The notes: generated from the sequence alone by a model not told the origin. DNA of 64,000 bases from Terrimicrobium sacchariphilum (GCF_001613545.1 NZ_BDCO01000002.1:3100001-3164000); one strand, 5' to 3'; shown: positions 1 to 64,000, counted from the first letter of the stretch. Numbers and translations: made by a program.

Positions 1-1
1 C

Positions 2-1315
<1,314 letters not shown>

Positions 1316-1330
1316 GCCGGGTTATAAAGA

Positions 1331-1354
1331 ACGGGAGGGTGACTGCCCTCCCGT
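1331..1354 (-). terminator. Hairpin between clpB and the PEP-CTERM gene
   Basis: A perfect 9-bp stem (ACGGGAGGG/CCCTCCCGT) with a 6-nt loop sits between two convergent genes. Read on the minus strand it is followed by TCTTTATAA, a weak U-rich tail, so it most likely ends the minus-strand PEP-CTERM transcript; it may also act on clpB. Confidence 0.5.
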
Positions 1355-1379
1355 CCCGCGGATTAGCTCGCGCAAGCCT

Positions 1380-1823
1380 CTAAACGAAACGACGACGGCG
1401 GCGGCGAAAGAGAAGCAGCGTACCTACGCCTGCAAAAAAGAGGGCAATCGTGGTCGGCTCCGGCACTCGGAAGAGACCAACGGCCCTTGAGTGGCGACTG
1501 GCGTCGCCTGACTGGATCTCTGGAATCCCACTCGATTCCGCGTTGAATGTCATACGGAGAAGATTCACGGGGGCTGAACTGCTCTCGATAATCTCAAAGA
1601 CAGCTAAAATATTTGGATCGGCCTCTAGAGCGACATGATTGCCATCCAAGAATGTGCCACTTCCCACATTGGCAGTTGTGTTGACCGAAGTCCTGGGCGA
1701 GAGCAGCCCGATCGGGTTCCCTTCATCGATCCCCGCCTCGCTCCGGGTGGAGTCGGCGAGGCTGCGAGAATACGTGACGAGAGAGAAAATCGCCAATGCA
1801 ACCGGGAGGAACTTTGCCTTCAT
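1380..1823 (-). CDS. Small PEP-CTERM sorting-domain protein
   Basis: A 147-residue secreted protein of unknown role. It has an N-terminal signal peptide (hydrophobic about residues 5-16, cleavage near SLADS) and a canonical C-terminal PEP-CTERM signal: VPEPTT, then a hydrophobic stretch (IALFFAGVGTLLLF), then a run of arginines. By analogy this tail is recognised by an exosortase and the protein is exported to the envelope or matrix. The middle (about 25-115) shows no domain I recognise. It is convergent with clpB and monocistronic. Confidence 0.85.
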   Translation of the reverse strand: MKAKFLPVALAIFSLVTYSRSLADSTRSEAGIDEGNPIGLLSPRTSVNTTANVGSGTFLDGNHVALEADPNILAVFEIIESSSAPVNLLRMTFNAESSGIPEIQSGDASRHSRAVGLFRVPEPTTIALFFAGVGTLLLFRRRRRRFV

Positions 1824-1993
1824 GCCAAGTGAGGCAAATAGGAAATCCCCTCCTTTCTGTCAATCGCCGTAAATTTCACAACCTAAAGCAAATCAGCAAC
1901 TTAAATAGTCACACCTCACACAACATTGCACATCCTCGAGCGTCAACCAGTTGCAATATTGCGTACTTTTCCGGCATTTGGGCCTCTAGGAAA

Positions 1994-4111
1994 TTATTTC
2001 GAGAGAGCGTCCAAAACGATCTGCTGAGTAAGTAATTCCGGGAGGGTTATGGGTTCCGCATGGTTGGCGGGATAGAAGACGTAGAACGGTACCCCGGCGC
2101 GACCAAAGGCTTGGAGGGCTGTGGTGATCTCAGGATTGGCGTTGGTCCAATCGGCCTTCATTGCGACGATACTGCGGTCGCGAAGGAGCTGGCGAACCGC
2201 AGGGACGTTAATGGCGGTGCGTTCATTGAACTTGCAGGAAATACACCAGTCGGCGGTAAAATCGACAAAGACAGGCGTCCCTTTGGCGCGGAGATCGTCG
2301 AGGGCCTTTTGCGAGAAGGGCACCCAGTCGATACCGTCCTTCCCCGCCGGGGCCTCCGCCATGGCCGTCGGGGGCTGACTTTGGACAAAAGCGAGCGCGA
2401 CGAACTGCCATGCCCCGAAAGCAATGATCGCTAGCGCGGCGAGGATGGCGAGGAACCGCCCGGCAGGTTTCGTCAGCGGACCGCAGAAGGACCCGTAGAT
2501 CCAGCAGGCGAGGCCGAGGCAGACGAGGAAGGAGAGCGTCCAGATGACGCCGCCGAGGCCCTTCTGCCCGCCGATGACGCTAAGGAGCCAGATGAGGGTG
2601 GCGATGAGCGGGAAACCCATGAACTGCTTCAGCCGCTCCATCCACGCGCCGGGCCGGGGCAGGACCTTCATCCAGCCGGGCTGGGCGGAGAGCAGGAGAT
2701 ACGGCGCAGCCATGCCGAGCGAAACAGAGGCAAACATCGCAAAGATGACGACGGCGGACTGGCTGAGGGCAAAGCCGAGCGCTGGCCCGAGAAAGGGCGC
2801 GGTGCAGGGCGTGGCGAGCAGCGTGGCAAAGACACCCTGGAAAAACGATCCCGCGTAACCAGAGCCAGACGAGGCCTCTGCGAGGGCGTTGCTGGCCTGG
2901 CCAGGGAGGATGATTTCAAAAACGCCGAAGAGATTGAGGGCGAAGACAAAGACGATGCAGGCGGTGAAGAAGTTGAACCATGGATTCTGGAACTGGAACG
3001 CCCAGGTGACATGATTTCCCGCCGCCTGGAGGGCGACGATAAGAGCGCCCAGGCCCAGAAACCACGCAAAGATGCCGGCGGCGAAGGCTAGGCCGTGGCG
3101 GAATATCTTCGCTGGATGCTCACCCGCCTGCCGGATAAAGCCGAAAATCTTGAGCGAAATGACGGGCAGAACGCAGGGCATGAGGTTGAGGATCATGCCT
3201 CCGAGGAAGCCAAAGAGGAGGGCCTTCCAGAACGGGAAAGTCGCGGAATCCGGCCCTTTTGGCGCGGCTCCAGAGCCAGAAATAGCGGCCGCCTGCGAGA
3301 TCGGCGTGGCAGTAGCCTCCACGGTGTCGGAGGACGAGATCATCCAGCCGCGTCGATCCGGTCCGGAACCGACGACGAGCACGCCCTGAATGGAACTGAC
3401 GCCAGGAATGGCGACCACAGCGGAACCCGAGCCGGTAACCGTGGTATTCGGATGCTGCACCTGCTGGCCCGCGGCGGGGATGGGGAAAACATCGACTGGC
3501 AAAGAGGCCGGAAGGCCGGAGATTTCCAGTCCGAGACCGTCCTTGCCCTGCGTCCACGCGAGTTTGTAGGGCGGCGGCTCCGCGCTGGGAAGCTGGGCAC
3601 GGTACTTGGCAAAGAGCTCCTGGTTGGCAGGTTCCGCCGAGGCGGCGACGGGCAGAGTGAGCTCCAGATCGGCCTTGCCGGGAATGCAAATCTCTGCACA
3701 GACGAGCCAGGAGGATTTGGCGCGGAGGGTGACGGATTTTTCCGTGAGACTGGCGGGAGGAACGATGGTGACGAGTAGCATCGTCTCGTCCCCGTAGGCG
3801 TAGACCTCGATGTCACCAGGTTCCTTCAGGCGCTCGGGCAAGGGCCACTCGATCGGCCCCGCTGCGAAACCCGGGGGCAGCGCCCAGTCGAGCGTGGTGG
3901 GAAAGCCCGCGTCGCCGCCGTATTGCCAATAGGTATGCCACGTCGGAGCCATCTTGAGAAGGAGGCCGACCTGAAAGGGCTTGCCCGGCACGATGGCCGT
4001 AGTATTGGCGACAAGCGAAGCCGTCACCAGCGTCTGGCCCTGATGAATCTGGGCAGGAACCTGGAGACACGAAACAGCGAGGAAAAATACAACGAGGAGA
4101 CCGCGCATCAC
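1994..4111 (-). CDS. DsbD/ScsB-like protein-disulfide reductase
   Basis: Membrane thiol-disulfide interchange protein that passes electrons from cytosolic thioredoxin to periplasmic partners. The 705 residues show a signal peptide (1-21) and a periplasmic DsbD-alpha-like domain with a CxxxC pair in the context WLVCAEICIPG. A multi-TM DsbD core follows (about 295-570) with the two conserved cysteine sites LMPCVLPV and ATPCTAPF. The C-terminal thioredoxin domain (about 600-705) carries the active-site motif CISC after VDFTADW. Length and domain order match the three-domain DsbD/ScsB type. The gene stands alone, with the repeat region 4112-4617 upstream. Likely roles are cytochrome c maturation or rescue of envelope proteins. 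Confidence 0.9.
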   Translation of the reverse strand: MMRGLLVVFFLAVSCLQVPAQIHQGQTLVTASLVANTTAIVPGKPFQVGLLLKMAPTWHTYWQYGGDAGFPTTLDWALPPGFAAGPIEWPLPERLKEPGDIEVYAYGDETMLLVTIVPPASLTEKSVTLRAKSSWLVCAEICIPGKADLELTLPVAASAEPANQELFAKYRAQLPSAEPPPYKLAWTQGKDGLGLEISGLPASLPVDVFPIPAAGQQVQHPNTTVTGSGSAVVAIPGVSSIQGVLVVGSGPDRRGWMISSSDTVEATATPISQAAAISGSGAAPKGPDSATFPFWKALLFGFLGGMILNLMPCVLPVISLKIFGFIRQAGEHPAKIFRHGLAFAAGIFAWFLGLGALIVALQAAGNHVTWAFQFQNPWFNFFTACIVFVFALNLFGVFEIILPGQASNALAEASSGSGYAGSFFQGVFATLLATPCTAPFLGPALGFALSQSAVVIFAMFASVSLGMAAPYLLLSAQPGWMKVLPRPGAWMERLKQFMGFPLIATLIWLLSVIGGQKGLGGVIWTLSFLVCLGLACWIYGSFCGPLTKPAGRFLAILAALAIIAFGAWQFVALAFVQSQPPTAMAEAPAGKDGIDWVPFSQKALDDLRAKGTPVFVDFTADWCISCKFNERTAINVPAVRQLLRDRSIVAMKADWTNANPEITTALQAFGRAGVPFYVFYPANHAEPITLPELLTQQIVLDALSK

Positions 4112-4160
4112 AGGCGGGAATCTCCGCCATGGTGGCGCTTCTGTCCAGAACGGGAGCGAA

Positions 4161-4200
4161 AGTCGGAGGTGGGAATCCGGAAGTCGGAAGTTTTTGCTCC
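4161..4200 (+). repeat. Left arm of a 40-bp inverted repeat
   Basis: This arm contains tandem CGGAAGT-type units and ends in GGAAGTTTTTGCTCC. Its reverse complement recurs at 4573-4612 with about 36 of 40 matches. The pair brackets about 450 bp of non-coding DNA between the DsbD-like gene and accA. Confidence 0.75.
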
Positions 4201-4572
4201 GATGAGGGGGCCTCTTGAACGAGAAGGATCTGGTGCAGGTTCCGTCACCTCGTGTCGGTCGCTTTGCGCATGTCGCCTACTGCCCCGTCGCAACCGCCAC
4301 ACCATGCTGCCCCCGACGTTTGAAGCTCAGTGGCTCCATTTCTCAATCGCTTCGACGCACGAATAGCCTCTGCGACCAGCGCTCACGGGGAAAAATTCGC
4401 CATTTGCGGATTCATTCGTCGTTCATGCGCGAAAAGAAAGGCGGCATTTCCAAATACCGCCCGTACGTCTCGATGCGTACGCGAGGCAACAAAGAGACGC
4501 GGGCTGAAAATTCCTCGGGCGGGCGGCAGGCAGAGCGCCACCGCCTTTCCCTATCGAAGCGGCACCGGGGCC
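4201..4572. other. Non-coding stretch inside the inverted repeat
   Basis: No convincing gene. The open frames here lack ribosome-binding sites and recognisable content. A GGCGGcATTTcc..AAATaCCGCC hairpin near 4441-4462 and a GTACG/CGTAC dyad near 4463-4483 are the only visible structures. The stretch may be the interior of a non-autonomous element. Confidence 0.5.
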
Positions 4573-4612
4573 GGAGCAAAAACTTCCGACTTCCGAAATC
4601 CCACTTCCGACC
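4573..4612 (-). repeat. Right arm of the 40-bp inverted repeat
   Basis: Reverse-complement partner of 4161-4200. It begins GGAGCAAAAACTTCCGACTT and ends a few bases before the accA stop codon at 4618. Confidence 0.75.
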
Positions 4613-4617
4613 TCGCC

Positions 4618-5577
4618 TTATCCTTCAATAAACCGTCCCATGCCGCGGAACTTGTCGTAGCGCTTCTGAAGCAGCTTGTTCGTGGCGACGGGAACGAGTT
4701 CGTCGAGGGCGGTGACGATGGCGTCGCGCAGGAGGAGCGAGGCGGCCTCGGGGTCGCGATGGGCTCCGCCGAGTGGCTCGGGGATGACGCCGTCAATGAC
4801 GCCTAGCTTCTGAAGCTCGCTCGCATTGAGCTTGAGAGCCTCGGCGGCTTCCGGAGCGTGCTTGCGGTGTTTCCAGAGAATGGCGGCGCAACCCTCGGGG
4901 CTGATGACCGAGTAATAGGCGTTTTCCAGCATGAGCACGCGGTCGGCCACGCCGATGCCGAGAGCTCCGCCGGACCCGCCCTCGCCGATGACCACGGCGA
5001 CGATCGGGGTTTCCAGGACCATCATCTCGCGGAGATTCACCGCGATAGCCTCGGCGATGTGGCGCTCCTCGGCTCCGACGCCCGGGTACGCGCCGGGAGT
5101 GTCGATGAGGGCGACGACAGGCAGGCGGAACTTTTCCGCCATGCGCATGAGGCGCAGCGCCTTGCGGTAACCCTCGGGATGCGGGCTGCCGAAGTTGCGC
5201 AGAAGGTTTTCCTTCACGTCGCGGCCCTTTTGCTGGCCGATGACGACACAACGGTGCGGACCCACCTTGGCGAGTCCTCCGGGCATGGAGGCGTCGTCGC
5301 CAAACAGGCGATCACCTTTCAGTTCGACGAAGTCGGTGAAGGCCTTGTCGACGTAATCGAGGAAAAAGGGGCGGGACGTATGACGGGCGATCTGCACGCG
5401 CTGCCAGGCTGTGAGATTGGCATAAATCTCGCGGCGTGTCGCCTCTACTTTTTCCTGCATGGTACGCACCTCGGGATCGAGGTCGATATCCTGCCCCTGC
5501 ACGTGTTTCTTGATCTCTTCGAGCTTCTGCTCGAGTTCCACGATGGGCTTCTCAAATTCAAGGGCTTGGATTTTCAT
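4618..5577 (-). CDS. accA: Acetyl-CoA carboxylase carboxyltransferase subunit alpha
   Basis: Alpha subunit of the carboxyltransferase that moves the carboxyl group from biotin-BCCP to acetyl-CoA, giving malonyl-CoA for fatty acid synthesis in the cytosol. The 319 residues are full length for AccA. An N-terminal helical stretch (about 1-85) is followed by the crotonase-like core, with IGQQKGRD, PVVALIDTPGAYPG and GEGGSGGALGIG, the glycine-rich acyl-CoA-binding and oxyanion-hole segments. The ATG at 5577 gives the usual AccA N-terminus (MKIQALEFEKPI). accD is not in the window. The LysM protein lies 7 bp upstream on the same strand, so co-transcription is likely. Confidence 0.97.
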   Translation of the reverse strand: MKIQALEFEKPIVELEQKLEEIKKHVQGQDIDLDPEVRTMQEKVEATRREIYANLTAWQRVQIARHTSRPFFLDYVDKAFTDFVELKGDRLFGDDASMPGGLAKVGPHRCVVIGQQKGRDVKENLLRNFGSPHPEGYRKALRLMRMAEKFRLPVVALIDTPGAYPGVGAEERHIAEAIAVNLREMMVLETPIVAVVIGEGGSGGALGIGVADRVLMLENAYYSVISPEGCAAILWKHRKHAPEAAEALKLNASELQKLGVIDGVIPEPLGGAHRDPEAASLLLRDAIVTALDELVPVATNKLLQKRYDKFRGMGRFIEG

Positions 5578-5584
5578 GAAAAAG

Positions 5585-6409
5585 TCACTGGATGGTTACC
5601 GGGGTTCCGCGGGAAACAAGCAGAAAGATTTCCTCCATGTCGTCGACCGGAACGATGAATCCGGCGGGATGGTTCTCCGCTGCCGCATCGCCACCCCGTA
5701 TGGCGACGCCTCCGCCGAGCATGAGCCAGCGGTCTGCACCTGCATAGTTCTTGTCGCCAAAGGCGACACGAGTCGTGCCATTGAGGGCGATCTTGTCGGC
5801 AACCTTGTTATTGCCGACAGCGGTGCCCTTGGCGGAAATGAGAGGGTACTCCTTGAAGAAGACGCCGTTGTTTAACACCGTGAGCGTCTTGGCTTTACGG
5901 TCGATGGCGATGGTCGTGGTGAGCTGGGGGATGTAGAGCTGCTGGCCGATGGAGAGATTGATCGTCTCGAGGTTATTGACGCGGTAGATGAGGTCGGCAT
6001 TGGTCTTCATCTTTGACGCGACTTTGGCCAGGGCATCGCCGCGCCCGACGGTGTACGGCACCTTTCCACCGGCGGTGGAGGGGCTGAAGAGGTCGGTAAC
6101 ATTCATGTTGCCGAGGAGGCGCTTGGCGTCGCCCACCTTGAGAGATGCGGGATTTTCGGCGATGAAGTCAGCCAGCGCCTTGCGTCCCTCCTCGGGAGTG
6201 GAGGTCTTGAGCGACTGCACGGTCTTGTCAAACACAGCGATGGAATAGTCCGGCGGAGGCGTCGGCGGCGGGGCCTCGGCCTGCATTTTCTTATCCTCGC
6301 GGTCGAGCTGCTGGGGTTTCCAGTACAGCTCATAGGCAAAATACGCGGAACCGCCAAAGATGGCCCCGGCAAGCAAGAGGATGACGAGGGCGCGAACGAG
6401 TATCATCAT
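5585..6409 (-). CDS. LysM domain protein with a degenerate L,D-transpeptidase (YkuD) domain
   Basis: Probable envelope peptidoglycan-binding protein of 274 residues. It has an N-terminal membrane anchor (about 5-27), a proline-rich linker (about 45-53) and a helical segment. A LysM motif follows (about 118-162: YTVGRGDALAKVASKM ... LSIGQQLYIPQ), then a YkuD-like beta domain to the end. The fold ends normally (IFLLVSRGTPVTIQ). However, the catalytic pattern His-Gly ... Ser-His-Gly-Cys-Ile-Arg reads AIRGG ... HPAGFIV, so both the active-site histidine and the cysteine are missing. Transpeptidase activity is therefore unlikely; a structural or binding role is inferred. It lies directly upstream of accA. 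Confidence 0.8.
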   Translation of the reverse strand: MMILVRALVILLLAGAIFGGSAYFAYELYWKPQQLDREDKKMQAEAPPPTPPPDYSIAVFDKTVQSLKTSTPEEGRKALADFIAENPASLKVGDAKRLLGNMNVTDLFSPSTAGGKVPYTVGRGDALAKVASKMKTNADLIYRVNNLETINLSIGQQLYIPQLTTTIAIDRKAKTLTVLNNGVFFKEYPLISAKGTAVGNNKVADKIALNGTTRVAFGDKNYAGADRWLMLGGGVAIRGGDAAAENHPAGFIVPVDDMEEIFLLVSRGTPVTIQ

Positions 6410-6461
6410 TTCCTGGTCAGTCGTCGGGTATTAGAAACCATTCCGGGAATGGGATGCAAAC

Positions 6462-6986
6462 TCAGATCAGCCCGCGGCGTTTCCACTCATCAACATTGCC
6501 CCCGGCGGAGCGTTGGATGAGGTCCATGGTGAACTTCAGGAGACAGACTTCCCAGGCATCGTCGACGCCGGTGATGAGGGTATCCATGGGGTCGTTGCGA
6601 CTACGCATATCCTCCTCCAGCCGAGCGACTACCACCTCCATCGGGTCGTGGACGAGGTTTTGCTCGAGGTCGGTTTTGCGGAGTTCGAAGCCGTAGCGAA
6701 GGATATGGGCGACGCCGGAGAGCTTCTCCACCGCATCGGCATATTCACGGGCCGAATCGCCGAAACCATCGAGGAGAAGCTTGCGGAAATGATGCGGTGC
6801 AACGATGCGTGGGCGCTCGGCCTCAATGCGTCCCCCGCGCACGCGGACGACATTCACCTGATCAAGGAGTTCGCTCACGAGGAGGAACCGGAAGCTGGTC
6901 GAGCCAAAGGTCTCGATCGTGCGCTGCGGCTGGATCACCACGCGGGTATTCTCCAGCGCGTAGTGAAAGTCGTGTTCCTCGATCAT
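6462..6986 (-). CDS. Conserved hypothetical protein
   Basis: A 174-residue cytosolic protein starting MIEEHDFHYALENTRVV. The frame stays open upstream to 7106, but that extension is arginine-rich and overlaps the ispH promoter region, so the ATG at 6986 is preferred. No signal peptide or TM segment is seen. An acidic, mixed alpha/beta composition ends in a helix (CLLKFTMDLIQRSAGGNVDEWKRRG). I do not recognise the family. It is divergent from ispH, and 52 bp separate it from the LysM gene start on the same strand. Confidence 0.6.
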   Translation of the reverse strand: MIEEHDFHYALENTRVVIQPQRTIETFGSTSFRFLLVSELLDQVNVVRVRGGRIEAERPRIVAPHHFRKLLLDGFGDSAREYADAVEKLSGVAHILRYGFELRKTDLEQNLVHDPMEVVVARLEEDMRSRNDPMDTLITGVDDAWEVCLLKFTMDLIQRSAGGNVDEWKRRGLI

Positions 6987-7183
6987 CCAAGGATCATACG
7001 AAGCATGCCCCGGGGTGCAATAGCAGTTGTCGGGATTTGACAACCGGGGGCGTTCCGCTTTTCTGTCGGAACGACATCCGCGTCGGCAAAGACCGACCAA
7101 ACGCAATCCTTACGCCCACAAGCCCACTGAGCACGCCCACACCACCCTCTCCCACACGGGTTAATCTGCGCACGCCGGATGTG

Positions 7184-8332
7184 ATGTCCCGCGTGCAGGC
7201 CGAAGTCGAAAGCCATTACCGCAGCCAGCTGGTGGAGACGATCCGCGGCGGCGGCGGTGTGATGCGCCGTGGCAATACGGTCGTGCGGCTGGCGAAGCAA
7301 TTTGGCTTTTGCTACGGCGTCGAGCGCGCCATCGATCTCGCCTACGCGGCGCGGAAAGTGTTTCCCGACAAGCGCATCTCGCTCCTCGGCGAGATCATTC
7401 ACAATCCCGACGTGAACGCCCAACTCTCGAGCATGGGTATCCGTCACCTCGCAGCGCATCCGGCGGATGCGGATATCGAGGAACTGCAGGCGGAGGACGT
7501 GGTGATCGTGCCGGCCTTTGGCGCGGAGGTGGACACTGTGGCAGCCATCAAGGCGCGCGGCTGTCAGATCGTCGACACCACCTGCGGCGACGTGATGAGC
7601 GTATGGAAGCGAGTAAGGCAGAATGCCAACGAACAGGTCACGAGCGTGATCCATGGCAAGGCCTCACACGAGGAGACCCGCGCCACCGCATCCCGCGCAC
7701 TCGGGCCGAAGGGCGACGGGCATTACCTCGTCGTGCTCGACACAAAGGAGACCGAGATGGTGTGCGATTACATCCGCGGCAAGGGCGACAAAAATGCCTT
7801 CCTCACACGGTTCTGGAACGCGCATTCGAAGGGCTTCGACCCCGACGTGCACCTGCGCCGCATCGGAGTGGCAAACCAGACGACCATGCTGCGCAGCGAG
7901 ACCGAACAGATCCAGGGCATGCTGCGCCAGGCCATAGCCGACCGCGACAGCGGCAGCACGGAGAATTTCCGCTATTTTGACACCATCTGCGGGGCCACGC
8001 AGGAGCGGCAGGATGCGCTCTTTGGCCTGCTCGACGAATCCCTCGACCTCCTGCTCGTTGTCGGCGGCTACAACAGCTCAAACACGACGCACCTCGTGGA
8101 GATCGGCGAAAAGAAACTCCCGACGTGGTTCATCCGCAATGCCTCGTGCCTGCTTTCGGGCGACGAGATCAAGCACTTCGACATCCACCAGAAGCTGGAG
8201 GTCATCACACGGGGTTGGCTCCCGCAAAAGGAACTCCTCACCGTCGGCATCACCGCCGGAGCGAGCTGCCCCAACAACCTGATCGAAGATTCGATCAAGC
8301 GCATCCTGGAGCTGCGAGGGGAGACGGAGTAG
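7184..8332 (+). CDS. ispH: 4-hydroxy-3-methylbut-2-enyl diphosphate reductase (plant/cyanobacterial-type IspH)
   Basis: Last enzyme of the MEP isoprenoid pathway: a [4Fe-4S] enzyme that reduces HMBPP to IPP and DMAPP. The three cluster cysteines are C43 (GFCYGVERA), C134 (DTTCGDVMS) and C269 (DTICGATQERQ). At 382 residues it is longer than the E. coli-type enzyme (about 316). The N-terminal extension and internal insertions, including EIIHNPDVN and the variant C43 context, match the long form found in cyanobacteria and plastids. The ATG at 7184 is the first start whose protein resembles the family; the frame is open further upstream but codes for arginine-rich shadow sequence. No neighbour belongs to the pathway. 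Confidence 0.93.
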   Translation: MSRVQAEVESHYRSQLVETIRGGGGVMRRGNTVVRLAKQFGFCYGVERAIDLAYAARKVFPDKRISLLGEIIHNPDVNAQLSSMGIRHLAAHPADADIEELQAEDVVIVPAFGAEVDTVAAIKARGCQIVDTTCGDVMSVWKRVRQNANEQVTSVIHGKASHEETRATASRALGPKGDGHYLVVLDTKETEMVCDYIRGKGDKNAFLTRFWNAHSKGFDPDVHLRRIGVANQTTMLRSETEQIQGMLRQAIADRDSGSTENFRYFDTICGATQERQDALFGLLDESLDLLLVVGGYNSSNTTHLVEIGEKKLPTWFIRNASCLLSGDEIKHFDIHQKLEVITRGWLPQKELLTVGITAGASCPNNLIEDSIKRILELRGETE

Positions 8333-8490
8333 CGGGGCGGCAACCCTTGCCTCCTCTCAGAGGCAGACAGGCCGTTCACCCAAGGTGAAACTCCTGTCCA
8401 TGCCCGCCGCCTCCCGGGCACTGACCCGGTGGCATGCGCTTCAGCCCTCCGGAAGTCAAAGTCCCACCGGGCCTTTATCCGGAGTGAAGG

Positions 8491-9216
8491 CTACAAAAGC
8501 CTGCGCAGTCGGCGGGTGGCGGCGCGACCGAGGACTATCTCGCCTGCATCGCGGAGGAGGAGGCGGGTTTCCTCGCGATTCCCGCCCTCCGCGGCGCGGA
8601 TGCGGCTGAGGTTGACAATGAGCGAGCGCTCCATGCGGACAAAGGGGGGCGCAGGCAATATCTCCTCCCATTCCTTTACGCGGCGCAGCACGACGACCGG
8701 GGACTGTCCCGCCACGTGCACGCGGGTATAGGCTCCCTCTGCCTGGATTGCCGCGATGTCCCCCACCCGCACCATATGCAAGATGCGCCCGTCGCGCAGC
8801 GGCGCGAGATCATTGAGGTCCAGCCTTTCAGGCGGATCAGCCGATACCGAAGGCGCAGGCTGGAGGCGCAGCCGCCGGAGGGTTTCCTCCAGGCGCTCGG
8901 GATGGACGGGCTTGAGCAGATAGTCGAGGGCATTGGTCTGAAAGGCCCGCACGGCATAGCTGTCATGTGCGGTGACAAAAACGACCCGGGTACCAGGAGG
9001 CAGGTGCGGGAGCAGATCAAAGCCATTGGCAGGTGGCATCTGCACATCGAGGAAGACGACATCGGGCCGTACTGCGGCGGCCAGACTCACGGCCTCCTCC
9101 ACCGTGCCGGCCTCCCCGGCGAGCGCGACATCAGCATGGTCGCGAAGCAGCCGGGCCAGCCAGCGGCGGGCGGGAGGCTCATCATCGACAAGGAGGGCGC
9201 GGATCAGAGAGGGCAT
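8491..9216 (-). CDS. LytR/AlgR-family response regulator (LytTR DNA-binding)
   Basis: A 241-residue transcriptional regulator. An N-terminal receiver domain has acidic residues DDE at 11-13, phospho-acceptor D57 (VVFLDVQMP) and the conserved KP near 102. A C-terminal LytTR domain follows (about 135-241), with the typical ILHMVRVGDIAAIQAEGAYTRV start and FVRMERSLIVNLSRI core. It overlaps the upstream sensor kinase by 13 bp, so the two are co-translated and form a two-component pair. LytTR systems often control envelope, quorum or nutrient responses; the target here is not evident. Confidence 0.92.
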   Translation of the reverse strand: MPSLIRALLVDDEPPARRWLARLLRDHADVALAGEAGTVEEAVSLAAAVRPDVVFLDVQMPPANGFDLLPHLPPGTRVVFVTAHDSYAVRAFQTNALDYLLKPVHPERLEETLRRLRLQPAPSVSADPPERLDLNDLAPLRDGRILHMVRVGDIAAIQAEGAYTRVHVAGQSPVVVLRRVKEWEEILPAPPFVRMERSLIVNLSRIRAAEGGNREETRLLLRDAGEIVLGRAATRRLRRLL

Positions 9217-10280
9217 ACTTGTGAAGGCGGGGCAACCGGGAGCTGGATTCGCGAGGTCACACTGGCTGCGGCGGGTGCCAGCGTGAGCGAGGCGCGATCG
9301 CCATAAAGAAGCTCCAGGCGGCGGCGCAGATTCGCAAGACCGATGCCGGTCGACGGATGCGTGCCAGGTTCCACCCAGCAGCCGGAGTTTGTCACCGCGA
9401 CGACAAGGGTCTCTCCCTCGATAAAGGAAACAATCTCCACCCGCAGCGGACGGATGGCAGCGAGTTGACCGTACTTGATCGCATTCTCCAGCAGCGGCTG
9501 CACCAGCGCGACGGGCACGAGGGCGTCGACCACGCCCGGGCCGGTCTCGAGCACGTACTCAAACTGCTCCTCGAAACGCACCTTTTCCACCCTCAGATAA
9601 CTCTCCAGCGCCGCAAGCTCCACCCCGAGGCGCTCCAGGTCGCCGCGCTGCTGGAGCGAGAAGCGCAGGTAGTCCGTAAGCGCGAGCGTGAGTTGGCGCA
9701 CGGTCGCGGGTTCGTCGGAGGCGGCAAGCAGGGAGTTCAACGCATTGAAGAGAAAATGCGGGTTCACCTGCGAGCGCAGCATCTGGAGTTCCCCCGCGCG
9801 TAGGGCGGCTTCCGTACGCGCAGCGCGCAGCTGCTCCTGCTGGGCGTCGAAGAGCGAATGAATGCCAAAGTACAGAATGCTCCAAAATACATACAGGGCC
9901 GCACGCATGGGGAGGCTCACGCTGAAAACCTCCCGCAGGACGTCCATCACCCGTTCCACCCTCAGCAGGTCGGCCAGCACCAGGGTGGAGACCGTATCGG
10001 CCACGCCGAGCGACGCGCACAATGCGAGGATGCCAGCCACGCGTGGCGGGGTAAAGACCGGGCCCGACGCCCGCATCCTGCGATACAGGGGCCGTAGCAG
10101 AAACGCCGAAAGCACCACGCCAAAGGCCGTGCGGTATGCCGACAGCACCAACCCGTACTCCAGGGACAGATAGCTCGTCATCGTCCCCGACACGAGCAGC
10201 GTCGCGCCCCAGCCAAAGCACTGAAGCCTCCAGAAGAGGCTCTCGCGGCGGTCCGGGTCGAGCGATAAACCAAGCTTCAC
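9204..10280 (-). CDS. LytS/YehU-type sensor histidine kinase
   Basis: Membrane histidine kinase partner of the adjacent LytTR regulator. Several TM segments fill roughly the first 150 residues. The his_kinase phospho-acceptor motif QVNPHFLFNALNSLL and a HATPase domain with PLLENAIKYG and GIGLANLRRRLELLYG follow. There is no periplasmic sensor domain. The start is uncertain: the frame is open to a GTG at 10412, but the first 44 residues of that version look like non-coding sequence, so the GTG at 10280 is used. No good ribosome-binding site is visible for any candidate. It is divergent from the small lipoprotein gene at 10416. Confidence 0.85.
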   Translation of the reverse strand: MKLGLSLDPDRRESLFWRLQCFGWGATLLVSGTMTSYLSLEYGLVLSAYRTAFGVVLSAFLLRPLYRRMRASGPVFTPPRVAGILALCASLGVADTVSTLVLADLLRVERVMDVLREVFSVSLPMRAALYVFWSILYFGIHSLFDAQQEQLRAARTEAALRAGELQMLRSQVNPHFLFNALNSLLAASDEPATVRQLTLALTDYLRFSLQQRGDLERLGVELAALESYLRVEKVRFEEQFEYVLETGPGVVDALVPVALVQPLLENAIKYGQLAAIRPLRVEIVSFIEGETLVVAVTNSGCWVEPGTHPSTGIGLANLRRRLELLYGDRASLTLAPAAASVTSRIQLPVAPPSQVCPL

Positions 10281-10415
10281 GCCGTCACCATATCTGGCAC
10301 TCAACAGGAAAAAAGCCCCCAAAACGCGCCACACCTCCGTTTCGTGAAATTTTTCCGCGGTTTCGTGAAGATAGTCGTGCAAGCCCCCCGGGCCTCTCTG
10401 CCACATTCCCACCCC

Positions 10416-10733
10416 ATGAAGACCCGGTATCGCCTGATTCCGTCGCTACGCCCTCTCCTTCCGCGCCTTGCTCTCGTTTGCCTTCCGGCCCTGGCACTCG
10501 CAGCCTGCTCGTCGAGCACCGATACCGCCGAAGCCGATACCCAGGCAGCGGCACCCAGCGGCACCATCGCCCGCAAGGCGCTCCTCCACAACGCCCCGCC
10601 GCCGATCAAGCTCCTCAACGCCGTCGGCACCGTGGGCGAGAAGGTCGAGAAGAAATTCGAAAAGAAGTCCGATACGACCACAACGACCGCCAGTACCTCG
10701 GACACGACGACCCCGCCGCAGGCCAGCCAGTAG
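10416..10733 (+). CDS. Small lipoprotein, unknown function
   Basis: A 105-residue protein with a lipoprotein signal: basic N-terminus (MKTRYR), hydrophobic core, lipobox ALAAC with the cysteine near residue 29. The mature part is short and low-complexity, with a lysine/glutamate-rich helix (EKVEKKFEKKSD) and a threonine/serine-rich tail (TTTTTASTSDTTT). It is probably an outer-membrane-anchored structural or spacer peptide. No family is recognised. Confidence 0.65.
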   Translation: MKTRYRLIPSLRPLLPRLALVCLPALALAACSSSTDTAEADTQAAAPSGTIARKALLHNAPPPIKLLNAVGTVGEKVEKKFEKKSDTTTTTASTSDTTTPPQASQ

Positions 10734-10919
10734 CAGCGCGGGCTGCCCGCCTGCTCCCAACCGCAGAAAAGATCCGCCCGGTCAAATCGGCTCGCGTCAG
10801 ATTCCGCGTATTGCCTCCGCCATGCACCGACGATACGGCGCGCATGGTACGTTCTAGATTAGAGACCGCCGTGCAGGGCTGCTGGAACGGGACTTATTCA
10901 GGGTCCGAAACCAGAGCCG

Positions 10920-11594
10920 CTAGGCTAGATCGAAGAGTCGCTCGATTTTCGCGATTCCCGCTGCCGAGGCTTTGTCCTCCGGATTGATCTCCACCGCGTG
11001 TTTGAGCGCCTGATAGGACTTCAGCCACTCTTCGCAGTTGTCATAAGCCACGCCAAGCGCGCGATAGGCCGGTCCATATTTGGGATCGAGCTTCACGGCG
11101 GCTTCAAGATGGCACGCGGCCTCCGCAGGTCGGTCCAGTTTGATCAACATCTCCCCGGCACCACGCAGCGCAATCGCGTTGAGCGGATTCCATTTTACCG
11201 CTTCCAGATAGTCATCCAGGGCCTTTTGGAACTCCCCCATCTCCCAGTACGCCAACCCGCGATTCCCATACGCGATATCGCTCGGCTCCAATTTCAGGAT
11301 TTCCCCGTACACCTCTGCTGCACCGAAGAAATCACCCACATCATGCAGCGCATCACCACACAGATACCGAAGCAACATCTTTGCCTTCGGCGGTAATGGC
11401 TGCTCCCTCCGGTTTACCGCATCAATAACCCGGATGCTTTCGGCCGACTTTCCCTGCTCGTGCAAATAAACCGCAGCACGAACAACACATCGCTCATCCG
11501 ATTTCCAAAAATCGTCACGATCCAGCAAGGCATCGATCAGGGCCGGGCCGGACACAACCCGATCAAGCTCCGCCTGAATTTCCTCCCATGTCAT
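10920..11594 (-). CDS. Tetratricopeptide-repeat protein
   Basis: A cytosolic helical-repeat protein of about 224 residues. At least four TPR units are visible in the C-terminal two-thirds: AYGNRGLAYWEMGEFQKALDDY, NAIALRGAGEMLIKLDRPAEAA, YGPAYRALGVAYDNCEEWLKS and neighbours, with the W/L/G/Y/A/A/P pattern. No catalytic domain or signal peptide, so a protein-protein interaction role is inferred. The ATG at 11594 is chosen over the GTG at 11606. It begins the accessory stretch. Confidence 0.75.
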   Translation of the reverse strand: MTWEEIQAELDRVVSGPALIDALLDRDDFWKSDERCVVRAAVYLHEQGKSAESIRVIDAVNRREQPLPPKAKMLLRYLCGDALHDVGDFFGAAEVYGEILKLEPSDIAYGNRGLAYWEMGEFQKALDDYLEAVKWNPLNAIALRGAGEMLIKLDRPAEAACHLEAAVKLDPKYGPAYRALGVAYDNCEEWLKSYQALKHAVEINPEDKASAAGIAKIERLFDLA

Positions 11595-11623
11595 CGTACC
11601 GTTCACGACGGGTATCCCGGTTC

Positions 11624-11914
11624 TCAGGACCGGGGCATTTCGCAGAGTTCGACCGATCCGCCATGTATCACCACGGGGTGGCGTTGCAGCAGATCGAGGA
11701 TTTCCTGTCTGTCCTCGGCGTCAAACCGCATGTAGCCCCCGATATGGTCAGAGGGCTTTGCCGTCTCGGCGTTGCCGATCGTGATTCTCTCCCCGATGGC
11801 ACTCCCGCCTTTGAACAAGCCACTCTGCCGGGCCGCATCGAGAAACTCGCCCCACTCCGCCAAGGTCGGATCGCTTTCCGTGTTGTCCTGAATGAAGAGG
11901 ATGTACTGGGTCAT
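11624..11914 (-). CDS. YCII-family protein
   Basis: A 96-residue ferredoxin-like alpha/beta protein. MTQYILFIQDN, the central GLFKGGSAIGE segment and IHGGSVELCEMP match YCII/YciI-related proteins of the DGPF type, whose members are small cytosolic proteins of mostly unknown activity. The ATG at 11914 is preferred; the longer frame to 11971 adds an unrelated basic leader. The gene lies 29 bp upstream of the TPR gene on the same strand. Confidence 0.75.
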   Translation of the reverse strand: MTQYILFIQDNTESDPTLAEWGEFLDAARQSGLFKGGSAIGERITIGNAETAKPSDHIGGYMRFDAEDRQEILDLLQRHPVVIHGGSVELCEMPRS

Positions 11915-12065
11915 GGTGCTCGGGGATTTCGGAATTTTCCTTTGAGCCGAGCTTCTATCCCGCCTCCCCACTCGTCTAGACGCTTTTTGCGCTTCTCAAG
12001 AATGGCGAATCTCGTCCGTGCAAGATCATACACACCGACCCCTATTTTCTCGGGAAACCGGATGG

Positions 12066-12413
12066 TCATTTTTGATATTCGACGCCTGACCCCCACTTCA
12101 CGTTTTCCCCGCTTTCCAGTAAGATAGAATTTCGAAGACTGCATAAAAGTGAAACTAGATTTCTTGTTCGCTTTTTGATTCCAAATTTTCTTCCGAGGCC
12201 CATGTATTCGGCTTCGATCTGGATTAAGTAATCCTGAATTTTTTCCGGCTCCGCTTGTTCCAGAAGCATCGTAAATACCCGAGGGAGGTACGATTGATAC
12301 TCATCTTTAGGCCAATCTCGACGGCTGATTCCGATCGGATCCCAAATGTAAAAGAGAACTTCGTCGACTCGGCGGTAAAGCTGCATTTGATCGTCAGGAA
12401 GGCGTTGTCCCAT
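12066..12413 (-). CDS. Hypothetical protein with a DEVL-Y-WDPIGIS motif
   Basis: A 115-residue cytosolic protein with an N-terminal helix and the signature RRVDEVLFYIWDPIGIS, then a helical region ending at MGLGRKFG. This motif recurs in small hypothetical proteins, some near polymorphic-toxin loci; the function is unproven. The ATG at 12413 has a GGAG site 9 bases upstream and is preferred over the one at 12497. The last residues (KWGSGVEYQK and stop) are encoded by a copy of the interspersed repeat, so the natural C-terminus has probably been replaced. Confidence 0.6.
   Translation of the reverse strand: MGQRLPDDQMQLYRRVDEVLFYIWDPIGISRRDWPKDEYQSYLPRVFTMLLEQAEPEKIQDYLIQIEAEYMGLGRKFGIKKRTRNLVSLLCSLRNSILLESGENVKWGSGVEYQK
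12069..12108 (+). repeat. Interspersed REP-like repeat, copy 1
   Basis: Contains TTTTGATATTCGACGCCTGA followed by CCCCACTTCACGTT. It matches copy 2 at 12999-13036 with a few mismatches and shares the TGACCCC core with the AATGGCTGACC copies further right. It overlaps the 3' end of the 12066-12413 gene. Confidence 0.65.
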
Positions 12414-12700
12414 ATTTCTTATCTCCGGATCTAAATTGGATTGCCTATTGCCGCCCGCTTTCGCCGAGGAAATCAAGGCGGAAAGCAGATGCCGCATGAA
12501 TACTCATTCAGGCCGCGGGCTTCCAGAGGGTTTAAAGAACCATGCAATTCGCCTGGCCGGAAAAGGTGAACTCTTACGTATCGCCCCCACCTTCAGCTCG
12601 ATCCAGCAACTTTCATTCTTCAACGCACAGACGAGACAGCCGCGTTGAGGAAACCCCTTGTTCCCACACCATTGGGGCACAATGTACACTTCAGAGGTAC

Positions 12701-12964
12701 ATGAGCGCAGAATCTTTTAAACGGGGTCTGGCGGCAGCCGCGAAGGTTTTCACGAGCCAATCGCGAGAGTACAAGGTCGGCGATGAGGTGCTCGCTTGTA
12801 CCTTCTGCCGGGGGAAGTCCTTCGAGCATCGCAGAGTGCTCCTAAACACCGCGGCAGCGACACTCGTGAACCTGGATTGGGCGAACGCACAAGCCTCCGC
12901 TATGGTATGCGATCAATGCTCCCACATCATGTGGTTCTTCAAGGAACCCACTCGAGTCCTGTGA
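12701..12964 (+). CDS. Small zinc-ribbon protein
   Basis: An 87-residue protein. Two CxxC pairs (C33/C36 and C70/C73: ACTFCRG and VCDQCSH) frame a strand-rich core (RRVLLNTAAATLVNLDWANAQA), the layout of small nucleic-acid-binding zinc ribbons such as PF09855. The ATG at 12701 is preferred; the frame extends upstream to 12542 through sequence with no conserved look. It is probably a cytosolic nucleic-acid or protein-binding factor, standing alone between repeat copies. Confidence 0.6.
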   Translation: MSAESFKRGLAAAAKVFTSQSREYKVGDEVLACTFCRGKSFEHRRVLLNTAAATLVNLDWANAQASAMVCDQCSHIMWFFKEPTRVL

Positions 12965-12998
12965 GATAGAAACGGAAAACGCCCAGATCCGAGTCCCC

Positions 12999-13072
12999 TA
13001 TTTTGATATTTGACTCCCGCCCCAACTTCTCACGTTCAGGCTCTCAAAATATCAATATTAAATGGCTGACCC
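12999..13072 (+). repeat. Interspersed REP-like repeat, copy 2, with palindromic tail
   Basis: Starts TATTTTGATATTTGACTCCC and continues into TCAAAATATCAATATTAAAT and GGCTGACCC. TTGATATTT-GA and TC-AAAATATCAA form an imperfect dyad of about 11 bp arms. The AATGGCTGACC end is the same motif found at 13293, 14428, 14540 and 15784. Confidence 0.7.
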
Positions 13073-13303
13073 GAATGGCATTAAGATAAGGCCGTTTTGA
13101 GAGTGTTGCGCGTGATTGGAGAGCGTTGCAGGTATTGAACCGGCTTGCTCCCGACCGATTCCCTCGTTCCCAAACAATCTACGGGATAATCGAGGGCCTG
13201 ACCGATGGGCACGAAACCTGTTTTCAGGAGCTTTTCGAGCAGTTTTCGGGTTGATTTCTCCCTCGAAAAGACGCCTTATCTTAATGCCATTCATGGCTGA
13301 CCC
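13062..13303. mobile_element. MITE-like inverted-repeat element with 11-bp target duplication
   Basis: A perfect 20-bp inverted repeat (13073-13092 and 13273-13292; core GGCATTAAGATAAGG) bounds 220 bp. The word ATGGCTGACCC lies immediately outside each arm, at 13062-13072 and 13293-13303, in direct orientation. This is the pattern left by insertion of a non-autonomous element into the repeat motif with duplication of the target. No transposase is encoded; the overlapping short frames on both strands look spurious. Confidence 0.7.
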
Positions 13304-13340
13304 CATTTCCTCGCTCGTGCATGATTATGCACACTGAACC

Positions 13341-14246
13341 CTACTTTCCGGTTGAATCAATTACTCTTTTTCTCCTACCGATAGAAGAAGAAATTACCCC
13401 CGGAATCAGAACTAAAAGAGAAATCGCCACGCCAATAAGTGCATATGGCCCAATATTGTAAGCAAAAAAGTATAAAGCTGTACCGGTATCAGTTGGACGA
13501 AGAAATCTTACTTGCCCAGCACCATTTTCGTAGGTGAGTCGAATATCATCAGTCCGATCTTCGTAATCAAAGAACCTCAAATCCCTAGTCCAAGCGGTTA
13601 CAAACACCTTATCTCCTGTTCGTATTTCACCGATTTCCAGCGGCTTTTTTCCAACGACAGTTTCTGCCGGATATCCAGATCTCTCAATTATTGCGGCCCC
13701 AAGAGAATTTATCGCCAGCCGTACTTCCTTCGCATTTGCTGTTCCTTCATTTGATATAACAATACTCAAAATTTTTTTTGGACTATCATAGGCAGAAAGA
13801 TCACGCACGAAATGTATTGCTTCGTTCGCTTGCCGAGAAGCGACCCGGGCCGCATCCCTTAAATCCTCAGCACTCGCATGATTTTGACCGACCTTTTTAT
13901 TGACGAAGGCCTCATAAAAGGCTTTCTGCGATAAGCCCGAGAATGGAGAGTCTTGTTCTTCCAATTCTTGAGTCAGCGCTATAGGTACAAGGTACGGTCC
14001 TGATTGAATCTGGGAAAACGGCGGGGGAAGCTTCAAATCCGCAATCTCAACCCGAGCAATAAGCTTATCCTTGGCGGGTCCGTAGGTTTCAAAGCACCAG
14101 GTTATCCCTTGCAAGAGGACGATACCCGCCGAAATCCATCCCACGAATTTGGCAACAATTTTCAGCGGTGATACCGGTTCAACAGCGGAAGTCGGCGACT
14201 CTGCCACCGGAGACGCCGGGGCAACGGAAGAATTCGGCTTGGACAT
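13341..14246 (-). CDS. Two-TM membrane protein of unknown function
   Basis: A 301-residue protein. A Pro/Ser/Val-rich cytosolic N-terminus (1-30) precedes a first TM (about 33-50). An extracytoplasmic region of about 200 residues follows, including a beta-rich CARDB-like stretch (KKILSIVISNEGTANAKEVRLAI). A second TM lies near 262-285 with a short basic tail. Codon and base use are clearly AT-richer than the flanking core genes, suggesting transfer. It is preceded and followed by AATGGCTGACC repeats in opposing orientations. The function is not recognised; proximity to the TIR gene makes a defence or signalling role possible but unproven. Confidence 0.65.
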   Translation of the reverse strand: MSKPNSSVAPASPVAESPTSAVEPVSPLKIVAKFVGWISAGIVLLQGITWCFETYGPAKDKLIARVEIADLKLPPPFSQIQSGPYLVPIALTQELEEQDSPFSGLSQKAFYEAFVNKKVGQNHASAEDLRDAARVASRQANEAIHFVRDLSAYDSPKKILSIVISNEGTANAKEVRLAINSLGAAIIERSGYPAETVVGKKPLEIGEIRTGDKVFVTAWTRDLRFFDYEDRTDDIRLTYENGAGQVRFLRPTDTGTALYFFAYNIGPYALIGVAISLLVLIPGVISSSIGRRKRVIDSTGK

Positions 14247-14571
14247 GCGAGATAAATGAATCCCCCAGATGTATCAGATCAAGAATTATATCCTCTCCTT
14301 GAGGCAGGAATAGCAGCACGGAATAAGGACGTCTCTGCAATTTACATATCTCGAATCATATTGCACATGCGACTTGGAGAAGCGGAGACCAGAATGATGA
14401 GATCACTTCATGAATGAGAGGAATCAGGGTCAGCCATTTAATGTTAATATTAGCTTACGGATACAGACCGCGAAGGGATTGGGACAGCAGATCAAATGAT
14501 AGTGAAAACGGAGAAACCGATCATCAAACTATCAACAATAAATGGCTGACCACCCCCGGTAGCGGAAAAGA
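14247..14571. other. AT-rich intergenic region with repeats
   Basis: No gene is seen. It holds the divergent-arm repeat pair at 14428-14551 and presumably the promoter of the 13341-14246 gene. The base composition is notably AT-rich compared with the rest of the window. Confidence 0.5.
14428..14551. repeat. Inverted pair of AATGGCTGACC repeats (about 124 bp)
   Basis: The left arm GGTCAGCCATTTAATGTT (minus orientation) and right arm TATCAACAATAAATGGCTGACC (plus orientation) are inverted copies with about 20 of 24 matches. They form the junction between the two-TM protein gene and the TIR gene. Confidence 0.65.
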
Positions 14572-15618
14572 TCATATCAAATGTTGATCCCAAAACCGAC
14601 GGTTCGTGAAGGAAAGCTCATGATCGTATTCCGATCGGTAGTAGTCGCAGAATTCATCCGACGCTCGCTTAGTAAAGTCCTTCAGTGCCCGCAACGCCTC
14701 GATAGCCCTGTACACTTTCGGATCTTCATCCTCCGCTTTCACGCCGTCATGGCCCTCCCGCAGATATCCGTCCTCGATTGCTCGTCGAATATCACGATTC
14801 CGACCATCCGTATCGCTGTAGCCAAACTCCGGCCACGGCATTTCCTCATCTCGAAAGTAATAATATAACGCGGCCCTAGCCTCGCCGGGGAGCTCCGCCA
14901 TTAAATCGGTCGCTTTGTCGACAAGGCTCTCAAACTCGTCGCGATCTTCCAAGTCTTCCGCGAGAACTTCCTGAACATCAGCCTTATCCTTCAACTTAAT
15001 GATCTTCTCGACCTGGCGTTCTAGAACCTCAATTCGATCTTCGGACTGCCCCAAGGCGCCCTTCGCTTCTTCGTAATTTCTTTCGAGCGCAGCATACTTC
15101 TTTGGGTCCACTTTGGCCGGTGGGACATAGGTATTTTGATATTCCTCAAACCATTTCAAGAATTCATCCCGGCGCTTTTCCCACATTGCAACTGCTTTCC
15201 GCGTTGCTCCCATCACTTCCACCAATTCTTCGTAAAACTGATTGAGGTCCTCTTTGACATTTAGTCGCAAGATTTGGGTTCCGGTGAGCACCCCTTTGAT
15301 TTCTTCAAACGTCAGTGGCGGCGCTAAGAGCGGGAAAGCACGGTGAGCCATACTCCAAGATGCACCTAATTCGCAGAGGCAAAACTCGCTTGCATAGTAA
15401 TCTGGAGTCAGTAAAAGGATAACAGCCTTAGGCTCTTCGATTTGCGATCGAATAAATTCTACAAAGTTGGCTCCAGCTGGAATCCCCATTCCTTCCAACG
15501 ATGAACAGAATATCTCTCTGTCGGAGATTCCTATTCCAGTCTCGATAAGAACAACCAGCCGATCCGCGAGATCCTTGTTTGCAACGGCATGACTGAGGAA
15601 AAGAGGACGAGATTTCAT
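14572..15618 (-). CDS. TIR-domain protein with coiled coil and C-terminal helical domain
   Basis: A 348-residue cytosolic protein. The N-terminal TIR domain (about 1-135) begins RPLFLSHAVANKDLADRLV and carries the putative catalytic glutamate E83 in CLCELGASW, as in TIR NADases. A charged coiled coil follows (about 175-215), then a helical C-terminal domain rich in acidic residues, unrecognised and possibly the sensor. Bacterial TIR proteins of this build commonly act in anti-phage NAD-depleting systems or signalling; that role is inferred. No Thoeris, CBASS or STING partner is adjacent. AT-rich base use and flanking repeats suggest acquisition. Confidence 0.8.
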   Translation of the reverse strand: MKSRPLFLSHAVANKDLADRLVVLIETGIGISDREIFCSSLEGMGIPAGANFVEFIRSQIEEPKAVILLLTPDYYASEFCLCELGASWSMAHRAFPLLAPPLTFEEIKGVLTGTQILRLNVKEDLNQFYEELVEVMGATRKAVAMWEKRRDEFLKWFEEYQNTYVPPAKVDPKKYAALERNYEEAKGALGQSEDRIEVLERQVEKIIKLKDKADVQEVLAEDLEDRDEFESLVDKATDLMAELPGEARAALYYYFRDEEMPWPEFGYSDTDGRNRDIRRAIEDGYLREGHDGVKAEDEDPKVYRAIEALRALKDFTKRASDEFCDYYRSEYDHELSFTNRRFWDQHLI

Positions 15619-15779
15619 CGTTTCACAGAGGTAACGCCGTGATTATCAACGGCAAGATTAATTGTCTATTATTTCGTTTATGGAACCACACATCTTTACT
15701 CAGAACTTCATCAAAATTTGCCTTGGTTCGCTCGCGAAGTGCTTCAAGTAACTCGCCTTTTCGGAAGAGCGGGCAAAAT

Positions 15780-15805
15780 GGATTAGCCATTTAATACTGA
15801 TATTT
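15780..15805 (-). repeat. AATGGCTGACC-type repeat, distal copy
   Basis: Reads GGATTAGCCATTTAATACTG on the plus strand, so the core is in minus orientation with one change (TAATCC for TGACCC). It lies upstream of the TIR gene and closes the repeat-bearing stretch. Confidence 0.55.
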
Positions 15806-15917
15806 CGAGGATCTGTTTCCGCGCTCTTGCTGTCAAATTCGTACCTGAAGTACACGGCCAACCATCTCTGCCCATTGATCTACCTCTTCATTTCTCTATC
15901 CGATTCCGCGAGCCCCC

Positions 15918-16907
15918 CTACAGCCCGCCGAGGAACTTCTGCAGTTTTTCGGCGACGGCGGAGAAGCTGAGGGTGCGGGCGGCGGTGGATTCTACTTGCG
16001 CTAGGGCGTGGCGGTAGGTGGCTTCGTCGGCCAGGAGGGATGAGGCGATGGCGGAGAGTTGCTCGGGGGTGCGGCCGAGGCCGCTGGTGTCGGGGAAGGC
16101 CATTCGCTCGACGGCTCCGTCGCCGCCGACACAGATGACGCGAGCCAGGAGGGCGTCGCCTGCGACCTGGCCGGGGACGGCGCTGCGGTCGAGCTGGAAG
16201 ACGATGCGGTGGCGGGCCATCTCGCGCAGGTACTCAGGGTACGGAAGCGGACCGGCGAGGATGCGAAGCGACGGGCTGATGGACTGGAGGAGACGCTCGC
16301 CGCGGCGGCCGTCGGTATTGACTACTGTGACGCGCTGGGAGAGGCGGCCGGCGGTGGCGACGGCGAGGAGGTGGTTGCGGGACGGGATGTCAAACTCGCG
16401 GGTGCCGACGAAGATGCCGGAGCGGTCGGAGATGGGGGCGGAGAAATTCCACGCCGGGGCCTCGATGGGGTACGGGGTGGGCAGGAATTCCCCCCGGCGG
16501 CTGCCGGCGGATTCGTAAAGGGCGATGAGCTCGGGGGTGCTGGCGAGATAGCCGTCGGCGGCGCGGCAGATCTCGGCAAACTTTGCGTAGCGCTTCGCGT
16601 CATTGAGGGCGTCGGAGACCTGGTGGAGGCCGGATTCCTTCCACGAGACGAGGGTGCGGACATTGCGCTCGCGGAGGGTATTGACAGCATCCAGCGCGGC
16701 GTCGAGGCCATTGCGGCGCAGGAGGACGAGGGCGGCAGTGACGGTGGGCGGAATCTCGCGCACGTCGCGGGCAAAGGACCCGCGCACACAGGCGGCGTAG
16801 GCGTGGTAGTTGATCGGCGCGTGGCCGGGGTCATTGGGCGAACCGGCGGCGCTGGGAAAGGTCTGGAAGGCGTCGCGACCACCGGGGTTGAGAACGGCAA
16901 AGGGCAC
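15918..16907 (-). CDS. Glycosyltransferase-like protein (GT-B fold likely)
   Basis: A 329-residue cytosolic protein with two Rossmann-like halves. The C-terminal half has the pattern of nucleotide-sugar binding in family 4-like transferases (PYPEYLREMARHRIVFQLDRSAVPGQVAGDALLARVICVGG), where a residue near the start of the last helix usually contacts the donor. The N-terminal half contains an acceptor-like region (AKFAEICRAADGYLASTPELI). The substrate is unknown. It is the last gene of a likely operon with mazG, 18 bp upstream. Confidence 0.55.
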   Translation of the reverse strand: MPFAVLNPGGRDAFQTFPSAAGSPNDPGHAPINYHAYAACVRGSFARDVREIPPTVTAALVLLRRNGLDAALDAVNTLRERNVRTLVSWKESGLHQVSDALNDAKRYAKFAEICRAADGYLASTPELIALYESAGSRRGEFLPTPYPIEAPAWNFSAPISDRSGIFVGTREFDIPSRNHLLAVATAGRLSQRVTVVNTDGRRGERLLQSISPSLRILAGPLPYPEYLREMARHRIVFQLDRSAVPGQVAGDALLARVICVGGDGAVERMAFPDTSGLGRTPEQLSAIASSLLADEATYRHALAQVESTAARTLSFSAVAEKLQKFLGGL

Positions 16908-16925
16908 GTGGAGTGTAAGGTGGGG

Positions 16926-17714
16926 TCAGGCTTGAGTGGAGGCGGCAGCAGCGGCGGCTTTGTGCTGGTCCCAGAGGGCGTTCATTTCGTCGGGCGAGGC
17001 ATCCTCGATGCGGCGTCCCTGGGCGGCGAGGGCGGCCTCGACGGCCTGGAAGCGGGAGACGAACTTGCGGGTGGCGGCGGCGAGGGCGGTCTCGCTGTCG
17101 ACCTTGAGCTTGCGGGAGAGGTTGACGACGGTGAAAAGGAGGTCGCCGAGCTCCTCCTCGACGTGGCGGGTTTCGCCGGAGGCGAGGGCCTGGCGGAGTT
17201 CCGCGATCTCCTCCTCGACTTTGTCAAAGACGGGGTCCGCAGCCTGCCAGTCGAAGCCGACGCGGGCGGCTTTTTTCTGGGCATTCTGCGCGCGCAGGAG
17301 GGCGGGCTGGCCGGAGCCGAGGCCGTCCATGATGGAGGTGCGGTCTTTTTTCTCGGCGCGCTTGATCTGCTCCCACTGGAGGAGCACCTCAGCGCTGTCG
17401 GCGGCGGCCTTGTCGCCAAAGACGTGGGGGTGGCGGCGGATGAGCTTTTCGCAGACCTCGGCGACGACCTCGTCGAAGGAAAAGGCGTCGCGTTCGCCCG
17501 CCATCTGGGCGTGCATGACGACGTGGAGCAGGATGTCGCCGAGCTCCTCACGGAGGTTGGGGTCGTCGGCCTTGTCGATGGCCTCGATGACCTCGTAGCA
17601 CTCCTCGACGAGGGCGGCGCGGAGGCTGGAGTGGGTCTGCTCGCGGTCCCAAGGACAGCCATCGGGGGCGCGGAGACGGGCGACGATGTCGCGAAGGCGG
17701 GAGATGTCGCTCAT
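16926..17714 (-). CDS. mazG: Nucleoside triphosphate pyrophosphohydrolase MazG
   Basis: Hydrolyses (d)NTPs to monophosphates and pyrophosphate, cleaning the nucleotide pool and modulating the stringent response. The 262 residues contain two MazG domains. The first (about 5-110) has CPWDREQTHSSLRAALVEECYEVIEAID and EELGDILLHVVMHAQM; the second (about 150-240) has KVEEEIAELRQAL and EEELGDLLFTVVNLSR. The EExxE and ExxD metal-binding glutamates are present in both. It overlaps the DUF2270 gene by 4 bp (ATGA), so coupling is likely. Confidence 0.93.
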   Translation of the reverse strand: MSDISRLRDIVARLRAPDGCPWDREQTHSSLRAALVEECYEVIEAIDKADDPNLREELGDILLHVVMHAQMAGERDAFSFDEVVAEVCEKLIRRHPHVFGDKAAADSAEVLLQWEQIKRAEKKDRTSIMDGLGSGQPALLRAQNAQKKAARVGFDWQAADPVFDKVEEEIAELRQALASGETRHVEEELGDLLFTVVNLSRKLKVDSETALAAATRKFVSRFQAVEAALAAQGRRIEDASPDEMNALWDQHKAAAAAASTQA

Positions 17715-18433
17715 ATGCGCCAGAGCGAGGCGTTGCCGCCGCTGAATTCGTTGATCTCCTCGGACGAACGCCGGGAGACGTAGACGACGAGGAAGCCGAC
17801 GGTGAGGATGGTGCCGATGTAGACGACGCAGGCGATCCAGGCCGGGAGGGCGTGAACGGCGAGGGCGTTATAGAAATGCTCCACGGAATCGATGGGCGAG
17901 CGGGCGTGGATGAAGACCTTCAGCGTCCAGGCGACGAGGATGATGGCAAAGATGAAGACGTAGTTGCGCTTCAGCCGTCGGGCGACGGCCTCGATGGCGG
18001 TGATCTTGAAGGAGGGCAGGATGAGATCCTCGCAGACGAGGCGACGCCACTCGCCGTCGAGGAGCTGCTGGCTTTGCGAGATCATGGGGACGAGGAAATG
18101 CGACTCGAGCATGCGCACGCGCCCGCGGAAGGCGTCGTAAAACCGATACCGCCGCGCCTCGATCCAGAGGAGCATCCAGACGAAGGCGAGATTGAAGAAA
18201 AAGACGATGTGCGGGACGTTGGGAAACGAGAAGGCGACAGTGATGATGGACGTCGTGCTCGTGATGGCCCAGGTGGTGGTGACGTCGAGGCGCTGCCGCC
18301 AGATCATGATGCGGCCGAGCTCGCCACGATAGAAGTGGATCATGGCGTTGACGTAACAACTGTCCTGCAAACTCGGGACAGGCATCCCGGAGTTGTCGGA
18401 GCGAGGCGGTTGAGGCGGAGGTATATCGGACAT
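17711..18433 (-). CDS. DUF2270 integral membrane protein
   Basis: A 240-residue membrane protein. The family signature is in MIHFYRGELGRIMIWRQRLDVTTTWAI, followed by TM pairs (about 55-90) and two more near the C-terminus (about 160-185 and 205-228). A large cytosolic loop lies between (residues about 95-155). The function of DUF2270 is not known. It starts 1 bp before the stop of the upstream rhomboid-like gene and overlaps mazG, so the three are probably one transcript. Confidence 0.8.
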   Translation of the reverse strand: MSDIPPPQPPRSDNSGMPVPSLQDSCYVNAMIHFYRGELGRIMIWRQRLDVTTTWAITSTTSIITVAFSFPNVPHIVFFFNLAFVWMLLWIEARRYRFYDAFRGRVRMLESHFLVPMISQSQQLLDGEWRRLVCEDLILPSFKITAIEAVARRLKRNYVFIFAIILVAWTLKVFIHARSPIDSVEHFYNALAVHALPAWIACVVYIGTILTVGFLVVYVSRRSSEEINEFSGGNASLWRI

Positions 18434-19279
18434 TTAGCGCGACCGCTCCTTATCCAACAGGGCGGCGCGGGCACGCTCAAGCTTTTCACGCTCGGCCTTG
18501 GTGAGGCTGGCGATGCCCTGGCGCGCGATCTTTTCCAGGATCGGGTCGATGGACTCGATATCCTCCTGCGGTTTCTCCCGGGGAACGACCCGCAGGCTGC
18601 GGCGCGACCGGCGCTGGCGAATAAACTGGCCAAAGGACGGGATGGCGAGGAAGGACACGGACGAGACGCCCTCGCGGGCAATCCAGAGCGCGCCGACGAA
18701 ACACGAGCCCCACATCACGGCGAGGGAAACCCAGGATTGACCGGCCATCATCTGCAGCGTGTAGATGCCGATGGCGGCAATGCCGATCCAGCGGGCCTGG
18801 ATGCTAAAGAAAATCTCCGCCGTCGGGTAGATGAGGACAAAGGCGATGAAGATCGCGAAATTCAGCAGGTTGGTTCCTGCCATCGGCCCGACAGGCACGC
18901 CGAGAAGGGCAAAGGCGGAGAGAATCGCCGGAGCGGCGACGAGGACGAGCACGTAGAGCCAGGCAAAGGAGCGGCGGCCGAGGAACTTCTCCACGTCGCG
19001 GCCAAAGATGCCGAGCATGACGATGGACACGGCATTCCAGATACCGGGCTCCACCACTGCGGAGTAGGTGAAGAACTGCCAGAGGTGAAACTCGCGGAGC
19101 GCGTAGTACGGGGTGAAGGCAAAAAGCGTGTCGTACCACCCGGCGCTGATGGCCGAGGCCAGCGCGGTCAGGATCATTGCCACACCCTGCGCGGCAGCGA
19201 GTGCCGTTGCGAGGTAAACAGGCACCTGGCCCACCCAGGTGATAGGTTCGCAATGCTCGAAATTGCGGTTGGCTATCAT
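18434..19279 (-). CDS. Rhomboid-like membrane protein without the serine motif
   Basis: A 281-residue protein with about six TM segments in the rhomboid arrangement: the N-terminal WQFFTYSAV loop, the central WNAVSIVMLGIFGRDVEKFLG helix start, and a later helix with GTNLLNFAIF. Active rhomboid proteases have GxSG there; here it reads MAGTN, and the second catalytic histidine is not apparent. It is probably a pseudoprotease of the derlin/iRhom-like kind. A charged cytosolic tail (about 215-281) ends in a helical KAEREKLERARAALLDKE segment, typical of verrucomicrobial rhomboid-like proteins. First gene of the mazG operon. Confidence 0.75.
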   Translation of the reverse strand: MIANRNFEHCEPITWVGQVPVYLATALAAAQGVAMILTALASAISAGWYDTLFAFTPYYALREFHLWQFFTYSAVVEPGIWNAVSIVMLGIFGRDVEKFLGRRSFAWLYVLVLVAAPAILSAFALLGVPVGPMAGTNLLNFAIFIAFVLIYPTAEIFFSIQARWIGIAAIGIYTLQMMAGQSWVSLAVMWGSCFVGALWIAREGVSSVSFLAIPSFGQFIRQRRSRRSLRVVPREKPQEDIESIDPILEKIARQGIASLTKAEREKLERARAALLDKERSR

Positions 19280-19380
19280 TGCTCAATGGTCAATTTAAGA
19301 CTGCCCTCCCCGCGAAACAAGAAGGAATCTTTGGTCATTTTTGAGCAAAACTGATGAAAGCACTTGTCATCGTGTTTTGC

Positions 19381-19395
19381 ATAAGATTATCTTAT
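19381..19395. promoter_or_regulatory. 15-bp operator-like dyad upstream of pckG
   Basis: ATAAGAT-T-ATCTTAT is a perfect 7-bp inverted repeat with one central base, 31 bp upstream of the pckG ATG at 19427. It falls in an AT-rich promoter-like patch that also holds TTGTCA at 19364. A repressor or activator site is inferred; the regulator is unknown. Confidence 0.55.
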
Positions 19396-19426
19396 ACGTG
19401 CAGTCTGAAAATCGCTGCCCACTTTT

Positions 19427-21268
19427 ATGACACAACTCGCAAACCCACTGGGGACTCAACAGCCTGACAATCCGGCGGTATTGGATTGGGTGAATGAAAT
19501 CGCAAAATTAACGGAGCCGAAGGAAATTTTCTGGGTCGATGGATCGGAAGCAGAAGACCGTCTCATGCGCGAGCGGATCGTGGAATCCGGCGCTGGTCAG
19601 TGGCTGAACGAAAAGCTGCGCCCGAATTCGCTCCTCGTTCGCAGCGACCCGCGCGACGTGGCTCGCGTGGAGCAGCGCACCTTCATCTGTTCGCTCTCGC
19701 CGAAGGACGCAGGCCCGACGAACAACTGGGAAGACCCCAAGGTGATGAAGGCCAAGCTGAACGGCCTTTTCAAGGGCTGTATGAAGGGCCGCACGATGTA
19801 TGTGATCCCCTTCTCGATGGGCCCGATCGGATCGCCCATCGCCCAGTACGGCATCGAGATCTCCGACAGCCCGTACGTGGTGGCCAACATGCGCATCATG
19901 ACCCGCATGGGATCGGCCGTGTATGCCGAGATCGCCAAGACCGGCACGTTTGTGAAGTGCCTGCACTCGGTCGGTTACCCGCTCGACGGACGCGCCGATG
20001 TGCCGTGGCCGTGCGATCCTGAGAATACCTACATCACACACTTCCCCGAAGAGCGCCTGATCATCAGCTACGGATCGGGATACGGTGGCAACGCGCTGCT
20101 GGGCAAGAAGTGCTTCGCGCTGCGCATCGCCTCGACGATGGCCCGCGACGAAGGCTGGATGGCCGAGCACATGCTCATCCTCGCCGTGACGGACCCGCAG
20201 GGCAAAAAGACCTATGTTTCCGCGGCCTTCCCGAGCGCCTGCGGCAAGACGAACTTTGCCATGCTCATCCCGCCGAAAGATCTGGCGGACAAGGGCTGGA
20301 AGGTGACGACGATCGGCGACGATATCGCCTGGATCAAGCCCGGCCCGACGGGATACCTGCATGCGATCAACCCGGAAGCCGGTTTCTTCGGCGTCGCCCC
20401 GGGCACCTCGTACGACAGCAACCCGATGGCCATGGATTCCGCCAAGAAGGACACGATCTTCACGAACGTGGCCCTCACCGACGACGGTGATGTGTGGTGG
20501 GAAGGCATGACGAAGCAGGCCCCGGCCCATCTGATCGACTGGAAGGGCAAGGATTGGACCCCGGAGACGAAGGATGCCGATGGCAAGCCCGTCCTGAGCA
20601 GCCACCCGAACAGCCGCTTCACCGCCCCGGCCCGCAACTGCCCGATCATCGACGAAGATTGGGAAAACCCCGCCGGTGTACCCATCAGCGCGATCATCTT
20701 CGGCGGCCGCCGTGCCACCACGATGCCGCTGATCTTCCAGGCCTTTAACTGGATCCACGGCGTGTACCTCGGCGCCACGGTCGGCTCGGAAATGACGGCT
20801 GCCGCAGCGGGAACGCTTGGCCAGGTGCGTCGCGACCCGATGGCCATGCTGCCCTTTGCCGGATACAACATGGGCGACTACTTCAGCCACTGGCTGGAGA
20901 TGCGCGGCAAGATCAAGCACGTGCCCCGTATCTTCCACGTCAACTGGTTCCGCAAGGACGCGAATGGCAAGTTCCTCTGGCCGGGATTCGGCGAGAACAC
21001 CCGCGTGCTCAAGTGGATCGTCGAGCGCTGCCAGTACGGCGCCCACGCTCTGGAGACCTCGGTCGGCTGGGTGCCCCAGTACGAGGACCTCGGCCTCGAC
21101 AGCATCGAGAAGACGCTGACCAAGGAGCAGTTTGACGAAGTCCAGAAGCTGGACGTCGAAGAATGGCGCCGGGAGTTGATCCTGCAGGACGAACTCTTCT
21201 TCAAGCTCTACTCGAGCCTGCCGAAGGAACTCGTCTTCCAGCGGGAACTGCTGCTCGCCCGACTGTAA
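19427..21268 (+). CDS. pckG: Phosphoenolpyruvate carboxykinase (GTP)
   Basis: Converts oxaloacetate and GTP to PEP, CO2 and GDP, the first step of gluconeogenesis, in the cytosol. At 613 residues it matches the GTP-dependent family, not the shorter ATP-type. Key motifs: the kinase P-loop with the hyper-reactive cysteine ([13 protein letters not shown]), [26 protein letters not shown] and the guanine-site region [19 protein letters not shown]. An operator-like dyad precedes it, so the gene is probably carbon-source regulated. A strong hairpin terminator follows. Confidence 0.97.
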
Positions 21269-21317
21269 AAGATTCCGAAAGCATAGTTTTTAACCACTTT
21301 TCCGTGGGGGAAAACAG

Positions 21318-21354
21318 GAGGCGCGTCTTGTGGAGGGCGCGCCTCTTTGCTTTT
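21318..21354 (+). terminator. Rho-independent terminator after pckG
   Basis: Perfect 8-bp stem GAGGCGCG/CGCGCCTC (21318-21325 and 21338-21345) with a 12-nt loop, followed by TTTGCTTTT. It lies 49 bp downstream of the pckG stop. Confidence 0.8.
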
Positions 21355-21397
21355 CCAGGCATTGCCGCCCGGCGGGCGGATTGATACAGTGCCGGGC

Positions 21398-21817
21398 ATG
21401 CGTGCCTTCCTTCCCGTGCTGTGTGCCGTAGTCCTCGCCGGTTGCGCCTCTGTAGGACACAACACCTCGAAGCCGTCGAGCGCGGCGATTCCCGCCACCG
21501 AGGCCCAGACGAATATCGCCGTCCTGCGCGCGCAGGCCATCGCCAGCCGCATGGATGAGGCGAAGATCACGAAGCTCCGCAAATCCGGCACGCCCTTTCT
21601 CGCCGTCCGCACCCTCAGCCTCACCCCCGAGCAAGCCGTCCAGCTCAAGCATCTCCTCCCCTCCGGCAACCCCGCCGAACTCATCTGCGTCGTCGTGTGG
21701 AGCGCCGTCACGGACAAAGCCGTGTCGAACGAATGCTACGTCCTCCCCACCGCGCCTGAAGTGGGCAAGCCGGTGACGCTCGGCGAGTATACGGCGGAGT
21801 ATGTGGGGAGCAGGTAG
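21398..21817 (+). CDS. Lipoprotein of unknown function
   Basis: A 139-residue protein with a lipobox VLAGC (cysteine near 16) after a short hydrophobic core; start ATG at 21398. The mature part has helical segments (TNIAVLRAQAIASRMDEAKITKLRKSG) and a small beta-rich half (FLAVRTLSLTPEQAVQLKHLLPS ... GEYTAEYVGSR). No family is recognised. It lies just after the pckG terminator and is probably transcribed on its own. Confidence 0.65.
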   Translation: MRAFLPVLCAVVLAGCASVGHNTSKPSSAAIPATEAQTNIAVLRAQAIASRMDEAKITKLRKSGTPFLAVRTLSLTPEQAVQLKHLLPSGNPAELICVVVWSAVTDKAVSNECYVLPTAPEVGKPVTLGEYTAEYVGSR

Positions 21818-22035
21818 GGCTTTTTTTTGGAAGGTCTCGCCCGAAAACATCCCGGTAAGCAGATAATAGCAACCGGTGGCTGCTTTCAGTTGCAGGGTGC
21901 TCATGATACGCCGAGGAACTGCTCGGACCCTTGAAGCGCAAACCTCGCGAATTCCGGAGTTTCCGGGAAGGAGCCATTATCGCCAGCCGAGCGCCACCAG
22001 GTTCGAAGGCTTTGGCTCTCCAATACGGAGGCGGA

Positions 22036-22545
22036 TCAGCGGGCGGGAGGATATTTCGCGAGTTTACGCTGGAGCGAGCGCCGGTCGATGCCGAGCAATC
22101 TGGCAGCCTGGCTGATGTTGTTGCCACAGTCGGCAAGGATGCGCTGCAGGTGCTCCCATTCCACCCGATCGAGCGTCGGCACATCGACCTCCGTGGATTT
22201 TGGTCGCCCCTCCAGCGCGGCCTCGATCTGGTCGCTGTCGGCAGGTTTCAGCAGGTAGTCCGCGCAACCCAGCTTCACCGCCTCCATCGCAGTGGCGATA
22301 CTTCCATAGCCGGTGAGCATGACGATCTTTGCTGACGGAACGGCCTCCTTCAGGCGGGGGATCAGGGAAAGGCCGGTATGACCCGGCATCTTGAGATCGA
22401 GGAGGATGGCGTCGGGATGAAAAGCCCGGCAATCCTCCACCGAGTGCTCGCCATCCGCAGCGATCACCTCATGATTGCGACGGCGCAGCGAGCGAGCGAG
22501 GGTCTCGCGAAAAACTTCGTCATCATCGATCAGCGCGATTCTCAT
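22036..22545 (-). CDS. regA: RegA/PrrA/ActR-family response regulator
   Basis: A DNA-binding response regulator of 169 residues. The receiver domain has D8-D9 and phospho-acceptor D50 (AILLDLKMPG), with K near 100 (YLLKPA). A short linker leads to a Fis-type helix-turn-helix (about 130-165: NNISQAARLLGIDRRSLQRKLAKYPP), as in the RegA/ActR/RoxR family. It lies 10 bp downstream of the RegB-type kinase and is surely co-transcribed. The family controls respiration, redox and carbon metabolism in proteobacteria; here, nearby dyads suggest autoregulation and control of a copper-chaperone/cytochrome operon. Confidence 0.9.
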   Translation of the reverse strand: MRIALIDDDEVFRETLARSLRRRNHEVIAADGEHSVEDCRAFHPDAILLDLKMPGHTGLSLIPRLKEAVPSAKIVMLTGYGSIATAMEAVKLGCADYLLKPADSDQIEAALEGRPKSTEVDVPTLDRVEWEHLQRILADCGNNISQAARLLGIDRRSLQRKLAKYPPAR

Positions 22546-22555
22546 GGATAGCAGA

Positions 22556-23824
22556 TCAGGCGGTAAGCGGGAACTCCATGAAAACGCGGGTTCCCCGACC
22601 AGGGTCCGACTCGATCCGGAGGCGTCCCTTCATACGCTCGGTGAACATGCGTACGAGAAAAAGGCCCAGCCCCATGCCCTTGCCAGGGTCCTTGGTCGTA
22701 AAAAACGGCTCGCCCGCGTGCGCAGCGACGTCGGGAGTCATACCGGGACCGCAATCCTGCACCGTGGCAAGGACACGCTCCCTGTCGGTCTCGATACGCA
22801 GGATCACGGGACGGCCAGACTCATCGGCCTCACAGGCATTTTTCACCAGGACGGCAAGCGCCTGCAAGAGAGTCGTTGATGGGACAAAGACCGTAAGCCT
22901 GGGTTCCGTGATCTCGGCGGAGATGCGGGAATAATTGGCGGGACTGAGAAACTCCTTCAGTCGAGCCGGGATGTCGCCCAGCATGAAAGATTGCGGATTT
23001 TCCCCGATTTTGTCCGTCGTGTTCTCCGCAAGATTTTCCAGAATGGCGCGGCAGCGGTCGACCTCGGAGCGAATGAGCTTTGCGTCATGGAGACATCCGC
23101 TGCTTTCACACTGATCGCAGGCCTGCTTTTCGAGATCGGAGCTGATGACGGCTATGGTGTTGAGCGGGGTGGCCAGCTCATGGGCTACGCCTGCGGCGAG
23201 AGTGGCGAGGCCGGCGAACTTTTCATTCCTCACCCCGAGCAGCATGGCTTCCTGAAGTTGCACCTCGCGCAGGGCCAGCGCCGACTTGAGCTGCCCAACG
23301 AAGAAGGCAATGCAGATGCCGACCAGAATCATGGCTAGCAGCATGCCCTGAAGGTGAAAGTCAAAGCTGCCGCAGCAACTGATGCCAAGGCCGCTTTTAA
23401 TCTCATAGGGGGACAAAAACAGGAGCGCGTAGCAAATCGAGCAAAGGACAACTCCGATCCAGGTCCACAGCGCAGGCAGGAGGACTGCTGCGATGGTGAC
23501 ATGCAGGAGGTAGAACGCGGTGAAGGGATTGTGAGGCCCGCCCAGCGAGTAAAGAATCACCGAAAGCGTCAACGTGTCGAGCAGGAGCAGCGCGGCACAA
23601 CATTCCGTCTCGCGCAGCTTGTCCCCTCGCAGGGTGACGAAAAGATTGCTCCCCGCAGTGATAGCCAGGCACGGCAGCACCACGGCAAGAGGCAGCGCGA
23701 TGTGGAGAAAATACGCGCTGGTGGCGAACAGCAGACATTGCCCCGCCAGGGAAAGCCATCGCAGCCGGATCAGCCACCGGAGGCCGGGCGCGATGGAGGC
23801 GATGCTGGATGTCATTTCGAACAT
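22556..23824 (-). CDS. regB: RegB/PrrB-type redox sensor histidine kinase
   Basis: A 422-residue membrane kinase. About six TM helices fill the first 180 residues. The conserved loop GGPHNPF (95-101) is the ubiquinone-sensing motif of RegB. The H-box AHELATPLNTI has H215, and the redox-box cysteine is C258 in RSEVDRCRAIL, corresponding to the disulfide-forming cysteine of RegB. Other cysteines (CDQCESSGC, 236-244) are also present. The HATPase domain ends the protein (NACEADE, DCGPGM, GMGLGLFLVRM). The start at 23824 is preferred over the longer open frame. It pairs with regA downstream; a perfect dyad lies 43 bp upstream. Confidence 0.9.
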   Translation of the reverse strand: MFEMTSSIASIAPGLRWLIRLRWLSLAGQCLLFATSAYFLHIALPLAVVLPCLAITAGSNLFVTLRGDKLRETECCAALLLLDTLTLSVILYSLGGPHNPFTAFYLLHVTIAAVLLPALWTWIGVVLCSICYALLFLSPYEIKSGLGISCCGSFDFHLQGMLLAMILVGICIAFFVGQLKSALALREVQLQEAMLLGVRNEKFAGLATLAAGVAHELATPLNTIAVISSDLEKQACDQCESSGCLHDAKLIRSEVDRCRAILENLAENTTDKIGENPQSFMLGDIPARLKEFLSPANYSRISAEITEPRLTVFVPSTTLLQALAVLVKNACEADESGRPVILRIETDRERVLATVQDCGPGMTPDVAAHAGEPFFTTKDPGKGMGLGLFLVRMFTERMKGRLRIESDPGRGTRVFMEFPLTA

Positions 23825-23866
23825 GATGGCATCATCCCACCAGACAGCGCGAAAACAACTCCGAGA

Positions 23867-23883
23867 TGCGGCAATTTGCCGCA
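23867..23883. promoter_or_regulatory. RegA-type dyad A, upstream of regB
   Basis: Perfect palindrome TGCGGCA-ATT-TGCCGCA, 43 bp upstream of the regB start. It fits the GCGNC-N5-GNCGC layout reported for RegA/PrrA sites. Confidence 0.6.
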
Positions 23884-23899
23884 CCCGGGCCACTTGTAA

Positions 23900-23931
23900 C
23901 AAAGGGCGGCATGTTTCCACGCCGCCCTTTG
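23900..23931. other. Strong hairpin in the regB upstream region
   Basis: CAAAGGGCGGC and GCCGCCCTTTG form an 11-bp perfect stem with a 10-nt loop. No T-run follows on either strand, so it is more likely a leader hairpin or regulatory structure than a terminator. Confidence 0.5.
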
Positions 23932-24029
23932 CGGTGAGAGTATATAGAGAACTGTCGTGAACCCGCAGGCCACATCTGGAGGGGTATCGGTTTCTTAGCG
24001 ATGTGTCACCAGGCAGTGCATCCAAAAGG

Positions 24030-24046
24030 TGCGGCAAAGTGTCGCA
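24030..24046. promoter_or_regulatory. RegA-type dyad B
   Basis: TGCGGCA-AAG-TGTCGCA, an imperfect palindrome containing GCGGC-N5-GTCGC. It sits in the divergent region between regB and the PEP-CTERM gene. Confidence 0.55.
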
Positions 24047-24068
24047 CAGGGCTCATGCTGCTTGAAGG

Positions 24069-24085
24069 AGCGACTGTCTGTCGCC
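24069..24085. promoter_or_regulatory. RegA-type dyad C (weaker)
   Basis: AGCGACT-GTC-TGTCGCC contains GCGAC-N5-GTCGC, 39 bp to the right of dyad B. The outer bases do not match the other copies, so it is weaker. Confidence 0.4.
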
Positions 24086-24273
24086 TAGAACCCGTCGCGT
24101 ATCGATTTCCGATCAGGTGATAGGAATTACCTTATCCGCAAAGAACTCACGGAGTCATGGTGCGTGATCGATTGAGGCCTATGACCCAGCTTGGAAAGCC
24201 AAATACTTATTGCATTATGAAACAAAGAATACTGTTTGCCTTGCTCATTGCGGGCTTGAGCCCGTGGAGAAAA

Positions 24274-25131
24274 ATGATTGCGGCTTCATGGTTGAATGCG
24301 CGCCATCTCATGGTGGCCGGCGGGTTTGCGGCAGCCGGGATTGCGCAGGTCTCTGCGGCGACCCTTTCCGGGGGATCTGCGACATTCACACTCAAGCAAA
24401 ACAATCCCACGGTGGCAGGTCTTTACGCCTTTGATGCGTATTTCGACGATACCGTTTCCTATAGCTACATCACGGCCTGGGATAATACCAATGGGGTCCA
24501 GGTGAACCCGGGAAATGTCGGCTACACCACTACCAGTATTGGCGGAGTGGACTACGTTGTCCTCAATGATCCGATCCGGCCCAACGGCTACACGCCTACG
24601 CCAGTGAGCGGGAGATCGCTTCAGACGACAAATCTGGAGTTTTCCACGGCTGACTTCAGTAAAGCGAACTTCCTATCGGACTGGAGCGCCTCTGCCGTCT
24701 ATAGCATGTTTTATGTGAACAATGCCGGTGAGCAGATCGGCTTTACCAACATGACACGCTGGGACCCGTATAACAGTACGGGCAGCCTTATCAACGGAGA
24801 CTTTGCTCTCCGTTACGTTTCGGAACGGGCTGTCGATGGAAAGTCCGGTCTGGTTCTTGCGAGCTATGCGGCGGGCTTTAATCCCTTCCTCTTTGCAGAT
24901 CTGGCCAATGTCACGATCACCTTTGACAGTCTGACCAGCCAGCTAAACATTGCTGGCGATGTCCTGGTGGCCGAGGGTGTGTCCTACTGGGATGGCTTTG
25001 CCTCGAATGGAACCAACATTGGGACATTCAATCTCGCCGCCACCGTCGTTCCGGAACCCTCCACCTGGGCTCTGCTCGGGGTGGGCGCATTGACGGCATG
25101 GTGCTTTCGGCGCATGAGGCGGAGGGCATAG
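24274..25131 (+). CDS. PEP-CTERM secreted protein
   Basis: A secreted protein of about 285 residues and unknown role. The signal peptide (MIAASWLNARHLMVAGGFAA) is cleaved near VSA-ATL. The mature domain is beta-rich with many Tyr/Asn/Thr. The C-terminal sorting signal is VVPEPSTWALLGVGALTAWC followed by FRRMRRRA. The ATG at 24274 has GGAG four bases upstream and is preferred over ATG 24217 and GTG 24157. It lies downstream of RegA-type dyads B and C, and the prepilin-like gene follows 9 bp later. Confidence 0.85.
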   Translation: MIAASWLNARHLMVAGGFAAAGIAQVSAATLSGGSATFTLKQNNPTVAGLYAFDAYFDDTVSYSYITAWDNTNGVQVNPGNVGYTTTSIGGVDYVVLNDPIRPNGYTPTPVSGRSLQTTNLEFSTADFSKANFLSDWSASAVYSMFYVNNAGEQIGFTNMTRWDPYNSTGSLINGDFALRYVSERAVDGKSGLVLASYAAGFNPFLFADLANVTITFDSLTSQLNIAGDVLVAEGVSYWDGFASNGTNIGTFNLAATVVPEPSTWALLGVGALTAWCFRRMRRRA

Positions 25132-25140
25132 GCCTTCCTC

Positions 25141-25911
25141 ATGACTCTGCTCCGGCGATCGCTGCCAGGGAGGCACTGCAATCAAAGAGGCCTCGCCTTC
25201 ACCATGATCGAGCTTGTCGTGACCATCGGCATCATCGTGGCGATGGCGGCCCTGGCTCTTCCCAATGTGATCAAGGGAGTGAGAAAGGCCAAGAAAGTGG
25301 GCAGCTTGAGCAATCTGCGCACCTTTGTGCAGGCGGATATGTTGTACCTGGCGGATAAAGGGGAGTTCCCGCCCATGGATACATGGGTGCCGAGCAGCAT
25401 CTCGACCGACAGGCTCTCTATCGTGGCGGAGTATTGCAATATGCCGATACCTTCGGGACCTGTGACGGCCTGGCCCAAACGGCGGAAGCAGCCGGGTTGG
25501 ATCAATGATCCCCTGGCGAGAGATTCCGGAAAGGCGGAAGGAAGGACTGTCGGAGGTGGGCTCTATACCGGATATGTCTATGTAGGCAGACTGGACGAGT
25601 CGCCCATGGTCAAGATGGGACTGGGTACAATCACTCACCCGGAACATGCCGCAGATCGGAAGAATCTCCGCCGGGGAGTGCTGTGGTCGACCTTGCTGGC
25701 GGAGTTCAATACTTCCGAAGCTCGCCGGTACGAATGCTTTCACTATGATACGGTCTTTGCCTACCCGGACTTTGTTTTCAAGGAGACGGAAGTCGAGGGG
25801 TTCTATCGCGGCTGGTCGGACGGATCAGCCGAATGGGTACCGCGGAGTCAAATCAAGTTTGGCGGAGCCGACGTGCAAATCAGGCATGTCATGGGGAACT
25901 ATTACTACTAG
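25141..25911 (+). CDS. Prepilin-type protein (pseudopilin-like)
   Basis: A 256-residue protein with a type IV pilin-like leader and methylation site: ...GLAFTMIELVVTIGIIVAMA..., with E5 after the predicted cleavage, followed by a hydrophobic helix and an amphipathic helix (VIKGVRKAKKVGSLSNLRTFVQADM). The globular part resembles verrucomicrobial prepilin-like proteins but no clear H-X9-DG tail is seen; it ends IRHVMGNYYY. No T2SS/T4P machinery is nearby. It lies 9 bp after the PEP-CTERM gene and is probably co-transcribed. Confidence 0.8.
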   Translation: MTLLRRSLPGRHCNQRGLAFTMIELVVTIGIIVAMAALALPNVIKGVRKAKKVGSLSNLRTFVQADMLYLADKGEFPPMDTWVPSSISTDRLSIVAEYCNMPIPSGPVTAWPKRRKQPGWINDPLARDSGKAEGRTVGGGLYTGYVYVGRLDESPMVKMGLGTITHPEHAADRKNLRRGVLWSTLLAEFNTSEARRYECFHYDTVFAYPDFVFKETEVEGFYRGWSDGSAEWVPRSQIKFGGADVQIRHVMGNYYY

Positions 25912-25974
25912 CTGCCTGAGGCGGGAAAGAGCCATGACGGAAACGTCGTCCACATTTACAGCGGATATTTACAG

Positions 25975-26832
25975 ATGAAGGAAATCAATCCGGTAACCCG
26001 TCGCAAATTTTTCGATCTCCTGACGCTTCTCGGAGGAGGGCTTGTTCTTTCTGCCTGTGGTCAAGCTTCTGGTCCCAAGGTGGAGAACCCCCAACCGGAA
26101 CCCGTCCCCTCTCAATATCCGCAGATCAAACTCGGAGAGGAGACCATACTGATACTTATCTACCCCGGTTTCACCGCCATCGATGCTCTCGGGCCAGAAT
26201 ATATTCTGTCCGGGATGATGGGAGCCAAGGTACGACTGGTGTCCAAAGATGGAAAACCCGTCACATGCGAGACGGGGTATCAGGTCGTCCCTCATTTCAC
26301 GTTTCGCAACTGCCCGACCGCCCCCACTTTGCTGGTGGTGCCCGGTGGCACATCGGGGACACTGGACGCCATGGCGGATCGTGAAACATTACAATTCCTC
26401 CGCAAGGTCGGAGGAGCGGCGGAAATGGCCGGAAGTGTTTGCACGGGCTCCCTGCTCCTGGGAGCAGCCGGTCTTCTCCATGGATACAAGGCGACCAGCC
26501 ATTGGCAAACACGGGAGTTACTGCCCTTGGTTGGGGCGATTCCGACAGACGAGAGAGTTGTAATTGACCGCAACCGTATCACCGGAGCAGGCGTCACGGC
26601 GGGGTTCGACTTTGCCCTCCGTCTGGTGCAACACTACCGGGGTGACTTTTACGCAAAAGGAATGGAGCTTTTAGCGCAATACGATCCTCATCCCCCCTTC
26701 CCAGGTGGAGGTGATCCCAAGACCGCCGATCCCGACGTCGTCGCTTTGTTGAATGAAATGCACAAACCCTTTGTCGACTTGTGCGCAGACGCTATTCAGC
26801 AGAATAAATTACCACCGATCCAGAATCCATGA
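25975..26832 (+). CDS. Exported DJ-1/PfpI-family protein with Tat-like lipoprotein signal
   Basis: A 285-residue protein. The N-terminus TRRKFFDLLTLLGGGLVLSAC carries twin arginines and a lipobox cysteine (about residue 30), so it is predicted to be a Tat-exported lipoprotein. A proline-rich spacer leads to a DJ-1/PfpI domain (about 55-250) with the nucleophile elbow cysteine in AGSVCTGSLLLGAAGLL and the preceding LLVVPGG. Members are glutamine-amidotransferase-like proteins with varied activities (chaperone, glyoxalase, isonitrile hydratase); the specific one is not assignable. Its location outside the cytoplasm is unusual. Collinear with the copper-chaperone operon downstream. Confidence 0.8.
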   Translation: MKEINPVTRRKFFDLLTLLGGGLVLSACGQASGPKVENPQPEPVPSQYPQIKLGEETILILIYPGFTAIDALGPEYILSGMMGAKVRLVSKDGKPVTCETGYQVVPHFTFRNCPTAPTLLVVPGGTSGTLDAMADRETLQFLRKVGGAAEMAGSVCTGSLLLGAAGLLHGYKATSHWQTRELLPLVGAIPTDERVVIDRNRITGAGVTAGFDFALRLVQHYRGDFYAKGMELLAQYDPHPPFPGGGDPKTADPDVVALLNEMHKPFVDLCADAIQQNKLPPIQNP

Positions 26833-26846
26833 GGCGATTCGATGGG

Positions 26847-26863
26847 TGTGGCAATATGTCGCA
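26847..26863. promoter_or_regulatory. RegA-type dyad D, upstream of the copper-chaperone operon
   Basis: TGTGGCA-ATA-TGTCGCA, the same dyad as at 23867 and 24030 with C/T changes. It is 51 bp upstream of the PCuAC start and 14 bp after the DJ-1 stop. Confidence 0.55.
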
Positions 26864-26914
26864 CCCGGCGGGTCTTGCGTGTTCCTCGTTCAGAGCGTGA
26901 TCTACAATGAATTC

Positions 26915-27385
26915 ATGCAAAGTTTTCACCCGGCAAAATCATTTCTTCTCGTTTGTTCCATCTTCCTCACCGCATCAGCCCCTCTGATGGCTGATCCTGC
27001 CGTGACGATAGAGGGCGGGTGGGTGCGCGCCGTGCCTCCGGGTTATGTCAATACCGCAGCATATCTGACGATCAAAAACCCCGGCGCATCCGCCGTGCGA
27101 GTGACCGGAGCAACTGCAACGGTGGCGGAATCGGTCGGCCCGATGATTACCACCGAGAAAAAAGTGAACGGACAGACCGTCATGGGCATGGAGTTTGTCA
27201 AGGAGCTCACCATCCCTGCCAAAGGTCAGCTGGTCTTGGAGCCAGGCGGAGATCACCTGATGCTCATGGGATTGAAAAAGCGCCTTAACGAAGGAGACAA
27301 GGTAACCTTAATCCTGAATATCGAACCGGGAGCCAGCCGATTGGAAATCACCCTTCCAGTGTCCAGGCAGCAGCCAGCCCGATGA
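26915..27385 (+). CDS. PCuAC-type copper chaperone
   Basis: A 156-residue periplasmic protein of the family that loads copper into the CuA centre of cytochrome oxidase. The signal peptide ends near LMA-DPA. The cupredoxin-like domain includes the C-terminal copper motif GGDHLMLMGLKK. The other conserved ligand region, normally with a histidine, reads AESVGPMITTEKKVNGQTVMGM, so the first histidine ligand seems absent and a methionine may substitute. The ATG at 26915 is preferred; the long frame to 26753 overlaps DJ-1. It overlaps the SCO gene by 4 bp (ATGA). Confidence 0.85.
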   Translation: MQSFHPAKSFLLVCSIFLTASAPLMADPAVTIEGGWVRAVPPGYVNTAAYLTIKNPGASAVRVTGATATVAESVGPMITTEKKVNGQTVMGMEFVKELTIPAKGQLVLEPGGDHLMLMGLKKRLNEGDKVTLILNIEPGASRLEITLPVSRQQPAR

Positions 27386-28029
27386 GCGAGACTTCCCCTC
27401 CCCGCAAGAGCCGCGTCGCGTGGATCGTCTGCGGCAGCCTGATCCTCCTCGCCTGCGCGCTGCTCTTTCTCTGGCGGCAGTGGGCGGCGATGACGCCTTA
27501 TCAGTTTCACGGGACCTCCTACTCCGAGAACAAGGCGTTGCCGGACTTTCACCTTACCGGGCAAAATGGTCACCCAGTGAAGTTGAGCGATTTCCGAGGC
27601 AAGGTTGTCTTGCTGGAGTTCGGATTCACGACTTGCCCGAACATCTGCCCGACCTCCCTGGCAGACCTCGCCATGATCAATCGCACCCTCCGACCGGAAG
27701 AACGGGAAAAGGTCCAGGTGCTCTTTGTCACAGTGGACCCGCAACGCGACACTCCGGCCAAGCTCACGGAGTACATGCCGTTCTTTGACGAGAAATTTCT
27801 GGGACTGACAGGCACTCCCGAGGAAATCGAGACCGCGGCCAGGGATTACGGCGCGTATTATCGCCGCCTCCCACTTCCCGGCAGGCCGGACGACTATACG
27901 ATGGATCATTCGACCTATACCTACCTCATTGATCGGGAGGGGCGCCTGCGGGTCATGTACGACCTTCGAAAGCTCAGGGACACGGATGATATCGTGCGAG
28001 ACATCCGCCATCTCCAGCAGTCATCGTGA
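27382..28029 (+). CDS. SCO1/SenC/PrrC-family copper-binding protein
   Basis: A 215-residue membrane-anchored thioredoxin-fold protein that helps metallate cytochrome c oxidase CuA. One N-terminal TM (about 12-31) is followed by a SCO domain with the metal-binding TTCPNICPTSL (CxxxC) and the distal histidine in MDHSTYTYLID. In Rhodobacter, senC/prrC lies between regB and regA homologues; here it is about 3.5 kb from regB, within the same dyad-containing region. It overlaps the genes on both sides, so it is the middle of a PCuAC-SCO-cytochrome c operon. Confidence 0.92.
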   Translation: MSETSPPRKSRVAWIVCGSLILLACALLFLWRQWAAMTPYQFHGTSYSENKALPDFHLTGQNGHPVKLSDFRGKVVLLEFGFTTCPNICPTSLADLAMINRTLRPEEREKVQVLFVTVDPQRDTPAKLTEYMPFFDEKFLGLTGTPEEIETAARDYGAYYRRLPLPGRPDDYTMDHSTYTYLIDREGRLRVMYDLRKLRDTDDIVRDIRHLQQSS

Positions 28030-28535
28030 GTTTCCTGCGGACGATCGGGCTGGCGGCCATGGTGGTCATAACTTTTCCCTGCTGCAAACAGCGCCCGCAG
28101 AGAGGCGTGGAAGTGATTCGCGGGGCCGCCATCTACATGGAAAAGTGCGCCACCTGCCATGGGCAGAACGGCGTATCGCCCTTGCGATCGTGTCCGCCTT
28201 TACGGGACTCTGAGCGGCTGACTGGGAGCAATGAACCTTTGATCGCGATCCTCCTGGATGGATTGTGCGGACCCCTTCAAGTAAAAGGGCATACATACAA
28301 CGGACTCATGCCCGCCTGGCGAACAGTCCTTTCCGACGAGGAGATCGCCAGTGTCCTGAACTTCCTCAGGCGGCAGTGGAGCACGAGCGACGAGTTGATT
28401 ACATCCAGCACGGTCGCCGAACTGCGAAAGCGGACGGACACGAGGCAGACCTTCTGGACGGACACCGAGCTTCATTCCGTCTGGAATGCATCGCAAACGG
28501 ACTTCGCTGGTTCCACCCAAAAGCCCGGGAGATGA
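28026..28535 (+). CDS. Monoheme c-type cytochrome, lipoprotein-like
   Basis: A 169-residue exported electron carrier. An N-terminal hydrophobic segment ends in a PCC lipobox-like site (ITFPCCK). The heme-binding CATCH motif lies near residue 40 (IYMEKCATCHGQNG), and the distal methionine is probably in YNGLMPAWR. The start GTG at 28026 overlaps the SCO stop codon. Domain length and spacing fit a single class I cytochrome c domain with a C-terminal extension of about 60 residues of unknown role. It is likely a partner or electron donor for a terminal oxidase. Confidence 0.87.
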   Translation: MSFLRTIGLAAMVVITFPCCKQRPQRGVEVIRGAAIYMEKCATCHGQNGVSPLRSCPPLRDSERLTGSNEPLIAILLDGLCGPLQVKGHTYNGLMPAWRTVLSDEEIASVLNFLRRQWSTSDELITSSTVAELRKRTDTRQTFWTDTELHSVWNASQTDFAGSTQKPGR

Positions 28536-28735
28536 AGCCCATCCATTCGCCCTCGGTGCGCCGCGCTCCCCATCAGCGCAGATATCCCGGTTGATTTCCT
28601 GCGTCGCTACCGAATGACCCTCATGCATGAAGCAGGCATCGAAGATGCGAGAGCTTATGACCCTCGGCATACATGATCGGAGGCTGAGGAAAATAGCGAT
28701 ATCTATGGCAAGGGATTCGAACGTACCGGGGGTAA

Positions 28736-29803
28736 TCATACGCCAAAATCCAGCAGTTCCTGCGGGTCGTGCTCTTCCTCGATGTGGCGTTCGTCGGCGA
28801 AGCGGACTCCGGTGCCTAGGAGGCGGACGGGGCGGGGGGAGGATTCAAAGCCCTGGGTGAGGAGGCGGCGGAAAGTGTCGATGTCGGGGCGGTCGCAGAG
28901 GCATTCGCGGGTGATGCGGGTGAAGTCGTGGAATTTGATTTTGATGAAGGCCTTGCGGACGGGGCGCTCGGAGGCCTTGGTGCGGAGTTCCTCCATGAGC
29001 TCGTCGTAGAGCTCGGCCATGGCGTTCTGGCAGGCCGCGAGGGTGGCGAGGTTTTCGGCGTAGGTGCGTTCGTTGCTGAGGCTTTTGCGAATGCGGTTGG
29101 GGACGACGTCGCGGTCGTCCCGGCCGCGGCAGAGGGAATACAGTTCCTCGCCCCATTTTCCATGGCGGAGGGCGAGCTCGTGGAGGGGGATTTTTTGCAG
29201 GTCGCCGCAGGTGTGGATGCCGGCGGCGGCGAAGCGTTCGGCGCTCTTCGGCCCGATACCCCAGACCTTGCGCACGGGGAGGCCGCGCATGAAGGCGTCG
29301 ATTTGATCGGGGGTGATGGCAAACTGGCCGTTGGGCTTGCGCCAGTCGCTGGCGATCTTGGCGAGCATCTTGTTGGGCGCGATACCCGCGCTGCCGGTGA
29401 GGCGGGTGGTTTCAAAGATGCGGGCTCGGATTTCCTTGGCGATGTCCCAGGCGTAACGGCCGAGGGCGGTGACGTCGAGGTAGGCTTCGTCGAGCGAGAG
29501 GGGCTCGACGAGCGGGGTGTAGGAGAGGAGGATCTCGCGGACGCGGGCGGAAGCCTCACGGTAGAGGTCGAAGCGCACGGGGAGGAAGACGAGGTGGGGG
29601 CAAAGCTCGCGGGCCTTGAAGCCGGGCATGGCGGAGCGCACGCCGTAGGCGCGGGCCTCGTAGTTGCACGTGGTGACGACGCCGCGCGGGCGTCCGCCGC
29701 CGACGGCGATGGGCTGGCCGGCGAGCTCGGGGCGTTCGCGCATCTCGACCGCCGCGTAAAAGCAGTCCATGTCGAGATGGATGATCTTGCGCACAGCCGA
29801 CAT
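28736..29803 (-). CDS. dinB: DNA polymerase IV (DinB)
   Basis: Y-family translesion polymerase of 355 residues. The palm/fingers region begins IIHLDMDCFYAAVE, catalytic acidic residues recur in EPLSLDEAYLDV, and the helix-hairpin-helix part is VWGIGPKSAERFAAAGIHTCGDL. The little-finger domain and an acidic tail (EEEHDPQELLDF) complete it; a clamp-binding motif is only weakly visible. It lies 6 bp downstream of the GNAT gene on the same strand. LexA control is common in the family, but no SOS box is evident here. Confidence 0.95.
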   Translation of the reverse strand: MSAVRKIIHLDMDCFYAAVEMRERPELAGQPIAVGGGRPRGVVTTCNYEARAYGVRSAMPGFKARELCPHLVFLPVRFDLYREASARVREILLSYTPLVEPLSLDEAYLDVTALGRYAWDIAKEIRARIFETTRLTGSAGIAPNKMLAKIASDWRKPNGQFAITPDQIDAFMRGLPVRKVWGIGPKSAERFAAAGIHTCGDLQKIPLHELALRHGKWGEELYSLCRGRDDRDVVPNRIRKSLSNERTYAENLATLAACQNAMAELYDELMEELRTKASERPVRKAFIKIKFHDFTRITRECLCDRPDIDTFRRLLTQGFESSPRPVRLLGTGVRFADERHIEEEHDPQELLDFGV

Positions 29804-29809
29804 GGGGGA

Positions 29810-30091
29810 TCAGGCGGCGAGGTCCTGGAACTCGGGCCTCCGCGTGAGGAGCACGGCGACGTAGCTGCATTGCGGCACGATGCGGCAGCCGTGCTCGCGC
29901 GCATGGCGAAAGCCCGCCAGCACGAGGTGCTCGGCGATTCCCCTGCCCCGCAGCTCCGGCGGCACGAAGGTATGAGTGAATACCATGCGCCCGGCGCGCA
30001 GGTCGTACTCGGCCACGCTCAAATGCCCGTCGACGGTCATCTCAAAGCGAGACTCCGCGGTGTTGTGAATTACCTCGGGCAAGGCGGCCAT
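29810..30091 (-). CDS. GNAT-like N-acetyltransferase (small, YjdJ/COG2388 type)
   Basis: A 93-residue protein with the reduced GNAT fold of the YjdJ group. It has the strand FEMTVDGHLSVAEYDLRAGRMVF, the acetyl-CoA loop TFVPPELRGRGIAEHLV, and the last strand/helix segment CRIVPQCSYVAVLL. The minimal length fits the family. It may acetylate a small molecule or protein; the substrate is unknown. It is followed by dinB with a 6-bp gap. Confidence 0.8.
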   Translation of the reverse strand: MAALPEVIHNTAESRFEMTVDGHLSVAEYDLRAGRMVFTHTFVPPELRGRGIAEHLVLAGFRHAREHGCRIVPQCSYVAVLLTRRPEFQDLAA

Positions 30092-30174
30092 GACGGGAGC
30101 TTACGAGGGCGAACGGCGGGTTGCAACCCGAGGCGGAGTTCCAACCTGACAGCTCTGACGGCAGGGGCGGGGGC

Positions 30175-30222
30175 AAAAAAGACCGGGGATTCTTCACCAG
30201 ATTTCTCTGGGAGAGCCCCCGG
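30175..30222 (-). terminator. Terminator after the DUF2851 operon
   Basis: On the minus strand CCGGGG and CCCCGG pair as an outer stem around an inner CCAGA-GAAA-TCTGG hairpin with a GNRA tetraloop, and the structure is followed by TCTTTTTT. It lies 42 bp downstream of the DUF2851 stop codon. Confidence 0.7.
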
Positions 30223-30263
30223 ACGGTAAGCCAAGAGTCCCATGAACTCCGCTTTGCATCAAG

Positions 30264-31553
30264 TCACCCCACCCTGCGGAAGCGCTCGTAGATGGCCTCG
30301 GGCGGGTCGGGAAAGAAGTCGTCGTAGGTCTGGAGGAGGCCCTGCTGGCGGGCGGCGGTGCGGTAGGGCTTCAGGCTGCCGCCGCTGAGCCATTCGGCGG
30401 CCTGGCGGAGTTTGCCGCTGGGGGCGGGACCGGGGAGAGAGGCGAGTTTTTGCCAGGCAGTCTCCTCGTCGGGAATGGCGGGTATGAAGGCATTGATCGC
30501 GAGGTCGGTGGCGCGGTCCTCGCCGACGAGGGCGATGTCGCCCGCGAGGCGGAAGGTGGCAAGATTCCAGTGCGCGGTCCAGTAGCGATGGCGGAGGGTT
30601 TGCAGGATGGCGATGAAGGCTCCGCAATCCCCGGCATCCAGCGCGCGGGTGATCTCGCTGAAGCGCGCGATGATGGCGGCCAGGGCGCCGAGGCGGCGGT
30701 GGGGGTGATTGGCCGGGCGGATACCGGCGAGCCGCCACGCGGCGGCGGGTAGGATGAGGCGTTCCTCGCGGGCACGGATGCGCCACCACTCCTCCCAGAG
30801 CGGGGCGAGGTAGGCACGGACATCGTCGGTCCCTTCATCGAATGTCTCGGCGTCGAGAAAGCCCGCGAGGCCGAAGAGCAGCGCCTCGCCTCCCTCGGCG
30901 CGGCAGCGGGCGAGCGCGGAGCGCTGGGCGATGAGGAGGAAGGGGATCTTGTTATTCCGGTAGCCGAGGCCGGTGGCGAGAGCCTGAAAGAGCGCATCGT
31001 CGCGATCAGTGAGGCGCGCGGCGGTGCGAAAGGCAGCGGCCTTGCGATGCAGGCGATGGCGGGCGGCGGACTCGACGAGCTCGATGGCGCGGGATTCGTC
31101 GAGCGGCGGGGCCGGGGTGAGCGGACGGGAATCGGGCGCGGCCGGATCGGCGGAAAGCCGGACCTGTGGCACCTCGCGATGGTCGCAATCGCGGGTGAAG
31201 ACGCGGCGGGCGCTCTCCTGGAAATACCCGTGCAGAACGACGGAGCGAAAGGCGGGATTTGCGCCATGGCCATGGGCCTCCCAGTCGCGGTCGGCGAGAT
31301 CGATCTCGATGTCGCCGCGCACCTCGGCTCCGTCAACGAGGAGACGGGCGTCGCGGAAATCCGGGCCGGGTTCGCGGTTCCAGTGGCCGGAGTGCAGTAG
31401 CTCGATGCGGCGACCGTCGCGGGACGTCCAGGCGGTGCCGAGGTCGCCTCGGTGGAAGCGGGCCTGCAATTCCAACTCCGTCGCGGTGGGCGGGAGATCG
31501 GGCGTCTCGCGGCAGCGGGCGGCGGCGCGCAGCTGGCCGTAGCGATCCATCAT
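30264..31553 (-). CDS. DUF2851-family protein
   Basis: A 429-residue cytosolic protein. The family signature is in the N-terminal region LQARFHRGDLGTAWTSRDGRRIELLHSGHWNREPGPDFRDARLLVDG, followed by GDIEIDLADRDWEAHGH. The fold is thought to be nuclease-like by family annotation but the activity is not established. It overlaps TIGR03790 by 4 bp and is the last gene of a three-gene chain that ends in a strong terminator. Confidence 0.8.
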   Translation of the reverse strand: MMDRYGQLRAAARCRETPDLPPTATELELQARFHRGDLGTAWTSRDGRRIELLHSGHWNREPGPDFRDARLLVDGAEVRGDIEIDLADRDWEAHGHGANPAFRSVVLHGYFQESARRVFTRDCDHREVPQVRLSADPAAPDSRPLTPAPPLDESRAIELVESAARHRLHRKAAAFRTAARLTDRDDALFQALATGLGYRNNKIPFLLIAQRSALARCRAEGGEALLFGLAGFLDAETFDEGTDDVRAYLAPLWEEWWRIRAREERLILPAAAWRLAGIRPANHPHRRLGALAAIIARFSEITRALDAGDCGAFIAILQTLRHRYWTAHWNLATFRLAGDIALVGEDRATDLAINAFIPAIPDEETAWQKLASLPGPAPSGKLRQAAEWLSGGSLKPYRTAARQQGLLQTYDDFFPDPPEAIYERFRRVG

Positions 31554-33121
31554 CGGGTGGGCCCGGGCGTGGTCACGGGGAAGAAGCGGTTTTGCAACTG
31601 CAGGAGGAGGAGCTTCTGCGCCGGAGGCTGGTTGGTGGCGAGCATGTTTTCCAGGAGGGATTTGGCTTGGTCGCGCTTGCCGGTTGCGCCGAGGAGGCCA
31701 AACTTTTCCAGCTGAAGGCGGTAGGTGATGAGCGGCGGATTCCTCATCGCGAGCGCATCGTTCACGCTCTTGAGCGAACCGGGCAAATCCCCACCGTCGG
31801 CCTGGGCTGCGCCAAGGGATTCCAGAAACATACTGCTGCCCGTGGAGGCGGCGGCGCGCTCGAGATCAGGGGCGGCAGCAATGACGCTGCCACTCGCACC
31901 GAGGACGGCCTGGCGGTATTTCTGCCAGATATTGGCTGATCCACTGACGACCGGGTCCTTCCACGCGGCATAGGGGCGGTAGAGAGGATCACCGAGCGAG
32001 ACATTCATCCACGAGAGGGCGACAAGGGACGAGTAGGCGGCCTCGGCAAAGGTATAGCCATCGAGGAGACGAGCCGTAAGAACATCAAGGTGAGAAGTGA
32101 GCGTGAGGTAGGGCTCATAAACATTCCCGACGGTAGCCGCAGCGCCGCGTTCGAGAATCGGGCCGCACCATCCTGCGGAAACGTTGCGCAGAGTCGAGGC
32201 ACTGAAGGAGTGCAGGTGAACGGCGACAGCGCCGGGGAGGAAGCGGAAGTCGAGTTCGCGGAACGGGCCGCTGACGTCGCCATCGTACCAGCCGAGATAA
32301 TAGGCGGCGTCGGTGACGGGATAGCCCGCGGGCAGGGTCTCCGGAGCCTTGTCCCAGAGGACGGGTACGCCGCGACCGCGGAGGTTATTGGCGGCGATGT
32401 TGAGCCACTGGTCGCCTTCGAGATATGGGCCGCTGGTGATGCCGCGCGAGTCGAGGTAGGCCCAACCCCAAAGGCCGGTTTTTTCCGCCGCGAGAGCTCC
32501 ATCGATCATGGATCGGACGGCTGTCTCGGAAGGAGCGTCGAGGCGGCAGACGAGGAGGATGCCGGGATCGACAAAGGAGTCGAGGATGGGCGTGACCTTG
32601 TCGGCATAGGGGTTCTTGATCGGCCCGGCGGGTGTTGGAATGGGCAGACCGAGACAGGCCAGTTCGCTATCGACCGATGCCTCGTCGCGCTCGAGCGGCG
32701 GGACGGGAGGCACAGGAGCCGGGGTGGCTCCGGGCACCACGGACGGTGCCGGGCGCGGGATGGGCCGGATTTTCAGCGGAACGCCGCGAATGACGGCGAC
32801 GAAGCGTACCTTTGTCGCGGTGACCGTGCCGCCGCTCATCTGCCAAAAGCCGCCGGCCAGGAGTTTCTGCCGCAACGGACCGGCGATGGTGGTGTTGTAT
32901 TCGTCGCGGGAAATCTCCTCGGTGAGCGCGCATGGAAGGCCAATGAGGTTGGCCGCCGGGATCTGGCGCTGCTTGGCATAGTATTGAGCCAGCGAGGTGG
33001 AGGTGGGGTCGGAGGAATTGTACACCACCAGGGTGGCGGCGGTTTCCTCGGGGGAGGCGGCGCGCGCGGTGAAGGCGGCGACGCAGAGGAGCAGGAAGGC
33101 CCAGCACTTGAGCTTAATCAT
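31550..33121 (-). CDS. TIGR03790-family exported protein
   Basis: A 523-residue protein with a signal peptide (MIKLKCWAFLLLCVAAFTARA). The family region covers about 25-400: ETAATLVVYNSSDPTSTSLAQYYAKQRQI, RGVPLKIRP, WAYLDSRG and HLHSFSASTLR. A tail of about 100 residues follows with TPR-like helices. Members occur in bacteria with PEP-CTERM/exosortase systems but their role is unknown. It overlaps both neighbours by 4 bp, so translation is coupled with the MBL hydrolase and DUF2851. Confidence 0.82.
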   Translation of the reverse strand: MIKLKCWAFLLLCVAAFTARAASPEETAATLVVYNSSDPTSTSLAQYYAKQRQIPAANLIGLPCALTEEISRDEYNTTIAGPLRQKLLAGGFWQMSGGTVTATKVRFVAVIRGVPLKIRPIPRPAPSVVPGATPAPVPPVPPLERDEASVDSELACLGLPIPTPAGPIKNPYADKVTPILDSFVDPGILLVCRLDAPSETAVRSMIDGALAAEKTGLWGWAYLDSRGITSGPYLEGDQWLNIAANNLRGRGVPVLWDKAPETLPAGYPVTDAAYYLGWYDGDVSGPFRELDFRFLPGAVAVHLHSFSASTLRNVSAGWCGPILERGAAATVGNVYEPYLTLTSHLDVLTARLLDGYTFAEAAYSSLVALSWMNVSLGDPLYRPYAAWKDPVVSGSANIWQKYRQAVLGASGSVIAAAPDLERAAASTGSSMFLESLGAAQADGGDLPGSLKSVNDALAMRNPPLITYRLQLEKFGLLGATGKRDQAKSLLENMLATNQPPAQKLLLLQLQNRFFPVTTPGPTR

Positions 33122-33900
33122 AAAGTGAGTCGGAGTCCGTCGTAGGCGAGGCGGACGCCGGGAGGGAGGTTTTTCTCCGTCTCGGCATGGCCCAGCTCAT
33201 GGCACATGTGGGTAAAGTACGTACTGCCCGGCTGCACGCGCCCGGCCACGGCGAGCGCCTCGTCGACGGTCATGTGGGTCGGGTGGTCGGCGTAGCGGAG
33301 GGCATCGAGGACAAGGATCTCCGCGCCCCGGGCGGCTTCGATGGCGGCATCGGGCACCTCGGCGCAGTCGGTGAAGTAGGCGAGTTTCCGCTCACCTCCC
33401 CGGCTGAAGACGAGCCCGGTCGTTGTCATTCGGCCATGGGGCAGATCGACGGGCACGATCTCCGTTTCGCCGAGGCGGAACGGGCCGTCGACGATGGTGG
33501 GCTCGGGGCGGATATAGTTGCGGTAGCGGTATTCCTCGCTGAAGGCGTAGGCAAAGATGCGGCGCAGATCGTCGATAGTGCGCTGCGACCCGTAGATGGG
33601 CATGTTTTTATCCTCGATCTCGCAGAACCGCCGCAGATCGTCGAAACCGAGGACGTGGTCGGTATGCGAGTGGGTGTAGACCACGGCGTCGATGTGGCGC
33701 AGGCCCTCGCGGAGGCATTGGGTGCGGAAATCCGGCGGGGTGTCGACCTGAATAACCATCTCGGGGGTGCGGAGCTGGATGCTGCTGCGGAGGCGCTGGT
33801 CCCTGGGGTCGTCGGACCGGCACACGGCGCACTCGCATCCGATGACCGGCACCCCGTGCGACGTCCCCGTGCCAAGAAATAGAATTTCCAACTCCCGCAT
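33118..33900 (-). CDS. MBL-fold metal-dependent hydrolase (PhnP-like)
   Basis: A 260-residue cytosolic metallo-beta-lactamase-fold hydrolase. The start segment is ELEILFLGTGTSHGVPVIGC, the metal motif HSHTDH is in VVYTHSHTDHVLGFDDLR, and later ligands are seen in DLPHGRMTTTG and FTDCAEVPD. The C-terminal histidine segment is YFTHMCHELGH. The family contains PhnP-like phosphodiesterases and tRNase-like enzymes; the substrate is not identified. The ATG at 33900 is preferred; the long frame to 34470 is a shadow of recN. It is divergent from recN with a 28-bp gap. Confidence 0.87.
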   Translation of the reverse strand: MRELEILFLGTGTSHGVPVIGCECAVCRSDDPRDQRLRSSIQLRTPEMVIQVDTPPDFRTQCLREGLRHIDAVVYTHSHTDHVLGFDDLRRFCEIEDKNMPIYGSQRTIDDLRRIFAYAFSEEYRYRNYIRPEPTIVDGPFRLGETEIVPVDLPHGRMTTTGLVFSRGGERKLAYFTDCAEVPDAAIEAARGAEILVLDALRYADHPTHMTVDEALAVAGRVQPGSTYFTHMCHELGHAETEKNLPPGVRLAYDGLRLTL

Positions 33901-33928
33901 TCGCCGCCTTTCATGCCATAGTCCGCCC

Positions 33929-35596
33929 ATGTCCGCAACGCTCGCCTCCCTGCGCATCCGCAATCTCGCGCTCGTCGAGGATCTCACCTGGGAACCTTCA
34001 CCGGGCTTCATCGCCATCACGGGCGAGACCGGCGCGGGAAAATCCGTGATCCTCGGCGCGCTAACCCTGCTCCTGGGGGACCGCGCGGACAAGGGGGTGA
34101 TTCGCACCGGTGCCGATGCCGCCACGGTCGAGGCGGTCTTTGAAAACGCCACCGACCCGCGCCTCGCCACCGCGCTGGAGGACCACGGCGCGGAACCCGT
34201 CGAGGAAGGTCGCTTGATCGTGAAGCGCACGGTGCCCGCCGAGGGCGCGGGGAAGCAATTCGTCAACGGCTCGCCCTGCACGCTCGCCCTCCTGCGCGCG
34301 CTGGGCGACCTGCTCGTCGACCTGCACGGGCCGCACGACCACCAGAGCCTTTTCTCCCGCGACCAGCAGACGCGGCTGCTCGACAGCTTCGCCGGGAGCA
34401 CGGCGCTGCGGGAGGAGTTCACCCTCGCCCGACGCCAGCTCCTCAAGCTCCGCGAGGAAAAGGACGCCATTCTCCAGGGCGAGCAGGCCCTCGCCCGCGA
34501 GATAGACCTGCTTTCCCATCAAGTCGCCGAGATCGACCAGGCGCAGCTCGCGCCCGGCGAGGAGGAAACGCTTCTCTCGCGCCAGAAGGCGGCGGCGAAC
34601 TCCCAGCGCATCGGCGAGATTTGCACCCAGCTCGAGGCCGGCGTGAACGAATCGGACGATTCCCTCACCTCGCGGCTCGGCGAGCTTTCGCGCCTCGCGC
34701 GGGAGCTATCGCGCCTCGATCCCGGTTCGGAAGAGATCGCCCGCTCGTGCGACGAGGTCTTCACGGCGGCGGATTCCCTCGCCCGCGCCATCGCCACCTA
34801 CTCCGCCTCGCTGGAGGACGGCCCGGCTAATCTCGACGAGATCGAGTCCCGGCTCGACGTGCTCCAGACCCTGAAACGCAAGTACGGCCACACGGTTGAG
34901 GCGGTGCTGGACTTTGCCGCGCAGGCCGCCGCCCGGCTGGAGGAACTCACGGGCCGCGCGGAACGCCGCGACACGCTCGACGCCGACATCGCCGCCGCCG
35001 AGCGCGCCATGCTCGACCTCGGCCACAAGCTCACGACGAAACGCACCGCCAGCGCGAAGAAGCTCGGCGACAAGGTGAAGACGGGGCTAAAGGATCTCGG
35101 GTTTGCGAAGGCGGAATTTTCCATCGCCCTGGAAAAGCTCGCCGACCCCGGCCCGCACGGCTGCGAGCAGGCGGAGTTTCAATTCTCCCCCAACCCCGGC
35201 GAGCCCGCGCGTCCGCTCCGCGCCATCGCCTCCAGCGGCGAAATTTCCCGCGTGATGCTCGCGCTCAAGGGCGCGTTGGCTGATCAGGACGACGTGCCGG
35301 TGCTGGTCTTTGACGAAATCGACGCCAACGTCGGCGGAGAAATCGCCGCCAAGGTCGGCCTGAAGATGAAGGAACTCGGCGCCGCCCGCCAGGTCCTCTG
35401 CATCACCCACCTCCCGCAGGTCGCGGCCCGCGCGGCGGAGCACTTCATCGTCACCAAGGAAGTCGAAAGCGGCCGCACCCGCACCCTCCTCGACCAGGCC
35501 ACCGGAGCCAAACGCGAGCAGGAGCTGGCGCGCATGCTCGGCGGCCAGTCGGACTCCGCGAGGGCGCATGCCAAGGCGCTGCTGGCGGGGAAGTGA
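33929..35596 (+). CDS. recN: DNA repair protein RecN
   Basis: SMC-like ATPase acting early in double-strand-break repair. The 555 residues are typical of RecN. The N-terminal Walker A GETGAGKSVI is followed by VDLHGPHDHQSLF and the long coiled-coil middle (about 160-400). Signature and Walker B regions (RAIASSGEISRVMLALK and VPVLVFDEIDANVGGEIA) and the C-terminal LCITHLPQVAA complete it. The ATG at 33929 places the ATP-binding head at the usual distance from the N-terminus. It is divergent from the MBL hydrolase, with a very short shared promoter region. Confidence 0.96.
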   Translation: MSATLASLRIRNLALVEDLTWEPSPGFIAITGETGAGKSVILGALTLLLGDRADKGVIRTGADAATVEAVFENATDPRLATALEDHGAEPVEEGRLIVKRTVPAEGAGKQFVNGSPCTLALLRALGDLLVDLHGPHDHQSLFSRDQQTRLLDSFAGSTALREEFTLARRQLLKLREEKDAILQGEQALAREIDLLSHQVAEIDQAQLAPGEEETLLSRQKAAANSQRIGEICTQLEAGVNESDDSLTSRLGELSRLARELSRLDPGSEEIARSCDEVFTAADSLARAIATYSASLEDGPANLDEIESRLDVLQTLKRKYGHTVEAVLDFAAQAAARLEELTGRAERRDTLDADIAAAERAMLDLGHKLTTKRTASAKKLGDKVKTGLKDLGFAKAEFSIALEKLADPGPHGCEQAEFQFSPNPGEPARPLRAIASSGEISRVMLALKGALADQDDVPVLVFDEIDANVGGEIAAKVGLKMKELGAARQVLCITHLPQVAARAAEHFIVTKEVESGRTRTLLDQATGAKREQELARMLGGQSDSARAHAKALLAGK

Positions 35597-35628
35597 GTGC
35601 TTACGCTTAAGCAATCGCCAATAGCTCC

Positions 35629-36225
35629 GTGTCGAAAAAGGACACAATGAACCGCAAGGTCGACTTATACATTGCCCAAGCGAAGTCGTGGCGTGAGGAG
35701 ACAGAGGCTTTGCGGGAGATTGCGCTGGGTTGGGGATTGACGGAAGAACTGAAGTGGGGAAAGCCGTGTTACTCCTTTGCGGGGAGCAATGTGGCGATCA
35801 TTCAGGGATTTAAGGGGTATTGTGCGCTGCTGTTTTGCAAGGGAGCGCTGCTGAAGGATGTTGCGGGAATATTGGTGCGGCCGGGAGAGAATACGCAGGC
35901 GGCGCGGCAGGCGCGGTTTATGAGTGCGCGGGAGATCGCGGAGAAGGCGGATTTGCTGAAGGCTTATCTGTGCGAGGCCATCGCAGTGGAGAAGGCTGGG
36001 ACGCAGGTGCGGTACAAGGAGACGGCTGATTTTGCGGTGCCGGAGGAACTGACTGCGATGATGAAGAAGGAACCTGCTTTAAAGGAGGCTTTCGCGGCGC
36101 TCACGCCCGGGCGGCAGCGCGGATACCTGCTGTATTTCGCCGGGGCGAAACAATCGGCCACACGGACGGCGCGGATCGAGAAGTGCCGGGACCAGATCCT
36201 CGCGGGCAAGGGATTGCGGGACTAA
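35629..36225 (+). CDS. YdeI/OmpD-associated family protein (DUF1801 plus OmdA)
   Basis: A 198-residue cytosolic protein with an N-terminal DUF1801 domain (about 10-120: LREIALGWGLTEELKWGKPCYSF ... GYCALLFCKGALLKD) and a C-terminal OmdA-like segment (ELTAMMKKEPALKEAFAALTPGRQRGYLLYFAGAKQSATRTARIEKC). Members of this group are stress-related proteins of unclear activity. The GTG at 35629 or the ATG at 35647 may be the start. Three more genes follow on the same strand with short gaps or one-base overlaps. Confidence 0.83.
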   Translation: MSKKDTMNRKVDLYIAQAKSWREETEALREIALGWGLTEELKWGKPCYSFAGSNVAIIQGFKGYCALLFCKGALLKDVAGILVRPGENTQAARQARFMSAREIAEKADLLKAYLCEAIAVEKAGTQVRYKETADFAVPEELTAMMKKEPALKEAFAALTPGRQRGYLLYFAGAKQSATRTARIEKCRDQILAGKGLRD

Positions 36226-36273
36226 GTGACAAAGGCGGGGTTTTCTGGCATAGGCTTCGACCATTCCTTAGCC

Positions 36274-36717
36274 ATGAAATCCCCTCTCCTCGCCCTCGTG
36301 GTATTGATCGCGGCTTTCGCCGAAGTGCGGGCGGCGGAGCCATCGGTGGTGTTTGCCAAGGTGCTGAAGGAGCGAAGCTCCTCTACGCGGGAGATGAGTT
36401 ACGAGTTCAGCGGGAAGACCTTCTTGTTGCACGTCGAAATGACGCCGATCGTGGCGGATGCGGATTTTGAGCGGGCGGAGATTCTACCCGATGGGATGCT
36501 GAAGCTGTGGCTGACGGAGGCGGGGGAGAAGAAATTCGATGAAGTGGTCAAGGATTGGTACCAGAAGCAGATCGCCATCGTGATCAATGGCCGGGTCGTG
36601 TGTGCGCCCTCGCTGGAGGCAACATCGTTCGGGCGGGAGTTTACGATTTCCCACAATCTGCCGCGCGAGGAGGTGAAGGCACTGGTGGCGAGTTTTCCCC
36701 GGAAGGGCGGGCAGTAA
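36274..36717 (+). CDS. Exported protein with a SecD P1-head-like domain
   Basis: A 147-residue protein. A signal peptide (MKSPLLALVVLIAAFAEVRA) leads to a small alpha/beta domain with ADFERAEILPDGMLKLWLTEAGEKKFDEVV and QIAIVINGRVVCAPSL. This resembles the P1-head subdomain of the Sec membrane protein SecD, where an LTxxGxxxF segment precedes an IVLDG-VxSAP strand. The link to protein export is inference; it has no TM segments beyond the signal. The downstream DUF1294 gene starts on the last base of its stop codon (TAATG). Confidence 0.6.
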   Translation: MKSPLLALVVLIAAFAEVRAAEPSVVFAKVLKERSSSTREMSYEFSGKTFLLHVEMTPIVADADFERAEILPDGMLKLWLTEAGEKKFDEVVKDWYQKQIAIVINGRVVCAPSLEATSFGREFTISHNLPREEVKALVASFPRKGGQ

Positions 36718-37295
36718 TGGCTGATCCGAAACCGCGAGCACTGGTTCCCCGCGCGGTCGCGCCTCGAGTCGCGACGCCCCGCGCGGTCGCGTCTCGCGCT
36801 GTCCCTCCGCGGTTCACGAGGAATCGCAAGCCGCTGCGCTCCGGCCAGAAAGGACCGAGGCGACCGGAACGGCCGACGCTTTCGTGGCTGGTGGCGGGGC
36901 TGATGCTGTGTGTGTTGATGGGGTTGCCGGGGCTGGCGGCGATCAAGCTTTCGCAGCATGTGCCGGGCTATGGGCTGCTGGGGTATTTTGTCGTGGTGTC
37001 GGTGCTGGCGTTTATTTTCTGCGCCTCGGACAAGCGGCAGGCAAAGGACCGCCAGTGGCGGACTCCGGAAAACTTCCTTCACTTCTTTGAGCTGATCGGG
37101 GGCTGGCCGGGGTCGTTCGCGGCGCAGCATCGCTTCCGGCACAAGGTGAAGAAGACGGGCTATCAGTTCGTCTTTTGGCTGATCGTGGCAGGATATCAAC
37201 TCGTGGCGCTCGACTATCTGGCCGACTGGCGGCTTTCGCTGGGGCTGAGGGACGGGATTGCCCGGGGAGTTTCCGCATTGAATTCCGAAGGCTAA
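36717..37295 (+). CDS. DUF1294 membrane protein with a basic repeat N-terminus
   Basis: A 192-residue protein. A proline/arginine/valine-rich N-terminus with repeated (P/S)RAV units (about residues 7-32) precedes a DUF1294 domain (about 55-180). TM segments are near 57-76, 85-105 and the C-terminal part, and the family pattern FIFCASDKRQAKDRQWRTPENFLHFFELIGGWPGSF is present. In other bacteria DUF1294 is often fused to a cold-shock domain; here that domain is absent and the basic repeat takes its place. The encoding DNA is a tandem repeat. One-base overlaps join it to both neighbours. Confidence 0.75.
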   Translation: MADPKPRALVPRAVAPRVATPRAVASRAVPPRFTRNRKPLRSGQKGPRRPERPTLSWLVAGLMLCVLMGLPGLAAIKLSQHVPGYGLLGYFVVVSVLAFIFCASDKRQAKDRQWRTPENFLHFFELIGGWPGSFAAQHRFRHKVKKTGYQFVFWLIVAGYQLVALDYLADWRLSLGLRDGIARGVSALNSEG

Positions 37296-37666
37296 TGAAA
37301 CCGCCGCCACGGAGAAAGTTTCGCCCCCTGCTGGCGACCGGAATCGCGGTGCTCCATTTCGCGATCTTTGTCGTCGTCGCTTGGTTCGTACTCATTGGAT
37401 CGTTAACCGGCTCGGGAGCGGGCGGACCGTTTTACCACGGCCCGGGGATGGCTGAAATCATCGGGATCACATTAGCGCCGACCTTGCTTATTCCCCTTCT
37501 GTTCGGCATCAAACCCTTGAGCATTCAACTCCTGTTCCTCACCGTTGCCTCGTCGAGCGCTCTGTATGGAGTTGCGATCTCTCTGCTGGTTTCCTATATC
37601 CTGAGTCGCCCGACGCCAACGAACCTCACGCGAAATGAGCCGGGAATACACGGCGACCCTTATTAG
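37295..37666 (+). CDS. Small membrane protein, unknown
   Basis: A 123-residue protein with a basic N-terminus and three TM segments (about 12-35, 52-72 and 80-103). It starts at the TAATG junction with the DUF1294 gene, so translational coupling is likely. No family is recognised. Confidence 0.6.
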   Translation: MKPPPRRKFRPLLATGIAVLHFAIFVVVAWFVLIGSLTGSGAGGPFYHGPGMAEIIGITLAPTLLIPLLFGIKPLSIQLLFLTVASSSALYGVAISLLVSYILSRPTPTNLTRNEPGIHGDPY

Positions 37667-37687
37667 CTTGGCGCACGTCAACCCAAC

Positions 37688-38170
37688 CTAGCGCTGTCGG
37701 TGGTGGCGGAGAAACTCCGCGATCCCGAAAGCGGCGCCGCTGTCGAGTTTCCCGTCTGAACTGGAGAAATCGAAGACCATTTCACGGGCGCATTTCATCG
37801 TGGCGGAAAGCTGTCCGCCCTGAACACCTTGGGCGAGGAGAAAGGCCTGAAGGCCATCGAGAAGATCGGGGTTCCTGGCAGACTCCTGGCAAAAGCGCCA
37901 TTTCAGATCGCTTGCGCGGTTACCCTGAATCACGCGGCCCAACGGGATGTCGGGCATTTTCCGCCATTGCTTGCGCTTGATGCCCAGGAGGTCCTGTTCC
38001 ATGGCGTCGACATCCGCCGACCGGAGGGCCTGATGTTCGCTTTTGCGATAGCAGCGATTCAGCCAGCGCTTGCGGAAGCGGATGCCCTTGCGCGAGGCCT
38101 TGTCGTTTTGCCCGAAGCAATTTCGACGATCCTTAAGCAAAGAGAGGCGTTTTTTCTCCTGTGGTGTCAT
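37688..38170 (-). CDS. Hypothetical protein
   Basis: A 160-residue cytosolic protein with a very basic N-terminal third (MTPQEKKRLSLLKDRRNCFG, then RFRKRWLNRCYRKSEHQA), a helical centre (DAMEQDLLGIKRKQWRKM) and a C-terminal helical segment (DLLDGLQAFLLAQGVQGG). No family is recognised. It is convergent with the small membrane protein gene at 37295 and stands alone. Confidence 0.5.
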   Translation of the reverse strand: MTPQEKKRLSLLKDRRNCFGQNDKASRKGIRFRKRWLNRCYRKSEHQALRSADVDAMEQDLLGIKRKQWRKMPDIPLGRVIQGNRASDLKWRFCQESARNPDLLDGLQAFLLAQGVQGGQLSATMKCAREMVFDFSSSDGKLDSGAAFGIAEFLRHHRQR

Positions 38171-38239
38171 TCGAGGGGGGAGCTTATATGAATCGTCAGA
38201 AAAAGAACGTGTGATTCACATACTTTACTCACCATTCGA

Positions 38240-38491
38240 TTATGTCAGGGCTTTCCTGATCCACTGGACACCGACGATGCAGAGAACGGGGCCGATGCCA
38301 AATGCCCCGATAAGCGGCGCGGGGCGAAACTCCGGCAGGCGGTGGATGAGGTGATTGTACAGCACCCAGAGAATGATGGCGGCTCCGATGAGGCAACTCG
38401 TCGCGCCCATCACAAGGTAAACAGCCCGCCGGATCATGAGCCGAAAGTTTAGCGGCGACATCTGGGCAAAGACAAGGTTGCCGCGCCTCAC
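38240..38491 (-). CDS. Small membrane protein (two TM)
   Basis: An 83-residue protein with two hydrophobic helices (about residues 23-43 and 57-76). It overlaps the 38488-38865 gene by 4 bp and so probably belongs to the phosphorelay operon. No family is recognised. Confidence 0.55.
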   Translation of the reverse strand: MRRGNLVFAQMSPLNFRLMIRRAVYLVMGATSCLIGAAIILWVLYNHLIHRLPEFRPAPLIGAFGIGPVLCIVGVQWIRKALT

Positions 38492-38865
38492 TTCCGCTGG
38501 GTCTTTGACGCTGGGATAGCAGACGTAACTGGCGGTTCGGCCTGGAGGCGGGTGAGGTAGTCGTGGACGGAGTCGGTGTCGTAGTCGGAGAGGCCGTGGG
38601 TGTCGGCGACGGCGCGGACGATGATGTCGACGGGTTCGGTGATGGATCGCCAGTCAAAGGCGGTGCGAAGAATCATGCCCTGGCCGGTGCGATAGGATTC
38701 GATGACATTGCAGCAGATGGAGGAGACGACCAGTTCGCGGGCGACGGTGCGCCAGCGACCGGGGCCGTGGCGTTTTTCAAACTCCTGCACGAAGGTACGC
38801 GGGGATGGCGGCGCATCGCCGGGTTCCGTAGGGATGTGCGGGGGATGCGTGGTGTCTTCATTCAT
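38488..38865 (-). CDS. Hypothetical protein in the phosphorelay operon
   Basis: A 125-residue protein: a disordered, acidic/proline-rich N-terminus (1-22), a conserved-looking helical core (FVQEFEKRHGPGRWRTVARELVVSSICCNVIESYR), and a C-terminal region with AFDWRSITEPVDIIVRAVAD and LSDYDTDSVHDYLTRL. There are 2 bp between it and the NarL-type regulator gene, so co-transcription is likely. The function is unknown; it may be a histidine-phosphotransfer-like or adaptor protein, but no HPt histidine motif is obvious. Confidence 0.55.
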   Translation of the reverse strand: MNEDTTHPPHIPTEPGDAPPSPRTFVQEFEKRHGPGRWRTVARELVVSSICCNVIESYRTGQGMILRTAFDWRSITEPVDIIVRAVADTHGLSDYDTDSVHDYLTRLQAEPPVTSAIPASKTQRK

Positions 38866-38867
38866 GA

Positions 38868-39449
38868 TCAGCTGCGAAAGAATATCGTGCCGTAGCTCAC
38901 GAGCTCGGCACCGGACATGCCGAGCTTCTTGGCGATGGATTTGCGATGGGTCTCGATGGTCTGGACGGACAGAGCGAGACGTCCAGCGATCTCCTTGCTG
39001 GTAAAACCTCCTCCGATAAGCTGGAGAACCTCGCGTTCCCGCCCGGTGAGACGGGAAACCGGCAGGTCGTCACCCTTGACTCGCGAACCAAAAAGCGAAT
39101 CGATCCGGTCCTTGAGGGAATGAAAGGTGTTGTTTTTGTCGATCCAATAGACTCTGGGCGAACCGTTCTCGGAGATGCCCTCCGGTACCGGGAGCGCCGA
39201 GAGGATAATGAAATCCTGATCAGGTTTCAGCCGGTGCACGTCACGGATCAGATCGTGAGCGCTGCCGTCGGGCAGCATGTAATCGGAAATAATGAGATCG
39301 TAGTCGTGGGTCACACAGAGGTCCCGAGCATCGCCGAGCGTGCAGGCCGTGCCTACTCGGTCGATCGCGCGAATGGTCTTCAGCATGGACTGGAGGAGAT
39401 CCAGGAACATGACCTGATCCTCGACGAGAAGGAGGGAAAGAGATTTCAT
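38868..39449 (-). CDS. NarL/FixJ-family response regulator
   Basis: A 193-residue regulator. A receiver domain (about 1-120) has the acidic LLVEDQ start and the phospho-acceptor aspartate in DLIISDYMLPDGS. A LuxR-type DNA-binding domain (about 130-193) carries LTGREREVLQLIGGGFTSKEIAGRLALSVQTIETHRKSIAKKLG. It overlaps the upstream REC-kinase hybrid by 4 bp, making it the probable output of the kinase pair upstream. Target genes are unknown. Confidence 0.92.
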   Translation of the reverse strand: MKSLSLLLVEDQVMFLDLLQSMLKTIRAIDRVGTACTLGDARDLCVTHDYDLIISDYMLPDGSAHDLIRDVHRLKPDQDFIILSALPVPEGISENGSPRVYWIDKNNTFHSLKDRIDSLFGSRVKGDDLPVSRLTGREREVLQLIGGGFTSKEIAGRLALSVQTIETHRKSIAKKLGMSGAELVSYGTIFFRS

Positions 39450-40525
39450 GACGGAATGCCTAGGGGAAAGGCGGGTAACTCGATGCGTGCCGCCACTCCG
39501 TGCGGGTTCCGGCGGGAGAGGGTGAGTTCTCCCTGCATTTTGGAGACGAGCTTGCGGGCAATGCTGAGGCCCACGCCCATCGCCATGTCGTCGCTGTAGG
39601 AGTTTACAAAACGGCGAAAGGGGGCGATGGCGGCGAAATCATCATCGCTCATTCCGATGCCCAGGTCTCTCACCTCGATGGAAAGGATTTGATGGCTGGC
39701 GGAGGCAATGACCTGCACCTCACTACCCTCAGCGGAAAATTGAAAGGCATTGTCCACGAGTTCCTCCACCGCCTGGGATAGTTCGCGAGCGTAAAAGGTG
39801 TGCAGCTTGCAGCCAGCATGCACCACGAGGTCGCCGAGGCGCGAGCAGGATTCTGCGATGCGGGAGGCGACCTCAGCTACGAGCGTATCGACATCGACGA
39901 GTTCCTGAGACCGTAGCGGGAGAGAATCGCTGGCTGCCTCCATGAAGGAAAGATACCGCAGCAGGGTGCGCTCGAGGCGAACGGCAGACGTAGCGACAAT
40001 ACCGAGTTCCTCCGGTGCAGCGTCGGGCTTGTCCATCTGCATGAGCTCCAGCCCGCCCATCACACCGTTGAGCGGCGTTCGAATCTCATGGGATAGACAA
40101 CGTAGCGCCCGGGCATTCATCTCGGCGAGGTGAGTCTCGATAGACCGGCGCCTTTTGTCATGGAGAGCGAGCCGCGTACGCACCACGTCGACCAGCTCAC
40201 TTTCGGTAAAAGGCTTCGTCAGGTAGTCGTCGGCTCCGAGATTCATTCCCTTGCGTATCTGCTCGCGCTCGACATGAGCGCTGATGAAGATGAAGGGAAT
40301 GTGCCGCGCCGCCTCAAGGAGGCGGAATCGCTCAAGAATCTGAAACCCCGAGAGCCCCGGGAGTCTCACATCGCACAGGACGAGGTCGGGCAGGATCGAG
40401 TCGCATGCCAACAACACCTCCGCACCGCCTGCGAAGGATCTCACAACATGATCGTGCAGGGAAAGAATGAGCGTCGCGTATTCCCGCAACTGCTCGTCAT
40501 CCTCGACCAAGTAAATGAGTGCCAT
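39446..40525 (-). CDS. Receiver-histidine kinase hybrid (REC-HisKA-HATPase)
   Basis: A 359-residue soluble protein with the receiver first (about 1-120: ALIYLVEDDEQLREYA, PDLVLCDVRLPGLSG, KPFTESELVD). A HisKA domain follows (RALRCLSHEIRTPLNGVMGG) and then a HATPase domain with VDNAFQFSAEGSEV, VRDLGIGMSDDDF and GVGLSIARKLVSKM. There is no TM segment. The N-terminal REC can accept phosphate from the upstream PAS kinase, and the kinase can pass it to the NarL regulator, so a three-step relay is inferred. It overlaps the NarL gene and lies 20 bp after the PAS kinase. Confidence 0.9.
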   Translation of the reverse strand: MALIYLVEDDEQLREYATLILSLHDHVVRSFAGGAEVLLACDSILPDLVLCDVRLPGLSGFQILERFRLLEAARHIPFIFISAHVEREQIRKGMNLGADDYLTKPFTESELVDVVRTRLALHDKRRRSIETHLAEMNARALRCLSHEIRTPLNGVMGGLELMQMDKPDAAPEELGIVATSAVRLERTLLRYLSFMEAASDSLPLRSQELVDVDTLVAEVASRIAESCSRLGDLVVHAGCKLHTFYARELSQAVEELVDNAFQFSAEGSEVQVIASASHQILSIEVRDLGIGMSDDDFAAIAPFRRFVNSYSDDMAMGVGLSIARKLVSKMQGELTLSRRNPHGVAARIELPAFPLGIPS

Positions 40526-40545
40526 TTCGTGCGTCTCCCCTCTCC

Positions 40546-42099
40546 CTAGTCGCCTTGCTCGCGATGAGTGTTGCGCCGCATCGGCAGACGAACGACAAAC
40601 AATGCACCACCCCCTTCTCTCGGGCGGTACCGGATGACCCCGCCGTGCAACCTGGCCGCGCGGTCTGCAATGAACAGGCCAAGGCCAAATCCGGGAGTCG
40701 ACCCTACATTGGATGATCGAAAGAATGCCTCGAACAGTCGCCTCCGCTCAACCACGGGAACACCAATGCCGCGATCTGCCACAAAAAAACTCAAGCGTCC
40801 GCTCCTCACCCGCGCAATGACATGCACAGGAGCCGGGGCCGGAGAGTACTTCAAGCCATTTTCCACGAGATTCCGGAGCACGTGCGCAAAGAGAGCGCGG
40901 TCTACCAGCACCTCACCGTCAAACTCCCGGATGATAATAACGATGCGCGAAGAGGGTTGGCTGATGGCGTTCCGGATCAGGATTTCAAACTCCTGCACAC
41001 TCGATACTGCAGCAGGACGAAAATCGACGCGCCCCATGTCCACATTCCCAGCAAAAAGGAGTGAGTCGATGGTGGAGGTCATGTCCCGGATAGTGGATTG
41101 AATCTCGCCAAACAGGTGCTCAATCAGGTGCTCCGGGAGTTCCTTGAAGTGGTTTTTCAAGAGCTGACTTGCGAGCATGATGTTGGCCAGCGGTGTCCGC
41201 AGTTCGTGGCTGGCCATGGCGGCGAACCGGGCCTGCTGTTGATCCGTCTGGCAAGACTGCGCGATGCCAGCCACTACGGCAGATTCTGCCCGCTTCGTAT
41301 CCGTGACATCGTGGGCGCTGGCAAAAATGAGATTGTCGCCAGGCGAGGATGAGGCGCTCCAGTTCAACCAGAGATGCGAACCGGACTTTGTGCACATGCG
41401 GTTGACGAAACTCCTCGTCGGCCGTCCCTCGCGTAACTTCACGAGCTTGGCTTGAGTAAAGTCACGGTCATCTGGATGAACGAACTCCAGAATACTGTGA
41501 TCCCGAATATCCTCGGGGTCGTAACCGAGCAGCGTACTCCAGGCGGGATTGAACTGTTTGATGCAACCGGACGTATCCGCCACAGCAAGCATCCCCTGCG
41601 ATAATGCAAAGAGCCGGTCCCGCAAATCATCCCCAGCGAAGCGCTCGGTTGCATTAAAGACCATGCAAATAACGTTCCGGCCCGGTAAAAGTCTAAGAGC
41701 AACCTGTTGTGTAATAATTGACCCATCCCTATGTTTTCCCGGAAGCCGTCCGATCCAGAACCCCACCTGCCTCAGGGCGGGCATGGCGTCCCTGGTAATC
41801 CGGCTGCGAAACTGGGCCGGAAAGAGCATGCGCCAGGAACGCCCGAGCACCTGCTCGGACCGCGCATATCCGAACATGCGACAATGAGCCTGATTGACGT
41901 AAATGTATCTGCCAGAAGGAGCTGTGATGGATATACCATCCGGAGCGCAGTCCAGGGCTGCAAGCAGATCCGACGACGAAACCGAGCCTTGAGATGGCTT
42001 CGGTAATATCGACGCGTGCAGTGGCTCCCTCGGGTTCATTTCAACGTTCTTCCGGCGATTTTCGCCAACGATCGATCTTAACGAAGATTCGATTCGCAT
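40546..42099 (-). CDS. PAS-domain sensor histidine kinase (soluble)
   Basis: A 517-residue cytosolic kinase. Two PAS domains (about 45-155, with LDCAPDGISITAPSGRYIYVN; about 165-280, with LFALSQGMLAVADTSGCIKQ and ILEFVHPDDRDF) are followed by HisKA (MASHELRTPLANIMLASQLL) and HATPase with LVENGLKYSPAPAP, VADRGIGVP and GFGLGLFIADR. No signal peptide or TM segment is visible, so it senses an intracellular signal such as redox state or a small ligand. First gene of the relay operon. The start may alternatively be the ATG at 42039. Confidence 0.9.
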   Translation of the reverse strand: MRIESSLRSIVGENRRKNVEMNPREPLHASILPKPSQGSVSSSDLLAALDCAPDGISITAPSGRYIYVNQAHCRMFGYARSEQVLGRSWRMLFPAQFRSRITRDAMPALRQVGFWIGRLPGKHRDGSIITQQVALRLLPGRNVICMVFNATERFAGDDLRDRLFALSQGMLAVADTSGCIKQFNPAWSTLLGYDPEDIRDHSILEFVHPDDRDFTQAKLVKLREGRPTRSFVNRMCTKSGSHLWLNWSASSSPGDNLIFASAHDVTDTKRAESAVVAGIAQSCQTDQQQARFAAMASHELRTPLANIMLASQLLKNHFKELPEHLIEHLFGEIQSTIRDMTSTIDSLLFAGNVDMGRVDFRPAAVSSVQEFEILIRNAISQPSSRIVIIIREFDGEVLVDRALFAHVLRNLVENGLKYSPAPAPVHVIARVRSGRLSFFVADRGIGVPVVERRRLFEAFFRSSNVGSTPGFGLGLFIADRAARLHGGVIRYRPREGGGALFVVRLPMRRNTHREQGD

Positions 42100-42164
42100 C
42101 CATACCCACTAACGGGTAATTTAGGTTTAGGGGATCGTTAATTATGCAACCAGATGCTTAATGG

Positions 42165-42401
42165 ATGATCAGGATCAGTCAATTTGATAAAAGGGAATTT
42201 GTATTGACTAAATCTCAAGGAGTCAAGCCGGCGGGGGAACACCGATTCGCCTCTGGGGTGGAGTTTTACCGGTATTTGGAAGCGTACCGGCCGAGAATCG
42301 AAGAAAAAGCCCGTCTTTATGCCTCATCGATTCCCATTGACTCGTGGCCGGGACGTGAAAAAAGGGCGCAATGCGTTATTTCCTCTCTCTCGCCAGCGTG
42401 A
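42165..42401 (+). CDS. Possible small protein
   Basis: A 78-residue frame (MIRISQFDKREFVLTKSQG) of plausible composition that ends 31 bp inside the downstream lipoprotein gene. There is no clear ribosome-binding site and no family is recognised. It may be spurious; it lies in a 271-bp gap between the PAS kinase and the DUF4410-like gene. Confidence 0.25.
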   Translation: MIRISQFDKREFVLTKSQGVKPAGEHRFASGVEFYRYLEAYRPRIEEKARLYASSIPIDSWPGREKRAQCVISSLSPA

Positions 42402-43123
42402 TGGTTTTGACCCTCACCGGGTGTAGTTCGGTGGGCGTTTATCAGCTGCATCAACACAAACCAGCGGCAAGAACAGCGCCGAGGACGATCTTTATCCAGG
42501 CCTACACAATCCAGCCGGGAGCGTTGCAACTAGGTGATCGCCCTGCGGCAGAGACCGCGAGGCTTGGACGCGATATCCAGACATCGCTTGCATCCCGCAC
42601 TTCTCGCGAGGTCAGCCGCCATGCGGCTCCGGCGATGGTTGCCGCAGGGGGTACTATTCCGGCTCCGGGAAACTGGTTGATTCGCGGTGAGATCGTCCAG
42701 GTGGATCAAGGCAGCCGTGCGAAACGCGCGGTAGTGGGACTGGGAGCCGGACGGACACACTTCCGCACGAATGTCTCGGTATTTGCGGTGGAGAGTGGCG
42801 GCATGCGCAGGATTCTGAGTTTCCGCACGCGAGGGAGTTCAGGGATGGAACCAGGAGCAGCTTTGGGCGTAGCCACCGGTGGGGCTAGTCTCGTTGGCAC
42901 AGCAGCGGGCACGCTGGCAGGAAGCCTGCCTGGCGTAAGCTCGGACGTGGATCGCACCGCGTATGAGACGGCAGCGGTGCTCTCGACCTATCTGGCCAAC
43001 CAAGGGTTGCTGAGCAGATCCCGCCAGCAGGTGACACCAAACTTCGCCGGTCAGGTACCGTCGGGCTTTAACGTCCGGCGCGCATTGCCCACTCCGGTAC
43101 GCGACGCCATGGATTCGCACTGA
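42371..43123 (+). CDS. DUF4410-like lipoprotein
   Basis: A 250-residue exported protein. The lipobox LTGC (cysteine near 18) follows a hydrophobic core. The mature region begins with a linker, then APRTIFIQAYTIQPGALQL and the family-like NWLIRGEIVQVDQGSRAKRAVVGLGAGRTHFRTNVSVF, with a glycine/alanine-rich loop (GAALGVATGGASLVGTAAGTLAG). DUF4410 proteins are envelope lipoproteins of unknown role. It stands alone. Confidence 0.7.
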   Translation: MRYFLSLASVMVLTLTGCSSVGVYQLHQHKPAARTAPRTIFIQAYTIQPGALQLGDRPAAETARLGRDIQTSLASRTSREVSRHAAPAMVAAGGTIPAPGNWLIRGEIVQVDQGSRAKRAVVGLGAGRTHFRTNVSVFAVESGGMRRILSFRTRGSSGMEPGAALGVATGGASLVGTAAGTLAGSLPGVSSDVDRTAYETAAVLSTYLANQGLLSRSRQQVTPNFAGQVPSGFNVRRALPTPVRDAMDSH

Positions 43124-43296
43124 AATATCCGCGGCAAATCGCCTGCCGCTCGATTCAGTAGGCCACCTCTGGATGGCCAGGAACACCCTGGCCGCCGAGG
43201 CAGCCCGCATTCCCTCGAAGTGCCAGATATATTAATATCCGGGAGGGAATCAGACTTGTATTTTGGACGCAAACCAACCTAGAAAGCGCGGCGTCG

Positions 43297-44001
43297 ATGG
43301 TGAGTATCATAAAAATCGTACAGGGAGCCGCTGGCTCGTTGAGGGCAGGCATGCAAAGCAGTCGCTACCAGCTAATGGCATGCGCGATAGCTGCGCTCAT
43401 CGGCGCGGGCGGAATGAGCAAGGCATCTGCCGCTCCCGTCATTTGGTCGGTCGATGTGGATCTCCCCGAGTCCGGATACCTGTACTTCAACATCTTTACC
43501 GGATACGCCAGCACTCTGCCGGACCCAGGGTACACATATACCTACTCGATCCATAACTTCGCCTACAATACCACGCCGCCAGTCATCCAGACGGTCCTGA
43601 ACTCCAACAATCCCGCAGACAAGGTGGTGGTAAATGGACCGGAATGCGTGAGCTTTGGCGAAGGCAGCGAAATCAACGGGAGCGAGTTTTACTGGAGCGG
43701 CGGAAATCTCGCGACCTACGATCCATCGCGGAATCCACCGTATATCTCGAATTTTACGCCAGAGTGGACCTCGTACGTCGGGCTGAAATTCAGCGATGCC
43801 GAGAGCAATGTCTATTATGGCTGGGCCAGCTTCATCGTACAGGGAGATAACACCCTGGTGACGCTGACGGGCTTCGGCTACGAATCGACACCCGGCGCTC
43901 CCGCGACAGTGGGGGCGGTACCGGAACCGTCGACGGTCGGGCTACTCGCCCTCGCCGGTGCGGGGCTGACCCTCGCGTGGCGGTCAAGACGGCGAGCCTG
44001 A
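43297..44001 (+). CDS. PEP-CTERM secreted protein
   Basis: A 234-residue secreted protein. The signal peptide (hydrophobic about 27-43) ends near SKASA-APV. The mature part is beta-rich with many Tyr, Asn and Ser residues. The C-terminal sorting signal is AVPEPSTVGLLALAGAGLTL then AWRSRRRA. The start is the ATG at 43297, or the ATG at 43351, which also has a purine-rich site. It is convergent with the CDF transporter gene; the function is unknown. Confidence 0.83.
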   Translation: MVSIIKIVQGAAGSLRAGMQSSRYQLMACAIAALIGAGGMSKASAAPVIWSVDVDLPESGYLYFNIFTGYASTLPDPGYTYTYSIHNFAYNTTPPVIQTVLNSNNPADKVVVNGPECVSFGEGSEINGSEFYWSGGNLATYDPSRNPPYISNFTPEWTSYVGLKFSDAESNVYYGWASFIVQGDNTLVTLTGFGYESTPGAPATVGAVPEPSTVGLLALAGAGLTLAWRSRRRA

Positions 44002-44023
44002 CGGAGAAACTTGCCTGCGGGCC

Positions 44024-44938
44024 TCAGAGCCACTGCTGGCGGGTGGTAAAGGCGATGGTGAGCCAGCGGTCGAGGGTGGCATATTGTTCCAGCCCGGCGG
44101 CGATCTCGCTGCGAATGGCGTCGAGTTGCGGGACAGTGCGGTCCCAGTCCTCCGGGACGAGGATGCTGATGTCGATGACGTGGATGCGGCCGGACTTCGC
44201 CGCGTAGGCGCGGTAGTCGACGATGCCGTGGCGTTCCCTGATCCCTGCCATGACCTCGTCGATGCGGCGGGAGGCATCGCGCGGGGCAATGAGAAAGACC
44301 TCCTTCACCGCGCGGCGCAGGATGCCCATGGGAATAGGTGACAGGCCGATGGTGATGACCATGAGGATGGCGGGGTCGGCGTAGGGCTTAAACTCCGCAT
44401 GGCCGATCCAGCCGAGGAACTCCGCCAGGGCAAAGCTGAGGAAGAGCGCGAGCGTGATCGCGCCCGACATGATGCAGCTCTTCATGTCGATGCTGATGAA
44501 CTCGGACTTCAGCACGACGTTGACCTTGCGTTCGTAGAGGTACATGCCAGCGCAAGCGGCGAGCACGACGATGGCATAGACCGAGGCCATGCCGAGTTCG
44601 ACCGTGTTGCCGCCAGAGAGCAGGCTCTTGCAGCTATTGATAAACCCGTAGATGCAGACGGTGAGCATGATCGCGCCGTTGAGCACGGCGACGAGCGGCT
44701 CGAAATGCCAGAAGCCGTACTGGAAATGCGGCGTGGCATTGCGCGTCACCAGCCGCGAGACAAAAAGCACGAGCACACACATGGCGACATCGACGATGGA
44801 AAAGATTCCGTCAAAGACGATGGACTGCGATCCGGAGAGAATACCGAAGACGATGCCGAGCAGGGCGACGCATCCGCTCAGGACGATGGAAAACGAGAGG
44901 ACCTTTTGCTCGGAGGGAACGGCGGTTTTTACGGCCAT
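44024..44938 (-). CDS. Cation diffusion facilitator transporter
   Basis: A 304-residue integral membrane CDF-family transporter that exports divalent metals such as zinc, iron or cadmium. Six TM segments are seen in the N-terminal 220 residues. The family metal-site motif is in SIVFDGIFSIVDVAMC (D..D pair), with further acidic residues in LYERKVNVVLKSEFISIDMKSC. A C-terminal cytosolic domain (about 230-304) has an HVIDISILVP strand. The ATG at 44938 gives the usual start; a longer frame runs to 44986. No metalloregulator is adjacent. Confidence 0.85.
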   Translation of the reverse strand: MAVKTAVPSEQKVLSFSIVLSGCVALLGIVFGILSGSQSIVFDGIFSIVDVAMCVLVLFVSRLVTRNATPHFQYGFWHFEPLVAVLNGAIMLTVCIYGFINSCKSLLSGGNTVELGMASVYAIVVLAACAGMYLYERKVNVVLKSEFISIDMKSCIMSGAITLALFLSFALAEFLGWIGHAEFKPYADPAILMVITIGLSPIPMGILRRAVKEVFLIAPRDASRRIDEVMAGIRERHGIVDYRAYAAKSGRIHVIDISILVPEDWDRTVPQLDAIRSEIAAGLEQYATLDRWLTIAFTTRQQWL

Positions 44939-45027
44939 GGCGGAAATTAAAATCAGAAAGCGGGTTAGCTCGCCATCCGATAACACGCACGGCGGGGAGG
45001 CTGCAGATATCGTCGAATATCGCCATG

Positions 45028-45409
45028 AAGCCGCACTTATCCACTCGGGGCCAGGACAGAAGGCAAAATCAACTCCTTTCGCTCAATCACCGCAGCCCGG
45101 GAGACCAAGGTTTATTATTTCAATGTCACGTGGCGGAATGAACTCGACGGAAAACTGTATCAAAAGGACTTTTCCGCAGCAGGCGCGTTGTGGCCCGATG
45201 GGCCGCCCCGACAAACGATCACGGTGACTTACGATGCGAGTCGGCCACGAGATTCCTGGGTCGGGATGCGAAGCCTGCCAGATATCGAGCACATCGTGAT
45301 CGCGTCCGTCATTACAGTCCTCGGCGTCGTCGCGCTCATCGCGATGCATTTTATTGCCCGGTACATCCTGCGCCGGCTGGAGCTCTCGGAGAAGCGCCGT
45401 CTCACGTGA
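45028..45409 (+). pseudogene. 5'-truncated membrane protein remnant (DUF3592-like)
   Basis: The frame is open from an in-frame TGA just before 45028 to the TGA at 45409 and codes for convincing protein: ETKVYYFNVTWRNELDGKLY, PPRQTITVTYDASRPRDSWV and a final TM helix (HIVIASVITVLGVVALIAMHF). No ATG, GTG or TTG occurs before residue 50 or so of this stretch (first TTG at 45188), so the N-terminal half is missing. It resembles the second half of DUF3592-type proteins; the identification is tentative. Confidence 0.45.
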
Positions 45410-45513
45410 GACTCTGCGATCGTTATGCGCCTGATGACACATGTGCGACCGCAGGGATATCCGCGCGAAGCTTGTCGGGACCTGCCTCGCGACACATAGT
45501 CGCAACCCAAGCC

Positions 45514-46008
45514 ATGACCATTCACTGCCAGATCACGGAAGAGGACTACATCCGCGCCCAATACCTGCACGTGCGCCCGCGCCCGGTCTTCCTCGCCGCT
45601 GGCGTGCTCATGGTGGTGGCGGCGCTCACGATCATCGTGCTGAAGCTCTTCGTTTACCCCTCGACCACGTCGCAACCTGCGCCGTATGTGCTGTTTGCCG
45701 TGCTCGTGTACCTCGCGCTGCGGTTTTTTGTCATCATGCCAATGAGCGCAAAACGCATCTACCGCGAGCAGAAGACGCTGCACGACCCGTACGAGGTAGA
45801 GATCACGGAAGAAACAATACGCTTCGCCAGCCGTCATGGCGGCTCGAGCGCGGCGTGGCGGCAATTGCACAAGTACAAGGTCGGAAAGGATTTCATCCTC
45901 CTTTATCCCTCGCGGGAGACCTTTCACATGTTTCCCCGGCGGTGGTTCAGCGACGAACAGTTCACAGAGTTTCAGGGCATCCTCGCGCGGCACTTGAAGC
46001 GCGGCTAG
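45514..46008 (+). CDS. YcxB-like protein
   Basis: A 164-residue membrane protein. Residues 1-25 (TIHCQITEEDYIRAQYLHVR) lead to two TM segments (about 28-48 and 60-80) and a cytosolic YcxB-like domain (about 85-164) with HDPYEVEITEETIRFAS and LLYPSRETFHMFPRRWF. Family members are of unknown function. The ATG at 45514 is preferred over the longer frame. It lies just after the truncated remnant, on the same strand. Confidence 0.75.
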   Translation: MTIHCQITEEDYIRAQYLHVRPRPVFLAAGVLMVVAALTIIVLKLFVYPSTTSQPAPYVLFAVLVYLALRFFVIMPMSAKRIYREQKTLHDPYEVEITEETIRFASRHGGSSAAWRQLHKYKVGKDFILLYPSRETFHMFPRRWFSDEQFTEFQGILARHLKRG

Positions 46009-46090
46009 CATTTGTAAACTTCCAAAAGCAGGGCGCCTTTCACTAAGCTTCGCTGCGAGGCTCCCCACCGAGCCCGCACCGCGAAAAGCC

Positions 46091-46579
46091 ATGCCCCCCG
46101 CCCTTGCGATCATCCCGATCTTTACTCTGCTTTTTTTGCTGTGGGGGGTCTTTCGCTTTGGCATCTTCGTGGCGGAGCGGATGGGCGGGGCGATGGTGCC
46201 GCCGGATGTTTACCCGATCTGCACGTGGATGCTGCGCATCGTGCTGATATTTACCGCCGGGGTGGTTTTCCTCATCGCCGTTCCGGGTATGATCTCTGCC
46301 GTGGGTATGGGCGACGCCTTCGGCGGAACTCACTCCTACGGGATAACCGCAGCCATTCTTTCAATTGGGATTTACGCCTTCGCCACCATGATCCTGAATG
46401 CGCCCTATTTCCCCCTGCGGTGGAGCATCCGGGCGTATGGACCGGTGCATCTCGTGCTGCTGCCGATCGTCATGAATTTCCGGGAATTCGCGGGGGCGTT
46501 CCTTATCCCGCTGGCACTGTATTCCTTTCTCTGGCGGCTCTGTCTTGCGGACCGGCAGAAGATCCCGGCGCCGATGTAG
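46091..46579 (+). CDS. Integral membrane protein, unknown
   Basis: A 162-residue protein with four TM segments (about 4-24, 48-68, 85-103 and 120-150), separated by short polar loops. No catalytic motif or family is recognised. It is on the same strand as the YcxB gene, 82 bp downstream. Confidence 0.6.
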   Translation: MPPALAIIPIFTLLFLLWGVFRFGIFVAERMGGAMVPPDVYPICTWMLRIVLIFTAGVVFLIAVPGMISAVGMGDAFGGTHSYGITAAILSIGIYAFATMILNAPYFPLRWSIRAYGPVHLVLLPIVMNFREFAGAFLIPLALYSFLWRLCLADRQKIPAPM

Positions 46580-46589
46580 GAAATCCGCG

Positions 46590-46829
46590 TCAGAACCCCG
46601 AGCTCGAGCGGGACGACCTGCCGGAAACGACGTTGTAAATCCAGATGGCCGCGTAGAGGAGGAGGTTGGCCCCGAGCATGCCGAGGAAACTCAGCGGGGT
46701 GAAATACGTCACGCCGAGGGAGAGCAGCACGCTGACCGTGCCGAGCAGCCAGCCTTTGTTGTGATATTCGTTATTCCCGACATAGACGAAGATCGAGGCG
46801 AAGGCGACGATGGCAGCAATACCGAGCAT
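46590..46829 (-). CDS. Small membrane protein
   Basis: A 79-residue protein with three short hydrophobic segments (about 3-20, 28-43 and 48-65) and a serine-rich tail (SGRSSRSSSGF). It is convergent with the 46091 gene. No family is recognised. Confidence 0.55.
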   Translation of the reverse strand: MLGIAAIVAFASIFVYVGNNEYHNKGWLLGTVSVLLSLGVTYFTPLSFLGMLGANLLLYAAIWIYNVVSGRSSRSSSGF

Positions 46830-47143
46830 AAGATATAAATAAGCTTAGCGGACGAGACGACACTCGAAAATCCGCACCTCACTGTCAAGCGAGACATCCG
46901 CCGCCCCCAGCCAGCATTGACTCGTATCGATCGGATTCTTAAGCTTCCCGGAGGTCTTCAGCATCGTTATACGCGCGCACTTCTTTTCGGCATCGTTCTC
47001 TTTGGGATCACTTGCTCCCGGGCGGACACGGTCACCTCTCCGAGTATCGTCGCTTATGCTGACACCAAGCGGAAAGCAATCGTGATCGACAAGATAAAAC
47101 CGGTATGCCCCGAGCATCTCGCGGGCAGGGCAGGCAGCCAATC
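46830..47143. other. Intergenic region without a confident gene
   Basis: Short frames exist on both strands (for example a 105-codon plus-strand frame starting MTRIDRILKLPGG with a possible signal-like GIVLFGITCSRA), but they overlap each other and the isomerase gene and lack clear support. No repeat or hairpin stands out. Confidence 0.4.
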
Positions 47144-47911
47144 TCACCTGTCCGTGGTGCGGCGGCAGTCGGCGAAGGCTTCGGCGAGGGAGGTCTTTAC
47201 GTCGCCCGAGGGGATGAACTCGTGGCCGATGTAACCGGTGAAGCCAGTCTGCTGGATGGCGCGATAGATGGGAGGGTAGTGAATCTCCTGGCTCGCATCG
47301 GGCTGGCTACGACCCGGGTTGCCCGCCGTGTGGTAGTGGGCAAAATGGCGGTGGTGTTCCCCGATGGTGCGGATGAGATCTCCCTCCATGACCTGCATAT
47401 GGTAGATGTCGTAGAGGAGCGCCACAGCGGATGAGTCAACACGGCGGCAAACCTCGACGCCCCAGTCGGTGCGGTCGCATTCGTACCCAGCGTGGTCGAC
47501 CTTGCTGTTGAGCAGTTCGATGGCGAGCGTCACTCCGGCATCGGCAGCCTCGGGGGCGAGGCGGGTGAGGATCTCGGCGGTGGCGTCAATGCCGCACACG
47601 CCGGGCTGGCGGTTGCCGGAGAAGCAGATGAGGACAGGGATCTGCCACTTTGCGGCCTTGGCGATGTTGGCGCGAAGCTCAGCCTCGATGCGGGCGTGGT
47701 TTTCGCGAAGGTTCATTCCAGACTCGATGGAGGCGTGACCGCCGACGGCGGCAATGCGGAGCCCCTGGTTCACGACCTCGGGCCAGAGGTCCTCTTCGAT
47801 GAGGTCGACGCCCTCGTAGCCGATATCACGCGCGGTGCGCAGGAGCGTAGCGGGATCGAGTCCCCGGTTGGCGAAGCACCACCAGGAGAAGGATTGCTTG
47901 AGCGGGTTCAT
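47144..47911 (-). CDS. Hydroxypyruvate isomerase-like TIM-barrel sugar isomerase
   Basis: A 255-residue cytosolic xylose-isomerase-like TIM barrel. The start is MNPLKQSFSWWCFA. Metal/active-site segments are IELLNSK, LLYDIYHMQVMEGD and GYIGHEFIPSGDVKTSL. The closest match by motif is hydroxypyruvate isomerase (Hyi) and related epimerases; the exact substrate is not certain. It lies 16 bp after the MDR dehydrogenase on the same strand, so the two form a small carbohydrate operon controlled by the divergent AraC gene at 49072. Confidence 0.85.
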   Translation of the reverse strand: MNPLKQSFSWWCFANRGLDPATLLRTARDIGYEGVDLIEEDLWPEVVNQGLRIAAVGGHASIESGMNLRENHARIEAELRANIAKAAKWQIPVLICFSGNRQPGVCGIDATAEILTRLAPEAADAGVTLAIELLNSKVDHAGYECDRTDWGVEVCRRVDSSAVALLYDIYHMQVMEGDLIRTIGEHHRHFAHYHTAGNPGRSQPDASQEIHYPPIYRAIQQTGFTGYIGHEFIPSGDVKTSLAEAFADCRRTTDR

Positions 47912-47927
47912 GGGATGTTTCCTTTTG

Positions 47928-48941
47928 TTAGCGGGCGGACCAGTCGAAGACGATGCCCATGGTGCGGGCGCGGGCGCGGTTGGCGACGGCATAGGCCTCC
48001 TCGCACTGGGCGGGAGTGAAGCGGTGGGTGTTGAGGCCGTCGAGCGGGAATCGCCCGGTTGCGGCCAGGGTGAAGAAAAGCTCGGTGATGGACTGGTTGT
48101 TCCAGGCGGTGGTGTTGTGGCCATCGTGTGCGCCGACGATGGTGAGGCCGCGCATGATGACATCGGATGTGAGCGTCTGGCTGCCGGGCTGGCCGGTGTC
48201 GCCGAGGACGACGACCGTGCCGCGATCCGCCGCAAGGCTGAGGGCGGCGGAAAAGACGGCGGCGTTGCCGGTTGAGTCAATGACGACGCGCGGGAGATGT
48301 CCCCCGCACGCAGCGACTACGGCGTCCTTTGCCTCCGCGATGGGGCCGACAATGGTGGCAGAGGCCCCGCCCGCAGAGGCGAGGGCCATGCGATCCGGCA
48401 CGGCGTCGGCCACGATGATCGAGGCGCACCCGGCTGCCCGCGCCCAGCGGGTGGACATCTGGCCGATGGGACCAGCTCCGATGATGAGCACGCTGTCGCC
48501 GAGCGTGTAGCGGGCGACGGAGGCTCCGTGAAAGGCAATCTTGGCCAGGGAAAACCACACGGCCTCGTCCCAGTCGAGGACAGCGGGAATCGGGAAACAC
48601 TCGGAGGCTTTGGCATTCACGGCGGAGGCGTGGCCGGTGCGGCTCGCGACGCGGTCGCCGGGCTGAAGTGCAGTCACCTCGGAACCCACGGCCTCGACGA
48701 CACCGACGGCGGTGTAGCCGGGATAGAACGGGTACTTTACCCAGCGGTCCCAATGCGTGCCGGGGTCGAAGTGGCGGTTGAAGACGATGTTCTCCGTGCC
48801 CGTGCTCATGAGCGTGCGCTCGATGCGGAGCCGCACCTCGGCGGGTTTGAGCTCGGGGAGGGTGAAACTTTCCAGTGACACTTGCTGCCTGCCGGTGAAG
48901 ACAAGCCTTGATGGGGAGGCGGAGGTCATGGCTTCATACAT
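47928..48941 (-). CDS. Zinc-type alcohol dehydrogenase-like (MDR) oxidoreductase
   Basis: A 337-residue medium-chain dehydrogenase. The N-terminal GroES-like domain has YPFYPGYTAVGVVEAVGSEV and LQPGDRVASRTGHAS. The Rossmann domain has GAGPIGQMSTRWARAAGCASIIVADAV. The usual catalytic zinc cysteine near residue 45 is replaced (TLMSTGTENIVFNRHFDPG), as in BchC-like bi-domain dehydrogenases. It probably oxidises a sugar or polyol. First gene of the two-gene operon with the isomerase. Confidence 0.83.
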   Translation of the reverse strand: MYEAMTSASPSRLVFTGRQQVSLESFTLPELKPAEVRLRIERTLMSTGTENIVFNRHFDPGTHWDRWVKYPFYPGYTAVGVVEAVGSEVTALQPGDRVASRTGHASAVNAKASECFPIPAVLDWDEAVWFSLAKIAFHGASVARYTLGDSVLIIGAGPIGQMSTRWARAAGCASIIVADAVPDRMALASAGGASATIVGPIAEAKDAVVAACGGHLPRVVIDSTGNAAVFSAALSLAADRGTVVVLGDTGQPGSQTLTSDVIMRGLTIVGAHDGHNTTAWNNQSITELFFTLAATGRFPLDGLNTHRFTPAQCEEAYAVANRARARTMGIVFDWSAR

Positions 48942-49071
48942 CGCGCCGGGGGCGGCTGCGGGCGATTGAAATAAGCGGCTTATCTTTGCACTTTTCGGTT
49001 TTTTCCCAGCCTGCCTTCAGGAAATTCCCCTTCCCGCTTGAAAATTCCGGCTCCCGCCAAATGATGACGGC

Positions 49072-49893
49072 ATGGCAAAGGCATCTCATTGGGCGAAATT
49101 TCTGGAGCGTCAGGCGGCACGGCCGCCGCTGGTGTTCGTGCACGGGATGCGTCACGCCACGCCGGTGCAACCGCGGTGCCCGATCCACGCCCATGCGGAG
49201 CTGGAGATCGTCTATCACCCGGTCGGGTGCGGCGCAACGACGGTCGATGGCTGCACGGTGGAGTTTGGCGAGGGCAGCGCGATGATTCATCCCCCGAGGC
49301 AGGAGCACGATCAGATCATGGAGACGGAGGGCGAGGATCTGTGCGTGAAAATCGCCGCCCCGCGCGGCGGCCCCGCCTTTCCCAGGGAGTGCCTGTTTGT
49401 GCCGCATATTGACGATCCCGCATTGATCGAGGACCTGCGGCTGCTGGCGGGCGTGGGGGCGGCGCTACAGCCCGCCGGGCAGGCGCTGTGCAACTTGCGG
49501 GCGACGACCGCGCTGCTCTCGCTGGTGGAGCTGGCCTGCCGGAACCGGGACCATGAGCAGGCCAGCCGCGCCGAGCGGTGCGTGACCCAGGCGGAGGAGT
49601 ACCTGCGCGAGCGCTTTGCCACCGTGGAGTCGCTGCGCGAGGTGGCGGAGGCGGTGGGCCTGAGCACGGATTACCTGCGGCATGAGTTTCGCAGGCAGCG
49701 CGGGTGCAGCCTCATCGACTATGTGACGACGCTACGGGTAGACCGGGCAAGGACGCTGCTGGTTCACTCTCGCCTGCCGCTCAAGCAGATCGCCACGCTC
49801 TGCGGGTTTCGCGACGAGTATTACTTCTCCCGGGTCTTTCAGCGGCGCACGCTGACGACTCCCGCGCGATACAGAGCCAAAGCCGGTGCGTGA
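49072..49893 (+). CDS. AraC-family transcriptional regulator with cupin domain
   Basis: A 273-residue regulator. The N-terminal cupin-like sensing domain (about 30-110) has CPIHAHAELEIVYHPVG and FGEGSAMIHPPRQEHDQIM. The C-terminal AraC DNA-binding domain (about 175-273) has two helix-turn-helix motifs: SLREVAEAVGLSTDYLRHEFRRQRG and LKQIATLCGFRDEYYFSRVFQRR. It is divergent from the MDR/isomerase operon and probably controls it in response to a sugar. The shared region 48942-49071 holds the promoters. Confidence 0.88.
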   Translation: MAKASHWAKFLERQAARPPLVFVHGMRHATPVQPRCPIHAHAELEIVYHPVGCGATTVDGCTVEFGEGSAMIHPPRQEHDQIMETEGEDLCVKIAAPRGGPAFPRECLFVPHIDDPALIEDLRLLAGVGAALQPAGQALCNLRATTALLSLVELACRNRDHEQASRAERCVTQAEEYLRERFATVESLREVAEAVGLSTDYLRHEFRRQRGCSLIDYVTTLRVDRARTLLVHSRLPLKQIATLCGFRDEYYFSRVFQRRTLTTPARYRAKAGA

Positions 49894-49977
49894 CCCTGAC
49901 CATACGGTGCGGCCCGGAGAAAACAGGCCGGGATACGTCTTGCAGGCGCGCGCGGACACGTGGTTAATCTTTCGTTC

Positions 49978-50451
49978 ATGAGTCACGCCTATATCCTCTG
50001 GATCGCGACGTTTGCCTACGCCCTGCATGTCGTGGAGGAGTACACCTTTGACTGGAAAGGCTGGGCTGAGCACGTGCTGAAATTGCCGGTGAACTGGGTG
50101 CACTTTGCCATTGTGAATGGCGTGGTGGTGGTGCTGGGTATCTCCTGCTCCCAGGTGGCGTGGTCGCTCCCGGCGTATTCACTAGGATTGCCCGCACTGA
50201 TGCTGATCAACGCAACCTTTTTCCACGTACTGCCCTTCCTGACGACGCGCGGGCGGTTTTCCCCGGGTCTGGGCACGGCGGTGCTGCTCTTTTATCCGAT
50301 CGCGCTCTGGGCCTACTATGGCGCGTATCTCGACGGGGTGCTGACGACTCCGACGCTCATTTTATCCTTCGTTGTTGGCGCGCTCCTGATGGCCTCGCCC
50401 ATCGTGATGCTCAAGCTCCGGCTCCTGCCGTATTTTAATCAAAACAGGTAA
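49978..50451 (+). CDS. HXXEE-domain membrane protein
   Basis: A 157-residue integral membrane protein. The start MSHAYILWIATFAYALHVVE includes the HXXEE signature (HVVEE) in the first TM segment. Four further TM helices and a second conserved histidine segment (NATFFHVLPFL) follow. The function of the family is unknown. The ATG at 49978 is preferred over 49960. Confidence 0.75.
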   Translation: MSHAYILWIATFAYALHVVEEYTFDWKGWAEHVLKLPVNWVHFAIVNGVVVVLGISCSQVAWSLPAYSLGLPALMLINATFFHVLPFLTTRGRFSPGLGTAVLLFYPIALWAYYGAYLDGVLTTPTLILSFVVGALLMASPIVMLKLRLLPYFNQNR

Positions 50452-50778
50452 GTTTTCAGGGGTTCCGTTTTCAGACAGCGCACGAGCGGCGGTTCGTTGC
50501 GGGGGAAACTGATCGACTCCCGGCCTGCGAACGCCTGGCCGGGACTGAAGGGCTGAGACAGCGCCTTGCCTCAACGTGTCATTGAACCGGTTTCCCGTGC
50601 GGCGGGAGCGGCGATGGAGGAAGACGAGGGAGACGAGATCGAGGAGCAGAGCCCAAGTGGAGGGCCAGGAACCGGCGGTGAGGCTTGTCATGCCTTTCCT
50701 AAGGGGGGGCCAAAATGGCGCTATTCCCTCATGGTGAGAGGAATTCGAGGTGTCCGTCTTTTCTGGGAGCGGCGCGTA
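50452..50778. repeat. Intergenic region with a TTTTCAG-GGTTC repeat copy
   Basis: No convincing gene. Bases 50452-50484 (GTTTTCAGGGGTTCCGTTTT then CAGACAGCGCAC) match the left arm of the element at 53053-53079 (TAGTTTTCAGTGGTTCAG then TTGTCAGAC), so both belong to one repeat family. A short frame at 50566-50787 is probably spurious. Confidence 0.55.
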
Positions 50779-51069
50779 TTAGTTTGAGGAAATCGCCGCT
50801 CTTTTCCGGATGGACCGCAGGGCGACCACTCCCGCCGCCAGACAGATGCCGCCCGGCAGGACCAGAGCGAAGCCGGAGAGCAAAACCGCCCAGACATCCG
50901 AGCCGACGACCCGGAGGGTGTAAAACATGTCGTCCGCCGACCGGCTATACAGGAAAAGAGCCTGCACCAGATCGATCAGGCGCGAACCGCCGAAAACGAC
51001 GATGACGCCCAGCCCGGCAACGATTAACAGGACGGCCGGGACCATAAGCAGCTTGGCGGAGGTTTTCAT
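50779..51069 (-). CDS. Small membrane protein
   Basis: A 96-residue protein with an N-terminal TM (about 6-27), an intermediate loop (SRLIDLVQALFLYSRSADDM), and a second TM (about 55-83) followed by a basic tail. No family is recognised. It lies downstream of the large beta-repeat gene on the same strand, separated by the terminator at 51097-51128. Confidence 0.6.
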   Translation of the reverse strand: MKTSAKLLMVPAVLLIVAGLGVIVVFGGSRLIDLVQALFLYSRSADDMFYTLRVVGSDVWAVLLSGFALVLPGGICLAAGVVALRSIRKRAAISSN

Positions 51070-51096
51070 CAGGAGGAGACTGCCTGGAAACTTAAC

Positions 51097-51128
51097 AAAA
51101 AAGGGAACAGCGGTTCAAGCCGTTCCCC
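51097..51128 (-). terminator. Rho-independent terminator after the beta-repeat PEP-CTERM gene
   Basis: On the minus strand GGGAAC and GTTCCC pair with an inner GG/CC and a small bulge, followed by TTTTTTG. It lies 29 bp downstream of the stop at 51157. Confidence 0.8.
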
Positions 51129-51156
51129 TCTTTTCCTTCCCCCTCTGCGGGGAATA

Positions 51157-52956
51157 TCAGCCGCGCACGGAGGCGCGGTAGCGGGCGCGACGCCAGAGGA
51201 CCATCGCGCAGAGTCCACCCAGGCCGAAAAGCACGGCGCTGGAGGGTTCCGGCACGGCGGTCAGCGTGAGCGAGATGACGCCGAGAGTCGAGTAGTCCCA
51301 AGTGGCGTTGTACCCGGTCAGGCCGGAGCCGAGGGTAAAGTTGGACGTGGCCTGGGTAAAGCCCGCGTCGGTAAGCGTCGTCCCGGCATTCGAGTAGAAG
51401 CGGAAGAGGTCATACGTCCCGGCGAGTGCGCCGGAGAAGTTGAGCACGACACCGCCGCTGTCACGCAGGAAGTCGGATGCGCCAGCGTAGGTGTAGAATC
51501 GCAGCGTGTCGTTGGCATCGCCCGCGCCGAGATTGAAGCTGAAGGATGAGCCCGCCTGCATGTCGAGGATGGCGCCGGTGCTATTGGCGCCGTTCAGCGT
51601 CAGGGTGCCGATGCCGCCGTTGATCTCCGAGTCGCCCGGGGCGATGACGCCGCCGGAGCCGATGGTGTGCGAGGCCGCGGTGCCGAGGGCGGAGTAGCCG
51701 TTGCCCCCAAGAGTGGCGTTGGTCACGGTCACATTACCCACGCCGAGGCCGGTTCCGGAGGTGTTGTTAATAAGGAGCGTACCGCTGGAGATGGTGGTGC
51801 CGCCGGTGTAGTCATTGGTCGTGCCACTAAGGCGAAGCAGGCCGCTGGTAGTTTTTGCGACAGCAATGTAGCGGTCTGTGCCCAGATCATAAATCCGCCC
51901 GCTGAAACGACCTGCCTGAATCGTCGCCGTCGAGGTGCCGCCGGAGTAGGCACGGGTAAGGTAACCTCCGCCACCCGTGCCATCCTGCAAATTGCCAAAC
52001 GTCTGGTTATTCACGAGGCGAATGGATGCACCGGAAGCGATATAGACCGTGCTGGCGACCGGGATGCGATTATCGCCATTGATGAACAGGATGCCTTGAT
52101 TGACCGTAGTGCTTCCGGTGTAGGTATTGGCTCCGCTCAAGTTCCAGGAGGCCGAGCCATTTTTCACCAGCGAGGTGGCGCCGCCCGAGCCATCGCCGAT
52201 CACCATGCTCGCGCTGGACGTGTTACTTGAGGTGCTGGAACCGGAAAGGGTGATGGTCCTCGCCCCTGAGCCGGTGAAAGTCATCGTGCCGCTATAAGCC
52301 ACATAGCCCTTGTCGGAAGTGGCCAGGTCAAATATCGCCCCGGAGGTGCCGACCACCCAACTTTTGCTTACAGCACTATATCCGGTGGTTCCGACGAAGC
52401 GCAGGCTGCCGCCGCCAAAAGTCACTGCTCCGGAAGAGAGATTTCCCGCAACCGAAAAACTAACTGTACCGGCGTTAAGCTTGAGTCCCCCCGTAAATGT
52501 ATTCGTACCGCTGAGGGTGAGGACGCCGGAGCCTTCCTTGGTCAGGCCCGTGGTTCCCGCGATGGCGGAAGCGATCTCGGCGTTGGCGTTTGTCGTGATC
52601 GTCGGGGTGGAGCCGCCGAGGGTGAGCGTGCCGCCACTGAGCAGATAGGAGCCGGAGGTGGCGGGGTTGAAGGTAATGCCGCCCGCGGTGATCGTGCCGA
52701 CCGTGACCGTGCCCGCCGCGCCATTGCTGCTGCCGAAAACGGCGGTGTTGTTCCCTGCATTATCCCAGATGGAGTCGACCGAGCCGTTGCTCCAGAGCGC
52801 GGTGGAGGTGTCCCACGCGCCAGCGCCGTCGACGGGGGCATTTGGATTCAGCCCGCTGCTGTCCCAGGTTAATGAGTCCGCTCGCAACGCGGAGGAGAGC
52901 GCAGCGAAGGCTAATAGCCCGCATACGTAAAAACGGCTTGAGGTGGGGAGGTGCAT
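51157..52956 (-). CDS. Autotransporter-associated beta-strand repeat PEP-CTERM protein
   Basis: A 599-residue exported protein. The signal peptide (about 1-26) is followed by repeats of the pattern LTLSGTNTFTGGLKLNAGTVSF, NLSGANTYTGSTTVNQGILFING and LRLSGTTNDYTGGTTISSGTLLI, which form a parallel beta-helix of the autotransporter-associated type. The C-terminal part has TLTLNGANSTGAILDMQAGSS and a PEP-CTERM tail AVPEPSSAVLFGLGGLCAMV then LWRRARYR. It probably coats the cell or binds polysaccharide. A strong terminator follows; no operon partner. Confidence 0.88.
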   Translation of the reverse strand: MHLPTSSRFYVCGLLAFAALSSALRADSLTWDSSGLNPNAPVDGAGAWDTSTALWSNGSVDSIWDNAGNNTAVFGSSNGAAGTVTVGTITAGGITFNPATSGSYLLSGGTLTLGGSTPTITTNANAEIASAIAGTTGLTKEGSGVLTLSGTNTFTGGLKLNAGTVSFSVAGNLSSGAVTFGGGSLRFVGTTGYSAVSKSWVVGTSGAIFDLATSDKGYVAYSGTMTFTGSGARTITLSGSSTSSNTSSASMVIGDGSGGATSLVKNGSASWNLSGANTYTGSTTVNQGILFINGDNRIPVASTVYIASGASIRLVNNQTFGNLQDGTGGGGYLTRAYSGGTSTATIQAGRFSGRIYDLGTDRYIAVAKTTSGLLRLSGTTNDYTGGTTISSGTLLINNTSGTGLGVGNVTVTNATLGGNGYSALGTAASHTIGSGGVIAPGDSEINGGIGTLTLNGANSTGAILDMQAGSSFSFNLGAGDANDTLRFYTYAGASDFLRDSGGVVLNFSGALAGTYDLFRFYSNAGTTLTDAGFTQATSNFTLGSGLTGYNATWDYSTLGVISLTLTAVPEPSSAVLFGLGGLCAMVLWRRARYRASVRG

Positions 52957-53254
52957 GACCCAAGGCTAGGATCACGAAACCGGTTGGCAACGCGGAGTCC
53001 ATTCTACCTGATGAATTTTGATTCCTCCCCGGTTTTCCGGGGAGGAGACTGCTAGTTTTCAGTGGTTCAGTTGTCAGACTGTGCGTGGATCAGGGCGCGT
53101 CGAAAACTGCTCGCGCAGTTTCATAGAGACAGAATAACTATCAGCAGAAGGCGGAGGAGCATCCCTGAGAGCAGATCGTCGCCAAACCGGCGCAGGACGG
53201 CCTTTCCGCTCCGTCTGAAAACTGAACCACTGGAAACTAAAACTCCCGCCCGTC
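52957..53254. other. Intergenic region carrying an inverted-repeat element
   Basis: No gene. It holds the inverted-repeat element 53053-53240 and the upstream region of the beta-repeat gene. Confidence 0.6.
53053..53240. mobile_element. Small inverted-repeat element (about 188 bp)
   Basis: The left arm TAGTTTTCAGTGGTTCAGTT (53053-) and the right arm, whose reverse complement is TAGTTTCCAGTGGTTCAGTT (ending at 53240), match at about 25 of 27 positions. The interior codes nothing. No target duplication is visible. A related half-copy lies at 50452, so this is a dispersed non-autonomous family. Confidence 0.6.
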
Positions 53255-54634
53255 CTACGTGCGGGAAGCCCCCGGCTTCCAAACAAGGCTGCCGATGATG
53301 GCGAGAGCGATGGCGGCGAATGCTCCCCAGACACCCCACTGCTCGGGTCCTTGCGGGAAGGGAAAAAGCGATCCGTAGAGCGCGAGAACAGGCATGGCGC
53401 TGGCGATGAGAAGGACGATCCAGCGGGGAACGGAGGATTTGCCGGTGGTGAAGACGAGCTTGCACGCACCAACGGCGAGCACCGCATAGGTAAGCGCGAG
53501 AAGGAGTCCCTGCGCGGTGGCGACAACAAAGAGCGACTTGTAGCGCTCGGCAGCGGGAATAAGGAATCCCACGGCAATGGCGAGCAGTGCGGTGGCCAGG
53601 ACGCTATGCGATGCCATGGTGGGAGCCCCCAGGCGGTTCGTGCGACCGAGAACGCGCGGGAGAATACCCGCACGACTGAGCGCAAAGAGCCCACGCGAAG
53701 CAGCAAGGGAGAAGCCAATGAAGCAGCTGATGAAGTCGGCAAAAATGCCGATACGTATCCACATGCCAGCCCAGTTGCCGAGGAGCTTGTTGGCCATCTC
53801 GGCAAAGCCGTCGAGCTGGGCGGGCCAAGCCTTGCCCACCAGCTCGGGGCCGAAGTAGACCGTGCCCGCGTAGGAGCAGAGAACGAAGAGTATGCCGGTC
53901 AGCACGACAGTGGAGACGAGCGCGATCGGGATGGTGCGGCGCGGGTTGGGCGTCTCCTCGGCGAGAACGGCGACGGTTTCAAACCCGCCAAAGAGTAGGA
54001 TGGCAAAAAGCAGACCGCCGAAGAGGTTGCCTCCCCCAGTCGCATGGAAAATGGAAAAGAAGTCCCATGTATTCGCCGGACCCGCATGGATGATGGCGGC
54101 GATGGCTGTGAGCAGGAAAGGGATGACTGAAACGAGCACGATCACAAGCTGCGCTCGCGTGGCGACATCGGCCCCGCGGACATTCATGACCCAGGCGATG
54201 AGGACGACAATAAGCGCCCCTCCCCACCACGGGACGAGGCCGAAGAGGTAGGCTTTCGAGAAATTCGCCACTAGTACGCCGACGGCGATGGAGAAGCCAC
54301 CTGCACCCGACACTAGCAGCGAGAACGTATAGATGATCAATATGGCCATGCCCGCGCGGCGCCCCCAGGCTCGCTCGACATAATCTCCCACCGCTCCCGC
54401 CCCTCCTGTGAAGGAGGCATAAAAGGCGATCACCATGGCAAAGCACACCATGCCAATGGCCGCAAGAAGGATGGCAAGTGGACCGCGACCCGCAGCGATC
54501 TGCGCGACGAAGGCGAGAAACAGACCAATACCAATGAGTGGCCCAATGGCGCAGGCTTGTCCGATAAGATCCAGCATCGTAAGGCGTTTCGATGGACGCG
54601 GTTTGGGGGCGGTCTCGGCGGTGATCGGCATCAA
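53255..54634 (-). CDS. APC-family amino acid permease
   Basis: A 459-residue integral membrane transporter with about twelve TM helices. The family pattern is visible in the first helices: MLDLIGQACAIGPLIGIGLFL, and AFYASFTGGAGAVGDYVERAWG. Further conserved residues lie in LFAILLFGGFETVAVLAEETPNPRRTIP. It likely imports amino acids or amines by proton symport or exchange; the substrate is not assignable. No adjacent catabolic gene. Confidence 0.88.
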   Translation of the reverse strand: MMPITAETAPKPRPSKRLTMLDLIGQACAIGPLIGIGLFLAFVAQIAAGRGPLAILLAAIGMVCFAMVIAFYASFTGGAGAVGDYVERAWGRRAGMAILIIYTFSLLVSGAGGFSIAVGVLVANFSKAYLFGLVPWWGGALIVVLIAWVMNVRGADVATRAQLVIVLVSVIPFLLTAIAAIIHAGPANTWDFFSIFHATGGGNLFGGLLFAILLFGGFETVAVLAEETPNPRRTIPIALVSTVVLTGILFVLCSYAGTVYFGPELVGKAWPAQLDGFAEMANKLLGNWAGMWIRIGIFADFISCFIGFSLAASRGLFALSRAGILPRVLGRTNRLGAPTMASHSVLATALLAIAVGFLIPAAERYKSLFVVATAQGLLLALTYAVLAVGACKLVFTTGKSSVPRWIVLLIASAMPVLALYGSLFPFPQGPEQWGVWGAFAAIALAIIGSLVWKPGASRT

Positions 54635-54859
54635 AGCTTCATGCGACCAAGTTGCGACGGGAAAAAGAAAAGAATGCGCCTTGCCGCAGAATTTTCACGA
54701 ATCGACCGGAAATGATCATGAAGCAGCGCACTTCGTCCAAACGCGGAATGGTGGAGATTTCAGGAAGGACAAACAAGGCCTGGCATGTCACGATGCGGGA
54801 ATGGAACACGGCCTATCAGCCATCCGCCACACACGGCGAGGACGTGAATATCCCCCGGC

Positions 54860-55264
54860 ATGATCTCCGCACGAAAGACGCTCCTCTACGCGCTGCTAGC
54901 GCTCGGCGTGGCAGCCGGCGTATGGCCTTTCGTGGCAAATCTCGGGGAAAATGGGATGGATGACCGCTATAAGACCTTGCGCGACCTCAATCCATCCGCA
55001 GCCAACATTCACGCGGCGTATTGGGTGCCGCGCGAGGGGCATCGCTACCTGCTCCTTATTCTGGACAAGGGCGATTCCCTCGTGGCCTGGCTGAGACCCG
55101 GCCGGCCCGCCTACGTGGTCGACGACGCCGGAACGATCGTGGACTCCAGCCGCCACGATAGCGACGACGCGGTGTTTTACAACCAGTGGGAGGACCGGGA
55201 AAAGACGGCGCTCACGCCCGCCGAGATCACCGCAGCGCTGAACCCGGCCTCCCCGGGGACCTGA
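54860..55264 (+). CDS. Exported protein of unknown function
   Basis: A 134-residue protein with an N-terminal TM or signal anchor (about 7-26) and an extracytoplasmic domain: AAYWVPREGHRYLLLILDKGDSLVAWLRPG and DDAVFYNQWEDREKTALTPAEI. No family is recognised. It is divergent from the permease gene. Confidence 0.55.
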   Translation: MISARKTLLYALLALGVAAGVWPFVANLGENGMDDRYKTLRDLNPSAANIHAAYWVPREGHRYLLLILDKGDSLVAWLRPGRPAYVVDDAGTIVDSSRHDSDDAVFYNQWEDREKTALTPAEITAALNPASPGT

Positions 55265-55390
55265 GCAGGGATCGCCAGAAGGTCGCAAAGGCAGCGCTGG
55301 AGTTCCCTCCCCCACCCGGGCCTGCGGCACCACACCACCAGCCCGTCATCGCCGCCTCTGCTTCCTTCTGACAAAGACCTTCGCGCGCCT

Positions 55391-56050
55391 TCACTGGCCG
55401 AGGTTCTTCACCTTGTCGAGGGACTCGGGAGCCTTCGGGTCGATCAGCTCAACGTGGCCGTCGAGGAAAAGCGCATTGGCTCTGCCCGAGTGCCGGGCCT
55501 CGACGACATCGGTAAACGCAGGGGAGGCCGTCGCGCGGAAATACTGGTAGCCGTCGCCGTTATTGGCGGGGCCGTTGCAGGTATCGGCGATGAAGAGGGT
55601 GCTGGAGAGCCGGCTCTGGCTGATGGGCCGGATGGGTGTGCGCCAGTCCAGGACGCCCTGGTCGTTTTTGAGCCCCTCGCAGTTCATGCCGTAGGTGCGT
55701 CGGGCGGTTTGATTCGGATAGGTGCGGAGCGAGGCGGGACAAAGGAAGATGGTCCGCTTGCGGATGCCGACGACCTGGCTGGGGGTGTTGATGTAGTTTT
55801 GCAGGGTGAGCCACCAGGAGTTGCCAGTGGTGGCGTCGGAGACAGCGGGATAGACGCCGTTGTTTTCGCGGGCGTAGGCGTCGAGGTAGAGAAACATCTG
55901 CCGCAGGTTGTTCGAGCAGCTGACGGTCTGCGCTCCGGCGTTCCAGGTCTTGGCCATGGGCAGGAGCAGGCTGACGAGGAGGGCGAGGATGCCGATGGTC
56001 ACGAGCAGCTCGACGAGCGTGAAGGCGCGATGATGGGGGGCGGTGCGCAT
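55391..56050 (-). CDS. Prepilin-type H-X9-DG protein
   Basis: A 219-residue pseudopilin-like protein. The leader is HRAFTLVELLVTIGILALLV (cleavage before F, methyl-accepting residue with E5), followed by SNNLRQMFLYLDAYARENNG. The tail carries the H-X9-DG motif: RHSGRANALFLDGHVELID. These proteins are abundant in Verrucomicrobiota and Planctomycetes and are often near carbohydrate genes; no pilus machinery is nearby. It lies 4 bp downstream of the beta-helix gene on the same strand, so it closes the beta-helix operon. Confidence 0.9.
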   Translation of the reverse strand: MRTAPHHRAFTLVELLVTIGILALLVSLLLPMAKTWNAGAQTVSCSNNLRQMFLYLDAYARENNGVYPAVSDATTGNSWWLTLQNYINTPSQVVGIRKRTIFLCPASLRTYPNQTARRTYGMNCEGLKNDQGVLDWRTPIRPISQSRLSSTLFIADTCNGPANNGDGYQYFRATASPAFTDVVEARHSGRANALFLDGHVELIDPKAPESLDKVKNLGQ

Positions 56051-56054
56051 GGGT

Positions 56055-57734
56055 TTACTGGGCGGCGGTACGGGCGGGGGCTGGCGCAGAGGTCTCAGTG
56101 ACGGCGCCCTCGCAGCGCGCGGTGGCGGCGATTTCCTGGAGGCGCGAGTCGTTGCGCTTTGCCGATTCCTCGTAGCTCATGCGGGGCTTCGTCGCGGCGG
56201 CGGGAGGCACGGCGGAGACATCGCGCACGATGGCGGAGGCTTTGCCGTGGAGGGCAAACTGCGCGACGCCGTTGCCCCAGGAACTGGCATTTTCCAGCGT
56301 GGCGGAGGCATCGAGGAACCAAAGGCCGTAGCCGGTATTGTCAAAGGTGCGGATGTCGCGGGCGACGAGGCGGCTCTGGCCGACATTGCCGATGCCGTTG
56401 TCATTCTGGGTGAAAACTCCGCCGACGATTTCGCAGGCGATGGTGTCGTGGGCGGAGAAGCCTTCATCGAGATTCTGCGAGCCCTCGATGTTTTCAAAGA
56501 CGAGCCCCTCGCCGGTGCCGTGGAGATTGAAGCCATCGTTCAGGCTCCCGGTGGCGCGGATGTTGCGAAAGGTCTGATACGAGGCGTTAAGAATGACGAC
56601 GACGCGGTCGCGGGCGGCGATCTCCCAGCCGTCGCGCTGCGCGGGGTCGAGAAGGATGAGTCGCGTGCCGTCGTCGGAGAGGCGGACCTTTTCCTCGAAC
56701 TTCCCGGTAGCGGCATCCTGAAAGACACGCCGGCCGTGATGCACGAGCACGGACGGGAACCCGCCGGGCACGACGGAGGTCCATTTGCCACCGACCTTGG
56801 TGAAGCCCTGCACATTGGGCCGGGCGGCCAGAAAGGCCGCCACGTCGAAGGACCACTCGCCATCGCGCTCCGTGAAAACCAGCGGGTCAAAACCGGTGAT
56901 GGTCTCGCCGTTGCCGTCGATGGTTATTGGCTGCTCCGCCGTGCCCGAGCGCTGGATATAAAGCGGCTCGCGATAGGGTCCGCTCCCGGGCGCGATGCGG
57001 ATGGTGTCGCCGGGCTGGGCGGCGGCGGTCGCGGCGGCGAGGGTGCGGTAGCCATCGGTCGCGCGTTGGTCGACCGTAAGCACGGAGGGCGTGCGCGGGG
57101 CGGCGCTGGCGGACCCGGGCGCGGAGGTGCCGAGGAGGAAGTTCATCGACGGGCCTTTCTCGATCTGCCCGCTGCCGTCGGCCTCCATGATGCCGTAGCC
57201 GCCGTCAGGCGTGCTGGACGGGGTGACGCGGAAGATGATATTTTGCTCCGCCGCGCCCTCCCCTTTGAAGCGCAGGAGGAAGCCATAGGACGAGCCGCCT
57301 TCGAATTTCACCTCAGGAAACCGGAAGCGCAGCCACGCAGCCTCGCCGGTGCCGAGACCGGGATTCGGCGGAAGCGTGCCGTCATAGGTGGCCACGACGT
57401 CGGGCGTCTGCTTCAGGTCGCCGGAGGGGAAGCGCAGGAAGTCGAGCTGGAAGGCGGCGCGCTTCGCCGCGCGGAAGGGGTCGGAGTAGAGCACCTGGAC
57501 GGCGAGTTCGCTGGCGGAGAAGGGCTGCTTGACCGGAAAGATCTGACCGTAATCGCGGCGGCCTGCGTCCTTCGTCCACCGCCAGCCCATGCCCTGAGTG
57601 GACATGACGTTGACATAGGATGCGCCACCCGAGATGGAGGGCTGAGCGGCCTCGAGGACGGCGTCGAGTTCCGCATGGAGCGCCGGAGCGGCGAGGAGGC
57701 TGAGCGCGAGGAAGCGAGGGAGGAGGTGTTTCAT
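56055..57734 (-). CDS. Right-handed parallel beta-helix protein (second of pair)
   Basis: A 559-residue exported protein. The signal peptide is KHLLPRFLALSLLAAPALHA. A beta-sandwich region (about 25-200) precedes the beta-helix (about 210-520), with GDTIRIAPGSGPYREPLYIQ, QPITIDGNGETITG, IRATGSLNDGFNLHGTGEGLVF and NDNGIGNVGQSRLVARDI. The family includes polysaccharide lyases and epimerases, but no metal-binding acidic cluster is certain. It overlaps the upstream beta-helix gene by 4 bp. Confidence 0.8.
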   Translation of the reverse strand: MKHLLPRFLALSLLAAPALHAELDAVLEAAQPSISGGASYVNVMSTQGMGWRWTKDAGRRDYGQIFPVKQPFSASELAVQVLYSDPFRAAKRAAFQLDFLRFPSGDLKQTPDVVATYDGTLPPNPGLGTGEAAWLRFRFPEVKFEGGSSYGFLLRFKGEGAAEQNIIFRVTPSSTPDGGYGIMEADGSGQIEKGPSMNFLLGTSAPGSASAAPRTPSVLTVDQRATDGYRTLAAATAAAQPGDTIRIAPGSGPYREPLYIQRSGTAEQPITIDGNGETITGFDPLVFTERDGEWSFDVAAFLAARPNVQGFTKVGGKWTSVVPGGFPSVLVHHGRRVFQDAATGKFEEKVRLSDDGTRLILLDPAQRDGWEIAARDRVVVILNASYQTFRNIRATGSLNDGFNLHGTGEGLVFENIEGSQNLDEGFSAHDTIACEIVGGVFTQNDNGIGNVGQSRLVARDIRTFDNTGYGLWFLDASATLENASSWGNGVAQFALHGKASAIVRDVSAVPPAAATKPRMSYEESAKRNDSRLQEIAATARCEGAVTETSAPAPARTAAQ

Positions 57735-59467
57735 GGCACGAGATTGTCGGAAAGCGTGGCCTCGGCGCGAATGATCGAGATGGGCTGCGTGGTGGAGAGT
57801 CCCCGCGCGCGGCCCGCCTCGCCCGAGGCATCCTGGTTGACGTTGCGAATGGTATTACGGTTCACGCGGACATTGTGCGCATTGCTAATGCTAATGCCCG
57901 CGACGGAGCACCCGTCGATGAGGTTGCCCTCCAGTACGATGTTTTCATTGCCGGGGAAAGCCGGGGCAGCGCCTGCGTCGGTGCGCGCCATGATGCTGAT
58001 CGCGCCGATGGTGTAGCTGTCGGGCATGCGGATGTTCATGCCCTGGCCGACATCGCGGATCTGGTTGTCGGAGACGACGAGGTTGCGGCTCCACCCGGCC
58101 TCGCGCCAGTAGGAGAACTCCGCACCGAGCGAGATGGCACAGCCCTTGATGCGCTCGAAGCGGTTGTTTAACACCAACCCGTCGCTGGCCATGAGACGAA
58201 AGCCGCGGCCGCGATGGTCGTGGCAGTACGTGTCGCGAATGATAAACCCCGACGCCGACGTGGCCGGGATCTCGCAGAAACCTCCGGCCTGCACGCCGGT
58301 AGCGCGCTGGTTGAGTGTCACGCGGTAAAAGGTTACGCTCTCCGGGTTCACCTTAAGCATCTCCCACGTCTTCCCGACACGTTCCAGCCAGGGCTCGACG
58401 GGCTCGGGGGTTTTCTCGATCTTCACGATATTGGCTGCTCCCACGACCTCGTAGGACGGCGGATCGAGGAAGCGGATCGTGTCGCCTGTACGGGTGATGA
58501 CTTCGAGACGGTTGTTGCGCCATGGGAGCACGCTGAGAAAGCTGCGGTCGTCGATCCACTTCAGCACCGGGATCATCGCGCCATGGAGATTGATCGCGTC
58601 GTCGGCCTGGTAGGCAAACTCGCATTGCTCGATGACCGGACCCTGGCGGGTATTGGCAATGTTCAGCCCGTCCGCGCAGGCGGAGATGAGACGTGGCTGG
58701 GTCGCGCCTTCCGGCGGAGGGCCGGGGATGACGCGTACGCGGCGAAAGGTGCCGCCGGTTTCGCAGGAACGGGCGACGATGGCGACATTGGGCGCGGCGA
58801 AGATGGTGACATCCTCCAGCGTGACCTCGCGGGAGTTGCGGATCGACACGCCCTCGGCCGCGCGGGAGGAGAGCGTGACGCGGTCGCCCACGGCGATGAG
58901 ATCGAGGCCGGTCTGCCACTTGGGAAAAGCAACGCGCACAGTGCGCTCGCCCGCGGGTTCCAGCGAGGCCACGCCATAATCCGGAGCGCCTGGCTTGAGC
59001 GTGGGCGTGTCGCGGTCAAAGAGCTGGAGGCGCGCATCAGTGAAGAATCCGCCCGTCGACGCGGCGGCCTCGCTGCCAGGATAGCCCGCGTGGAGCCTCA
59101 CGGTGATCGTGCCGGTTTGCGCATCCACGGACGCGACATCGCCCTGGGTGAAGGGCAGCGGATCGTAATCAATGCGGAGGTTACGAATCGTGAGTCCGTC
59201 GCAGCCGTCGATCTGGAGCGAGGTGGCTTCGCGGCTGCCCGCGATGAGCGTCGCGCCATGGCCATCGATGATGACACCGCGCAAGCCCGCGAGTCGCCAT
59301 CCGGTAGCCGGGAGGCGATGAACTCCAGGCGGCAGCTCCAGCACGGCGCCGGGCTGAAGACCCGCCACGGCGGCCTGGAGGTCCAGAGCATCGGGCGCGG
59401 CGGCGCGCAGGCTCTCCGGACGAAAAGCGCAGGCGAGGGCGACGAGGATGAGGGCAGGCCGGATCAT
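57731..59467 (-). CDS. Right-handed parallel beta-helix protein (first of pair)
   Basis: An exported protein of about 578 residues. The signal peptide is IRPALILVALACAFRPESLRAAA. A parallel beta-helix fills most of the mature protein, with ITIRNLRIDYDPLPF, VSIRNSREVTLEDVTIF, FIIRDTYCHDHRGRGFRLMASDG and ISNAHNVRVNRNTIRNVN. It is similar in plan to alginate/pectate-type lyases and epimerases, but the catalytic residues are not assigned. The ATG at 59467 is preferred over the GTG at 59488. First gene of the beta-helix operon. Confidence 0.8.
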   Translation of the reverse strand: MIRPALILVALACAFRPESLRAAAPDALDLQAAVAGLQPGAVLELPPGVHRLPATGWRLAGLRGVIIDGHGATLIAGSREATSLQIDGCDGLTIRNLRIDYDPLPFTQGDVASVDAQTGTITVRLHAGYPGSEAAASTGGFFTDARLQLFDRDTPTLKPGAPDYGVASLEPAGERTVRVAFPKWQTGLDLIAVGDRVTLSSRAAEGVSIRNSREVTLEDVTIFAAPNVAIVARSCETGGTFRRVRVIPGPPPEGATQPRLISACADGLNIANTRQGPVIEQCEFAYQADDAINLHGAMIPVLKWIDDRSFLSVLPWRNNRLEVITRTGDTIRFLDPPSYEVVGAANIVKIEKTPEPVEPWLERVGKTWEMLKVNPESVTFYRVTLNQRATGVQAGGFCEIPATSASGFIIRDTYCHDHRGRGFRLMASDGLVLNNRFERIKGCAISLGAEFSYWREAGWSRNLVVSDNQIRDVGQGMNIRMPDSYTIGAISIMARTDAGAAPAFPGNENIVLEGNLIDGCSVAGISISNAHNVRVNRNTIRNVNQDASGEAGRARGLSTTQPISIIRAEATLSDNLVP

Positions 59468-59520
59468 GCTGGGGCAAAGGGGGAGCACTCGGGGGAGGCG
59501 GGAGACTTAAGCTAATGGCT

Positions 59521-59557
59521 CACCGGCCCGGCGGCAAGACGCCAGCCGGGCGCGGTG
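59521..59557 (-). terminator. Hairpin between the PEP-CTERM and beta-helix genes
   Basis: CCCGGC-GGC and GCC-a-GCCGGG pair, with an outer CACCG/CGGTG, giving about 14 bp of stem with small bulges. There is no T-run, so it may be a 3' end stabiliser rather than a classical terminator. Confidence 0.4.
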
Positions 59558-59568
59558 AAATGGGAACG

Positions 59569-60294
59569 TCAGGCACAGCGCGCGTGACGGACGCGGCGGC
59601 GCAGGACGACGAAGGCGACGCCAAGCAGGCCGAGCACGACGGTGGAGGGCTCCGGCACGGCGGTCGCGTAAAAGACGAAATCCGGTCTGTTGGAGGAATC
59701 AAATAGAGAGTAGCTCGTGCCGTTCGTCGAGATAATCATCTGGCCGGGGACATAGCTGCTCGGGGAGTTATACTGAAAGACGATGTTGCGATTGGCCGCC
59801 TGGGTCGTGAAGTCGAGCATCACAGCGTAGGTATTGCCACTGGTGAGCGCGACACTCGTTCCCAAGGTGAAAGTGACGTATTTGCTCCAGTCTGACGAAG
59901 TGGCTGTGAGGCCCGTGAGTATGCCGCTCTGGACGCTGATCGCCGCGCCTGAGGGAATGCCTGTGTTGTTGTTGGGTGATACCTGAAAGATCGACAGGTT
60001 GAAGGCGGCATTTAGCACCCCTGTGCCCGGTGCGGAATTGGATGCAATCTGGAAGGTGATTGCGTTCAGCGAGAGATTCGTCGCGACAGAGAACGACTGG
60101 CCCACATCGCGCAAGCCATTTGTCGTGTCATTGCGCCACTGAAGGCCCGCGCCACTGGAAGTCGTGTTACTGGCGAATGAGGAGGTAGGGGCCGAGCCGC
60201 TGACCGAGACGAGCACGGTGGCGGCGGCCGGGCGGACGCCAAGCATGACGAGCAGGCTGGAGGCGGCGAGGATCGAGGGGAGCAGGTTTTTCAT
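59569..60294 (-). CDS. PEP-CTERM secreted protein
   Basis: A 241-residue secreted protein. The signal peptide is about residues 1-25, cleaved near PAAA-TVL. The mature part is a beta-rich, Ser/Thr/Asn-rich domain resembling the DUF-like beta-sandwich common in these proteins (SVATNLSLNAITFQIASNSAPG, NTYAVMLDFTTQAANRNIVF). The C-terminal signal is VPEPSTVVLGLLGVAFVVLR followed by RRVRHARCA. It lies within the saccharide locus between the beta-helix operon and the GH4 gene, on the same strand. Confidence 0.85.
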   Translation of the reverse strand: MKNLLPSILAASSLLVMLGVRPAAATVLVSVSGSAPTSSFASNTTSSGAGLQWRNDTTNGLRDVGQSFSVATNLSLNAITFQIASNSAPGTGVLNAAFNLSIFQVSPNNNTGIPSGAAISVQSGILTGLTATSSDWSKYVTFTLGTSVALTSGNTYAVMLDFTTQAANRNIVFQYNSPSSYVPGQMIISTNGTSYSLFDSSNRPDFVFYATAVPEPSTVVLGLLGVAFVVLRRRVRHARCA

Positions 60295-60349
60295 GGGGTG
60301 AGATGGAGTTATGGTTGGGTGGTGTGGTGAGGGGTTCCGCGCCTTTCTC

Positions 60350-61771
60350 TTAATAGAGCTGGAGCTGGGCGCGGGTGACGGGGGCGTTGGTCAGGACAGG
60401 CTCGGGGGCGGCTTCACGCTCGGGCCAGTCGAGGAGGGCGTCCTTCTCGCGCTCGAAGAGCTCGTCGATGACGACGCGGGCGGTGGCGATGGAATTGACC
60501 AGCGGGTCAATGGAAAGGGCGCGCACGAGGAGGTCGCGATCGCGCTGCATGATGCCCTCGATGGTCAGCTCGTGGATGTCGAGCGCGAGGTACTGGTAGG
60601 CGCGCAGGCCGTAGTCGAAGCGGCCCGCCTTGAAGGGACGCGGCCCCTCGGGAGTGAACCGGCACTCGAGCTCGAGGAATGCGTCGTCGGGGAGATTCTC
60701 CACGGCGCGGCCCCCGTCCTCCACGGCGTTGGCATTGGGAAGGTTGAGGAAATACGTGCGCCCGTCGCCCGTGACCATGGTGTGAATGACATCGGCGGCG
60801 TGGTCGCTCTTCAGGCTGGCGTGGAACTCCTCGATGGGGCGCTTGCCCGAGTTGTACTCCTCGATCTCCTGCCACACGCGGGCGGTCCAGCGGTCGCGCT
60901 CGTCGCAATCGAAGACAGCGAGCGGCGGGATTTTTTCCTGGATGGGCGAGCGGCCCTGGTAGAAGGGGAAGTATTCCTTCGTGTGTCCCGTGCAGGTCGG
61001 CACCGCGCCGAAGACATCGGCGAGCTGGGCAGTGATGTAGTTGTTGAACCGGCCCTTGGCATAACCCTCGTCGATCTCACCGACGGCGGCGCGGGCAAAG
61101 GCGTCGCGAATCTCGGGCAGCACGTCGCGGCCATCCAGACGGGCGTGCAGCATCCAGGTGAAGTGATTCACCCCCGCGATGCGCATATCGAAGCGGTCGA
61201 CCTTGGATTTATCCTCGCCGATCAGCTCCAGGTAGCTCTCCTTCTTTGCGGGCATGTGGTGCGTGTCGCAGAGGGCGATGCTTTTGACCCGGGAGTGGCG
61301 CATGAGGCCGATGCCCATGGCGGCGGAAGGGTTGACGTAATTGATCACCCAAGCCTGCGGGCAGATCTCCTCGACCGCGTGGGCGATCTCCAGGATGGCG
61401 GGAAACTCGCGCACGGCGTGAAAGATCCCCGCCGGCCCGATGGTGTCGCCCGAGCATGAGCGGATGCCGTACTTGGCACCGACCTCGCACTCGATGCGAC
61501 GGTAGTAGGTATTGTCACGGGAAAAGCTGAGCACCACATAATCGGCCCCGCGCAGCGCGGTGCGGTAGTCATCCGTGCTCTCGATCTGCGCGCCGGTGGG
61601 ACCGGCGACAAGGTGGGCGAGCTTTGTGATTTTCTCCAGGCGCTCGGGGTCGATGTCGACGAGGCTCAGCGTGCAGCCTCGGAAGCCGGGGAGATTGGCG
61701 GCGGCCCAGATGGCCTGGCGTCCGAAGAAAAGGCTGCCTGCTCCGATGATGACAATTTTAGGGGTTTTCAC
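60350..61771 (-). CDS. Glycoside hydrolase family 4 enzyme (alpha-galactosidase/glucosidase-like)
   Basis: A 473-residue cytosolic NAD- and metal-dependent glycosidase of family GH4. A Rossmann NAD site begins KIVIIGAGSLFFGRQAIWAA. Metal/active-site segments are CDTHHMPAKKESYLELIG, the cysteine-containing loop of GH4, and GVNHFTWMLHARLDGRDVLP, with further INYVNPSAAMG. The family acts on alpha- or beta-linked (often phosphorylated or uronic) sugars by a redox mechanism; which one is not certain. It is divergent from the AraC regulator at 61852 and probably controlled by it. Confidence 0.92.
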   Translation of the reverse strand: MKTPKIVIIGAGSLFFGRQAIWAAANLPGFRGCTLSLVDIDPERLEKITKLAHLVAGPTGAQIESTDDYRTALRGADYVVLSFSRDNTYYRRIECEVGAKYGIRSCSGDTIGPAGIFHAVREFPAILEIAHAVEEICPQAWVINYVNPSAAMGIGLMRHSRVKSIALCDTHHMPAKKESYLELIGEDKSKVDRFDMRIAGVNHFTWMLHARLDGRDVLPEIRDAFARAAVGEIDEGYAKGRFNNYITAQLADVFGAVPTCTGHTKEYFPFYQGRSPIQEKIPPLAVFDCDERDRWTARVWQEIEEYNSGKRPIEEFHASLKSDHAADVIHTMVTGDGRTYFLNLPNANAVEDGGRAVENLPDDAFLELECRFTPEGPRPFKAGRFDYGLRAYQYLALDIHELTIEGIMQRDRDLLVRALSIDPLVNSIATARVVIDELFEREKDALLDWPEREAAPEPVLTNAPVTRAQLQLY

Positions 61772-61851
61772 TATTCTGTTGCGGGTTAGAAAACTGATTA
61801 CCCCCTGATGCTCCCAGCGTCTACCGGACGAATGTCGTATTAATCACACAT

Positions 61852-62697
61852 ATGTTGCGTTCCAAGAAAACCAGCGTCTATCGCTTCAATCACGAGCTGC
61901 CCCCCGCCCTGCCGCTGGCGGTGCGGTCGGCGGGAATCTATTCGCTGGCGAACGGTTCGCTGGTCGAGCCGCCGATGAGAAAGTGGTTCGCGGAGATCTT
62001 CTGGAGCGTGGAAGGCGCGGGGGAGTTCGTGCTGGAAAAGCGACGCATCCGGGTTGAGCGGGGCGAGGTGTTTTATCTGCTGCCGGGCGAGATGCATGAA
62101 CTGCGCCCGCTCACGCCGCGCTGGAAATACCATTGGTTCACCCTCGACCATCCGATGAGCCCGCAATGGCTGGAGGCGTTTGGGTTTGTGAAGCGTCCCC
62201 TCCCCGCGCCGCAGTTTCCAGCGGCGACCTTTGACGCGCTGCGGGCGGCGCTCAGCGAAGGCACGATGAAGGGCGACCGGCAGGCGGCGCACTACGCGCA
62301 TGAAATCCTGCTCGCGGCGATGGAGGGCAGCCTCGCCCCGCTGGCTCGGACGCATTCGAGCTGGGTGGAGGCGTGCCGCAAGCAACTCGACGAACGCTTC
62401 GCCGATCCGCTGCTAAACGTGAGCGCGATCGCCAATGAAATCGGTCTTCATCGATCAACCCTCTTCCGCGCCTTCCTCGCGGCCCATGGCATGACGCCCT
62501 CGCACTATCTGCAAAACCTCCGCCTTCATCATGCGATGGAACTGCTGAAGCAAACCGAGCTGCCTATTAAGGAAGTCGCCGTGCGCTCCGGCCTCGCCGG
62601 AGCCAACTACCTCGGCCGCCTCATCACGCGCCTGTCAGGCATGTCGCCACGGCAATTCCGCGCCGCCTACCGCCAGGGCCGCATGATGCACAGCTGA
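61852..62697 (+). CDS. AraC-family transcriptional regulator
   Basis: A 281-residue regulator. The N-terminal cupin-like half (about 20-110) has EPPMRKWFAEIFWSVEGAGE and VERGEVFYLLPGEMHELRPL. The C-terminal AraC domain has LLNVSAIANEIGLHRSTLFRAFLAAHG and LPIKEVAVRSGLAGANYLGRLITR. It is divergent from the GH4 gene and likely responds to the same sugar. A hairpin terminator is downstream. Confidence 0.88.
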   Translation: MLRSKKTSVYRFNHELPPALPLAVRSAGIYSLANGSLVEPPMRKWFAEIFWSVEGAGEFVLEKRRIRVERGEVFYLLPGEMHELRPLTPRWKYHWFTLDHPMSPQWLEAFGFVKRPLPAPQFPAATFDALRAALSEGTMKGDRQAAHYAHEILLAAMEGSLAPLARTHSSWVEACRKQLDERFADPLLNVSAIANEIGLHRSTLFRAFLAAHGMTPSHYLQNLRLHHAMELLKQTELPIKEVAVRSGLAGANYLGRLITRLSGMSPRQFRAAYRQGRMMHS

Positions 62698-63055
62698 GGG
62701 GGGCTAAAAACGATGGACCCCATCCCAAACCTGGCGGCAGGCAACGCGCCCACGGGAGCGGCATTCCAGCCACGATGCGCCAGGCCGAGAGGAATCGGGC
62801 AGCCCGCATGGCTCCTTTGCACAGAGGTTAACGAAGTCAGCGCCCAAGGACTCCGTTAACTTTTCCCGGATCACTAATAAAGAGAAGTTCACGCGGACAA
62901 CGTCGCGACCGCAGCTTCCGCTCTCTCGTCCAGAGCCGCCGCACGCGATTTCCGGCCAGCATGTAACTGTTACACCAGCAGGCAATTGCTTGCGACCAGA
63001 TGACATGAGAAGCTAAAGCACCATCGACCCCAACATTGTCGCTCCCTCGCCAATC
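62698..63055. other. Intergenic region with hairpin
   Basis: No gene is seen. It contains the dyad at 62827-62860 and, further right, the presumed promoter of the prepilin-like gene. Confidence 0.5.
62827..62860 (+). terminator. Probable terminator after the AraC gene
   Basis: GTTAACGAAGTC and GACTCCGTTAAC form a 12-bp stem with one mismatch and a 10-nt loop, followed by TTTTCCC. The T-run is short. Confidence 0.5.
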
Positions 63056-63721
63056 ATGAGCCTCCCCAGACAATCGACCTTTGGCTTCTTGAAGGCAAAT
63101 CCTGTTCGCGGCCAAATCATCGCACCGACTGCCTGCCGGGCCTTCACACTGATGGAAATTCTCGTGACGGTCGCCATTATCGGCATTCTGGCCACGCTGC
63201 TTTTTCCGACTGTCAGCCGGATCAAGGATAATGCGAACCTGACAAAATGCAGCAGCAACCTGCGGCAGTGGGGGATCGCTTATCAGTTGTACATGGCGGA
63301 CCATGATGGCCTTTTGCCGCAGCAGGAAAGAGTCCTCAGCGACCCTAACACCCATTGGCAGAACCTGATCGCTCCCTACGTGATGGGCGGCACAAAAACC
63401 TACTTAAGCATCGATCTGCGTACCAAGTTCCGCTGCCCAAACGACAAGACAACGGGCATCGTCTATGGGTGCAGCTACTACCTCAGCCCGCCAAATTATG
63501 CCCAGGCCCCGGCCAAGCTGATCAATCTGAACAAGAAGCTCTCTGATTTCATTCTGATGGCGGAAAATTACACTGGTGAATTCTGGAACACCGAGCGGCG
63601 GCTCGAAGGAGCAGAAAATCCGGATACCTCGCCCGCGGAGGCTGTGCTCAGGAATGTATCTTCCTGCTGCGCGAGGCGGACGCCGGGCGGTGCTCGACGG
63701 CGTGTTGCTGCCGGACAGTGA
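63056..63721 (+). CDS. Prepilin-type protein with an atypical C-terminus
   Basis: A 221-residue pseudopilin-like protein. The prepilin leader is RAFTLMEILVTVAIIGILAT with E5 after the cleavage site, followed by the usual CSSNLRQWGIAYQLYMADHDG segment. The C-terminus lacks the H-X9-DG motif; the last 35 residues (AEAVLRNVSSCCARRTPGGA then RRRVAAGQ) look like out-of-frame sequence and overlap the 3' end of the LacI gene on the other strand by 74 bp. Truncation by rearrangement or a sequence frameshift near 63640 is possible. Confidence 0.7.
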   Translation: MSLPRQSTFGFLKANPVRGQIIAPTACRAFTLMEILVTVAIIGILATLLFPTVSRIKDNANLTKCSSNLRQWGIAYQLYMADHDGLLPQQERVLSDPNTHWQNLIAPYVMGGTKTYLSIDLRTKFRCPNDKTTGIVYGCSYYLSPPNYAQAPAKLINLNKKLSDFILMAENYTGEFWNTERRLEGAENPDTSPAEAVLRNVSSCCARRTPGGARRRVAAGQ

Positions 63722-64000
63722 GGCCATCCTTCCACTCGACGCCGACAGTGGTTTCCATGGGATGGGAAGGAAGTCCGACGACATTGCGAAAGATCATGTC
63801 GCTGAGTTGCATCACGGCTGTCGCCCCGACGAGGCGGTGGTTTTGAGAGATCCCGGCGATCTTTCCCCAGTCCTGAGGACTGACATCCAGCCCCGCGTAG
63901 CCCACGTCCTGCGGAATAGAGAGCCCGATCTCGCCCAGCCACCCGGCGGAGTAGTCTGGCCAGAAAGAGCTCATGATGGCGTCGGGTTTTTCGCGCCGGA
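63648..64000 (-). CDS. LacI-family transcriptional regulator, C-terminal fragment (5' end outside window)
   Basis: The visible part is the end of a periplasmic-binding-like effector domain: REKPDAIMSSFWPDYSAGWL, QDWGKIAGISQNHRLVGATAV, MQLSDMIFRNVVGLP and TVGVEWKDGLTV. This matches LacI/GalR-type regulators, whose DNA-binding domain would lie to the right of the window. The frame is open to the window edge. It is convergent and overlapping with the prepilin-like gene. Confidence 0.78.
   Translation of the reverse strand, partial: RREKPDAIMSSFWPDYSAGWLGEIGLSIPQDVGYAGLDVSPQDWGKIAGISQNHRLVGATAVMQLSDMIFRNVVGLPSHPMETTVGVEWKDGLTVRQQHAVEHRPASASRSRKIHS

Follow-up and report, generated by a model that had tools for sequence, protein, structure and literature searches.

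The short repeats that lie between positions 12,069 and 15,805 of the window, a 64,000-nucleotide stretch of the Terrimicrobium sacchariphilum genome analysed here as a whole, raise the question of what these repeats are and whether they have anything to do with the movement of the genes among them. The original prediction saw in them copies of a REP-like repeat, with single genes travelling as cassettes between inward-facing pairs. The account favoured here is a different one. The repeats are very probably the TIRs of three TIRYT-type families that inserted repeatedly and then decayed, and the accessory genes are separate from the elements, which would be passengers. Such elements would be small and IS200/IS605-like, with an HUH/Y1 transposase of the REP-associated type and ends carrying GGGGTCAG. 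A few plastic intervals in the chromosome of this genus would have taken up insertions again and again, each falling between genes, and decay would have followed until just ends and one mini-element were left at this locus. The accessory genes, for their part, would arrive by horizontal transfer and recombination of the ordinary kind, in which the elements serve at most as occasional recombination points.

At up to one mismatch, the short-repeat core has six matches in the 64-kb window (1.1 expected; 0 of 100 shuffles reach six), four of them within 13061-14551 and two outside. Of the five exact matches to the core, AATGGCTGACC, that the 4.75-Mb genome contains, three are at the locus, and the other two, in unrelated coding sequence, are due to chance. 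A REP family dispersed across this genome was ruled out, the core being restricted to a single locus. A scan with the full TIR consensus sequences of 24-25 nt retrieved eight copies. All are within 12019-15803; the rest of the 64 kb has no copy, and shuffled sequence gave none. These copies do not form one repeat family, as had been supposed, and represent three related families (types 1, 2, and 3) that share the tip GGGGTCAG. Every copy listed originally is present with its position and orientation, but the type 2 copies at 12019 and 13318 had been missed. Each type has at most six copies per genome at up to three mismatches in three genomes of the genus. When single TIRs are folded, type 2 folds modestly and types 1 and 3 do not. 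No intact transposase lies among the TIR copies of 12019-15803, and the locus contains no Y1 transposase gene.

The variable, non-syntenic segment spans 12053-15914 and is anchored on the left by a YCII-like gene and on the right by the gene at 15916, which encodes 329 aa. At its left edge, a type 2 TIR (12019-12042, plus strand) has its outer tip at 12042 and its body leftward, and the left synteny anchor stops just past it in three genomes. Adjoining this tip is a type 3 remnant (12053-12093, plus strand) made up of a TIR at 12070-12093 and about 17 bp of body, and a 143-aa ORF of unknown family (12066-12497, minus strand) reads its 3′ end and stop codon out of this remnant. A 140-aa ORF with no Pfam or PADLOC match (12542-12964, plus strand) is followed by a type 3 TIR with four mismatches (13001-13024, plus strand), located 49 bp from a type 1 TIR (13049-13072, plus strand) that is the right end of a lost element and whose tip is interrupted by a MITE. 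The same tandem of type 3 and type 1 recurs in the congener G008 (L253 6815/6862) with a spacing of 47 bp. Beyond the MITE lies a second type 2 TIR with four mismatches (13318-13341, plus strand), whose outer flank provides the neighbouring gene with its TAG stop codon. This gene (13341-14246, minus strand) encodes a 301-aa protein, previously described as a two-TM protein, which has no Pfam, PADLOC, or NCBIfam match. To its right are a gene-less mini-element of 128 bp (14426-14553) with an outward-facing type 1 TIR at each end (14426 and 14529), the gene of a 348-aa TIR-domain protein (14572-15618, minus strand), and a type 1 remnant (15779-15825, minus strand). The last comprises a TIR with some 22 bp of adjoining body and derives from the 3′ end of a type 1 element; over positions 15775-15825, identity to the corresponding end of the type 1 element in G009 is 92%. 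The TIR-domain protein matches TIR_2 and the PADLOC spbK model; none of the window's other accessory genes has a PADLOC match. The gene is absent from both congeners, where it has no close relative, and two distant relatives were found among 384 genomes of the class (E <1e-20).

The MITE accounts for one of the apparent brackets. The plus copy at 13293 had been read as a separate repeat, yet it is the right half (13293-13303) of a perfect 11-bp target-site duplication, ATGGCTGACCC, whose left half occupies 13062-13072. Between the two halves sits the MITE itself (13073-13292; 220 bp), which has 19-bp terminal repeats, GAATGGCATTAAGATAAGG, and relatives in its own genome and in the congeners. 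It landed in one TIR end and, by duplicating 11 bp, created an extra repeat copy. Perfect 11-bp duplications are found in four of eight paired copies of the MITE family. Furthermore, 26 of its 30 distinct ends adjoin a GGGTCNG-like 11-mer (like GGGTCNGNNNN), compared with 1% of random 11-mers, and the MITE therefore targets sites that resemble TIR tips. By the resemblance of its ends and the length of its target duplication, it is putatively IS4-like. No transposase was found for it, and the one partial copy examined (L284) yielded no autonomous partner.

The identity of the type 1 ends comes from relatives. A family-wide search with a 14-mer at one mismatch gave matches in 11 of 26 genomes, some of which are chance matches in coding sequence, and the full 25-mer, searched across the class, is present in 8 of 384 genomes, seven of them belonging to this family. 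Y1 genes in relatives have a type 1 TIR before the ATG and another after the stop codon, both facing outward. Intact elements consist of such outward TIRs around a Y1 gene of about 320-350 codons, as in G009 (L173 6168-7274), where the gene encodes 327 aa. Among the family's intact Y1 genes, the majority have GGGGTCAG 51-68 bp upstream of the start codon, and several have an inverted GGGGTCAG at the stop codon or up to about 60 bp from the gene end. Where the inverted copy sits at the gene end, the stop codon is often supplied by CTGACCCC. Repeats are present at both ends of several Y1 loci and at the upstream end alone of others. The outer end of the element is marked because copies in one relative are alike through CTGACCCC and a T-run and then diverge. 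The TIRs flanking Y1 genes in relatives thus bear out the label REP-like, in that the repeats belong to Y1 transposases of the REP-associated type. Viral carriage was also considered and rejected, as the inspected exact-pattern matches in viral contigs have no TIR context. The inspected matches beyond Verrucomicrobia are without the ATATCAATATT part and seem coincidental.

All 13 aligned Y1 proteins match PF01797 and carry NHYH or NHFH together with the motif Y-[IV]-HLNP, and a T-x-x-x-x-x-W-[IL] region is conserved in the alignment. The Y1 protein matches NCBIfam REP_Tyr_transpos with a score below the cut-off. The best match of its predicted structure is the E. coli REP-associated transposase (4er8; Z 16.0, 2.8 Å, 154 residues), and the C-terminus is predicted to contain five helices at 256-326, a block with pLDDT mostly 83-96; a Pfam search of the Y1 proteins gave no HTH match. 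The studied genome has a single Y1 gene, the product of which is 49% identical to the type 1 transposase over 241 aa. No GGGGTCAG TIR lies beside this gene, and no cognate transposase was found among the genome's Y1 matches. Counting against the explanation given at the outset, the link to Y1 genes is less complete for types 2 and 3 than for type 1. Type 2 is linked through truncated Y1 starts only (G008 and G009), and type 3 only through the shared tip and body sequence.

Internally deleted mini-elements of 128-129, 150, and 206 bp are found in four places, and those resembling 14426-14553 are in L249, L191, and L178. When 14426-14553 is compared with the intact G009 element, one end aligns over 62 bp to the element's 3′ end and the other, more weakly, over 34 bp to its 5′ end. 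As a single strand, 14426-14553 is predicted to form a long hairpin (z -5.08 vs shuffles).

That the locus is variable was correctly foreseen: gene content differs between congeners inside conserved flanks. The anchors on both sides are kept in two congeners and 12053-15914 is not, the MITE excepted; the accessory genes in this interval, namely the TIR-domain gene and the gene of the 301-aa protein, turn over. At this place, G008 encodes a toxin-antitoxin pair (PIN/Phd-like) and a restriction-modification protein (type IIG-like), and it has two unknown genes as well. In G009, the anchors are on different contigs, the left one at the end of its contig and the right one near the start of the other; the contig with the right anchor also has a further MITE and a gene for a DUF6036 nucleotidyltransferase. 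The right edge of the variable segment in the window is about 110 bp past the last TIR. The comparison of occupied and empty sites suggested in the original prediction can be made at a second locus, where both states exist. There, G009 has a 2.7-kb block between two conserved genes, consisting in order of an element end, a gene, an intact element, further genes, and an element end. This block is a real gain or loss, because G008 has 24 bp and G000 161 bp at the same place. Its edges are 83 bp and 119 bp inside the bodies of the outer elements.

These observations bear on several other explanations. If single genes were cassettes lying between inward REP-like copies and exchanged as units, the inward copies that enclose two genes here and small genes beside the G009 element would be expected, as would the differing content of the locus among congeners. 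However, we consider this reading very unlikely. A target duplication accounts for one of the brackets, and orientation matches random expectation: of 30 TIR pairs that are neighbours within 5 kb, 16 are tandem, 7 face inward, and 7 face outward. The mobile unit in relatives is an outward pair that encloses a Y1 gene or a mini-element, with the accessory genes outside, and the inward-facing pairs are the gaps between adjacent outward-facing elements. The gain in G009 stops within element bodies, away from the repeats. Moreover, tblastx between the variable segments revealed accessory genes shared by these hotspots (L248 6591-7115/L253 8582-9106; L248 8691-9059/L216 5418-5786), and no common TIR borders were found around them. 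The repeats do not behave as borders of one-gene cassettes, and there is no evidence for single-gene cassettes. Composite transposition, in which two neighbouring elements carry the intervening gene along, could be read into the G009 block, which is absent from G000 and G008, but the outer elements of the block are truncated with their outer ends gone, and no block was found a second time; this too is very unlikely. An integron-like array, with the inverted repeat 14426-14553 as an attC-like site, would suit three of the genes, which are on one strand, and the imperfect hairpin between two of them. Nevertheless, in relatives these ends lie on either side of Y1 transposase genes, and such an array is extremely unlikely.

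Another proposal gives the elements an active part. In this genus, a Y1 transposase might cut GGGGTCAG at solitary TIRs and rejoin different tips, thereby swapping the accessory or defence-type genes outside. In loci picked for carrying TIRs, 8 of 40 TIR copies are within 15 bp of the end of a synteny block, against 0.65 expected. The left anchor in three genomes passes through a shared type 2 TIR and diverges just beyond its tip, a type 3 TIR common to G000 and G009 is followed within about 7 bp by unrelated DNA, and some element bodies are cut off close to the tip of a neighbouring TIR. In addition, E. coli TnpAREP cleaves and rejoins REPs, according to Quentin et al. (2018; PMC6006769). However, two of the eight breaks are element-to-element, and another four come down to two, each break having been counted once in either genome. 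The independent breaks thus number only about four, and the studied genome is without a cognate transposase. The excess is no more than a lead, because insertion beside older TIRs followed by deletion could look alike and the loci were chosen for their TIRs. We regard such swapping as unlikely, and prefer repeated insertion and decay of passenger elements. If swapping did occur, TIR-seeded intervals would become hotspots of gene exchange that need neither integrases nor tRNA sites, and an excess upheld in close strains would suggest that REP-type transposases shuffle accessory genes. As an observation in its own right, the excess of breaks near tips goes beyond what pure passengers need show, and it weighs against the account favoured here.

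Among known systems, the closest are the TIRYT genes and TIRtrons, which have GGGGWSAS ends and repeats in dimers or clusters (Di Nocera et al., 2013; PMC3733652). The elements described here share with them a Y1/HUH gene between inverted repeats with the GGGGWSAS motif, the occurrence of solitary, paired, and clustered repeats, and an extended C-terminus with a predicted helical region. Most TIRYT proteins belong to Y1 subclass 2.1 and have a C-terminal helix-turn-helix domain, as stated by Quentin et al. (2018; PMC6006769). The five helices predicted here hint at such a domain, which Pfam does not confirm. The groups covered in PMC3733652 are from other taxa (Acidobacteria being the sharpest case) and have moderately abundant repeats, whereas the present copies are very low in number and concentrated in a few plastic intervals. 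A tie between TIRYT elements or TIRtrons and gene turnover is not reported in the available text of PMC3733652 and PMC6006769. The likeness to RAYTs and REPINs (E. coli TnpAREP and Pseudomonas REPINs) lies in the modelled REP-type Y1 fold and in short mini-elements of 128-206 bp with inverted ends, the one in the window being a predicted hairpin. In contrast, the end motif is GGGGTCAG rather than GTAG, and copies number a handful per genome, not hundreds; hairpin REPs tagged with GTAG or GTGG and flanking a gene in many copies are not what was found. Among the results listed by a literature search for a link between RAYTs or REPINs and defence islands, none was pertinent.

Repeats that resemble cassette borders thereby gain a clean identity, and the locus illustrates how outward transposon ends together with a target duplication can mimic inward-facing brackets. 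It also adds TIRYT families with mini-elements in Verrucomicrobia, the relatives being labelled Spartobacteria and Chthoniobacter. Insertion sequences that target REPs have been described, for example ISRm22 of the IS4 family and ISPpu9 of IS110 (Tobes and Pareja, 2006; PMC1525189). The MITE family resembles them in inserting specifically into a repeat, and differs in that it targets the GGGTCNG tip at TIRYT ends and its IS family is putative. A MITE family specific for TIRYT tips is thus added to those elements.

The genome of T. sacchariphilum (G000) carries one Y1 gene, at a site that is conserved in both congeners, with DNA 87-91% identical (L006 and L223, G000:C2:884312; L227 and L225). 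No GGGGTCAG repeats were found beside this gene, and it may encode a domesticated Y1 protein. In L116, L119, L120, L132, and L135, the Y1 reading frame closes on a TGA within the downstream terminal inverted repeat (TIR; CTGACCCC), so that the stop codon is supplied by the end of the element.

Type-2 TIRs also occur in tandem, several of them with a truncated Y1 start (L226, 4913-6356; L177, 5859-6064). At these tandems, one 195-bp fragment is common to the congeners G008 and G009, after which different TIR types follow.

In G008, the site orthologous to the variable segment (L214, 6847-12044) includes a toxin-antitoxin pair of PIN/Phd-like type, along with a type IIG-like restriction-modification gene. 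Elsewhere in the window, 35589-36081, 37253-38530, 43122-44019, and 62701-63706 find no counterpart in those portions of both congener genomes that were retrieved, and these stretches contain no TIR copies.

GGGTCNG tips are the target of a MITE/IS family with GAATGGCATTAAGATAAGG ends, which generates 11-bp duplications on insertion (window 13073-13292; L137, L138, L140, L142, L145, and L072). Several G009 contigs terminate in GAATGGCATTAAGATAAGG-type ends of this family, which suggests an unassembled autonomous copy in that genome.
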